Origin: an uncultured Saprospiraceae bacterium
Lineage (GTDB): Bacteria > Bacteroidota > Bacteroidia > Chitinophagales > Saprospiraceae
Assembly: GCA_938010715.1 (NCBI GenBank)
Contig: CALLVG010000107.1
Span: 1 to 45,178 of the forward strand
Length of the DNA: 45,178 nt
Reading direction: 5' to 3'
The first letter of the stretch is position 1; every line of letters begins with the position of its first letter. Below the pieces are notes generated by a model, which searched no databases, had not been told where the DNA came from, and saw nothing but the letters and a program-made list of their open reading frames with translations. This document shows, piece after piece, positions 1 to 45,178 of this stretch. The translations under genes were made by a program, and so were the position numbers.

Positions 1-57
1 GCAGCTCATGTTGTGGAACGTTGGGAACAACTAACTATCCAAAAATTAGCAGCATAA
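1..57 (+). CDS. C-terminal fragment of a truncated upstream gene (...AAHVVERWEQLTIQKLAA*)
   Basis: Open frame from base 1 to TAA at 55-57, followed by a strong terminator-like hairpin; product not identifiable from 18 aa. Confidence 0.4.
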   Translation, partial: AAHVVERWEQLTIQKLAA

Positions 58-70
58 GATTAGAGATAAA

Positions 71-117
71 AAATACAAAAGCCCTCGCCGAAAAAATCGA
101 CGAGGGCTTTTGTATTT
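71..117. terminator. Bidirectional intrinsic terminator-like hairpin between convergent genes
   Basis: 17-bp perfect inverted repeat AAATACAAAAGCCCTCG ... CGAGGGCTTTTGTATTT with A/T tracts on both sides. Confidence 0.8.
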
Positions 118-144
118 AAAATACGAGCGCTGCTCCATCAGTAT

Positions 145-164
145 CCCATGAATTAATTCATGGG
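145..164. repeat. REP-like palindrome CCCATGAATTAATTCATGGG
   Basis: Perfect 20-bp palindrome directly abutting the bamA stop codon; related hairpins at 6002-6021 and 6026-6049. Confidence 0.7.
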
Positions 165-2699
165 CTACTCAGGTTCAAATCCAAGTACAATATTAAAGTT
201 CCCCATGTTGCTCAAAGAAACTTCACCTGGCTTATCGAAACCAATACCGTAATCAAATCCAAGCATACCAAACATCGGTAAGAAAACTCTTAGACCTAAA
301 CCAGCCGAACGTTTCAAATCATAAGGATTGTAATCTCTAAATGATTGGTAAGCATTTCCACCTTGCGCAAATGCCAACACATAAATCGTCGAACTCGGAT
401 TCAATGAAACTGGATAACGCATTTCTACCGTAAACTTATTGAAGATAGGTGTCGGTACTGGCTGAGTTGTTTGAATATTGTTTCGAGTATTCGCCTCCAA
501 ATCATTCACCTCATAACCTCTCAAAGAGATAATGTCTGTACCTACGTTAAGACCCAAAGATTGATTGTTCAGACCATCACCCCCCAACTGGAATCTTTCG
601 AAAGGAGAAATACCAACTTCGCTGTTGTACTGGCCAATCATCCCGATTTTCGCATCAACTTTCATGACCAATTTTCCAACGATGGTGTTGTACCATTCTG
701 CATTGAAACGCCATTTGTGATACTCTAAAAATTTATATCGTTCTTCGGTTGGTCTCTGTGAATAATCATCATCGTTAAATAAAGAATATGGCAATGTAAA
801 TTGTGCCGAAAGACTCACTTTAGAACCATTACGCGGGAACAATGGATCATTGACAGAACTACGGGTAAAGGTCTGATTAACACTCAGATTATAGTATTGA
901 CCGCGTGTTACCAAATCTCCATCATCCGTTATAAACAATGCTCTTGACCAATTATTCAAATTGATTCTTTGTAAGTTTAAAGCAGTACTTGTCACGAAGT
1001 TATCATCTGGCCATTTCAAACGAGTACCGATTGAAATTGAGGCACCTGTGATACCCAATGCTCCATAATTTCCACTATCGTTAGAAAATCCATTAGACAA
1101 TTTGGTATGAAAACCAGCAACGGTCAATGAAGTCGGTTTTTTACCACCTAACCAAGGTTCTGTAAACGAAGCATTATAGGATTGATAAAACCGTCCATTC
1201 GTTTGCGCTCTCAAGGAAACACGCTGTCCATCACCTTGCGGAAGCGGACTCCAAGTTTCAGGTTTGGTGATGTTGGCAATTGAGAAGTTATTGAACGTTA
1301 CCCCTAACGTACCAATTACACCTCGACCAAATCCACCCCAACCAGCAGAAAGTTCTAATTGATCCGATGGTTTTTCTTCCACCTGATATTCGATATCTAC
1401 CGTTCCGCGTTCTGCATTTACGGGCGTATTGATACCCAATGCTTCTGGGTTAAAATACCCAAGATTGATAATCTCCCGTTGCGAACGGATGATATCTGTT
1501 CTACTGAATTTCTCACCTGGAACCGTTCTCAACTCACGACGAATTACGTGCTCATTGGTACGGTCATTTCCTTTTATCACCACTTTATCAATCGTCGCTT
1601 GTGGGCCTTCAAAAATTCTAATTTCTAAATCAATTGAATCACCAACAATAGCCACCTCTACTGGATCAACCTGAAAGAACAAATATCCCTCATCCATGTA
1701 AAGCGTACTCACATCTCGACCTTGTTGGCTAAAGCTCAATCGGGTTTGTAGTAGTTCGTTGTTATAAACTTCTCCTTTTTCAATACCTAAAACATTGGAT
1801 AACGTTTGCGTGTCATAGATAGAATTTCCTTTCCAAGAGATGTTTCTAAAAAAGTAGCGGTTCCCTTCATCAATTGTCAAGTGCATTCTCAAATCGCCAT
1901 CGGCTTCGCGCCAAATGCTATCTTTTACGATTTTTGCATCTCTAAAGCCACTTTTGTTATATTTTGCGATGATGAGTTTCTTGTCCTTTTCGTATTCTTT
2001 TTTTATCAATTTAGAAGAAGTAAAAAGTTTCTTTTTTCGCTTAGTTTCCTCCATCTGCTTACGCAGTTTTTTGGATTTCAAGTTGTTGTTTCCAGAAAAA
2101 GTGATATTCTGAATTTTCACTTTCTTCCCTCTATCCACATCAAAAACCAAGCGAACTGAATTTGGCTTCTTTGGATCGTCTTTTTCTATAACCTTCACTT
2201 TGGCATCCAAAAACCCTTTCTCAATATAATAATCCTGAATAGCGGTTTTGGCATTGGTCTTAATGTTTTCGGTGATGATACCACCTTTTACCAAATGCAC
2301 ATTGATTGCTTCATTCAAATCATCGTTGTGGGTTTTCTTAGTACCTCGGTAGGTATGACTAGAGAGACGAGGACGTTCTTTCACCTCTATTTCAATAAAA
2401 ATTTTATCTCCAACGGTTTTTTCTTTATAAATCTGAATGTCTTCAAAAAGGCTCAATTTCCAAAGGCTTTTCAATGCACGTGCCGTTGTTGGCCCAGGCA
2501 CTTTAATTTTATCACCAATTCGAAAACCCGAAATAGAAATAACTGCATTGTCATCACTGAAATCAGCACCAGTTACTTTCACTCCTGCAATTTCATATTC
2601 CTTTGGTTCGCCGTAATCAAATGCATCGTCCTGCGCGGCCAATGATTGTACCATCAAAATTGCAAGAACGATAAATAGATAATTTATTAATTTGCTCAT
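165..2699 (-). CDS. bamA: Outer membrane protein assembly factor BamA (POTRA repeats and Omp85 barrel)
   Basis: 844 aa with signal peptide, POTRA-like repeats and a C-terminal barrel with GLGLRVFLPMFGMLGFDYGIGF; follows uppS. Confidence 0.93.
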   Translation of the reverse strand: MSKLINYLFIVLAILMVQSLAAQDDAFDYGEPKEYEIAGVKVTGADFSDDNAVISISGFRIGDKIKVPGPTTARALKSLWKLSLFEDIQIYKEKTVGDKIFIEIEVKERPRLSSHTYRGTKKTHNDDLNEAINVHLVKGGIITENIKTNAKTAIQDYYIEKGFLDAKVKVIEKDDPKKPNSVRLVFDVDRGKKVKIQNITFSGNNNLKSKKLRKQMEETKRKKKLFTSSKLIKKEYEKDKKLIIAKYNKSGFRDAKIVKDSIWREADGDLRMHLTIDEGNRYFFRNISWKGNSIYDTQTLSNVLGIEKGEVYNNELLQTRLSFSQQGRDVSTLYMDEGYLFFQVDPVEVAIVGDSIDLEIRIFEGPQATIDKVVIKGNDRTNEHVIRRELRTVPGEKFSRTDIIRSQREIINLGYFNPEALGINTPVNAERGTVDIEYQVEEKPSDQLELSAGWGGFGRGVIGTLGVTFNNFSIANITKPETWSPLPQGDGQRVSLRAQTNGRFYQSYNASFTEPWLGGKKPTSLTVAGFHTKLSNGFSNDSGNYGALGITGASISIGTRLKWPDDNFVTSTALNLQRINLNNWSRALFITDDGDLVTRGQYYNLSVNQTFTRSSVNDPLFPRNGSKVSLSAQFTLPYSLFNDDDYSQRPTEERYKFLEYHKWRFNAEWYNTIVGKLVMKVDAKIGMIGQYNSEVGISPFERFQLGGDGLNNQSLGLNVGTDIISLRGYEVNDLEANTRNNIQTTQPVPTPIFNKFTVEMRYPVSLNPSSTIYVLAFAQGGNAYQSFRDYNPYDLKRSAGLGLRVFLPMFGMLGFDYGIGFDKPGEVSLSNMGNFNIVLGFEPE

Positions 2700-2761
2700 T
2701 TATTCTAATTATGAACGAAGATTTTAATAACCTTCTTCAGTTTGTTGTTGCTGTTAAAAAT

Positions 2762-2872
2762 TTAGACTTTATTCCAAAATAACTTGTATGCGTTTAATTC
2801 CTCTTTTTTCACCATTTTTCGTTAAAAAATAGCAATCAATCGCTCTCCAACATTTTTCAGAATAAAGTCTAT
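2762..2872 (-). repeat. Composite inverted-repeat element, locus 1 (between uppS and bamA)
   Basis: TTAGACTTTATTCCAAAAT ... TTTCAGAATAAAGTCTA inverted ends; interior CTATTTTTTAACGAAAAA (minus strand) matches 11225-11242. Confidence 0.6.
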
Positions 2873-2991
2873 TAAGAGCTTGTTGAAAGTTTTATGTAAA
2901 AAGTTGAAAGTTCAAAACAGCGACTCATTCAACCTTTTAATGTGCAATCTCTCCTTAAAGAGGCATAAAAGTAAAAGGTGGTTGTAGATAC

Positions 2992-3786
2992 CTATTTTAA
3001 TTGTTCACTTATTTTCCCAAAACGTCGCTCACGCTGCTGATAATCGATAATTGATTGCAAAAAATGCTTTTTTCGGTAGTCAGGCCAAAATACTGGTGTA
3101 AAATAAAATTCTGCATACGCCAACTGCCAAAGCAAAAAATTACTCAAACGCGTCTCGCCACTTGTTCGTATCAAAAGCTCAGGGTCAGGCATACCTGCGG
3201 TGCTCAAGGAGTTGGAAAAAATTTCGTCTGTGATATCATTCGAATTAAACTCTCCTCTTTTCACTTGGTCTGCAATCAATCGAGTAGCTTCCAAAATCTC
3301 CCACTTGGCGCTGTAATTCAGCGCCAACACCAAAGTCATTCGCGTATTGTTCTTGGTGTCATCGATACCCTTAAGTAAAGCTTTTCTGGTACGGGTCGGA
3401 AGTCTGGACAAATCTCCAATCGCTTGCAAGCGAATATTATTTTTGTTTAAAGTTGCTACTTCTTTTCCTAAAGTTTGTACCAATAAGACCATGAGTGCTT
3501 CCACCTCCATGGCTGGGCGATTCCAATTTTCTGTTGAAAAGGCATATAAGGTCAAATACTCGATTCCAATCTCTGCTGCACCTTCTGTCACTTCTCTCAC
3601 CGAAGTCACACCGTTTGTGTGACCAAAGACTCTCGGTTTACCTTTTTGTTTTGCCCAACGACCATTACCATCCATGATAATAGCAATATGGCGTGGCAAT
3701 TTTTGCTCATCAATTTGAGCTTTTAATTCCTCCACCGAAACGTTCGATAAATCCAAAGCAATTTTAGGTTTGGTTGAAAAGTTCAC
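2992..3786 (-). CDS. uppS: Isoprenyl transferase (undecaprenyl diphosphate synthase family)
   Basis: HIAIIMDGNGRWA, GHTNGV, LTLYAFSTENWNRP and ELLIRTSGETRLSNFLLWQLAYAEFYF motifs. Confidence 0.95.
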   Translation of the reverse strand: MNFSTKPKIALDLSNVSVEELKAQIDEQKLPRHIAIIMDGNGRWAKQKGKPRVFGHTNGVTSVREVTEGAAEIGIEYLTLYAFSTENWNRPAMEVEALMVLLVQTLGKEVATLNKNNIRLQAIGDLSRLPTRTRKALLKGIDDTKNNTRMTLVLALNYSAKWEILEATRLIADQVKRGEFNSNDITDEIFSNSLSTAGMPDPELLIRTSGETRLSNFLLWQLAYAEFYFTPVFWPDYRKKHFLQSIIDYQQRERRFGKISEQLK

Positions 3787-3836
3787 AAAGGTAATGAAAT
3801 TGTGGGTTGTCTTTAGCTAATTTCTAAGTAAAATGG

Positions 3837-4074
3837 TTTGGTCTTTATTTTACATTTGTATGTATGAAGAAGAACAGAGTAGATGGTACTTTTCTTTTTA
3901 TCAACTTTTGAAAAAGTTAAAACAACAAGGGGACAAACGCATCAAAAAAATCTAAGCATCCGCCGCAGCGGACGGTTCAATTTTTTTAACGCGTGTCCCG
4001 ATTTTTACATCGGGGAAAAGTAGCGGAAAAAGAAGTATTCGATTGCATTCTAAATATTTTAAAATAAAGTCTAA
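3837..4074 (+). repeat. Composite inverted-repeat element, locus 2
   Basis: TTTGGTCTTTATTTTACATTT ... TTTTAAAATAAAGTCTAA ends; core AAAAAAATCTAAGCATCCGCCGCAGCGGACGGTTCAATTTTTTTAAC (3944-3990) nearly identical to 11192-11236. Confidence 0.6.
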
Positions 4075-4177
4075 TAAAGGAATTCTAACTTTCACAAAAA
4101 ATCAATTTCCAATAATCCTCTACCAAATCCGTTATTTTGGCGCGACTTACTAAATTTGCAGCCACTCAAAATTATTC

Positions 4178-5992
4178 ATGTACTCAATTTTTCATAGCAA
4201 TTGTACTCGGCTTCTATTTTTTGCAATGATGGTCTTCATTGCGATGCTTCAGAGTTGTGCTACAGTAGTCGCACCGAAAGGTGGCCCAGAAGATGAGACT
4301 CCACCACAAATGGACTCGTTACGTTCTACTCCAAATTTTCAAACCAATTTCACCAAACAACGCATCGAACTAAAATTTGACGAATGGCTCAAATTGAATG
4401 ATGTATTTAGTCAAGTCGTCGTTTCTCCTCCCATGGATCCGAGTGAATATGAAGTGTCGCTGAAGGGCAAAACGGTTCGTTTTGACTTTAAAGAAGAGGC
4501 AGTTCTTCGGGAGAACGCAACTTATACCATCAACTTTGGTGAATCAATTCAAGACCTCAACAATGGCAACAAAACAAATGACTTAAAATTCGTTTTTTCA
4601 ACAGGAGATGTGATTGATTCCCTGGAAGTCAAAGGAGTGATTCGCGATGCCTACACGGGAGAAGCTATTGAGGATGCACTCTTCATGTTGTATGATAATT
4701 TGGAAGATTCGGTTGTTAGAACAGAGCGGCCACTTTACTTCGCTCGCACCAATTCATTAGGACAATTTACGATTACGAATGTGCGGGCAGATGTATTCAA
4801 AGGTTTTGCTTTGGTAGATCGGGATGTCAATTATATGTACAATCAACCTTCCGAAAAAATTGGTTTTATAGATAGTTTGATTGTTGTAAATGACTCAAGC
4901 AATCTAAACATCAAGCTAAAAATGTTTACTGAAAATTTACCTTTGAAAGTAAAAGAGAAGGTCATTTCTGACTATGGAAAGGTTAGCCTCCTTTTTAATA
5001 AAAATCCAAAAGACCTTGAATTGACCTATAGCCAAATTGGTCAAAAAGTTTATCAGCGAATGGAGGGAGATTCGATTCAATTGTGGTACGACATGGATTC
5101 GATTCGTAATTGGAATATTTTTCTACAACAGGATACTTTTTTGAATGATACAATACGGGTTAGAACCAAATCAAAATCGAAATTCTTTGAAAACAATCCT
5201 TTTCAAATTGTAAGTTCGAGAGGTGCCGCTGCTCGCAGAGCCAAAAAGAAAAGAAAGAAAGACGAGGACGAGCCAAAACTTAAAACCGTTTTGGGTATTA
5301 AACGAGTAAATCCTACACGACCACTAGAACTCAATTTCAACTATCCTTTAGAAACTATCGACCTTTCAAAAATTAAACTTTTGGAAGATACTAGCAAGGT
5401 TGAAGTCAAGCCAATTATTTCCATCGACAGTACAGATAAGCGAAATTTATTTTTCGATTTTAAATGGAAAGAGAAAGTGAATTATCAAATTGATTTGCTG
5501 CCAGATGCGATTACTGATTTTTATGGAAATAAAAATGATACTTTGGAGCAACCCATTTTAATTCAAGAAAAAAAAGAATTTGGTAATTTGATCTTATTGG
5601 TCAAACCATTGAGAAAAGACACAAATTATATCGTCGAAGTTTTAAAACCCGACGGAAGTATTCTAAAATCTTTTAATTTTGAACAACAAATCGAAGCCAA
5701 AGAGGATTTAAAATTTTTGCCTGTTGGCGAATATTCCATTCGACTCATCGAAGATTTGAATAAAAACGGTCAATGGGATGCCGGCAACTACGACCTCAAA
5801 AAACAACCTGAGCGCGTTTACTCAAAGACAATTGAAAAACTTCGCGCCAATTGGGACGTTGAAGTTAAGGTTCGAGAAACAGATTTAGACTTGGAAAGAA
5901 GTAGTCCAATCCGCTCGAAGGAAGAACAAAAAGAAGAGAGGAAAGAAAAAGAACGTGGCGGTAGAACGACTGGAAAAAAACGAAATCAGTAG
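4178..5992 (+). CDS. Ig-like (Big_5-type) domain lipoprotein
   Basis: Lipobox LQSC; CATVVAPKGGPEDETPPQMDSL followed by ...FSQVVVSPPM, typical of Bacteroidetes Ig-like lipoproteins. Confidence 0.75.
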   Translation: MYSIFHSNCTRLLFFAMMVFIAMLQSCATVVAPKGGPEDETPPQMDSLRSTPNFQTNFTKQRIELKFDEWLKLNDVFSQVVVSPPMDPSEYEVSLKGKTVRFDFKEEAVLRENATYTINFGESIQDLNNGNKTNDLKFVFSTGDVIDSLEVKGVIRDAYTGEAIEDALFMLYDNLEDSVVRTERPLYFARTNSLGQFTITNVRADVFKGFALVDRDVNYMYNQPSEKIGFIDSLIVVNDSSNLNIKLKMFTENLPLKVKEKVISDYGKVSLLFNKNPKDLELTYSQIGQKVYQRMEGDSIQLWYDMDSIRNWNIFLQQDTFLNDTIRVRTKSKSKFFENNPFQIVSSRGAAARRAKKKRKKDEDEPKLKTVLGIKRVNPTRPLELNFNYPLETIDLSKIKLLEDTSKVEVKPIISIDSTDKRNLFFDFKWKEKVNYQIDLLPDAITDFYGNKNDTLEQPILIQEKKEFGNLILLVKPLRKDTNYIVEVLKPDGSILKSFNFEQQIEAKEDLKFLPVGEYSIRLIEDLNKNGQWDAGNYDLKKQPERVYSKTIEKLRANWDVEVKVRETDLDLERSSPIRSKEEQKEERKEKERGGRTTGKKRNQ

Positions 5993-6001
5993 GCATTGCA
6001 G

Positions 6002-6049
6002 CCCACGAATTCATTCGTGGGAAACAACCCATGAGTAAATTCATGGGTT
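6002..6049. repeat. Tandem pair of REP-like hairpins
   Basis: CCCACGAATTCATTCGTGGG (8-bp stem) and AACCCATGAGTAAATTCATGGGTT (9-bp stem), about 10 bp after the stop at 5992. Confidence 0.65.
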
Positions 6050-6092
6050 GCCATTCGTGGAAATCGTGAAATAATTTCAACAAAAATAAACA

Positions 6093-6833
6093 ATGAAGCT
6101 ACAAGCAGATAGTTTAGTAAAAATATATGGTCGCCGCAAGGTGGTACAGGGCGTATCGTTGGAAGTAAATCAAGGCGAAATTGTTGGATTATTAGGGCCA
6201 AATGGGGCTGGTAAAACAACGACCTTTTATATGGTAGTTGGTTTTGTCAAACCAAATGAGGGTAAAGTTTCCCTTGACGGAAAAGAAATTACTTCACTAC
6301 CGATGTACAAGCGAGCGCAGAACGGGATCGGATATTTGCCACAAGAACCTTCTGTTTTCAGAAAATTATCCGTCGAAGATAATATCAAAGCAGTGTTGGA
6401 AATGACTACGCTCTCCAAAGAAGAACAGCGCGATAAACTCGAATCCTTAATCGAAGAATTTAGATTAGATACTGTAAGAAAAAGTGCAGGTGATACCCTT
6501 TCGGGTGGAGAACGAAGACGAACAGAAATCGCAAGAGCATTGGCAACAAGTCCAAAATTCATTCTATTAGATGAGCCATTTGCCGGTATCGACCCGATTG
6601 CTGTGGAGGATATTCAATACATTGTCGCTAAACTCAAAACCAAAAACATCGGTATTCTTATCACCGACCATAATGTGCAAGAAACACTTTCAATTACCGA
6701 CCGAGCTTACCTCATGTTTGAAGGAAACATTCTAAAAGCAGGAACGGCCGAAGAGTTAGCTGCTGACGAAATGGTACGCCGCGTTTATTTAGGTAAGAAT
6801 TTCGAACTTCGTAAAAAGGTGATTGATGTTTGA
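6093..6833 (+). CDS. lptB: LPS export ABC transporter ATP-binding protein
   Basis: Walker [10 protein letters not shown], signature [15 protein letters not shown], Walker [14 protein letters not shown], and LptB-type [15 protein letters not shown]. Confidence 0.95.
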
Positions 6834-7167
6834 GAAACTAAAGATGAAAATCACACGGAGGTTATCCCCCTTTATCCCCCTCCAAAGAGGAACAGTTTCC
6901 ACGTATAAAATCTGTTTTCAATTCATTATCGGAGCATCATTTCTTCTTCTTCCAAGTTGTGAATTTGAAGTTCCAGATCTTTCTATTCAGGAAAGAAAAT
7001 ATGCTGACTCCACTTATCGCGAAACGATGAAAACGTATCGTGCTGAGATGGATTCACTTTGCGTAAGCATGCAAGATAGTTTGATTCCAATTTATAGAGA
7101 TTCAATGTATAAAATTCGTTCTGAAGAAATTGAACGGCAATTAGAACGAGTCAGAAATTCAAATTAA
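6823..7167 (+). CDS. Small putative lipoprotein
   Basis: Overlaps the lptB end by 11 bp; hydrophobic segment [13 protein letters not shown] followed by a charged helical region. Confidence 0.6.
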
Positions 7168-7169
7168 AA

Positions 7170-7484
7170 ATGAGGAATTTTCTTTTTATAAAGTTCGGAA
7201 TCTTGTTCCTTTTGGTGAGCAGTTGCACCCCTGATCAAGGAGACAGGCAAGCAATGATCAAAGCAGAAGCACAACGAAAAATAAATGAATTTAAAACCAA
7301 TAAACTAAAGACCTGCTACGAAGAAATCGAACGATTGGCAACCTTGGAAGTAGATTCTATGCTCATCGAAAAATCACGCCTCGAAAAAAATCAATTGGAT
7401 AAACCTGCCATTCCAAACAAACCTTCTGCGCCTGAACTTAAAAAGCCTTTCGATGATTCGGAAGTGAAACCGATTATTGAGTAG
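7170..7484 (+). CDS. Small putative lipoprotein
   Basis: MRNFLFIKFGILFLLVSSC lipobox; immediately downstream of 6823-7167. Confidence 0.6.
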   Translation: MRNFLFIKFGILFLLVSSCTPDQGDRQAMIKAEAQRKINEFKTNKLKTCYEEIERLATLEVDSMLIEKSRLEKNQLDKPAIPNKPSAPELKKPFDDSEVKPIIE

Positions 7485-7516
7485 TTTATTGGTTTATTGG
7501 TTTATTGGTTTATTGG
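7485..7516 (+). repeat. Four tandem copies of TTTATTGG
   Basis: TTTATTGG x4 directly after the stop codon; partial inverted partner AATAAACCAGTCAACTTAATAAAC at 7581-7604. Confidence 0.85.
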
Positions 7517-7622
7517 TTGGCAACTTACTCACTATCAATTAGTTACAATTGCCAAAGCATTTCGTGAGCTCGAATAGACTAATAAACCAGTCAACTTAAT
7601 AAACTTAACAACCTAAGTATTA

Positions 7623-7729
7623 CTCAAAAAATAACTTCCCTCTTCAATTCAAAAAATTAGCTCGAAAAACCTCATTATCAATCACTTTTCCTTCACTAAT
7701 TTTTTGAAATCGGGAACTTATTTTTTGAG
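7623..7729. repeat. 107-bp inverted-repeat element (MITE-like or bidirectional terminator)
   Basis: CTCAAAAAATAACTTCCCTCTTCAATTCAAAAAATTAG versus reverse complement of the right arm CTCAAAAAATAAGTTCCCGATTTCAAAAAATTAG. Confidence 0.7.
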
Positions 7730-7734
7730 CGTTC

Positions 7735-9057
7735 CTAAATCAACCCTCTTGCCTTCAATTCCAAATATTTATTAATCGTATCGATCGACAAATCCTCGGG
7801 ACGGGTGAGGACAGATTGGATGCCGTATTGTTTGAGTTTCTGAACCATTTGTTCTTTATCGCTCACAAATTTTTGAGCAACGGATTGCGTATAAATGCCT
7901 TCTAAAGTAGAAACAGGTTGTGTCGCGAAATCTTTAATTTCTGTATTTTCAAAAAAGACAACGACCAATAAATGAAAACGATTGACACGTCGAAGCATTG
8001 GCAAAACCCGATCGAGTGCATACAAACTTTCAAAATTGGTGTACATCAGCAACAAACTACGCGATGGTATTAATCTACGGACAGCGTGATAAAGCAGTTC
8101 GTAATTGGCTTCAAGTTTATGGTCTTTTTCTTTGTAAAGGGCGTGTGTGATTTTGTTGAGTTGTCCTGCTTTTCGATCCGCTTTGATGACAGAGCCTAAC
8201 TTATCTGAAAACGTCAAAAGGCCTACTTTATCATATTTTCGTAAAACGATGTTGGATAATGCGAGTGTCGAATTAATCGCATAATCGAGCAATGCCAATT
8301 CGTTGAAAGGCATATTCATCACCCGACTTTTATCAATAACACAATAGACTTGTTGTGAGCGTTCGTCTTGATAAGAATTGACCATCAATTGGTTTTGACG
8401 ACTGGTTGCCTTCCAATTAATGCTTCTAAAATCATCTCCTTTGACGTAATTCTTGATTTGTTCGAACTCGTAACTATGACCAATTCGACGCATTTTTTTG
8501 ATACCATCTTGATTCGTGATGCGCTCAAATGCTTTCAACTCCAATTGCTTCATTTGTAAAATAGAAGGATAAACCGCAACGTTCTCAGCGACTTCGGAAG
8601 TGATTCGCCTTTCCAATAATCCTAAATTGGATTTTATAAAAACATGAATTTTTCCAAAGGCATACTCTCCTCGCGTAACTGGTCTCAATGAATAAGGAAC
8701 ATCGCTAACCGATTCTGGGTCTAAACTCATCGCAATTTCAAAATCTCTTTTTTGAAACTGAACGGGTAATTCATCAATCACCAAAGCATCAAGCGTTTCG
8801 TTAGATATATTTTTCACTTTTAAGATGACTTCATTTTCGTCACTCAAGGAAAATACTTTTGGAACAACTCTTTCCACTTCCACATCAATCTCATCTCGAA
8901 ACAATAAAAATCCTTCTACCAAAGTAACTATCACTGCAATCAATAAAAACAACTGAGCGAAAATAAATAACCCATCAAACATAAACGAAACGACGAAAAC
9001 CAAAGTGATGGCTCCAAAGAAATAGAAAAAACGATCAGCAAGAAAAAGGTTCTTCAT
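7735..9057 (-). CDS. DUF58 domain-containing protein
   Basis: N-terminal TM helices; GDDFRSINWKATSRQNQLMVNSYQDERSQQVYCVIDKSRVM is the canonical DUF58 core. Confidence 0.9.
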   Translation of the reverse strand: MKNLFLADRFFYFFGAITLVFVVSFMFDGLFIFAQLFLLIAVIVTLVEGFLLFRDEIDVEVERVVPKVFSLSDENEVILKVKNISNETLDALVIDELPVQFQKRDFEIAMSLDPESVSDVPYSLRPVTRGEYAFGKIHVFIKSNLGLLERRITSEVAENVAVYPSILQMKQLELKAFERITNQDGIKKMRRIGHSYEFEQIKNYVKGDDFRSINWKATSRQNQLMVNSYQDERSQQVYCVIDKSRVMNMPFNELALLDYAINSTLALSNIVLRKYDKVGLLTFSDKLGSVIKADRKAGQLNKITHALYKEKDHKLEANYELLYHAVRRLIPSRSLLLMYTNFESLYALDRVLPMLRRVNRFHLLVVVFFENTEIKDFATQPVSTLEGIYTQSVAQKFVSDKEQMVQKLKQYGIQSVLTRPEDLSIDTINKYLELKARGLI

Positions 9058-9155
9058 TGAGTTTGGCTTTCAATGCTAAAGGTAGGGAATAGTCTCCAAA
9101 TTTTTAATTCGATTAGGTCTGAATAGCTCTTTATAAATCTACGATTGTTATAATG

Positions 9156-9200
9156 GTTTGATTGTTATCGTTTTTTCATCAACAATTTTAACAATCAAAC
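9156..9200. repeat. Hairpin of GATTGTT-type words
   Basis: GTTTGATTGTTA (9156-9167) is a perfect reverse complement of TAACAATCAAAC (9189-9200). Confidence 0.7.
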
Positions 9201-9268
9201 AATCTCAACAATTCCTATCTCAAAGTGGTCAACTGGATCACAAAAAAGAATAACTCAGGCTCATCAAA

Positions 9269-9607
9269 TCACCTCAATTTCTCATTGCCTTTGTGTCGAT
9301 TTTTATCTCTTTTCGTTTTTTTGTCCAAACTCTTTTGCAAAGCCTCAGTAAGGTCGATACCCGTTTGGTTTGCCAAACAAATTAACACAAAAAGTACGTC
9401 GGCCATTTCACCAGCCAAATCATCTTTTGCAGTCAATTCCTTTTCTTTGTTTTTGAAGGATTGCTCGCCGTAGATACGAGCCATGAGGCGGGACATCTCC
9501 CCCACTTCTTCCATGAGTACTGCCGTATTGGTCAATTCATTAAAATAGCGGACGCCAATTGTTTTTATCCAACTATCAACGGTAGTTTGTGCTTCTTCGA
9601 TGGTCAT
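9269..9607 (-). CDS. MazG-like nucleotide pyrophosphohydrolase
   Basis: LMEEVGEMSRLMARIYGEQ...DLAGEMADVLFVLICLANQTGIDL, EExxE / ExxD metal-site pattern. Confidence 0.9.
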   Translation of the reverse strand: MTIEEAQTTVDSWIKTIGVRYFNELTNTAVLMEEVGEMSRLMARIYGEQSFKNKEKELTAKDDLAGEMADVLFVLICLANQTGIDLTEALQKSLDKKTKRDKNRHKGNEKLR

Positions 9608-9628
9608 GATTGTTCCGATATTTTGGCA

Positions 9629-11122
9629 CTAATTCAGCGCCTTCTCTGCAATTTTTCTTTCTAAAGAAGCTTTCGTTCCGAAAATTTTCAAAGCTTCTTT
9701 CCAGTTATCAACAGCGGCTTTTGTTTTGCCCTGTAAGAAAAGTAAGTCACCCAAATTTTCTAATGCGACTGGATGATTGCCGTTGCTTTTTTTGACCGCT
9801 GTTTCGAGTTGAGAAAGGGCCTTATCATACTTTTTCATTTTGGTATAAGTCCAACCCATTCGAGCTTTTACATCGAGATTAAGTGGCAAATTTCGAGAAG
9901 ACATCATAGCTGCTTGTTGCAAAGAAGTTAGTGCATCTGCATAGTCCCCTTCTGCCCCAGCTGCATATCCGTTGAGATAATAAATCGCTCCCTGATTTGG
10001 AAAAACATCCATTGCCTCTTCAGAAGTTTTCAACATTGCTTTATGATCGCCAAGGTCTCTTTGCGAGTAGAGCAATTGTTCCCAAACTAAATAAACAGTT
10101 TCATCCAGTTCGAGCGTTTTTTCGTAATATTTTCGTGCTTCTTGTTTTCTATTTGAGTAGTAATATAAATCTCCAGCGATTGACTGTACTTTGGCTTGCT
10201 CAGGATGCACTTCATCCAAAATATTACAAAGTTGTAATGCCTCGTCAGCCAAAGTGGCGTCATTGTATTTTGCTACTCGCTGAATCATTGGAATCAGTTC
10301 TTTGATTTTCATATCAAGACCGACCTTCTGATTTTCAAAAATCGGTTTTAAAGAAGTGAGATATTCCGAATCGTTTCCACTTTTCTTCATTTCGCCTGCA
10401 ATCGCCAATTTGGCCGCAGCATCCTCTGGATCCATTTTCAAAATATCTTTATAAACCTTTTGAGCTTTACCCATTTGATTCGCCTGAATATAAAAATCAG
10501 CCAACAAGTGTTGATAAGTTTTATTTTTTGGAAAGGCAGCGATTAATTTTTTCAATTCATTGGCAGCACCGTCGGCATCGCCTGTCCCGATTAGCAAGGT
10601 GTGCTTACGACGAGTCAATTCTTCGTTGATGCCAATTTTAGCTTCGAGGGTTTCGTAGATTTTGATTGCCTCGGCAGGTGCACCATCTCTAACCAAAAAG
10701 AACGCCTGTTTCAAATAATACTCTTCAAAATGTGGGTATTCGGCTACCAATTGTTGGTAAACATTTGCGCCTGCACGATTGTCTTCTGTTTTCTGATAAA
10801 GGTCGGCCAGAAAGAGCTTGAACCATTTATTGTTTTCATCAATTTCAATGGCTCTTTTGGCATATTTGATGGCCTCATCGTTTTTGTCTTGCTTTTCGAG
10901 CGCACGCGACAACTCAAAAGCAGACATCCCATTTTTAGGGTCTTTAGTCAAAACGCTCTTAAAAAACTCTTCTGCCTTATCAAATTCACCCATCAAATTC
11001 GCTTGCGTACCTTTAAGAAAAATCTCTTGGATACGAACCTCCATCTCGGTCACTTGCGCTTCTAACGAAAAAAGAGAAACAAAAAATAGAAGTAGAAATG
11101 TAAAATATCTGCAATTAATCAT
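9629..11122 (-). CDS. TPR-repeat protein, secreted or periplasmic
   Basis: Multiple TPR repeats. The tracked ORF runs to 11206, but its first 28 aa read through the intergenic repeat; MINCRYFTFLLLFFVSLFSLEAQ from 11122 is a good signal peptide. Confidence 0.8.
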   Translation of the reverse strand: MINCRYFTFLLLFFVSLFSLEAQVTEMEVRIQEIFLKGTQANLMGEFDKAEEFFKSVLTKDPKNGMSAFELSRALEKQDKNDEAIKYAKRAIEIDENNKWFKLFLADLYQKTEDNRAGANVYQQLVAEYPHFEEYYLKQAFFLVRDGAPAEAIKIYETLEAKIGINEELTRRKHTLLIGTGDADGAANELKKLIAAFPKNKTYQHLLADFYIQANQMGKAQKVYKDILKMDPEDAAAKLAIAGEMKKSGNDSEYLTSLKPIFENQKVGLDMKIKELIPMIQRVAKYNDATLADEALQLCNILDEVHPEQAKVQSIAGDLYYYSNRKQEARKYYEKTLELDETVYLVWEQLLYSQRDLGDHKAMLKTSEEAMDVFPNQGAIYYLNGYAAGAEGDYADALTSLQQAAMMSSRNLPLNLDVKARMGWTYTKMKKYDKALSQLETAVKKSNGNHPVALENLGDLLFLQGKTKAAVDNWKEALKIFGTKASLERKIAEKALN

Positions 11123-11129
11123 TCTTGTA

Positions 11130-11260
11130 TTAGACTTTAATCTGAAATAGTTTGTAGCGCAACGAATGCTTATTTTTTTGCTAATTGAGGCAAAAAATCT
11201 AAGCATCCGCCGCGGCGGACGGTTCTATTTTTTAACGAAAAAATAGCGAAAAAAAAAGTA
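11130..11260 (+). repeat. Composite repeat, locus 3
   Basis: TTAGACTTTAATCTGAAAT at 11130-11148; core AAAAAATCTAAGCATCCGCCGCGGCGGACGGTTCTATTTTTTAAC at 11192-11236. Confidence 0.6.
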
Positions 11261-11361
11261 TTGCTTTTAACCAATATTGTTAACGCACAAAATGGGAAGG
11301 TGTTGTATTTTTCTACATTCCAAAAATTAACCCAGGAATTAAGTAAGTGCTTGGACAGAAT

Positions 11362-11524
11362 TAAGTAGCCTAACTCAAATAATCGACACATTTTTGACAA
11401 ACAAATTTTTCGCTACCCTGTGTTAAAAAATATTTCCATAGCGCGGCTATGCAAAGATTTTTTGCCTTGATTACCAAAAAATCTGCTCTGCCAGAAATGA
11501 CGATTATTTAACTTAAGCTACTTA
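11362..11524. repeat. 163-bp inverted-repeat-bounded segment, MITE-like candidate
   Basis: TAAGTAGCCTAACTCAAATAATCG (11362-11385) is the reverse complement, with 3 mismatches of 24, of CGATTATTTAACTTAAGCTACTTA (11501-11524). Confidence 0.6.
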
Positions 11525-11596
11525 AGTTAGGAATGGTTAACCAATTAATTAACGAACTTGCTCGTGTTGTTCGCTGATCACGAACAAAATCTTGCA

Positions 11597-13153
11597 CTAC
11601 GCTTGCTCCCCCACAAACAACAAAATCTCATCAATAATTTCTCGATGATTCGCCAGTCGAGGAATTTTATTTTGCCCTCCATATTTTCCTTTTGATTTCA
11701 TCCAATTCATAAAAGTATTTTTGGGAAGGACGTTGAGTTGGAGCTGCTCAAGTGCCATGTTGTTCGTCCGTTTTGCTTCGTAGTCAGAGTTGATTTCTTG
11801 GAGATTTTGGTCGAGTAATTCATTGAACAAGCGCATATCAGCAGGAGCGCGTTCGAACTCGATGAGCCATTGATGACCACCTTTGTTTCCACCTTGAAAA
11901 TAGACAGGAGCGACAGTGTATTCATTCACAATAGTTCCAGTTTGCATACAGGTTTTGGCGAGTGCCATGTCGGTGTTTTCAACCATAACCTCCTCACCGA
12001 ATGCGTTGACAAAATGTTTGGTACGTCCCGTTACTTTGATACGGTAAGGTGTATTGGACGTAAACATAACGGTATCGCCCGGCAAGTATCTCCAAAGGCC
12101 AGAATTGGTGGTGATAACAATCGCGTAATTAACCCCCAATTCCACTTCTTCTAAACCAATCGCTTTTGGGTTTTCTAAATTCCATTGATCTGTAGGTAAG
12201 AATTCGTAATAAATACCATTGTCAAGGAAGAGCAGCATACCCTCATCAGAGAAATCATCTTGTGCGCCGAAGTAACCCTCAGATGCATTATAAATCTCTT
12301 GATAACTAAAATCGTCGGAAGGAATAAAGTCTTTAAATTGCTCGATGTAGGGTTTAAAACTCACACCACCGTGCATGTAGGCTTGGAAGTTCGGCCACAC
12401 CTCAAGCATGTTATCTTTGCCCGTTTTTTCTAATATTCTTCTAAATAATACGACTACCCACGTTGGAACGCCGCCAATCATCGCGACATCTTCTTTGGGT
12501 AGAATATCGGACATTCGTTCGATTTTTGCTTCGAGATTGGACATGAGTGCGGTTTCCATGTCAGGTGCAAAGTTGGGGCGACTGACACCTGGCAAATGAT
12601 GCATCATAATCGCCGAAATATCACCCGTTGTCGCTTTTGGATTATCAGGCCAAGGATTCAGCGAACCGCCCATCAGCGCGATTTTAGCAGCAAAAAGTCG
12701 CATATCTGGTCGCTGATCATAGAGCAAAGTCATGGAGTCCCAACAACTGCGGATATGGCAGTAACGTAAATTATCATAGGTAATCGGAATGTATTTACTA
12801 TTATCATCTGTTGTACCCGATGACTTGGAAAACCATTGAGTTTTGCCTGGCCACAGCACATCTCTTTCACCCATAATGACGCGACGTATAAGCGGACTAA
12901 ATGCCTCGTACTGTTGAACCGGAACCCTTTCTCTATAATCTTGAGGAGTTTTGATGGATTTGTAATCGTAAGTTTTTCCCCATTCGGTCGAGCGACCTGC
13001 TAATAAAAACTTTTCAAAAAGAGCGGCCTGCACAGGGTGCGGATGTCTGCGGAAGTGGTCAATTCGACCCATCCGCAATTTATAATATTGCCGGAATGCC
13101 TCGTTGATAAGCCCTCTCATTAATAGAATTTTTCCTAAAAATAGGGAACCCAA
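11597..13153 (-). CDS. GH3 auxin-responsive promoter family protein (acyl-adenylate-forming superfamily)
   Basis: WFSKSSGTTDDNSKYIPIT, ASEGYFGAQ, NSGLWRYLPGDTVMFTS and VTGRTKHFVNAFGEEVMVENTD motifs. Confidence 0.88.
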   Translation of the reverse strand: MGSLFLGKILLMRGLINEAFRQYYKLRMGRIDHFRRHPHPVQAALFEKFLLAGRSTEWGKTYDYKSIKTPQDYRERVPVQQYEAFSPLIRRVIMGERDVLWPGKTQWFSKSSGTTDDNSKYIPITYDNLRYCHIRSCWDSMTLLYDQRPDMRLFAAKIALMGGSLNPWPDNPKATTGDISAIMMHHLPGVSRPNFAPDMETALMSNLEAKIERMSDILPKEDVAMIGGVPTWVVVLFRRILEKTGKDNMLEVWPNFQAYMHGGVSFKPYIEQFKDFIPSDDFSYQEIYNASEGYFGAQDDFSDEGMLLFLDNGIYYEFLPTDQWNLENPKAIGLEEVELGVNYAIVITTNSGLWRYLPGDTVMFTSNTPYRIKVTGRTKHFVNAFGEEVMVENTDMALAKTCMQTGTIVNEYTVAPVYFQGGNKGGHQWLIEFERAPADMRLFNELLDQNLQEINSDYEAKRTNNMALEQLQLNVLPKNTFMNWMKSKGKYGGQNKIPRLANHREIIDEILLFVGEQA

Positions 13154-13330
13154 TCCATATTCAGGTATCTATTCTATCTTTTTTTTGTTTGAAATATTTA
13201 GAAAACAGGAAAAAATCATAGTCTTAGTTAAAAGGACATTGCTCGGAAGAAAGAAGTAAGACCTTTAAATAAAAATAGCTTTAGTTGAACATATCAAAGT
13301 GTTCAGCTAAAGCCATTTTTTATTTTTAAG

Positions 13331-13586
13331 CCGCTCATTTATTTTGTCAGAATCAGAATTTACAGGATTAAATCGAAGTTAATTCCAAACATCTAAGATT
13401 GACTTGAGATTAAGGATTTTCAATCCGTTTTAAATCCGTGTTCCCTGAATCGCTCTTTTTCGCAAGAAAAAAATCTGCGGAAATCAGCGTTTATCCGTGT
13501 CACGTGTCTGCCGTGGCTGATCCGCGTTTCACTAAGTCGCTCAAGGCAAGCCGTTCATTTATTTTGTCAGAATCAGGATTTACAGG
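13331..13586. repeat. Interspersed repeat region bounded by 36-bp direct repeats
   Basis: CCGCTCATTTATTTTGTCAGAATCAGAATTTACAGG (13331-13366) and CCGTTCATTTATTTTGTCAGAATCAGGATTTACAGG (13551-13586), 2 mismatches. Confidence 0.8.
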
Positions 13587-13592
13587 TGTACC

Positions 13593-14435
13593 CTAAAAAT
13601 TGAACCCAACAGAAGTTTGAAAAATCAAAGTTTTATCTTTATCGTCTCTTAGCGTTGTCGTATCTTCAAAAGAAAAGTCTGCTTCTTTATTAGTTACATC
13701 CAACAAACCATAATTTACTCGTCCTCCAATGTAAAGGCCTTGGTTTATAAAAACTGAAAGACCAAATACTGCTTCTAAATTAAAAATCTTGTAAAGGTTG
13801 GCATTTTTTTCTTCTTGAAAATAATACGCTCCAAGTGCCGATGGAATTGTCAAATCTTTGGCAGTAGCTAGTTCTTTTACCGTGACAATACCTTCTGCTC
13901 TATCCGAAATTTCACCAGCTTCATCTCGATAATAATCATGTTCCAAAATTACTTCAACTCGCTCATTAAGCGCATCAGAATTAAAAAGAAGATCGCCTTT
14001 GGCTCTTGATGCTATCAAAAAACCAGGAGCAACACCAAGAGACACTTCCAACCAATTTGTCACACGACCATAAGCGGATATAGGTACGTTTAAGTAGGTA
14101 TTGGCAGTAACAATCTTTATGTCAGCTATACCAGAGTGGGTAATTCTCCTATCATTTCGATCTCGGAAAACGACAGAAGAAGAACCATTGTAAATATCAT
14201 TAAAACCTTTTTTTATGTAAACCAATTCTGCCCTTGCTCCCCAGATGTCCGTAAACTGGCGATTGAATGCAAAACCGATGTGAAAACCATTATTGATCTC
14301 AAAGGCCTCCCCTTCTTCTAACTCACCAAGAAGCGTATTGAAATTAAGCCCCGTCCGAAATCCAAAAGAAGTTTGTGCAAAAGCATTAATCGATAAAAAG
14401 AAAATTAGTGAAATTAAAATGATAAATTTTTCCAT
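13593..14435 (-). CDS. PorT-family outer membrane beta-barrel protein
   Basis: Signal peptide ending NAFAQ, FGFRTGLNFNT, alternating beta-strand pattern, terminal ...IFQTSVGFNF. Confidence 0.75.
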   Translation of the reverse strand: MEKFIILISLIFFLSINAFAQTSFGFRTGLNFNTLLGELEEGEAFEINNGFHIGFAFNRQFTDIWGARAELVYIKKGFNDIYNGSSSVVFRDRNDRRITHSGIADIKIVTANTYLNVPISAYGRVTNWLEVSLGVAPGFLIASRAKGDLLFNSDALNERVEVILEHDYYRDEAGEISDRAEGIVTVKELATAKDLTIPSALGAYYFQEEKNANLYKIFNLEAVFGLSVFINQGLYIGGRVNYGLLDVTNKEADFSFEDTTTLRDDKDKTLIFQTSVGFNF

Positions 14436-14560
14436 TGTTGTTATTTTGTGCTGGCAATATTAGAGATTATTCTAAAATAAGTATTACAAATTTGATGATT
14501 ATGTATCCAAAGAGGCTTTTCCTACTTAAATAGTTGAATGTGCTTCTAAGTTCAAAGAAA

Positions 14561-15151
14561 CTATTTCCTCCGTTTTTCTAAAATTTGAACTACATCTTGC
14601 AAAGAATAACCCTTAGCATTCAGCAAAATTAAATAGTGGAAAATCAAATCTGCCGCCTCATTTAAAAATAAACCCTCGTCATCATCTTTTGCTTCAATGA
14701 CCAATTCGATTGCTTCTTCACCTACTTTTTGGGCAATTTTATTTATTCCCTTTTTGAATAATTCAGAAACATAAGATTGTTTATTCGTTGATGTTTTTCT
14801 TTGTTGGATGATTGCTTCCAATTTAGAGAGCAATCCATAGTCAGTTTTATTGTCTTCGGCCCAACAAGTATCGCTGCCCGTGTGGCAAGTTGGTCCTTCT
14901 GGTTTTACTTTTATCAATAAAGTATCTTCGTCACAGTCATTTTTGATAGAAATGACCTCTAAAAAGTTGCCACTTGTTTCGCCTTTTGTCCATAGCCGCT
15001 GTTTGCTTCTACTATAAAAGCAGACGCGACGTTCTTTTTGTGTTTTTGCAAAAGCTTCCTCATTCATATAGCCAAGCATGAGCACTTTGTCTGTCGATCC
15101 ATCTTGAATTATTGCAGGTATTAGCCCTTCATTATTGTATTTTAAATTCAT
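14561..15151 (-). CDS. hisIE: Bifunctional phosphoribosyl-AMP cyclohydrolase / phosphoribosyl-ATP pyrophosphatase
   Basis: His[13 protein letters not shown] and [12 protein letters not shown]; His[18 protein letters not shown] and [14 protein letters not shown]. Confidence 0.96.
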
Positions 15152-15903
15152 ATTCGAACTTCTATTTTGTTGTTTTTTAAAATGTTCTTGAGATCAAGAA
15201 TTTTTATTTCTTCATAATGAAAAACGCTTGCAGCCAATGCGGCGCTTACTTCTGTTTTGTGAAAAACATCAATAAAGTCTTCTGTACTCCCTGCACCTCC
15301 TGAAGCGATAACAGGGATCTGAACAATTTCACTTACCCTTTTTAAAGCGTCGATTGCGAATCCATTTTTTGTACCATCATTTTTCATAGAAGTAAAAAGA
15401 ATTTCACCAGCTCCTCGGTCTTCGACTTCTTTTGACCATTCAAAGAGATCTATTGCTGTGGCAATACGTCCGCCAACCAAATGAACCTTCCAATCTCCAT
15501 TAATTGGTTTTGCATCAATTGCTACGGTGATGCATTGGTTGCCAAATACATTGCTCAATTCGTTGATAATTTTTGGATTTTTGACAGCAGCAGAGTTGAT
15601 CGAAATTTTATCAGCTCCTGCTCTTAATACTTGATAGACATCTTTTACGGTTCTAATGCCACCACCGACCGTAAATGGAATGTTTGTTTTTCGAGCTACA
15701 TTTTCTACCAGATCAATTAGCGTTTTTCGTTTATCTGCACTAGCACTGATGTCCAAAAAAACTAACTCATCTGCACCGCCTTCCGAGTATTTTTCTGCCA
15801 AAAGTACGGGGTCACCTGCATCACGCAGACCGACAAAATTAACCCCTTTGACTGTTCTGCCATCTTTAATATCCAGGCACGGAATAATTCTTTTTGTGAG
15901 CAT
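15148..15903 (-). CDS. hisF: Imidazole glycerol phosphate synthase cyclase subunit
   Basis: [41 protein letters not shown]; 4-bp overlap with hisIE. Confidence 0.97.
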
Positions 15904-15911
15904 AGCTTTTC

Positions 15912-16637
15912 TTAGTTATTGATGATAAATTTCTCAAGTTCGACCAAAGGTATTCTGTTCTCATAAATGGCTTTTCCAATTATAGCCCCTTCCAGACCAA
16001 TTTTTTTCAATTGTTTCAAATCATCTATTCCATCAACACCTCCACTGGCTATTAATTTTATTGTTGGAAATTTTTGTATTATTTCTTCATACAAATTTCC
16101 TGAGCTACCTGATAGCATTCCGTCCTTTTCTATATCTGTACAAATAACATTTTCAACACCTTCTGAAATGTATTTTTTTAAAAAATAAAACAAATCAACT
16201 TCAGTAGTTTCTTCCCAACCATTCACTGCTATTTTTTGTTTTTTGGTGTCTGCTCCAAGAATGATTTTTTGCGAACCATATTTTTTGAGCCATGTCAAAA
16301 ATAAGGCAGAATCCTTGATCGCAATACTACCACAAGTGACTTGATTTGCACCACAGTCAAAAGCAGTTTGGATCGCTTCGTTAGTCTTGACACCACCTCC
16401 AAAATCCACAACAAGGCTCGTTTTCAAACAAATTGCTTCCAATGATTTCCAGTTGATAATTTTCTGTGCTACTGCTCCATCCAAATCAACAACGTGTAGA
16501 TATTTCACGCCATGTGCTTCGAACCTTTTTGCCATATCTAATGGGCTATCATTATATACTTTTTGTGTAGAATAATCACCTTGTGATAGTCGCACACATT
16601 TACCATTGATGATATCAATCGCAGGTATGATTCTCAT
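15912..16637 (-). CDS. hisA: ProFAR isomerase
   Basis: [45 protein letters not shown]. Confidence 0.97.
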
Positions 16638-16639
16638 AT

Positions 16640-17221
16640 TTATAATTTTAAAAAATTGTTTAAAATTTGCATTCCAACGTCACTGCTTTTTTCTGGATGA
16701 AATTGGCATCCAAAAAAATTATTCTTTTGAATTGTCGCTGAAAACTTGAAGGAATAGGTTGCTGTACTTGTTGTGAATTGAGATAACGGCACGTAATAGG
16801 AATGCACAAAATATACATAACCACTTGGTAAAATTTGATTGAAGAGTGATGACCCAAAATCATCGATTTGATTCCAACCTATATGAGGTATTTTTAAATC
16901 ATGATTAAATTTTTGAACCTTCATTGGAAAAATTCCAAGACAAGCGGTATCGTTTTCTTCGGAAGAAGTACACATTAGCTGCATCCCCAAGCAGATACCC
17001 ATAACAGGTTGTTTGAGTGAAGGAATCAACTCGTTTAAACCTGATTTTTGGAGTTCGTTCATTGCACTGTTTGCTGCACCAACACCAGGGAAAATGACTT
17101 TGTCTGCACTCCGAATTTCATTTGGATTACTCGTGCAAACACCCTCATAACCAAGTCGCTCAAGAGCAAATTGTACAGATTTAATATTACCTGCTCCATA
17201 ATCAATTATTGCTATTTTCAT
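16640..17221 (-). CDS. hisH: Imidazole glycerol phosphate synthase glutaminase subunit
   Basis: IDYGAGNIKSV, VMGICLGMQLM, CQFHPEKSS. Confidence 0.97.
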   Translation of the reverse strand: MKIAIIDYGAGNIKSVQFALERLGYEGVCTSNPNEIRSADKVIFPGVGAANSAMNELQKSGLNELIPSLKQPVMGICLGMQLMCTSSEENDTACLGIFPMKVQKFNHDLKIPHIGWNQIDDFGSSLFNQILPSGYVYFVHSYYVPLSQFTTSTATYSFKFSATIQKNNFFGCQFHPEKSSDVGMQILNNFLKL

Positions 17222-18324
17222 TACAGTACCCCTTTTGTAGATGGTAAATACATCTGATTCAAATCACGTCGAACTGCCATTCGAATCGCTTTAGCGAAGG
17301 CTTTAAAAATTGATTCGATTTTATGATGCTCATTAGTCCCTTCTGCTTTTATGTTAAGATTGCATTTGGCGCTATCCGAAAAACTGTTGAAGAAATGAAA
17401 GAACATTTCCGTCGGCATTTTGCCAATCATTTCTCTGTTGAATTCAGCTTCCCATACCAGCCAATTTCTGCCACCAAAATCAATAGCAACCTGAGCCAGA
17501 CAGTCATCCATCGGCAGACAAAAACCATATCGTTCCAAACCTTTTTTGTTACCGATGGCTTTTGCAAATGCTTCGCCGAGTGTAATCGCAGTATCCTCGA
17601 TGGTATGATGCTCATCTACTTCCAAGTCTCCTTTAGTCGTGAGCTCCAAATCAATCTGTCCATGTCTTGAAATTTGATCAAGCATATGGTCAAAAAATCC
17701 GATACCTGTATCTATTTTTGATTGTCCAGTACCATCAATATTTAGTTTGATTTCTATATCCGTTTCTTTTGTTTTTCTTGAAACTTCGACCCGCCGCAAA
17801 CCAAATTTTAAATATTCATAAATCGTTTTCCACGAAGTAGTTTGAAGGGTTATTCCCTCTGACACGCGCCCTTCCTTTTCGCCAATAAAAATTCCTTTTG
17901 CACCAAGATTTTTTGCGAGTTGCATATCACTCATTCTATCACCGATAACAAAGGAATTTTTTAAATCATACTCCTCCGAAAAATAAGCAGTCAGTAGCCC
18001 TATCCTTGGCTTTCGAGTAGGAGCATTTTCGTGTTCGAAAGTTTTATCTATTAAAATTTCTGCAAACTCAATTCCTTCATTTTTTAGTGCTAAGAGCATT
18101 TTGTTTTGAGCTGGCCAAAACGTTTCCTCTGGAAAAGAATCGGTTCCCATTCCATCTTGATTCGTAACCATTACGAGCTCATAATCGAGTGTTTCGGCAA
18201 TCAGTGAAAGGTATCGAAAAACGCCTGGATAAAATTCCAATTTTTCTAAACTATCAACTTGATAATCTTCAGGCGGTTCAATAATAAGTGTTCCGTCTCG
18301 GTCTATAAAAAGAACTTTTTTCAT
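17221..18324 (-). CDS. hisB: Bifunctional histidinol-phosphatase / imidazoleglycerol-phosphate dehydratase
   Basis: HAD motif [14 protein letters not shown] plus IGPD motifs [14 protein letters not shown] and [16 protein letters not shown]. Start set at 18324 (ATGA overlap with hisC), not the ORF-track start 18441. Stop overlaps the hisH start (TAATG). Confidence 0.95.
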
Positions 18325-19346
18325 TTTGTAAAATCTTTGAGTGCATTGATTAAGAATTGATTTTCTTCGGGTGTGCCTACTGTGATACGAAGGCAATTTT
18401 CGCAATGCAATTCTTTGCTTCGGTTGCGAACAACGATACATTTCTCACACAAATATTTATAAATCAGATCTGCGTTTTGAAATCTTACTAAAAAGAAATT
18501 AGCTTTTGAAGGAAATATTTTTTCAACAAAATCTAAGTCAGAAAGTGAAGTGTTTAATTTTTGTTTTTCTATATTTATTTGTTCCAAATTAGGAATAATT
18601 CCAGAAGAAATTGCCTCCAAGGCCACCTCTTGTGTCAGCAAGTTAATATTGTACGGCAATTTTATTTTATTCAAAATTTCGACAACAAATTGATTAGCAT
18701 AACACATTCCCAATCGAATAGAAGCCAGTCCCCATGCTTTGGAAAAAGTCTGCATAACAATTAAGTTAGGATGTTTTTCAATCTGACTTGACCATGACGG
18801 ACTCGAAGAAAAATCTTTGTAGGCCTCATCGACTACCACGAGGCAGCTGACTGCATTTAGAATGTTAAAAATTTTATCTGATTTGATTTCATTCCCTGTC
18901 GGATTGTTGGGAGAGCATAAGAAAATGATCTTGGTTTGTTCATCTACGCTATCTATCACCGCATTTGCATCGAGACTAAAGTCTTTGTTTAGAGGCACTT
19001 TTTTCGTTGCGACTTCATTGATGTTTGCTGCAACGCGAAACATACCAAAAGTTGGCGGTGTAATAATAATATTGTCTGATTTTGGTTCACAAAATCCGCG
19101 AATTAATAAATCAATAATGCCATCGCTTCCATTACTCAAAAATATATTATCCGTTGCTATGTTCTTGATTTCAGAAATAGCAATTTTCAATTTTTTTTGA
19201 TAAGGATCTGGGTAGCGATTGTATTTCCCGTATGGGTTTTCATTGGCGTCCAAATAAACAGAAACCTCACCCATAAATTCGTCTCGTGCAGAGGCATAAG
19301 GCATTAGGTTTTGAACAGAAGGACGTACTAATCTTTTTAAATTCAT
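18321..19346 (-). CDS. hisC: Histidinol-phosphate aminotransferase
   Basis: [41 protein letters not shown]. Confidence 0.96.
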
Positions 19347-20629
19347 GAGTTGTTTTTTAATCTAATTGAAACTGCGTTTTTGTGCGCTTGTAAGCCTTCT
19401 GCCGCTGCCATCAATTCGATTGCATTTCCAATGTTTTTCAAACCTGATTGAGTTATTTTTTGGAAAGTTATTTTTTTGACAAAAGCATCTAAATTGACTC
19501 CGCTATAATTTTTTGCAAACTGATTGGTTGGCAATGTGTGATTGGTGCCAGAGGCGTAATCACCAGCACTTTCTGGAGTGTAATTTCCAATAAATACCGA
19601 GCCAGCATTTTTTAAATTTTTTAAATAAAAATCCTCATCTTTTGCACAAAGAATGAAATGTTCTGGGGCATATTCATTGATAAATTCTATACTTTCTTCT
19701 TTTGATTGGATGAGCACCAACTTTGAAAAAGAAAGTGCAGTTTGTGCTATTTTTTTTCGCGGCAATAAAGGGAGTTGCTTTTCAATTTCTGTTTTTATTT
19801 TTTGTAAAATTTCAATTTTGTTTGACACGCATATAACCTGACTATCAGTGCCATGTTCAGCCTGAGAAAGCAAGTCCGAGGCGACAAAGGCTGGATTGGC
19901 AGTTTCGTCCGCTAAGACCAATAATTCTGAAGGGCCCGCAGGCATATCAATACCGATACCAAGTTGCTGTGCATGAGTTTTTGCACTAGTGACATACTGG
20001 TTTCCAGGTCCAAAAATTTTGTAAACTTTAGGAACGGAAAGCGTACCAATGCTCAAGGCTGCAATAGCTTGTGCTCCTCCTATCTTGAATATTCTGGTAA
20101 TACCCGTCAACCTTGCCGCATACAAAATAGCTGGATTAATTTGCCCATTTTCATCGGGTGGAGTACAAAGTATCACCTCCTGACAACCAGCAATTTTTGC
20201 AGGGGTTGCCAACATCAAAACTGTTGAAAATAATGGCGCAGTGCCTCCAGGGATATAGATACCAATCCGCTCAATGGGCCTACTCTCTTGCCAACATTCT
20301 ACCCCTGGAGTGGTCGTGATGATTTTTGGTTTTACTGCTTGAGCAGAATGAAATCGAGCAATATTTTGATTGGCTAATTGAATGGCTTCCTTCAAATTTG
20401 TAGGCACTTTAGCAATGCCAGTTTGCCACTCCTCTTCGCTTATTTCTAATTCTTGCAATTGAACATTATCAAATTTTTTAGTAAAAAATCGGATTGCTTC
20501 ATCTCCCTCTTCTTTTATTTTTTTAAAAATATCAACAATCAAGTTGTTTAGGTCTTTTGTCTCTAAGACAGGGCGCTTAACAAGATCTGGCCAATCTTTA
20601 CGAGTTGTCGTTTTATAAATTTTTATCAT
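19343..20629 (-). CDS. hisD: Histidinol dehydrogenase
   Basis: RIGIYIPGGTAPLFSTVLMLATPA, VYKIFGPGNQYVTSAK, MPAGPSELLVLAD, LLSQAEHGTDSQ. Confidence 0.97.
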   Translation of the reverse strand: MIKIYKTTTRKDWPDLVKRPVLETKDLNNLIVDIFKKIKEEGDEAIRFFTKKFDNVQLQELEISEEEWQTGIAKVPTNLKEAIQLANQNIARFHSAQAVKPKIITTTPGVECWQESRPIERIGIYIPGGTAPLFSTVLMLATPAKIAGCQEVILCTPPDENGQINPAILYAARLTGITRIFKIGGAQAIAALSIGTLSVPKVYKIFGPGNQYVTSAKTHAQQLGIGIDMPAGPSELLVLADETANPAFVASDLLSQAEHGTDSQVICVSNKIEILQKIKTEIEKQLPLLPRKKIAQTALSFSKLVLIQSKEESIEFINEYAPEHFILCAKDEDFYLKNLKNAGSVFIGNYTPESAGDYASGTNHTLPTNQFAKNYSGVNLDAFVKKITFQKITQSGLKNIGNAIELMAAAEGLQAHKNAVSIRLKNNS

Positions 20630-21483
20630 CGAATCATGGTTTCAATAGGTGATACTAAAATGCCTTCAGCTCCGGCAGATTTGAGTTGGTCAATAACTTC
20701 CCAATAATTCTTTTTGCTAATGACCGAGTGCAATGAACTCCACCCCTCAATGGCTAAAGGCAATATGGTTGGGCTTTTTAGGACTGGAAGTAATTTGGTG
20801 ACCGCTTCGATTTTCTCATTGGGTACATTCATCAAAATATATTTGTGAGAACCTGCCTCCAAAACCGATTGAATCCGAAAAAGAAGTTTATTCAAAATTT
20901 CATCTTTGTCTGGTAGGAGTTTTGGCGCTTTTACTAAAACAGCCTCAGATTTTAACATAACTTCTACCTCCTTCAAACCATTTTGAAAAAGTGTACTTCC
21001 TGTGCTTACGATATCGCAGATACCATCTGCCAAACCAATATTTGGTGCGATTTCTACCGAACCTGCAATGAGGTGAATCTGTGCTTCAATTCCCTTTTCT
21101 TTGAAAAATGATTGGGTAGTATTAGGATAAGAAGTGGCTATTTTTTTACCATTAAAAAAACTTAGCCCAGTGTAATTCACGTTTTTGGGAACCGCAAGTG
21201 AAACGCGACATTTCGAAAAACCTAAACGCCCTACGGTCTCAATATTTTTCCCTTTTTCGATTACCGTGTTCTCTCCTATGATAGCGATATCGGCCACCCC
21301 GTCACTTACATATTGAGGAATGTCTGAGTTACGTAGGTAAAAGATTTCGAGAGGGAAATTTCGAGCAGAAGTTTTAAGCTGATTTTTTCCGTTTTGGACA
21401 GCAATACCGCAACTCTTCAGCAATGACATAGAGTCGTCTTTTAGTCGTCCCGATTTTTGAATAGCAATAGTTAATTTACTCAT
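20626..21483 (-). CDS. hisG: ATP phosphoribosyltransferase (long form)
   Basis: MSKLTIAIQKSGRLKDDSMSLL..., DVADIAIIGENTV-type motif, C-terminal regulatory domain. Start set at 21483 (ORF track extends to 21510). Confidence 0.95.
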   Translation of the reverse strand: MSKLTIAIQKSGRLKDDSMSLLKSCGIAVQNGKNQLKTSARNFPLEIFYLRNSDIPQYVSDGVADIAIIGENTVIEKGKNIETVGRLGFSKCRVSLAVPKNVNYTGLSFFNGKKIATSYPNTTQSFFKEKGIEAQIHLIAGSVEIAPNIGLADGICDIVSTGSTLFQNGLKEVEVMLKSEAVLVKAPKLLPDKDEILNKLLFRIQSVLEAGSHKYILMNVPNEKIEAVTKLLPVLKSPTILPLAIEGWSSLHSVISKKNYWEVIDQLKSAGAEGILVSPIETMIR

Positions 21484-21538
21484 GATTTTATAAAAGATTA
21501 AAAAAATCATCTGAGTAAACGTGAACTTGGAAAAGAAA

Positions 21539-21569
21539 AAAGCCCATCCGATTAACTCAGATGGGCTTT
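21539..21569 (-). terminator. Intrinsic terminator of the his attenuator
   Basis: Minus strand AAAGCCCATC TGAGTTAATCG GATGGGCTTT followed by TTTCTTTTC; lies between leader ORF and hisG. Confidence 0.88.
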
Positions 21570-21598
21570 AATTTATTTTGAAACTACAATAGCATCAT

Positions 21599-21655
21599 TC
21601 ACTCACCTGTGGTTAGTTTATGTGAATGATGATGATGTAATTGATTAAAATTCAT
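21599..21655 (-). CDS. hisL: his operon leader peptide MNFNQLHHHHSHKLTTGE*
   Basis: 19-codon ORF with 5 His codons out of 6 consecutive positions, 12-bp-scale distance from a TAnnTTTG box, followed by a terminator and hisG. Absent from the supplied ORF track because of size. Confidence 0.9.
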   Translation of the reverse strand: MNFNQLHHHHSHKLTTGE

Positions 21656-21671
21656 TTTCAAATTGTTTGGT

Positions 21672-21703
21672 CAAAGGTATGCACATTCTCTTGAGAAAAA
21701 CAA
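21672..21703 (-). promoter_or_regulatory. Putative Bacteroidetes housekeeping promoter for his operon
   Basis: Minus strand TTG-N21-TACCTTTG; -7 box matches TAnnTTTG exactly, the -33 box and spacing are less ideal. Confidence 0.55.
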
Positions 21704-21826
21704 TTTTTTTTTTAGAGTTACCAATTTTTGTTTTATAATAGATTGATAATCAATCAACTATAAGGTTGTTTTTTTTATAAAAAGTCTCAATAAGCAATCT
21801 GTTAGAAGTAAAGTAATTATTATAAT

Positions 21827-21834
21827 TATCTTTG
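21827..21834 (+). promoter_or_regulatory. Putative -7 box (TATCTTTG) upstream of yicC
   Basis: Exact TAnnTTTG match 26 bp before the ATG; no convincing -33 TTTG. Confidence 0.4.
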
Positions 21835-21859
21835 GCGTTCATTAAAAGCACAATTACGA

Positions 21860-22738
21860 ATGCTACAATCAATGACAGGTTATGGAAGGGCTTCAGGCAC
21901 TTACAAAGACAAAACCATAAGTGTAGAAATCCGCTCTTTGAATAGTAAATTTATGGATACTCGCTTTCGAGTTCCAGCTACTTACAAAGAGAAAGAAGGG
22001 GAATTGAAACGAATCATTGCCAACAAAATGCATCGGGGTAAGATTGATTTGTTGATAGAAACCGACTCTGCAAAAGGAGAAGCAGATTTTTCTATTAATA
22101 AAAATCTTTTCAAAGCTTATTACAGAGAATTGAAGGAAATGTCTGAAGAATTGGGCATTGAGCAAACGGATTACATCACTTCTATCATGCGAATCCCAAA
22201 TGTAGTGGGACCTTCTGGAAATGAATTAGATCCTGAAGAATGGAAGGTGGTCGTTACAACCATAAAAGAAGCACTTCAAAAAATAAGTGATTTTCGAATG
22301 GACGAAGGGCAGGTTACTGAGGATGATTTGAAAGAACGCGTAAACTCCATCATTCAAAGTTTGAGCGAAGTACCACCTTTTGAGGCAGAGCGAATTGAGA
22401 AGATGCGTGAACGCTTAAATCAAAATTTAGCAGAATACTTGGGAAGCGAGAACATTGATAAAAATCGCTTCGAACAAGAAATGATTTTTTATATCGAAAA
22501 GATTGACATCTCTGAAGAAAAAAGCCGTTTGGCTCAACACTGCGAATACTTTTTGGAACAATTGGCGGACACCAAAAATATTCAAAAAGGTAGAAAATTG
22601 AGTTTTATTGGTCAAGAGATGGGAAGAGAAATCAACACATTAGGGGCAAAGGCATACTCCTCCGGTTTGCAAAGGCTCGTTGTAAAAATGAAAGATGATC
22701 TGGAGAAAATTAAAGAGCAAGTTGCAAACGTGGTTTAA
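21860..22738 (+). CDS. yicC: YicC/YloC family endoribonuclease
   Basis: MLQSMTGYGRASG, EIRSLNSKFMDTRFR, and C-terminal GRKLSFIGQEMGREINTLGAKA. Confidence 0.94.
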   Translation: MLQSMTGYGRASGTYKDKTISVEIRSLNSKFMDTRFRVPATYKEKEGELKRIIANKMHRGKIDLLIETDSAKGEADFSINKNLFKAYYRELKEMSEELGIEQTDYITSIMRIPNVVGPSGNELDPEEWKVVVTTIKEALQKISDFRMDEGQVTEDDLKERVNSIIQSLSEVPPFEAERIEKMRERLNQNLAEYLGSENIDKNRFEQEMIFYIEKIDISEEKSRLAQHCEYFLEQLADTKNIQKGRKLSFIGQEMGREINTLGAKAYSSGLQRLVVKMKDDLEKIKEQVANVV

Positions 22739-23312
22739 TCCACCAAAAGCTTCACAAGTCGATTTGTTCATTTTTACGGCACCGTCTGGTGCTGGCAAAA
22801 CGACTATTGTCAAGCACCTGCTCAAGACTTTTAATGAATTGGATTTTTCTGTTTCGGCAACAACTCGCAAGGGGCGTTCTCATGAAAAAGATGGCGTAGA
22901 TTATTATTTTAAGTCAGTTGATGATTTTAAAAAATTAATAAAAGAAGACGCTTTTGTAGAGTGGGAAGAAGTTTACGAAGATCAATTTTACGGCACTTTA
23001 AAATCTGAAATCCAACGATTGTTGGACAGTGGCAAAAAAGTCGTTTTTGATATTGATGTGCAAGGAGCGTTGGATATAAAAAGGGTTTATGGCAGTCGCG
23101 CGTTAGCTATTTTTGTAAATCCACCATCAGAAAAAGTTTTGTTTGAAAGGCTAAAAGGTCGCAACACAGAAACACCCGAAAGTCTAAAGAAACGCATTGC
23201 AAAAGCCAGTCGAGAACTAACCTTCTCCGAACGATTTGACATGAAATTATTGAACGACAAATTGGATGTGGCTTTGGCGGACGCAGAAGCAATTATCAGA
23301 AAGAATTTATAG
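22695..23312 (+). CDS. gmk: Guanylate kinase
   Basis: FTAPSGAGKTTIVKHLL, SATTRKGRSHEKDGVDYYF, VVFDIDVQGALDIK. Start uncertain: ATG 22695 overlaps yicC; in-frame TTG at 22764 gives MFIFTAPSGAGKTT. Confidence 0.93.
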   Translation: MIWRKLKSKLQTWFNPPKASQVDLFIFTAPSGAGKTTIVKHLLKTFNELDFSVSATTRKGRSHEKDGVDYYFKSVDDFKKLIKEDAFVEWEEVYEDQFYGTLKSEIQRLLDSGKKVVFDIDVQGALDIKRVYGSRALAIFVNPPSEKVLFERLKGRNTETPESLKKRIAKASRELTFSERFDMKLLNDKLDVALADAEAIIRKNL

Positions 23313-23317
23313 ACATT

Positions 23318-23388
23318 CGATTTTTGGATGTTTAGACTTTTAGAAACAATCCAAAAGTCCAAATATCTAAAGTTTCAAACATCTAACC
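23318..23388. repeat. Imperfect inverted repeat of GATGTTTAGA-type words
   Basis: TTTTTGGATGTTTAGACTTTTAGAAAC ... CCAAAAGTCCAAATATCTAAAGTTTCAAACATC between gmk and the GHMP kinase. Confidence 0.5.
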
Positions 23389-23389
23389 T

Positions 23390-24316
23390 TTGACCAACCA
23401 ATCATTTTACGGACATGGAAAATTATTGCTCACTGGAGAGTATTTTGTACTCGATGGGGCGGAGGCATTAGCCGTTCCAACCAAGCGAGGGCAGTCTTTG
23501 AAGGTGGCTACAACAACTCAAAAAGATGTTTTGAGTTGGAAAAGTTTTAATGAAGATGGTGCGTTGTGGTTGAGTGGTAACTTTAAAATTTCAAACTTTG
23601 AAACCCACGAAAAAGAGCCGAATGAGGCGTTGTCTTACCTACAAAAAATACTCAAAGCTGTTCGAAAACTAAACCCTAATTTTCTTAAAAACAAAACTGG
23701 TCTTGCCGTAGAAATGCAACTTGAATTCCCTCGCAATTGGGGTTTGGGTAGTTCGTCAACTTTACTGCATTGCCTTTCTGATTGGGCGCAAGTCGATGCT
23801 TTTGAATTATTAAAATTGACTTTTGGTGGTAGTGGTTATGACCTTGCTTGTGCAGGCATTGATTCCGCTATTTTGTACAAAATTGAAAATCAAAAACCAA
23901 CCTGGAAAGCTTGCACTTACCAACCTGCTTTTGCTGATAGATTATTTTTTATTCATCTCAATCAAAAGCAAAATAGCCGTGAGGGCATTCAGCAATATCG
24001 AAAGGTTTCTAAAAATATTGAATCTCTTTTGCCTGAAATTTCCAATCTGACTCACGAGTTTTTGAACAATCCTTCCATTTTTGATTTGAATTATGTCATT
24101 CGAGAACACGAGCAAATAGTCAGTTCAACTATCAAACAACCACGAGCAAAAGATTTGTTTTTTAAAAATTTTGAAGGAGAGATAAAATCACTTGGCGCAT
24201 GGGGAGGTGATTTTGTGATGGCGACCAATCCGTTTGACAAAAAGGACGAGTTGATTTCTTATTTTAAAAAGAAAAGATTTGAAACAGTTTTAGGGTTTGA
24301 TGAAATGATATTTTAG
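23390..24316 (+). CDS. GYDIA-family GHMP kinase (mevalonate-pathway kinase-like), probable TTG start
   Basis: HGKLLLTGEYFVLDGAEALAVPT, NWGLGSSSTLLHCL, FGGSGYDLACAGIDSAILY. Confidence 0.85.
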   Translation: MTNQSFYGHGKLLLTGEYFVLDGAEALAVPTKRGQSLKVATTTQKDVLSWKSFNEDGALWLSGNFKISNFETHEKEPNEALSYLQKILKAVRKLNPNFLKNKTGLAVEMQLEFPRNWGLGSSSTLLHCLSDWAQVDAFELLKLTFGGSGYDLACAGIDSAILYKIENQKPTWKACTYQPAFADRLFFIHLNQKQNSREGIQQYRKVSKNIESLLPEISNLTHEFLNNPSIFDLNYVIREHEQIVSSTIKQPRAKDLFFKNFEGEIKSLGAWGGDFVMATNPFDKKDELISYFKKKRFETVLGFDEMIF

Positions 24317-24373
24317 GAAAATCGTAGTTCGAGCGAAGTCGAGGACGGATAAGCAGAGAACTTAATTTCACAT

Positions 24374-25078
24374 TCAAATACTTTTCCTCGACGCCTCCAA
24401 CAATTGCTCAAATTCAGGAACAATTGCTCTAAAACGATTCGCAGGAAGTTCTTCCTCGCCGTACCAAATTCGTTCAAAAACATTGGTTGCATTTTTAAAA
24501 GAATCTTTGAGCGGATGATTGTTCAATTCTCTTAAATATTGAAAATTGGTTTTTTCTTTTTTCCAATCCAACGCTTTAGCCAATGATAATTCTCTAATAA
24601 TCGAAAGGTAATAAAGTCGAATAGCAAGGGCATAATTTCCATCATCAATAGCTTTTTGAATCGATCCATCTAATTCCGTTTCCATCAGATTTTCTTCGAT
24701 TTCTTCCAAATCATAAATAGCAGCTTTGCTCGAAATATTTTTATCTTTTTTTGCAAAAATACTATTCGTCGAGAGGACTTTTACTAAAATGAAAACAATC
24801 AAACCGATTCCTAAAGCTATAATTAGGAACTTAATAATCCCCCCTATCAAGTCAAAATTCCAATTCGCAGAACCTCTATTTTTTTCAGGTTTTTCCTCTT
24901 CTTTTTGTTTAAATGTTTCAGTGTAATCAATGCCTTTTACGATGGATTCCCACTTAGATCTATCAATTTTATTAGCAGCAATAGGCTCTTCAAAATAACT
25001 ACTATCGAGCTTTTGTCCATAGCTGGGCGACAACAGCAAAAAACAAAAAACCAAAAGTGTAATTATTTTGTCATTCAT
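24374..25078 (-). CDS. DUF4129-like membrane protein
   Basis: Signal peptide MNDKIITLLVFCFLLLSPSYGQ, one central TM helix, C-terminal WYGEEELPANRFRAIVPEFEQLL. Start set at 25078 rather than 25180. Confidence 0.65.
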   Translation of the reverse strand: MNDKIITLLVFCFLLLSPSYGQKLDSSYFEEPIAANKIDRSKWESIVKGIDYTETFKQKEEEKPEKNRGSANWNFDLIGGIIKFLIIALGIGLIVFILVKVLSTNSIFAKKDKNISSKAAIYDLEEIEENLMETELDGSIQKAIDDGNYALAIRLYYLSIIRELSLAKALDWKKEKTNFQYLRELNNHPLKDSFKNATNVFERIWYGEEELPANRFRAIVPEFEQLLEASRKSI

Positions 25079-25193
25079 TTCTAAAAGAAAATAAGGAAGC
25101 GTTAAATTTAGTAGTATTCTATTAAAAAAGTATTTAAATGTTGTTTTTTGGGGTTCCAAATAAACAAACGAAGACAACAAAACTACGAACCCC

Positions 25194-27872
25194 GTGTCAA
25201 AGAGATGCCAACTAATTTATATAATTATATTTTTTACTATTTCTGCCTCTGCCAGAACTACTTATTTTCAAGATACGACTACAATAAAAAATATAATTGA
25301 TTCTGCTTTCAGCATAAGCAGAAAAGGAGATTTTATCGGTTGTATAGAACTACTCGAAGAACCTATTTCAAAGTTACAGAAAGAAGAATTTACAAATTCA
25401 ATTTCGGCGATTTTATCGAATGCTTATTTGGTCAAATCAGATGCTTTGCGTCGATTGGGCGACTATGACATTGCCACTACTTTATACGAGGAATCTGAGC
25501 GAATGCTCGTTAACTGCCCAACTGAAAATTGTGGTAAAAACCTTTCTAAAGTTTACAATAGTTTAGGCATAATTTATCGTAGAAGAGGTAAATTTCAAAA
25601 ATCAATTAGCAATTACAAAAAGGCGCTTTCCACTCAACTGACTTTGAAGAAGAGTTCGAAGATTTGGCAGGCAATGATTCTTAACAATATCGCCAATTGT
25701 GAAGACGATTTTGGCAACTCCGAAGGTGCTTTTTTAAACTACAAAAAAGCAATTGGGATTATCGAAAAATCGGATAAGCGCTATCACCATATTTTAGCTG
25801 GATTTCATGGAAACTTGGCAGAAAGTTACGCAATCGCAAAAAAGTATGACAAAGCAATTCATCACTTTTCAAAGTCAATAAAAATTTTCAAGAAAAATAA
25901 TAGAGCAACGGAAGTGCCCTATCAAGCGTCTTCATTCAAGTGGGTAGGAAGTATTTGTTTTGAAACTGGAAAAACAAAGGAAGGCTTTGAAGCTTATCGC
26001 AAAGCCTTCGAGCTATTAGGTTTTAAAGAATTGAATAGAAATAGTTTTGATGAAGTAAAATTTCCGTCATCGGCAATTGAGACACTTATTCGATATGCTG
26101 AAGATTATCTCAAAATGTACAAATCGAAAAATGATCCATCGCTATTGCGAAAAGCAAAAGAATATAATGAGTTAGCGATTGACTTTTTATTCCATGTAAA
26201 ATCAGGTTTTAGAGAAGATATTTCAAAAGAGATTTTAATACGAGAAAACTATGGTGCTTTTGAGGGAGCAATAGAAGCAAACTACATTCTTTATGAATTG
26301 GAAAAAAACGAAAACCACTTAAAAAGAGCTTTAGAAATCGCTGAAAAAAGCCAAAATGCTTTTTTGATGGAATCAGTTATCAGAGGAAAAGCGGTTGCTT
26401 TTGCAGGCATTCCTGATTCGCTTTTAAAGAAAGAAAGTGATATAAAAATAAAAATTAGTGACCTTGAAAGCGAGCTTATCGAATTAGACCAAGAAAAGAC
26501 AACTAATTCAAAAAAGATAGATGCTACCCGCCAATCTATTTTTGAACAAAAAGAAAAGTATTACGAAGTATTGGGTATTTATGAAAAATATTATCCTGAG
26601 TATTTCGATCTTAAATATTCTTCCAAAACTGTTTCTTACGACTTTATCAAAGATGTTTTATTACCGCCTAACACTTCTTTATTAGAGTTTTTTGTTGGTA
26701 AAAAATCTGTCTTTGTCTTTTTACTTTCAAAAGAAAAATTCAAAGTTTTCAAAGTTGAAAAAAGCGATGATTTTAATAATTGGGTCGAAAAATTTCAAAA
26801 TAGCATTGCCAATTTTGACCCTTTAGATAAGAAAGGACAAAACTTGAATTTTGTAGAAAATGGATACCTTCTTTACAAGTACTTGATCAAACCAATCGAA
26901 AATGATTTAAGCAAACGATTAATCATTGTTCCTTCTGGAGATTTGAGCAATCTTTCTTTTGATGCTTTGTTAAGTGATTTGCCAAAGAAAAAAGATTTTG
27001 GAAAGTTTAAAAGCCACCAATACTTTGGGACAACACATCAATTGAGTTATTCGTATTCAGCGACTTTACTCAAAGAATGGAATCGCCCTCATAGATCAAA
27101 AGCAGAAAGGCTTTTAGGTGTCTTTGCCCCTTCTTATTCAGAAGATTACTCAGTAAGATTTGGAAGTCGAAAACTACCAATAAGAGACTTAAAACATAGC
27201 CAAGAAGAAGCCGTCAATATCGCAGAAAGTTGCGGAGGATATTTGTACTTGTCTGAAGAAGCTGACGTTGCCTCTTTTCAAAAAAATGCAGGTCAATATG
27301 GTACATTACATTTGGCGATGCACAGCTTTGCCGATGAAAAATTAGAAGGAAATTCATTTTTAGCCTTTTCTAAAAAAGAAGGAAAAACGAACAATTTGCT
27401 TTATCTAAAAGACTTATACAATCTCTCTTTAAATGCCGAAATGGTTGTATTAAGTTCTTGTCAATCTGGTATCGGAACTTTCAAATCGGGAGAAGGGATT
27501 GTGAGTCTGGCGAGAGGTTTTTCTTATGCTGGTGCAAAAAGTATCATCACGACACTTTGGCAAATCAATGATCGGTTCTCTGCAAAATTGATGACTCAAT
27601 TTTATGCCAACCTTAGAAAAGGAATGCCTAAGGATGAAGCCCTACAAAGCGCAAAAACCAATTTTATACAAACCCAAAAAGAACGAAATACGCACCCTCA
27701 CTTTTGGGCAGGTTTTGTTCCTATCGGAAATATGAATGCAATTGAAATGGCAGAAGGAAGTCCATTTATTAAAAGTAATTCTATGTATCTTTTGGGAATT
27801 CTCTTAGTCTTATTGTTAATTGCCTTTATTATTCGGAGACAAAAAAATGACAAATCTTTACATTCTGGGTAG
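25194..27872 (+). CDS. TPR-CHAT protein, caspase-like peptidase domain and C-terminal TM helix (GTG start)
   Basis: N-terminal TPRs; CHAT core LHLAMHSFADEKLEGNSFLAFS and VVLSSCQSGIGTFKSGEGIVSLARGFSYAGAKSIITTLWQIND; C-terminal YLLGILLVLLLIAFII. Confidence 0.92.
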   Translation: MSKRCQLIYIIIFFTISASARTTYFQDTTTIKNIIDSAFSISRKGDFIGCIELLEEPISKLQKEEFTNSISAILSNAYLVKSDALRRLGDYDIATTLYEESERMLVNCPTENCGKNLSKVYNSLGIIYRRRGKFQKSISNYKKALSTQLTLKKSSKIWQAMILNNIANCEDDFGNSEGAFLNYKKAIGIIEKSDKRYHHILAGFHGNLAESYAIAKKYDKAIHHFSKSIKIFKKNNRATEVPYQASSFKWVGSICFETGKTKEGFEAYRKAFELLGFKELNRNSFDEVKFPSSAIETLIRYAEDYLKMYKSKNDPSLLRKAKEYNELAIDFLFHVKSGFREDISKEILIRENYGAFEGAIEANYILYELEKNENHLKRALEIAEKSQNAFLMESVIRGKAVAFAGIPDSLLKKESDIKIKISDLESELIELDQEKTTNSKKIDATRQSIFEQKEKYYEVLGIYEKYYPEYFDLKYSSKTVSYDFIKDVLLPPNTSLLEFFVGKKSVFVFLLSKEKFKVFKVEKSDDFNNWVEKFQNSIANFDPLDKKGQNLNFVENGYLLYKYLIKPIENDLSKRLIIVPSGDLSNLSFDALLSDLPKKKDFGKFKSHQYFGTTHQLSYSYSATLLKEWNRPHRSKAERLLGVFAPSYSEDYSVRFGSRKLPIRDLKHSQEEAVNIAESCGGYLYLSEEADVASFQKNAGQYGTLHLAMHSFADEKLEGNSFLAFSKKEGKTNNLLYLKDLYNLSLNAEMVVLSSCQSGIGTFKSGEGIVSLARGFSYAGAKSIITTLWQINDRFSAKLMTQFYANLRKGMPKDEALQSAKTNFIQTQKERNTHPHFWAGFVPIGNMNAIEMAEGSPFIKSNSMYLLGILLVLLLIAFIIRRQKNDKSLHSG

Positions 27873-27903
27873 TTGAATTAAAGTCCATTATCCTTTACCT
27901 TTG
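27872..27903 (+). promoter_or_regulatory. Putative housekeeping promoter
   Basis: GTTG-N20-TACCTTTG; -7 box is an exact TAnnTTTG match and overlaps the ORF-track start at 27901. Confidence 0.55.
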
Positions 27904-27942
27904 TCTCACAGTAATAAACCAAGCCTTAACCAAAATTACTTA

Positions 27943-28572
27943 ATGCTGAATACGTCTTCTCAACGAGGGACAAACGGGGGGTTCAGTTTATCAAAAATAG
28001 AACAAGGGAACAACACTGCTATTTTCGATTTTCTAAAACCAGAAACTCCGCTTGAGATTCAACTACTTGAATGCACCTGCTTTCAAGTTGGTTTATTTTG
28101 GGGAACGCCAAGATTTGGGCATCCTGAAGGGCAAGTCATCTATCACATAAGGGAGGTTTTGGATAATATTGATAAGTTAGATATTTCTATGGAAGATCGG
28201 GCGAAGCTTCGCTTGATTGCTTTCTCACACGATACCTTTAAGTGTAAAGAACATAAAGGTTCTCCAAGAGATTGGACAAAGCACCACGCCGTGCTTGCAC
28301 GCCAATACATGGACAATGTTATTGATGATGAAAAATTACTGGACATCATCGAATTCCACGACGAGGCCTACCATATCTGGATTTTATTAAAAATAAAAAA
28401 GGATATCGAAAAAGGGCAAGCAAGATTGGAAGCTTTTGTCAACAGATTGGGTTGCTCGATTCAACTGTACTATCTCTTTTTCAAATGCGATACGCAGACA
28501 GGTGATAAAAATCAAGCTCCTGTGAAATGGTTTGAAAATACGATAAAGGGTATTTCACCCGTATTTTTCTAA
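27943..28572 (+). CDS. HD-domain-like hypothetical protein
   Basis: RLIAFSHDTFKCKEHKGSPRDWTKHHAVLARQYM...IIEFHDEAYHIW resembles HD hydrolases. Start moved to ATG 27943 because of the promoter-like box. Confidence 0.55.
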   Translation: MLNTSSQRGTNGGFSLSKIEQGNNTAIFDFLKPETPLEIQLLECTCFQVGLFWGTPRFGHPEGQVIYHIREVLDNIDKLDISMEDRAKLRLIAFSHDTFKCKEHKGSPRDWTKHHAVLARQYMDNVIDDEKLLDIIEFHDEAYHIWILLKIKKDIEKGQARLEAFVNRLGCSIQLYYLFFKCDTQTGDKNQAPVKWFENTIKGISPVFF

Positions 28573-30482
28573 TAAATTGCGACTCGTGCTGTAGCACGAT
28601 GTTTCTCGCCTCTTATTTTCAAATAATATATTCCACCAGACAATGTTGCTATCTCGGTATTAAATGAGACTTCTCCACTATTGAAGTTCTTTTCTTTAAT
28701 GACTTCTCTTACCATTTTACCATTTACATCAAAAAGAGAAGCGGTTATTCTATCAGATTTTTTTAAATAAAAAGTCGTTGTAAAATCACCTTGAGTTGGG
28801 TTGGGATATACGTTAACTTTGATCTTGTCCAAGACAAGCGTATTCACTACCGAATTAACTGTGTCTCTTACCGTAGTATCTTGCATCTCTTCTTTAAACA
28901 CTGCTTTCAAAAATATGGGTTCACCTGTCAAAGGCACATCCAAAGTAGCAATCGTATCCGTCATTTTTGAAGTCAAATAATGCCAAGGATAACGTTCCAA
29001 ACTTTCGATATTTAGAGAATCATCAAAATCGTAAAGTTGATAGGCATATTCAGAACTATCGATCGATGTTCTGGCCCAAAGCACATACATTACCTCCTCA
29101 TTTGCATTTGAAAAAGCACAACCTCTTATAGAATCTGAATCTTCAATGTGAAGTTGTTGACTCAGCGAATCATTAAATCTATAGCCACTAAGAACCGTAG
29201 CACAAGAACCATAAGCAATGCCTGTTGCTGTTAATTCGTATTCATGAGGAGTTGTTCCTGTAAGATTCTTGACCAATCCCATTACTTCAAATTCGTAATT
29301 GGCAGAGTCAAGCGGTTCGACATCTGCTAAGCTATAGACATGGAACTGGCGAACGTCATGCTGTTGAAGAGAGACTAAAGCTTTGGTTAAAAAATTTCTT
29401 TGAGACATTGCTGTGCCGATAAAGCCTTCAGTAAAGGAGATTCTTGGAATATTACTTTCAGTAAGAATCCATTCTTTGGCTGGAAAATCGTTGCCGTCGT
29501 ATCCGTACTTGGTCAAGACATCTTCAAAGTCTTGCCTTCGAGTCAATAACCCATCCAATGCTCTATCGGAGTGTCTAAAATAGACAAAGTCCATTGTGTT
29601 GTCATCCCAACCTTGCATACTTCCGTCAAGATGCGGATAACTGTGAAAACTCATACAGTCAAAATAGGCTCCGCCTTTATGCGGAAACTCTACCGTGATA
29701 GAGCCATCAACTGGATTATCCGTGTTTCTCAAAATTGCATCTAAATAGCTCGGATTACCCAAGCCTCCTACGGCAATATAATCATCAGGATCTACCGATT
29801 TCACGACTTCGTAAGTAATGCGGAGCATTCTTACATAATGATGTATCGGAGCAAAAATGTGCACTTCGCAAGGTGGTGGGTCATTTGTCCACCAATTGCC
29901 CGGCCAATCGGGACTTAGCGGCGCATTGCCACCTACGTCTAAATCTGGCTCATTCCAAACCTCCCAAAACTTCACCTGATCCCCGTAATTTTCAGCGAGC
30001 AGATGCACATATCGAGCAAAGTAATTAGTGTCATTGTAAGGCGTCCCGTTCTCGCCATTATCCCAGATAGGAGTGTACATATTTAGAAAGAGCTTAGAGC
30101 GCTGATCCTCGCAATAGTAATTGGTATCTCTATGCTCAGGAGAAGGTTGTCCTACAAAAAGCACATGGTCTTTCATCCCCAATTTATCGTAATGCTCAAA
30201 TGCCTCTACTCTAATATCGTACCCCCAATATTCGACAAAAAGCTCAGGTAGCTCTGGGCGAAAAGCATTAATACCAAAACCAGACAAATCAAGGCTATCG
30301 TTACCCGCAGCAATATTTGCGAGATTTTCATCTCTCCAAGGTGGATATGCTCCCATGTTGGCGCCATATCCAAAATCCCCGGTGTAGGGTTTGACTTCAT
30401 CATTGGCAGTGCGATCAAATTGACCATAGCAATTCATCATGCCAATAAAAGACACCACCAAGACCATAATGCATACGCGCAT
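28569..30482 (-). CDS. Secreted glycoside hydrolase-like protein (GH-A clan-like) with T9SS type A sorting domain
   Basis: KFWEVWNEPDLDVGG acid/base-type NEP motif, EWILTESNIPR nucleophile-type motif, and C-terminal VYPNPTQGDFTTTF...SGGIYYLKIRGEKHRATARVAIY. Confidence 0.75.
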   Translation of the reverse strand: MRVCIMVLVVSFIGMMNCYGQFDRTANDEVKPYTGDFGYGANMGAYPPWRDENLANIAAGNDSLDLSGFGINAFRPELPELFVEYWGYDIRVEAFEHYDKLGMKDHVLFVGQPSPEHRDTNYYCEDQRSKLFLNMYTPIWDNGENGTPYNDTNYFARYVHLLAENYGDQVKFWEVWNEPDLDVGGNAPLSPDWPGNWWTNDPPPCEVHIFAPIHHYVRMLRITYEVVKSVDPDDYIAVGGLGNPSYLDAILRNTDNPVDGSITVEFPHKGGAYFDCMSFHSYPHLDGSMQGWDDNTMDFVYFRHSDRALDGLLTRRQDFEDVLTKYGYDGNDFPAKEWILTESNIPRISFTEGFIGTAMSQRNFLTKALVSLQQHDVRQFHVYSLADVEPLDSANYEFEVMGLVKNLTGTTPHEYELTATGIAYGSCATVLSGYRFNDSLSQQLHIEDSDSIRGCAFSNANEEVMYVLWARTSIDSSEYAYQLYDFDDSLNIESLERYPWHYLTSKMTDTIATLDVPLTGEPIFLKAVFKEEMQDTTVRDTVNSVVNTLVLDKIKVNVYPNPTQGDFTTTFYLKKSDRITASLFDVNGKMVREVIKEKNFNSGEVSFNTEIATLSGGIYYLKIRGEKHRATARVAIY

Positions 30483-30788
30483 AATAGAATTCTAATTTTC
30501 ATTCTTTGAAACGATAATTCGTTTAAAGAACCTTTCCAGAGAAAACAAAATATTATTATATGTGATATTCTCAGAAAGCGTGAACTAGTGAATTTCGTTT
30601 CACTAAAAAAACATTGAGGGGGAATCTAAAAGATTAATAATCAACAATTTGGGGGAAAATTGCAACCGCAATTTCGGTATTTAATGTGGCATTATCTACA
30701 TGAAATTTGAATGTTTCAAGTCACTTTGGTTAAAATTATTAACCTTTGACTAATATTTCATCGATTATCAACCTAATTCATAACCAAA

Positions 30789-31343
30789 ATGTCGCCAGAA
30801 AGTTTTGACCCGCGTCCATTGTTCTATCAACTCAACTGGAAGCAAAGAATTACCGCATGGATTCTTTTGGCAATAATTTTTATTCTTTTGGTACTATACT
30901 CTTTTGAATTGTCAAAATTTGGGAATACATTTCAATCTGAAAGTTTATTTAAAAGAGCATGGTTAATTTTTGGAATCTTGGGCGCCGCATTAGGTTTTAT
31001 AGTTGGCAAAGCAGAAAAAGACTTGACAGAAAAATTTAAAATTTTCGTATTTATATTTTTGTCGGCATTGTTTTTTGCACCTTTGCTCACCAATCTTACC
31101 AACCGATGGTTTAGTGGCGATTCAGAAATAAAATCTTATGAGGTTTTTGAAGTTGAAACGATTGGACCTCCCAAGAAAATTTCTGAAAAACATTGGTCAA
31201 CAGGAGATTATTTCATCTTTGTTTTTGAAGAGGGTGAATTAGAAAAAATTCGCTTAAACGATTTGACTGAAGAACCAGTGAAGGGGCAAAAAATAGATTT
31301 AGAAATAAGAGAGGGTTTATTAGGTTGGAAATTTGTAGAATAA
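30789..31343 (+). CDS. Hypothetical membrane protein
   Basis: Three predicted hydrophobic segments, good ORF, 2 bp upstream of the next gene. Confidence 0.6.
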   Translation: MSPESFDPRPLFYQLNWKQRITAWILLAIIFILLVLYSFELSKFGNTFQSESLFKRAWLIFGILGAALGFIVGKAEKDLTEKFKIFVFIFLSALFFAPLLTNLTNRWFSGDSEIKSYEVFEVETIGPPKKISEKHWSTGDYFIFVFEEGELEKIRLNDLTEEPVKGQKIDLEIREGLLGWKFVE

Positions 31344-31344
31344 A

Positions 31345-32433
31345 GTGAGTAAACGAACTTCAATAGAACAGGCAGAACAGGAAGTACTTGAGTCCATCAA
31401 GTTTTCGCGAATTATCATCCCAATCCTCATTGGCTTGGGAGTGGTTGCCTATTTACTTTGGAAACAATTTGACCCAGCAGAATTTGCCAAAATCGATTGG
31501 TCCTCTCATACTTTATTTTGGGTTTTAGCTTCGCTTGTTTTTTTGGTCATTCGCCATTTGGCTTACGCTAATCGTCTGCGCATCTTATCCGATTATGAAT
31601 TTGGTTGGAAAAAATCCATTGAGCTGATCTTTATTTGGGAATTTAGTACTTCAATTTCTCCAACGAGTGTTGGTGGTTCAGCGGTAGCCTTATTCGTATT
31701 ATCGCAAGAGAAACTGTCCGCAGCCAAAACAGCAACCATCGTTATTTATTCCGTTGTTTTGGATTCGCTTTTCTTCGTGCTATTTATTCCAATTTTTGTT
31801 TTCTTTTTAGGAAATGACGTGATACATCCTTCTTTGGTTGGAAAAACAGAACTCAACGCTATTGGCGTTTCTTTTTGGACTTTTTACGGTATCATGCTCA
31901 GCTATGGATCTCTTTTCTTTTATGGGCTTTTTGTTAACCCAAAACAAATCAAAAGATTACTCGGTGGCATCACAAGTTTTGGTTTTTTGAAAAGGTGGCA
32001 ACGCAAAGCAATAGAACTGGGAAGTAACATGGTACTAACTTCTGAGGACATGAAAAATAGAAGCTACGGCTATCATTTTTCTGCCTTTCTTTTTACTGCA
32101 ATTGCTTGGTCGTGTAGATTTATATTATTGAGTTGTTTGATTATTGCGTTTGTAGATATTTCGCTTGACTTCGAGACACAAGCGTTGCTTTATACCCGGC
32201 TCAAGGCAATGTTTATCCTCATCATTTTCAGCCCAACTCCAGGGGGTGCTGGTTTTGTAGAATATGTTTTTGGCAACTTTTTAACTGATTTTGTTCCGAT
32301 AGGTATCGCACCAGTGATAAGTTTTATATGGCGATTGTTTGCCTATTATTCATATCTTTTGATGGGGGTTATTATTGTTCCTAACTGGCTGCGAGGTGTA
32401 ATTGCAAGAAGAAAGCTGTCTCAAAACTCCTAA
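31345..32433 (+). CDS. Lysylphosphatidylglycerol synthase TM-region / UPF0104-like flippase-type membrane protein
   Basis: SPTSVGGSAVALFVLSQE and FSPTPGGAGFVEYVFG motifs with multiple TM helices; GTG start. Confidence 0.85.
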   Translation: MSKRTSIEQAEQEVLESIKFSRIIIPILIGLGVVAYLLWKQFDPAEFAKIDWSSHTLFWVLASLVFLVIRHLAYANRLRILSDYEFGWKKSIELIFIWEFSTSISPTSVGGSAVALFVLSQEKLSAAKTATIVIYSVVLDSLFFVLFIPIFVFFLGNDVIHPSLVGKTELNAIGVSFWTFYGIMLSYGSLFFYGLFVNPKQIKRLLGGITSFGFLKRWQRKAIELGSNMVLTSEDMKNRSYGYHFSAFLFTAIAWSCRFILLSCLIIAFVDISLDFETQALLYTRLKAMFILIIFSPTPGGAGFVEYVFGNFLTDFVPIGIAPVISFIWRLFAYYSYLLMGVIIVPNWLRGVIARRKLSQNS

Positions 32434-32525
32434 ACAAAAATTGTCTTTATATCGTTTCTTAATCGAACTGAGGCAAGATTCAAAAGATCCCTCAGTCAAA
32501 TATTTTACCTGCAAAATCAATTATC

Positions 32526-33050
32526 ATGATTTCAAAAAAAATGGAAAAGGCGCTCAATGAGCAAATCGGATTGGAAGGATATGCTTCTTTTTTATACTTA
32601 TCGATGTCTGCTTGGTGTGATAGTGAAGGATTGAAAGGCTGCACTCAATTTATGCGTCGTCAATCTGAAGAAGAACAGATGCACATGATGAAAATTTTTG
32701 ATTATTTGAGTGAAGTGGGTGGACATCCATTGACGCCTGCCATCAAACAACCACCTTCTAAGTTTACTTCGGTTCAAAAATTATTTGATGAAGTCTATGC
32801 ACATGAGCAAAAGGTAACCAAGTCAATCCATAAATTAGTTTCGCTTGCCAAGGCAGAAGATGACTATACCACCTTCGAGTTTTTGCAGTGGTATGTCATG
32901 GAGCAACGTGAAGAAGAAGATCAAATGCGAACCATTTTAGATAGAATAAAAATCATCGGAAAAGGCCCACAAAGTCTTTATTTTATTGATAAAGAAATTG
33001 AGGGAATTAATGCAGAAGCACTTGCGAATGAAGCGGAGGGAGAAGCATAA
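32526..33050 (+). CDS. ftnA: Ferritin (bacterial non-heme)
   Basis: EQIGLEGYASFLYLSMSAWCD, RRQSEEEQMHMMKIFDYL, FLQWYVMEQREEEDQMRTILD. Confidence 0.95.
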   Translation: MISKKMEKALNEQIGLEGYASFLYLSMSAWCDSEGLKGCTQFMRRQSEEEQMHMMKIFDYLSEVGGHPLTPAIKQPPSKFTSVQKLFDEVYAHEQKVTKSIHKLVSLAKAEDDYTTFEFLQWYVMEQREEEDQMRTILDRIKIIGKGPQSLYFIDKEIEGINAEALANEAEGEA

Positions 33051-33067
33051 TTCTAAATCAAGGATGC

Positions 33068-33117
33068 TTAAAAAATAACTTCCCGATTTCAATTAAGTAG
33101 GGAGGCTATTTTTTGAG
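33068..33117. repeat. Second copy of the CTCAAAAAATAACTTCCC inverted-repeat family
   Basis: TTAAAAAATAACTTCCCGATTTCAATTAAGTAGGGAGGCTATTTTTTGAG; arms pair with two G-T wobbles; matches 7623-7640 and the right arm at 7696-7729. Confidence 0.65.
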
Positions 33118-33136
33118 TAATACTAAAGTTAATAAG

Positions 33137-33544
33137 ATGAATTTCAAATATCTATTTCTCTTTTTATTGGGCATCTCTATTCATTTCACAAGTTTAGTTT
33201 CTTGTCGTTCTAATCAGACAGATTCAAAGGAATTTGTGGAAAAAGAAAATAAAAAATTGAACGGCAAATGGAAACTACAAATTAAAACTCCCCGAGGTCC
33301 TCGGACTCCTCTTTTATTTGTCAATGGCGATGTCGGTGCTTATGAAGGACAACCTATCGACATCGGGATTGATGGTGATAAATTTTCTTTCAAAGCAGAA
33401 CAGGAAGCCGGCAAAATGGGCATCATGAAATTTCGTTTCAATGGAGTTTTAAAAAATGATAAATTGGAAGGTGAATACACTTTATTAAACACGACTTTTG
33501 CTGGACGTTCGAGTATTTTTTATGGTACTCGGATTTTGGAGTGA
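33137..33544 (+). CDS. Putative lipoprotein
   Basis: MNFKYLFLFLLGISIHFTSLVSC lipobox. The tracked TTG start (33113) falls inside the repeat; ATG at 33137 preferred. Confidence 0.6.
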   Translation: MNFKYLFLFLLGISIHFTSLVSCRSNQTDSKEFVEKENKKLNGKWKLQIKTPRGPRTPLLFVNGDVGAYEGQPIDIGIDGDKFSFKAEQEAGKMGIMKFRFNGVLKNDKLEGEYTLLNTTFAGRSSIFYGTRILE

Positions 33545-33662
33545 GCGACTTAGGTACGAACGCAAAGGCGCAAAGATGCAGAGGGCGCAACGCAAAAAAG
33601 AGGCACTCCAAACGGAGCACCTCTCAAAAACCAAAAAGTTATTTTTCCAATAAATTATATTC

Positions 33663-36600
33663 TTAATCCAATAACATCATTTTGCGAGTAGCAGAATTAT
33701 CTGCAGTTTCGAGGCGGTAATAGTACACCCCTTTCGCATTCAAATCAGTTCTTGAAATTGAAATCTCGTTGTATCCTTTCGGATAATTTTCAGTCTGTGT
33801 TTTAATCAATTTTCCAGAAATATCGAAAATTGAAAGCGTTGCTTCAGAAGCTTCTGGTAGTTCAAAACCAATCAAAGTTCCTTTTGAAAATGGATTTGGT
33901 TTGTTTTGGTAAAGACTGAATGCGTCTTGCGCAATCGCTTCTCCGTTGAATCTCAATTCTACATCTTTCAGTTCTCCTTCCGCATTGAAAGCCTCAGCAG
34001 TTGTATATTCAGAAGTGATCTTTAATACTTCTTTTAAATCAATATCATTTGTTGCGCGAAAAGTCAATTCAAAGAATAATTCTTCTGGTGCATGGTTGGC
34101 ATTCCAACTCGTTGTAATGATTCCTTCATCAACCATTGCAAATCCGAAATTGCTCATTTTTACAAAATCGTTTTCAACAATATTTTCAAACTGAACCATG
34201 TCTGAATCAAATTCTAAAGTAAATTGGTAACCAAATAAGTCAGCCGCATCTTCTACCTCAAATCGAATCGTTTGTGCTGCTCCTGCTTTCAGTGTTGAGT
34301 TTTCAACATTTACAACTTGTAAACCATTCGTTCTATCATCAATTGATTTTAAACTTCCAGTTTGTGCATCACCGTTTACATCCCCGATTTTCACTGCAAC
34401 GAAATTTGAACTTAATTCGCTTGTTGATAAATTGTTGTAATTTATTACTTCAGGAAAACCAAATGGCGCTTTCGGATCTGGAAAGATGTAATCTTTTTCC
34501 ACAAACCTCCATGAAGTATTATTGGTAAATTCATTGTTGATTCTAAGGATTACTTTTCTGATAGCCACGATATCCAATGTCGTAATGGTTCCCGTTCTAT
34601 TCGCATCCGCCGCAATCAAATGGTAAGGCGTTGGCAATTGTCGTGTCTGCAAGACATGTTGAGAAATCAAATAAATATCGAAAGTCGATACTCCATTTGC
34701 TGCATCTGTATTTTTGATTGGCGTAATGGTATAATCATTTTGCTCGGTCAAACCTCCAAATTCAAACATTCCATTTTCATCGGTCATCAAAGAAGTGGTA
34801 TTGTTTCCACTCAATTCTACTTTCACATCCATGACGCCTTCTCCTTTGATGGTTTCGATATTTCCAGCCATTTTCAACGTAGAAGAACAAACCGACATAT
34901 TGTCTTGAATATCAATAAAGGTCACACAGAAATCCCAATTGTCAGCGTCATCTCCGACCCACATTTGCACCATTTGCAAACCTCGATCATCACAATTGAA
35001 ACCTACCGCAGCTGTAGTTGGAACGTTCATCTGATAATCATCAGCAGTAACCAATCCATCACCATTTACATCTGTAATTCTATTCATTCTGAATTTCAAA
35101 TCATCTTCATCAGTACAAAAATCGAAGCTACTTGCATCAAAATCAATTGCCCAAATTTCGAGCGTACCATCTTGCATCAACTCCGCTGAAAGACCATTGT
35201 GACAAACTGGTGTTGGCTTCTTACAATCCTTCACTTCAAATTCAAAACTATGCGTGCCTGTATTTCCACAACCATCAATCGCAAGGAAGGTGATGCTGTG
35301 TTTTCCTAAAGGAAGTGTTTTGCTAAAGGCATCATATCCTTCAGAATCATAAGTACCATTTGCACCCAAATCAAACTTCCATCTAACTGTTAAATCAGTT
35401 GTACATTCTTCATCAATATCTGTTGGGTAGATCGAATAAGTTCCTTCTTTGATGTCGCAAAATCTATTGGTACTACAGAATTCAACCGGCCCATCGTAAC
35501 TAATTACCGGCGCAGTTTGATCTTTTACTCTAATGATTTGTTTATAGGTGTAGTAACCAAATGCGTTGTAATCTTCGTGAGAAATTTTCACTCCACGTGC
35601 ATCGTTTGGCACTTCGATTGGCGCACTGATTCCGTCATAAGCACACCAGTTCATGACGTACCATGTTCTGATAATTTTATAACAAGCACCATCCGTTGAA
35701 ATGTCAAACCTCAAATCTTCGTGATAAGTAGCGATTTGATCACAAGCCATTTCCATGAAAGTTACTTCTGGCGCCTCTTCCATTTCACCACATTCTCCAT
35801 CCCAATCAGCTGGGAACTGAATCATGTATTCATTCTTTGGTTGTACCATAATTGTCTGACGACAACTATTTCTTGATACATTTCCATTTTTATCGATTGC
35901 TTTAAATGTTCTAACAATTGTTCCTGCACCACATTGATCCAATTCTACTCTTGGCTCCAATTCTTCATTATGTGCGCCACAATTATCAACATACGTTGCG
36001 TATCCAAAATGCTCTTGGAGTACCAATGTATCTGTCAAGTCTTGAAGTGTAATTTCATCACAATCAATCCAAACATCTTCTGGCGCTTCACAGGTTGGGC
36101 CTAATTTGTCATAAATTTTGGCCTCAACCATACACTCATTTGAGTTTCCAGAAAAGTCATAGGCTTTCAAAATTACCATGATGGAAGTATCTCCGCAAGC
36201 ATCGTCGCAAGTGAAATTCAAACATTCTCTATAAAGCGAATCTGGTTCGTTCATTCTTTTTATGAAAAGAGAATCAATGCCACAGTTGTCATGAATTCCT
36301 TCGTCAAATTTATCTGCACAAACGATAGCTGTGCCGTCAAGTGTCAAACTGATGTCTGTGAACTCACGACAAATCATTGTTGGAGAAATATTATCTACAA
36401 CTGTAATTTCTACTGCTACTTTTGTTTGGTTAGCACAAGCATCTGTTGCTTGGTAAATGATTTCATGTGTTCCATATTCCAAACCTGGGTTTGGAATATA
36501 TCCACCTTCACGTCCATCAACCCCATTTACATAAATGGCTTCGCCGATTGGTGTAAAAATTTGAATAAATAAATTCTTATCACAATTGTCAAATGCAATC

Positions 36601-39600
36601 GGAGCAGGAATCAAACCAGTTGATGTACAGATTGATTCGTCCTGCGTTACAACTGAGTAGTCTGCTGTAATTTCAAATGGCTCCGCAATGATGGTTGGTC
36701 TAACTTTATCAACAACTTTAATAATTTGAAGGTCGCTGATTTGCTCACCTGTGCACCAGTTCGTCAACGTCCATGTTCTAAAAATTTTGAACATCACTGT
36801 TGTATCAACTCCATCGCAAGTTGCTCCTTTTTCGTCTCTGTAAGTTACAACATACGGACAAGCGCCATGTACTCCATAATTAGGAACACCCGAACCTGTC
36901 ATTTCCAAAATATCTGCATCCTCCAAACCATTCACTGGGTTTCCGCTTGCATCAATTGGTCTATAAATTGGAGTGATAATCGTATCAGGGTAATGCCCTG
37001 CGTTATCAATTATGGTATCAAAAGCAGGACAAAGTCCTATACTCAAATTACAAATATTAGGGTCATCTGTTTCGACAGTTGGTGTACCAAAAGCAGCATT
37101 GGTATCTGTTAGTGGATTATCAATATTATCATCATAATTTGGGTCGAGCGTTACATCCAAACCTTCGTTATCTTTCCAATATCTATAAATGCTATGATAG
37201 GGTGTTACGAACGGGACGTCGTCTCCATTTGGATACGTGCAGTAAAGCATCGCCGTATCAATTGCCTCAACATTATCCAAAATACATTGGTGCAAAGCTG
37301 TTGGCTCAACAATATTTGGGAACGCCGCATATTGCTCACAAGTCCAAGTAACATCATCAGGAAACTCAGGATCGCTTGGCAATAAAACTTTGATAAAAGT
37401 CATACAAAGTTGAGATACGTTTCCGAAATCGTCAGAAGCTTGGTATGTTCTTTTTATGACTGTTTCTAAACAATCGTCATCGTCAAATTTTTCTTCTTCA
37501 ATTAAATTTACAACAGGAATACTACAATTGTCTGTTGCAGTGGGTGCTGCAATCAAATTTGGATCAATTGAACAATTAACCTCAACAGTATCTGTCATCG
37601 GAGGACACATAATTACTGGAGGTTTTTTGTCTTCGATCAATGCAGAACCCCAACAAGAGTTTCCGTCACATCCACCTGAAACATTTATCGTCAAGTTTTG
37701 ACCGATGAATCGGCAGTCAGCAATATTTCCAATTGGTGTTCCATTAAATTCAATATTCACATCAAAACAATCGAAAGTATTGTAAGTGCCTTCCAAAATT
37801 AAATCAGGCGTAATGATTGCTTCTCCGTTTTCATCCAAAGAAATTTGAACATTGTTATTGCAAGCAATCGTTGTATTTTTTAAAGTCACTTCTATCGCAT
37901 CTGAAGTCACACATCCATTTTCAGTTGTTTCAAATACCGTTACGGTAAATGGCCCAGTGCCTTGTCCTGTTTCCCATTCTATAGTTACCGAAATATCATC
38001 TTGAGCAATGATGGTTCCGCCTCCACTTAAAGTCCATGTCGCCTCATTTCCAAAATCATTTACTAAATTGAAAACAGTAATTTCTCCAGGACAAACGAAG
38101 GCTGCACCATCAATTTCAGTTGGCGTAACTGATAATACGATGAACTCAGCTGGCACTCTTTCACTAACACAAACACCACATTCGCATTGTACATAATAAG
38201 TTGTGGTATCTGGAATCGCATTATCCACCAAACCTGCTCCGACTGGATCAAAAACGCTTCCTGTTGCTACCATTGAGCCGCCCATTTCGGCAGTCCACCA
38301 AGTTGTTCTTTGTGTAGAATCTGCGCTACAAGTGATTGTACAAGTTGCTGTCAAACCTTCACTTGCTGGTACGGTTTGGTCTATGCACAATTTATATCCT
38401 TCCACATCTGATGGCGGATCGATTTCCATTTCTGACAATATTTCTACAACTGCCGTTCTCCTACATGCAGGATTAGCAATTTCAACTACTACAACATTAT
38501 ATATCCCTGGTGCTAAACCAGTGAAAGTATTCGTACCAGAAAAAGTTATTCCACCGTCAATTGAATATTCTACGCCAGTCGTAGGAGTGGTTGTAATTGT
38601 AATTTCGCCATTACTCGCTCCAACGCACGACTCATTTTGCACAACAACCGCATCCAATGTAAGTACACATGCACTTGCACCAAAAAATCCAAAATCAAGA
38701 CTATGGTCATTGCAACCTGGGCCACCTGTTGTCACAGGAGTATATGGAAATCCAAAGAGATAACTTGGAACATTTCCAGAACCAATCACTCCATCCGAAT
38801 CATTGAGATTCGGATCTACATTCATACCCATACTATCAATTGTGAGTGTCAGTGTATCAAACAAAGTTTGAGTACTCGTATTAAATTGATTGTAACCAAC
38901 CAAGATGTAATAATCTGTATTGAAAGTTAGATCAGATGTCAAAGAAGAGAAGTAATATTCTCCATTTGCATCGGTTGTGGTGACATCAACAATAGTTCCG
39001 TCGGTTGCATATAAAGCAATATCAACGCCCGGAATAGGTGTCTCAGCTGGATCTTGAATTCCATCCATGTTCGGGTCATACCAAACATAGTTTCCAATTT
39101 CAATTGGAGCCGATTGACATCCTATTTCTAAATCACCTAATCCATTTGCTTTCCCAGAAAAACCGAGTGAACCATCATAAATTTGATAACTTCTATTTCG
39201 CTCGCCTGTAGCATTATCGAACCAAGTTACACCTCCCGTATTGACATTACTAAGAGGGTCAAAAACAGTAGAAATGACTTCTCCTGAACCTGGCTTTATA
39301 GCTAATCCTCCAAGTGCTATTTCTTGATGAAAAGGACTTGTAGAAGGGTTTTGAAAAATATCTGAAAAATAGTATTCACTTCCATTAGGCCCTTGATTGT
39401 TTCCTAACCCACCAGCTGTAGTACATCCTGTATTTCCTTCCAAAGTATAAGTTCCTCCAATATTACAAACCCGAATAATATCTCCTCCTGAATAGGTATC
39501 GTAATAGTCAAAATCATTCGGATCGGGAGAGAATGTACTAAAACCTCCTTGCTGTCCCATTCTATCCAAAAATCCTAAAACCAAAGAACCATCCGCGTCA

Positions 39601-40982
39601 AATTCAATATCAGCAAGAATCGGTTGTGGTCTTTGAAAAAATCCATCCACCTCAGCTAAAACATGGTTATCTGTCCATGGGTACCATTGATTTACACCTG
39701 GGCTTGGAGCTGAAACATATCCTCTTTGAAAAGAAAGATCAAAATCAAAAACAGGTGTAAAATTACCCGCTGCTCCTGCTGGGTCATGGACATAAATATA
39801 TGCGTGCAAATCATCATTATCTTGAGAGACTGATGCATCACAAACAACACCGACGTAAACTTTTCCTTTATAATATTTAACTGCCCAAGGTCTGTGCTCG
39901 CCTCCTACGCATCCTGGATCAGGAATTGGCATTGAGGTTACATCGGTAGCAGTCGGTGCTACATAAGGATCACTTAATGCAATTTTATTTAATGTTTTAT
40001 CAAATAAGTTGATTACCCATAACTCTTTATTGTCTTCAGAAATTTCGATATCTCCCAAAGACATTTTTCCAATCAAACCATACGCATCCGTATCGTGAGA
40101 AGGCAATTGTTTTGTCGCTGGCAATGGATTTCCGATACGAGGATCCGTTCCTGTATCAAAGCCCAGTGCATCTAAATCGATAATATCTAAAATTGAAGAC
40201 GAAGCTGGGTTGTTAGCGTCAATTACATAAATTCCGCCCGTTCCACCTGGACCAAATCCACTGTGGCGACGCAATGTTGACGCTCCAAAAAGCAGCCCGC
40301 TAGTTCTTTGATAAGCTAGTCCCCATAAAGTTCCAACATCTTTTGCGTCTAAAACGGTTGTATTCATATTCATTCCTGACGCATCGTAAGCAACAGAAAC
40401 AATCCCAGGATCAGTCCCAGCATTTCCACCCGCAAGTGGGTCGCCTGCGATATAACAAGGTGTAAAGAAATTTACTTCATTATCTTCTCCACAAAAATCT
40501 GCTGGACAAGCCAATCCTAAATCAACATTACAATCAGGAGACATCGGGTATTGCACCGTTGTTCTTGAATCCGTTCCGTTAGGACTTGGTTTCAAATAAT
40601 CTAACGCAGGAGGAGCAACAAACTCAACTCGATAGCGCACACCATCGGTCAAACCAGAGAAAAAATATTCTCCGTTTGCATCAGTCGTGGTGGAACTAAT
40701 GAGCGCACTTGCATTTCCTGCACCCGTAGATTCATACAGAAAGACTTCAATTGCCTCAAGGCCAAGGCCGTCTTCATCATCAATTCCATTAAAATTGAAA
40801 TCGGTAAAAACGGTTCCTCCTAATACGCCTGCTCCGCCGGGACATGGGCCAGGTGGTGCCATAGTAGCTGCATTAGAATTAGAAATTGACAATAATGTCA
40901 AAAGGGAGAAGAGCATAGCATAATTATAAAATTTTGCTACCCCTCTGTTTAAAGGAAGGATCGTAGAAACTGGGCGTTTCAT
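33663..40982 (-). CDS. 2439-aa secreted multidomain protein: SdrD B-like domains, many Ig/HYR-like repeats, dockerin-like segments, cohesin-like domain, T9SS type A sorting domain
   Basis: GGTVFTDFNFNGIDDEDGLGLEAIEVFLYES and GNYVWYDPNMDGIQDPAETPIPGVDIALY (SdrD B); AADANRTGTITTLDIVAIRKVIL (dockerin-like); FEVEDAADLFGYQFTLEFDSDMVQFENI (cohesin-like); C-terminal PNPFSKGTLIGFEL...ARKMMLLD-type tail. Confidence 0.88.
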   Translation of the reverse strand: MKRPVSTILPLNRGVAKFYNYAMLFSLLTLLSISNSNAATMAPPGPCPGGAGVLGGTVFTDFNFNGIDDEDGLGLEAIEVFLYESTGAGNASALISSTTTDANGEYFFSGLTDGVRYRVEFVAPPALDYLKPSPNGTDSRTTVQYPMSPDCNVDLGLACPADFCGEDNEVNFFTPCYIAGDPLAGGNAGTDPGIVSVAYDASGMNMNTTVLDAKDVGTLWGLAYQRTSGLLFGASTLRRHSGFGPGGTGGIYVIDANNPASSSILDIIDLDALGFDTGTDPRIGNPLPATKQLPSHDTDAYGLIGKMSLGDIEISEDNKELWVINLFDKTLNKIALSDPYVAPTATDVTSMPIPDPGCVGGEHRPWAVKYYKGKVYVGVVCDASVSQDNDDLHAYIYVHDPAGAAGNFTPVFDFDLSFQRGYVSAPSPGVNQWYPWTDNHVLAEVDGFFQRPQPILADIEFDADGSLVLGFLDRMGQQGGFSTFSPDPNDFDYYDTYSGGDIIRVCNIGGTYTLEGNTGCTTAGGLGNNQGPNGSEYYFSDIFQNPSTSPFHQEIALGGLAIKPGSGEVISTVFDPLSNVNTGGVTWFDNATGERNRSYQIYDGSLGFSGKANGLGDLEIGCQSAPIEIGNYVWYDPNMDGIQDPAETPIPGVDIALYATDGTIVDVTTTDANGEYYFSSLTSDLTFNTDYYILVGYNQFNTSTQTLFDTLTLTIDSMGMNVDPNLNDSDGVIGSGNVPSYLFGFPYTPVTTGGPGCNDHSLDFGFFGASACVLTLDAVVVQNESCVGASNGEITITTTPTTGVEYSIDGGITFSGTNTFTGLAPGIYNVVVVEIANPACRRTAVVEILSEMEIDPPSDVEGYKLCIDQTVPASEGLTATCTITCSADSTQRTTWWTAEMGGSMVATGSVFDPVGAGLVDNAIPDTTTYYVQCECGVCVSERVPAEFIVLSVTPTEIDGAAFVCPGEITVFNLVNDFGNEATWTLSGGGTIIAQDDISVTIEWETGQGTGPFTVTVFETTENGCVTSDAIEVTLKNTTIACNNNVQISLDENGEAIITPDLILEGTYNTFDCFDVNIEFNGTPIGNIADCRFIGQNLTINVSGGCDGNSCWGSALIEDKKPPVIMCPPMTDTVEVNCSIDPNLIAAPTATDNCSIPVVNLIEEEKFDDDDCLETVIKRTYQASDDFGNVSQLCMTFIKVLLPSDPEFPDDVTWTCEQYAAFPNIVEPTALHQCILDNVEAIDTAMLYCTYPNGDDVPFVTPYHSIYRYWKDNEGLDVTLDPNYDDNIDNPLTDTNAAFGTPTVETDDPNICNLSIGLCPAFDTIIDNAGHYPDTIITPIYRPIDASGNPVNGLEDADILEMTGSGVPNYGVHGACPYVVTYRDEKGATCDGVDTTVMFKIFRTWTLTNWCTGEQISDLQIIKVVDKVRPTIIAEPFEITADYSVVTQDESICTSTGLIPAPIAFDNCDKNLFIQIFTPIGEAIYVNGVDGREGGYIPNPGLEYGTHEIIYQATDACANQTKVAVEITVVDNISPTMICREFTDISLTLDGTAIVCADKFDEGIHDNCGIDSLFIKRMNEPDSLYRECLNFTCDDACGDTSIMVILKAYDFSGNSNECMVEAKIYDKLGPTCEAPEDVWIDCDEITLQDLTDTLVLQEHFGYATYVDNCGAHNEELEPRVELDQCGAGTIVRTFKAIDKNGNVSRNSCRQTIMVQPKNEYMIQFPADWDGECGEMEEAPEVTFMEMACDQIATYHEDLRFDISTDGACYKIIRTWYVMNWCAYDGISAPIEVPNDARGVKISHEDYNAFGYYTYKQIIRVKDQTAPVISYDGPVEFCSTNRFCDIKEGTYSIYPTDIDEECTTDLTVRWKFDLGANGTYDSEGYDAFSKTLPLGKHSITFLAIDGCGNTGTHSFEFEVKDCKKPTPVCHNGLSAELMQDGTLEIWAIDFDASSFDFCTDEDDLKFRMNRITDVNGDGLVTADDYQMNVPTTAAVGFNCDDRGLQMVQMWVGDDADNWDFCVTFIDIQDNMSVCSSTLKMAGNIETIKGEGVMDVKVELSGNNTTSLMTDENGMFEFGGLTEQNDYTITPIKNTDAANGVSTFDIYLISQHVLQTRQLPTPYHLIAADANRTGTITTLDIVAIRKVILRINNEFTNNTSWRFVEKDYIFPDPKAPFGFPEVINYNNLSTSELSSNFVAVKIGDVNGDAQTGSLKSIDDRTNGLQVVNVENSTLKAGAAQTIRFEVEDAADLFGYQFTLEFDSDMVQFENIVENDFVKMSNFGFAMVDEGIITTSWNANHAPEELFFELTFRATNDIDLKEVLKITSEYTTAEAFNAEGELKDVELRFNGEAIAQDAFSLYQNKPNPFSKGTLIGFELPEASEATLSIFDISGKLIKTQTENYPKGYNEISISRTDLNAKGVYYYRLETADNSATRKMMLLD

Positions 40983-41333
40983 GGGATTGTACTTTTTGGT
41001 TAAAGAAAATATATAGTAACTCAGTGTCAGATCAACTCAAATGAGATCTCTGGCACCCTTTCAAAATCAAAATTTGTGTAGGAAAACAATTCAGCTTTTG
41101 CTGAAAATTTAGGAAGCAATTGAACCTAACGCTGGCTCTGTTTTTTAATTTATTGGAAATAGACTGGAATAGGTAGGCGTTATGTAAGTACTTTTTATAA
41201 TGTGAATATTATGCCAAAAAGTTTTAATACGATACCCTGAAAGGGCTAAATAATAGATGTGATTTTTTCATAAAGTGTAAGTCATTGATTGGCAATAGGA
41301 GTGGAAGTTTTCATATTCAAACTCAATTTTAGA

Positions 41334-41360
41334 AATAAAAAAAGCCGCGTAACAGCGGCT
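41334..41360 (-). terminator. Intrinsic terminator downstream of the thioredoxin-like gene
   Basis: Minus strand AGCCGC TGTTAC GCGGCT followed by TTTTTTT. Confidence 0.75.
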
Positions 41361-41456
41361 CTGTTGGTAGGATTTCATTAAACAAAATATAAAAAAGCGC
41401 ATAGCGCCGTCACCGTTATTAAAAATAAAAAGGTGACAACGCTATACGATTTGTAA

Positions 41457-41516
41457 AGACGATTCACGAATCGTCTCTGCTTCTTTGATTGATGGAGACG
41501 ATTCGTGAATCGTCTC
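41457..41516. repeat. Inverted pair of GACGATTCACGAATCGTC palindromes
   Basis: AGACGATTCACGAATCGTCT (41457-41476) and GAGACGATTCGTGAATCGTCTC (41495-41516); asymmetric CAC/GTG centres show opposite orientations. Confidence 0.8.
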
Positions 41517-41531
41517 TACGAATCGAACTGA

Positions 41532-42191
41532 TTATTTTGTTTTGATTGAACAGCCAATTGCTTTTGTATAATTCGGATCAGGATCGGTTCCTGCTTCCAA
41601 TGCCGCGATTGCATCTTCTAAAAACTTCTTTTTAACTCCGCTAGCATCTTGCGGATTATCATCAATTGCACCGATGTATCTTACGGTGTGCTCATTGTCC
41701 AACAAAAAGATATGAGGCGTTTTCGTCGCTCCATATTGTGGATAGACCTTCTGACCATCATCAAAAAGGTAAGCAAATTCAAATCCTTTTTCTTTGGCGC
41801 GTTCGCCCATTTTTTCAAAAGAATCTGCAGGTTTCACTTCTGGATCATTTGGATTAATCGCCAAAATTGGATATCCCATTGAGGCATATTTTGAGTGCAA
41901 ATCATTTAATCGGTCTTCATACATCACTGCATAAGGGCAGTGGTTACAAGTGAACGTTACAATGGTTCCTTTCTTACCTGCATAATCTGAAAGTGAGATC
42001 ATCGTTCCATCATGATTTTTTAAATTAAAGTCTGGAGCTTTATCTCCGACATTTAATCCGTCTGTAGATTTATTGCTAACTAATTCTGCTTTTGGTTTAT
42101 CCGCAGATTTTTCAGCAGTGGCGTTGGTCGCATTGTCTTTACATGCAGCAAAAAATACGATGCACGTTAATGCGAAAAGTAAATTTTTCAT
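41532..42191 (-). CDS. Thioredoxin-family / peroxiredoxin-like lipoprotein
   Basis: Lipobox VFFAAC; VGDKAPDFNLKNHDGTMISLSDYAGKKGTIVTFTCNHCPYAVMYEDRL (CNHC active site). Confidence 0.85.
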   Translation of the reverse strand: MKNLLFALTCIVFFAACKDNATNATAEKSADKPKAELVSNKSTDGLNVGDKAPDFNLKNHDGTMISLSDYAGKKGTIVTFTCNHCPYAVMYEDRLNDLHSKYASMGYPILAINPNDPEVKPADSFEKMGERAKEKGFEFAYLFDDGQKVYPQYGATKTPHIFLLDNEHTVRYIGAIDDNPQDASGVKKKFLEDAIAALEAGTDPDPNYTKAIGCSIKTK

Positions 42192-42202
42192 TAGAGTGAT
42201 TT

Positions 42203-42820
42203 TTATAAAAATGTTTTTAAAATAGATTCTAATTCGTCGTGGTTAGCAAATTGCTCACCGATATATTTTCGTTTATTTTTATTGTAAACAATTGTAATAG
42301 GAATTGCGCCATCCCAATTGGTATCCACTTTATCAATCCAACTATTCGCATCAGAATCCACCAGAGATATGACTTCTGATTCCAATTTATTTTCCTTTAT
42401 AAAAGGAAGGAGTTTCGTCTCAATATGTGTTTTAAAATCAAGACTCACCAAAATCACCTTGACAGGTTGATTCGCATATTTTTTATGAATGTCTTCAAAA
42501 TAAGGTAATTCCTCAACGCATGGTTTACACCACGTCGCCCAAAAATTTATGATGTAAGTCGTATCATTTTGGTATTGAAAAATATGCGCCATTTCATCAA
42601 ATGATTCATAAATTGGAATTGTTGGAAGGGATGTTTTGGTTGTTTCTAAAGTTTCAACGTTATCAAGTGTTTCAACTTTTGCAGAAGAAGTATTCCCACC
42701 ACAACCAATAAGAAAAGAGCTGAACCACAAAAGGCACAAAAACGGCACAAAAGATAGAAGTGCTTTTGTTTTCTTTTGTGTCTTTTGTAGTTCAAAAATC
42801 AGCATCAATTTATTCATCAT
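42203..42820 (-). CDS. TlpA-like thioredoxin-fold lipoprotein
   Basis: FWATWCKPCVEELPYFEDI; lipobox FLIGC. Start set at 42820 (ORF track extends to 42913). Confidence 0.85.
   Translation of the reverse strand: MMNKLMLIFELQKTQKKTKALLSFVPFLCLLWFSSFLIGCGGNTSSAKVETLDNVETLETTKTSLPTIPIYESFDEMAHIFQYQNDTTYIINFWATWCKPCVEELPYFEDIHKKYANQPVKVILVSLDFKTHIETKLLPFIKENKLESEVISLVDSDANSWIDKVDTNWDGAIPITIVYNKNKRKYIGEQFANHDELESILKTFL
42722..42793. repeat. Inverted repeat of CACAAAAG words inside the TlpA-like signal peptide coding region
   Basis: GAACCACAAAAGGCACAAAAACGGCACAAAAG ... CTTTTGTTTTCTTTTGTGTCTTTTGTAGTTC. Confidence 0.75.
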
Positions 42821-43060
42821 TTTAAATTTTAGAAAAAAGAGTAGTACATCAAACCTTACCAAAACAAAAAACCGGAAAAAAGATATAAAATCTAATTTCC
42901 GGTAAAAATACAAAATTACATAACGCTACTTGAGCGTCGAGCGATAAGAGATTGATTAAAGTTTTGATGTATTCCTAAACAAAAGTTTAGTCAACCGTGA
43001 AAGCCTAATTCTCTAATTGATTTTTGACAAAAATGAATTAATCCGATTTTTGAAATCTTC

Positions 43061-43217
43061 TTGCTCCAGAGGAGCAATATCTTTGTAGAAAAAATTTAAT
43101 TGAGCTTTTTTCGCTCCAGAGGAGCGACATCTAATTTTGATTTTTAAGATGCCCCTCCTACGGAGCGGTTAGGCTCTTTTATTCTAAGTGCTACAAAGAT
43201 TATGCTCCTACGGAGCA
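43061..43217. repeat. Cluster of four GCTCC..GGAGC hairpins
   Basis: TTGCTCCAGAGGAGCAA (43061), TCGCTCCAGAGGAGCGA (43111), CCTCCTACGGAGCGG (43154), TGCTCCTACGGAGCA (43203). ATATCTTTGTAG follows the first and CTACAAAGATTA precedes the last. Confidence 0.8.
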
Positions 43218-43261
43218 AGTTTCACAATAAATCTGAGATGTCTCATCTTGTCAAAGAACAC

Positions 43262-44137
43262 TCAAAATTTGTCGTAGCGATGTAATTGCAAGTCGTCGAT
43301 TACTTGGATCAACTTTTCAGCATAACGTTTATCAGTCGCATAACCTGCTTTTTTGAGGCCATGCGCCCACGCGCGATAATCGTTTTTACCCAAGTTGAAA
43401 AGCGACTTGTAACGTTTGTGTGTAAGTAATTGGCTGTGGGCACGGTAGCTTTCCCAAGTAGAACCATATTTGCGGAAGAAGTCCTTGTGAGTATCATCCG
43501 TAAAATTGGAACAGTGCCCCTTTTTACATTTTCGCGAAAAGCATTTTATTCCAAAATGATTGTTGTTACCAGTAGCCAATCTGCTTGCACCTGCATTGGT
43601 TTCCACCAAGCCTTGCGCCAATTTGATACTGGCCGGAATGCCATACTTTTCCATTTCAGTTTGAGCGATTTTGACATGTTTTTCAACATAAGTCATTTGT
43701 CTATCGCGTTTCGCTTTTTCTTTTTTCGATAGCTGTTTTTTGGGTTTTAAATCTGCAATCGAAAAAATACTAAATTGTTCGGTTGTCGGTTTTGGTGGTT
43801 CTTTCTTTTTGACCTCATCGAGGTCATAGATTTTTTGCTCAGCTGTTTGTTCAACTGGCGCAAGTGCTTCCATGACGCGTAAAACTGTTTGCCAAAAACC
43901 ATTTTTTGATTCTTCCTTTTTGGGTTCAACCAAATTAACCTGAGAAGGCGTTGGCACTGTTCCCGGTGAATTCATCTGCACCGAAAAACTAACATCTTTA
44001 GAAGAAAATAACATCAAAACTAATGCGGCCAAAAAAATGCGGCTTTTGTATTGAAGTGCTAATTTGATAGCACGTACCTTTGCTGTGTTCCATTTTGCCT
44101 GCAGTTCTTTTTTCAACAATTCAGTTTGACTGTTCAT
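43262..44137 (-). CDS. Glucosaminidase (GH73/Bax/FlgJ-like) domain protein
   Basis: YGIPASIKLAQGLVETNAGASRLATGNNNHFGIKCF...FRKYGSTWESYRAHSQLLTHKRYKSLF. Confidence 0.88.
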   Translation of the reverse strand: MNSQTELLKKELQAKWNTAKVRAIKLALQYKSRIFLAALVLMLFSSKDVSFSVQMNSPGTVPTPSQVNLVEPKKEESKNGFWQTVLRVMEALAPVEQTAEQKIYDLDEVKKKEPPKPTTEQFSIFSIADLKPKKQLSKKEKAKRDRQMTYVEKHVKIAQTEMEKYGIPASIKLAQGLVETNAGASRLATGNNNHFGIKCFSRKCKKGHCSNFTDDTHKDFFRKYGSTWESYRAHSQLLTHKRYKSLFNLGKNDYRAWAHGLKKAGYATDKRYAEKLIQVIDDLQLHRYDKF

Positions 44138-44369
44138 TTTTTTAAATTCTTTTAGATTAATAAAAAGCGCTCATAGCTTCGTGATGATTAAAAAATAACA
44201 ACTTATTCTTCGCTCATCACTTTATGTAAGATTGTGACACAAATTTAAAACAATTTGTTTTATAAAAACAAATATGAAACAAAATAATTTAATTAATAAT
44301 TTATTAAAATAAAAATATTTAAAACCAAAACATTGACAACCAATTGATTATCAGCCTGTTATTAAAACA

Positions 44370-44768
44370 ATGGAAAATCCAATTCTTTTATTCGATGGTG
44401 TTTGTAATTTGTGCAATCAGAGCGTTCAGTTCATCATAAAAGCTGATAAGAAGGTCGTTTTTCGTTTTGCATCACTACAATCTGAATTCGCAAAAGAACA
44501 TTTAAAACAATTTGAAACAGAAACAGAAGACCTCAAAACCATCTACCTTTTAGTGGATAATAAAATCTACGACCGCTCCGATGCCGCTTTGGAAATTGCA
44601 AAAAGATTAGGTGGCTTTTGGCAGTTGTTTTATGTTTTCAAAATTATTCCTTCCTTCATTAGAGATGCCGTTTATAATCTCATCTCGCGTAATCGCTACC
44701 GCTGGTTTGGTAAGCAAGAGAGCTGTATGATTCCTTCTCCGGAACTTACTTCTCGATTCTTGGGTTGA
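44370..44768 (+). CDS. DCC1-like thiol-disulfide oxidoreductase family protein
   Basis: ILLFDGVCNLCNQSVQFIIKADKKVVFRFASLQSEFAK. Confidence 0.92.
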   Translation: MENPILLFDGVCNLCNQSVQFIIKADKKVVFRFASLQSEFAKEHLKQFETETEDLKTIYLLVDNKIYDRSDAALEIAKRLGGFWQLFYVFKIIPSFIRDAVYNLISRNRYRWFGKQESCMIPSPELTSRFLG

Positions 44769-44864
44769 TTTTAAACGTAGTTTGAAAACAAAAAAAATCA
44801 AACACGTTAAAATTTCATATATAAACCAGTATTTTCGCGACTTCAAAAAATAATCTTTAGTAAG

Positions 44865-45178
44865 ATGTATAACCGTACAGAGATAAAGGACGTCCTCGCT
44901 GGAGGGCATTTAGAAAAAGAAATCACCGTTTGTGGTTGGGTGCGTGCTTTTCGTTCCAACCGATTTATTGCACTTTTTGATGGTTCTGATTTTAATACAT
45001 TGCAAGTTGTCATTGATGATGATTTTGGGAATGATGACCTATTGAAAAAAATCCATTTTCATGCTTGTGTAAAAGCAACAGGGAAGTTGGTCGAATCACA
45101 AGGTGCTGGTCAAAAATACGAATTGATTGCAAATGATATCGAAGTGCTTGGCGAATCAAATCCAGATGAATATGGATT
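44865..45178 (+). CDS. asnS: Asparaginyl-tRNA synthetase, N-terminal part (truncated by window end)
   Basis: Translation MYNRTEIKDVLAGGHLEKEITVCGWVRAFRSNRFIALFDGSDFNTLQVVIDD...KATGKLVESQGAGQKYELIANDIEVLGESNPDEYG; OB-fold of class IIb aaRS. Confidence 0.85.
   Translation, partial: MYNRTEIKDVLAGGHLEKEITVCGWVRAFRSNRFIALFDGSDFNTLQVVIDDDFGNDDLLKKIHFHACVKATGKLVESQGAGQKYELIANDIEVLGESNPDEYG

Follow-up and report, generated by a model that had tools for sequence, protein, structure and literature searches.

A predicted histidine leader-peptide attenuator precedes the his operon of an uncultured Saprospiraceae bacterium and its Bacteroidota relatives

The window, a 45,178-nt stretch of an uncultured Saprospiraceae draft genome that is 76.6% complete, carries a complete hisGDCBHAF(IE) operon on its minus strand, as found by NCBIfam profile search. 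The first gene, hisG (20629..21483), encodes the long form with the C-terminal regulatory domain (TIGR00070 and TIGR03455, both above cut-off). It is followed by hisD, hisC, the bifunctional hisB, hisH, hisA, hisF and hisIE (14564..20629, minus), all with NCBIfam equivalog matches above cut-off. The hisG start would be 21510 in the ORF list; alignment to relatives backs a start at 21483. The operon is headed by a leader and terminator region (21483-21703, minus), which sits between hisG and a divergent gene at 21860-22738 on the plus strand that we take to be YicC-like. A first-pass annotation had described a leader ORF, a 10-bp stem and a terminator ahead of hisG, and all three are in place on the minus strand.

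The leader ORF (21599..21655, minus) encodes MNFNQLHHHHSHKLTTGE followed by a stop, in the codons ATG AAT TTT AAT CAA TTA CAT CAT CAT CAT TCA CAT AAA CTA ACC ACA GGT GAG TGA. Its putative control codons are four consecutive His codons, (CAT)4, at 21626..21637 (minus), and a fifth His codon lies at 21622-21620. The sample comprised 177 regions upstream of hisG, drawn from Saprospiraceae and others of the same order as well as from Flavobacteriales, and a short ORF starting with ATG was scored as His-rich if six codons included three or more for His. Such an ORF preceded hisG at 159 of 177 loci compared with 19 of 1770 shuffled copies (1.1%), demonstrating that the five His codons are not due to chance. 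On the antisense strand the same scan returned 5 of 177. An unbiased amino-acid scan of the leader ORFs gave HHH as the only common tripeptide in the upstream ORFs (137 of 173 loci), with the next, of leucine, at 5. Apart from the His run, the leader peptides of Saprospiraceae have neither a fixed length nor a fixed sequence. Comparison of relatives for the leader ORF, its His codons and covariation upstream of hisG had been proposed in the first-pass annotation; the ORF and His codons proved to be kept across Saprospiraceae, Flavobacteriales and other Bacteroidota. In a phylum-wide sample, 55 of 68 loci had a leader (GTG and TTG starts were also allowed, and this count has no shuffled baseline). 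Leaders occurred in most genomes with a long, well-matching HisG, and in none of the seven loci of this sample with the most distant HisG.

An intrinsic terminator hairpin, AAAGCCCATCTGAGTTAATCGGATGGGCTTT, followed by a T-run, occupies 21539..21569 (minus) and leaves a gap of 55 nt to hisG. A terminator was present behind 149 of the 159 leaders. Pairing tests were run on the 142 loci in which the leader was followed by a clean terminator, seven with mispicked or duplicate terminators being excluded; across these 142 leaders, the His codons were CAT 593 times and CAC 73 times. Terminator covariation was assessed in an alignment of 42 sequences (A2), where 98.7% of cells were paired, 28 cells were double changes and the score was matched by 0 of 500 shuffles, with the caveat that the shuffles and E-values in this work allow only partly for kinship among the sequences.

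Upstream of the leader ORF, TACCTTTG (21672..21679, minus) matches the Bacteroidota -7 promoter box TAnnTTTG, which the main-text passages of PMC9723704 give as consensus. A TTG at 21703-21701, 21 nt 5′ of TACCTTTG, matches the -33 element. Consistent with a promoter at this site, the box is enriched in relatives: 78 of 142 loci have TAnnTTTG in the 70 nt preceding the leader ATG (6.1 expected). Its position peaks at -24 to -28 from the ATG, and the window copy is at -24. Transcription is expected to start near 21666, ∼10 nt ahead of the leader ORF. A Shine-Dalgarno-like motif preceded the leader in 1 of 142 loci, which is not beyond chance, and the window leader also has none. In 21 loci (L036, L052, L053, L065, L068, L087 and others) the distance from the start of the box to the leader ATG is only 12-18 nt, so leader transcripts there may be nearly leaderless; some leaders without a Shine-Dalgarno sequence would then begin almost at the transcription start.

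The region is strongly folded. The minimum free energy of 21530-21660 was -39.8 kcal/mol, compared with a mean of -20.1 (sd 3.6) for 200 dinucleotide shuffles, none of which was as good (z = -5.47). The centroid contained two hairpins, the terminator and a 10-bp stem. The stem had been described as a perfect complement, and indeed CATCATTCAC (21622..21631, minus) pairs exactly with GTGAATGATG (21593..21602, minus). The 5′ arm, here called segment 1, is built of His codons, and the 3′ arm overlaps the leader stop. The helix is lengthened by a lower stem of 7 bp (21642-21636 with 21588-21582). In the proposed scheme this would be an anti-antiterminator. A register-free test of own versus swapped pairing at the 142 loci supported the stem (z = -11.7), part of this signal being forced by the His codons, since the control codons overlap the stem. 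In contrast, fixed-register covariation in either register gave 60-68% paired, with little or no excess over shuffles, and in the window the stem register is shifted by one codon. We therefore describe the segment-1 stem as a conserved tendency rather than a conserved helix.

The first-pass annotation could see no clean antiterminator by eye. This has been superseded, as an antiterminator was found in the last leader codons. Its 5′ arm, segment 2 (21604..21615, minus), consists of TAAC (21615-21612) and CAGGTG (21609-21604), flanked by GT at 21602-21601. Its 3′ arm, segment 3 (21553..21566, minus), corresponds to the terminator loop together with the terminator arm 5′ of it. CAGGTG pairs with CATCTG (21563-21558) and TAAC with GTTA (21556-21553), giving a duplex of -9.9 kcal/mol that was equalled by 2 of 100 shuffles. 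Bases 21566-21553 are common to both structures, making antiterminator and terminator mutually exclusive.

This pairing recurs across relatives, even where their sequences have diverged considerably. At the 142 loci, we scanned the stretch 3′ of a ribosome at the first His codon against the terminator 5′ arm and loop, and in nearly all of them the best partner was the 3′ end of the leader ORF. The arm begins upstream of the leader stop in 138 of 142 loci, and that of the window spans -18 to -1 relative to this stop. Each locus paired better with its own terminator than with those swapped between species (mean -14.3 versus -10.4 kcal/mol; z = -16.7), and the same test within each of the two terminator types gave z = -8.0 and -11.4. 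The window duplex is weaker than the mean over loci. In alignment A2, 84.6% of antiterminator cells were paired, compared with 27-49% when slid, and the covariation score was reached by 3 of 500 shuffles. Terminator and antiterminator pairings are thus conserved or covarying upstream of hisG. Relative to the consensus, the window itself carries a triple change (C57U, G112A and C130U in A2; C-G-C to U-A-U) affecting one base each in segments 2 and 3 and in the 3′ arm of the terminator, which preserves both alternative pairings.

The two terminator types also bear on what the leader peptide is for. A His-rich peptide conserved upstream of hisG could in principle be a functional small protein, perhaps metal-binding, instead of a regulatory peptide. 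We regard this as extremely unlikely, because among Saprospiraceae the peptide is unconstrained in length and sequence beyond the His run, and because the codons of its conserved C-terminus in Flavobacteriales are the ones that pair with the terminator arm. In Flavobacteriales and the closest Saprospiraceae, CTCAGGCGAGG pairs with CCGTTTGAG, and the codons of this arm yield the recurrent TQAR or TQAS C-terminus. Other Saprospiraceae instead have GGCAAATGGTGA (K-W-stop), which pairs with ACCATTTGCC; the terminator has changed to match.

Some leader peptides act on translation or on Rho-dependent termination, and this leader might likewise control hisG translation or Rho-dependent termination rather than the intrinsic terminator. 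That reading is very unlikely here, given that a clear intrinsic terminator with a T-run ends the element in 149 of 159 cases and that the conserved alternative pairing targets the terminator 5′ arm, not the hisG start. In a simpler arrangement, the intrinsic terminator would just end a short transcript from upstream and hisG would be expressed from a separate promoter, the His ORF and stem being incidental. The strength of the terminator on its own and the 55 nt between it and hisG would both fit. Against this, conservation of the His ORF and of the antiterminator pairing greatly exceeds chance (142-159 loci), the enrichment is for His and for no other amino acid, and a conserved promoter box lies ahead of the leader (the scan covered the leader-upstream side). 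A separate hisG promoter is accordingly a highly improbable explanation.

We consider it very likely that the element controls the his operon by ribosome-mediated transcription attenuation, judging from the sequence comparisons and folding models. In the proposed mechanism, transcription would begin ∼10 nt upstream of the leader with its run of four His codons. When His-tRNA is ample, the ribosome would reach the leader stop and cover segment 2, which lies in the final codons of the leader; the terminator would then form and transcription would end ahead of hisG. Under His-tRNA shortage, the ribosome would stall on the His codons and open the segment-1 stem, and the freed segment 2 would pair with the terminator 5′ arm upon its transcription. 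This would prevent the terminator and allow transcription of the entire hisGDCBHAF(IE) operon. If no ribosome is present, segment 2 would be held in the loop of the segment-1 stem, and the terminator would form. The model presumes that the leader ORF is translated, that ribosomes stall on it, that translation and transcription are coupled and that the system responds to histidine.

Constrained folding, with an assumed ribosome footprint of -14 to +15 from the P site, gave structures consistent with these states. The segment-1 stem and terminator formed in the absence of a ribosome. With the A site on any of His1-His4, the antiterminator formed as soon as the terminator 5′ arm had emerged, at -10.6 kcal/mol, and with the ribosome at the stop codon the antiterminator was absent and the terminator free to form. 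In agreement with the first-pass proposal that a His-stalled ribosome would open the stem, masking the His codons opened it and enabled the antiterminator to form. In full-length equilibrium folds, the terminator was favoured in every ribosome state. At -20.4 kcal/mol it is far stronger than the window antiterminator and is preferred at equilibrium, so antitermination would have to be kinetic.

The E. coli hisL leader (MTRVQFKHHHHHHHPD, then stop; Rfam RF00514), which we analysed by the same procedure as the window, shares a His-codon ORF before hisG, exclusive hairpins and an intrinsic terminator. The geometry differs: in hisL additional hairpins separate the leader stop from the antiterminator arm, which occupies +31 to +49 relative to that stop, whereas in the window the arm lies inside the last leader codons (21615-21604), and the hairpin arrangement in between is not that of hisL. 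The Bacteroidota leaders also differ from enterobacterial hisL in having no Shine-Dalgarno sequence (1 of 142 with an SD-like motif). The three-pairing logic (1:2, 2:3 and 3:4) is that of E. coli trpL, with His codons replacing Trp; in trpL segment 2 follows the leader stop, whereas in the window it precedes it. Predicted amino-acid attenuators were reportedly described beyond the proteobacteria, Bacteroidetes/Chlorobi included, by Vitreschak et al. in 2004.

At the gathering threshold, Rfam gave zero matches in the whole window. The RF00514 His_leader model scored 27.9 bits (E = 0.0067), below its gathering score of 49. Matches to the ncr1575 and trpB models at a lax E-value were also sub-cut-off, and we dismissed them as two-hairpin-plus-T-run lookalikes. 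According to main-text passages of PMC9723704, the Flavobacterium psychrophilum transcriptome contains a structured 5′ element upstream of hisG that is conserved in Flavobacteriaceae, and there are strong clues to leader-peptide attenuation before amino-acid operons, with no Rfam match. Flavobacterial hisG leaders were already hinted at in 2021; these passages contain no antiterminator, hisG leader sequence or extension to Saprospiraceae. Flavobacterial leaders in our sample (e.g. MNFIQLHHHHFHTCTQAS, then stop) have the same plan as the window. Based on the hisL comparison, the Rfam score, this F. psychrophilum element and the 2004 predictions, the class of function is known and of the enterobacterial kind, and the window is a well-supported new example with clade-specific geometry.

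Comparative evidence therefore points to textbook his leader-peptide attenuation across Saprospiraceae, Flavobacteriales and other Bacteroidota, in which the Rfam families all score below threshold. If this is true, transcription and translation in the phylum would be coupled closely enough for attenuation despite leader starts that have no Shine-Dalgarno sequence. As the antiterminator arm is coding (the last 4-5 leader codons), a ribosome at the stop codon would cover it directly. A bolder proposal, to which we give a little under even credence, is that the coding antiterminator arm and SD-less starts mark a distinct, phylum-wide architecture of Bacteroidota his attenuators, with an origin perhaps independent of the enterobacterial one. 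The leader set is ready for annotation and reporter tests.

We also searched relatives with a covariance model (R1) built from 42 sequences, which recovered close relatives at 88-101 bits. Five weak matches away from hisG (weak set, 2.5e-5 to 1e-3) looked like chance terminators and were rejected. The sixth, L263 (G008:C98:12204-12263, minus), is a His leader in a related genome that has no HisG match. Its leader start, MNFNTLHHHFHTYTQVR, continues in frame into sequence that resembles the C-terminal part of HisG (DVLINVPNDKI), and the locus has the look of a remnant left by deletion of a his operon. A hisG match was absent from 56 of 150 sampled Saprospiraceae genomes (∼37%), including all five genus-mates examined (G001-G005). 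Many of the Saprospiraceae genomes with no hisG match are >90% complete, and histidine auxotrophy may be widespread among Saprospiraceae. Outside the window, trpE of the same genome (L253:629-686, G000:C173) is preceded by a leader ORF encoding MNLLNIKNWWWQNTDSHT, then stop, and by a very strong terminator; this is likely a trp attenuator of the same design as the his leader.
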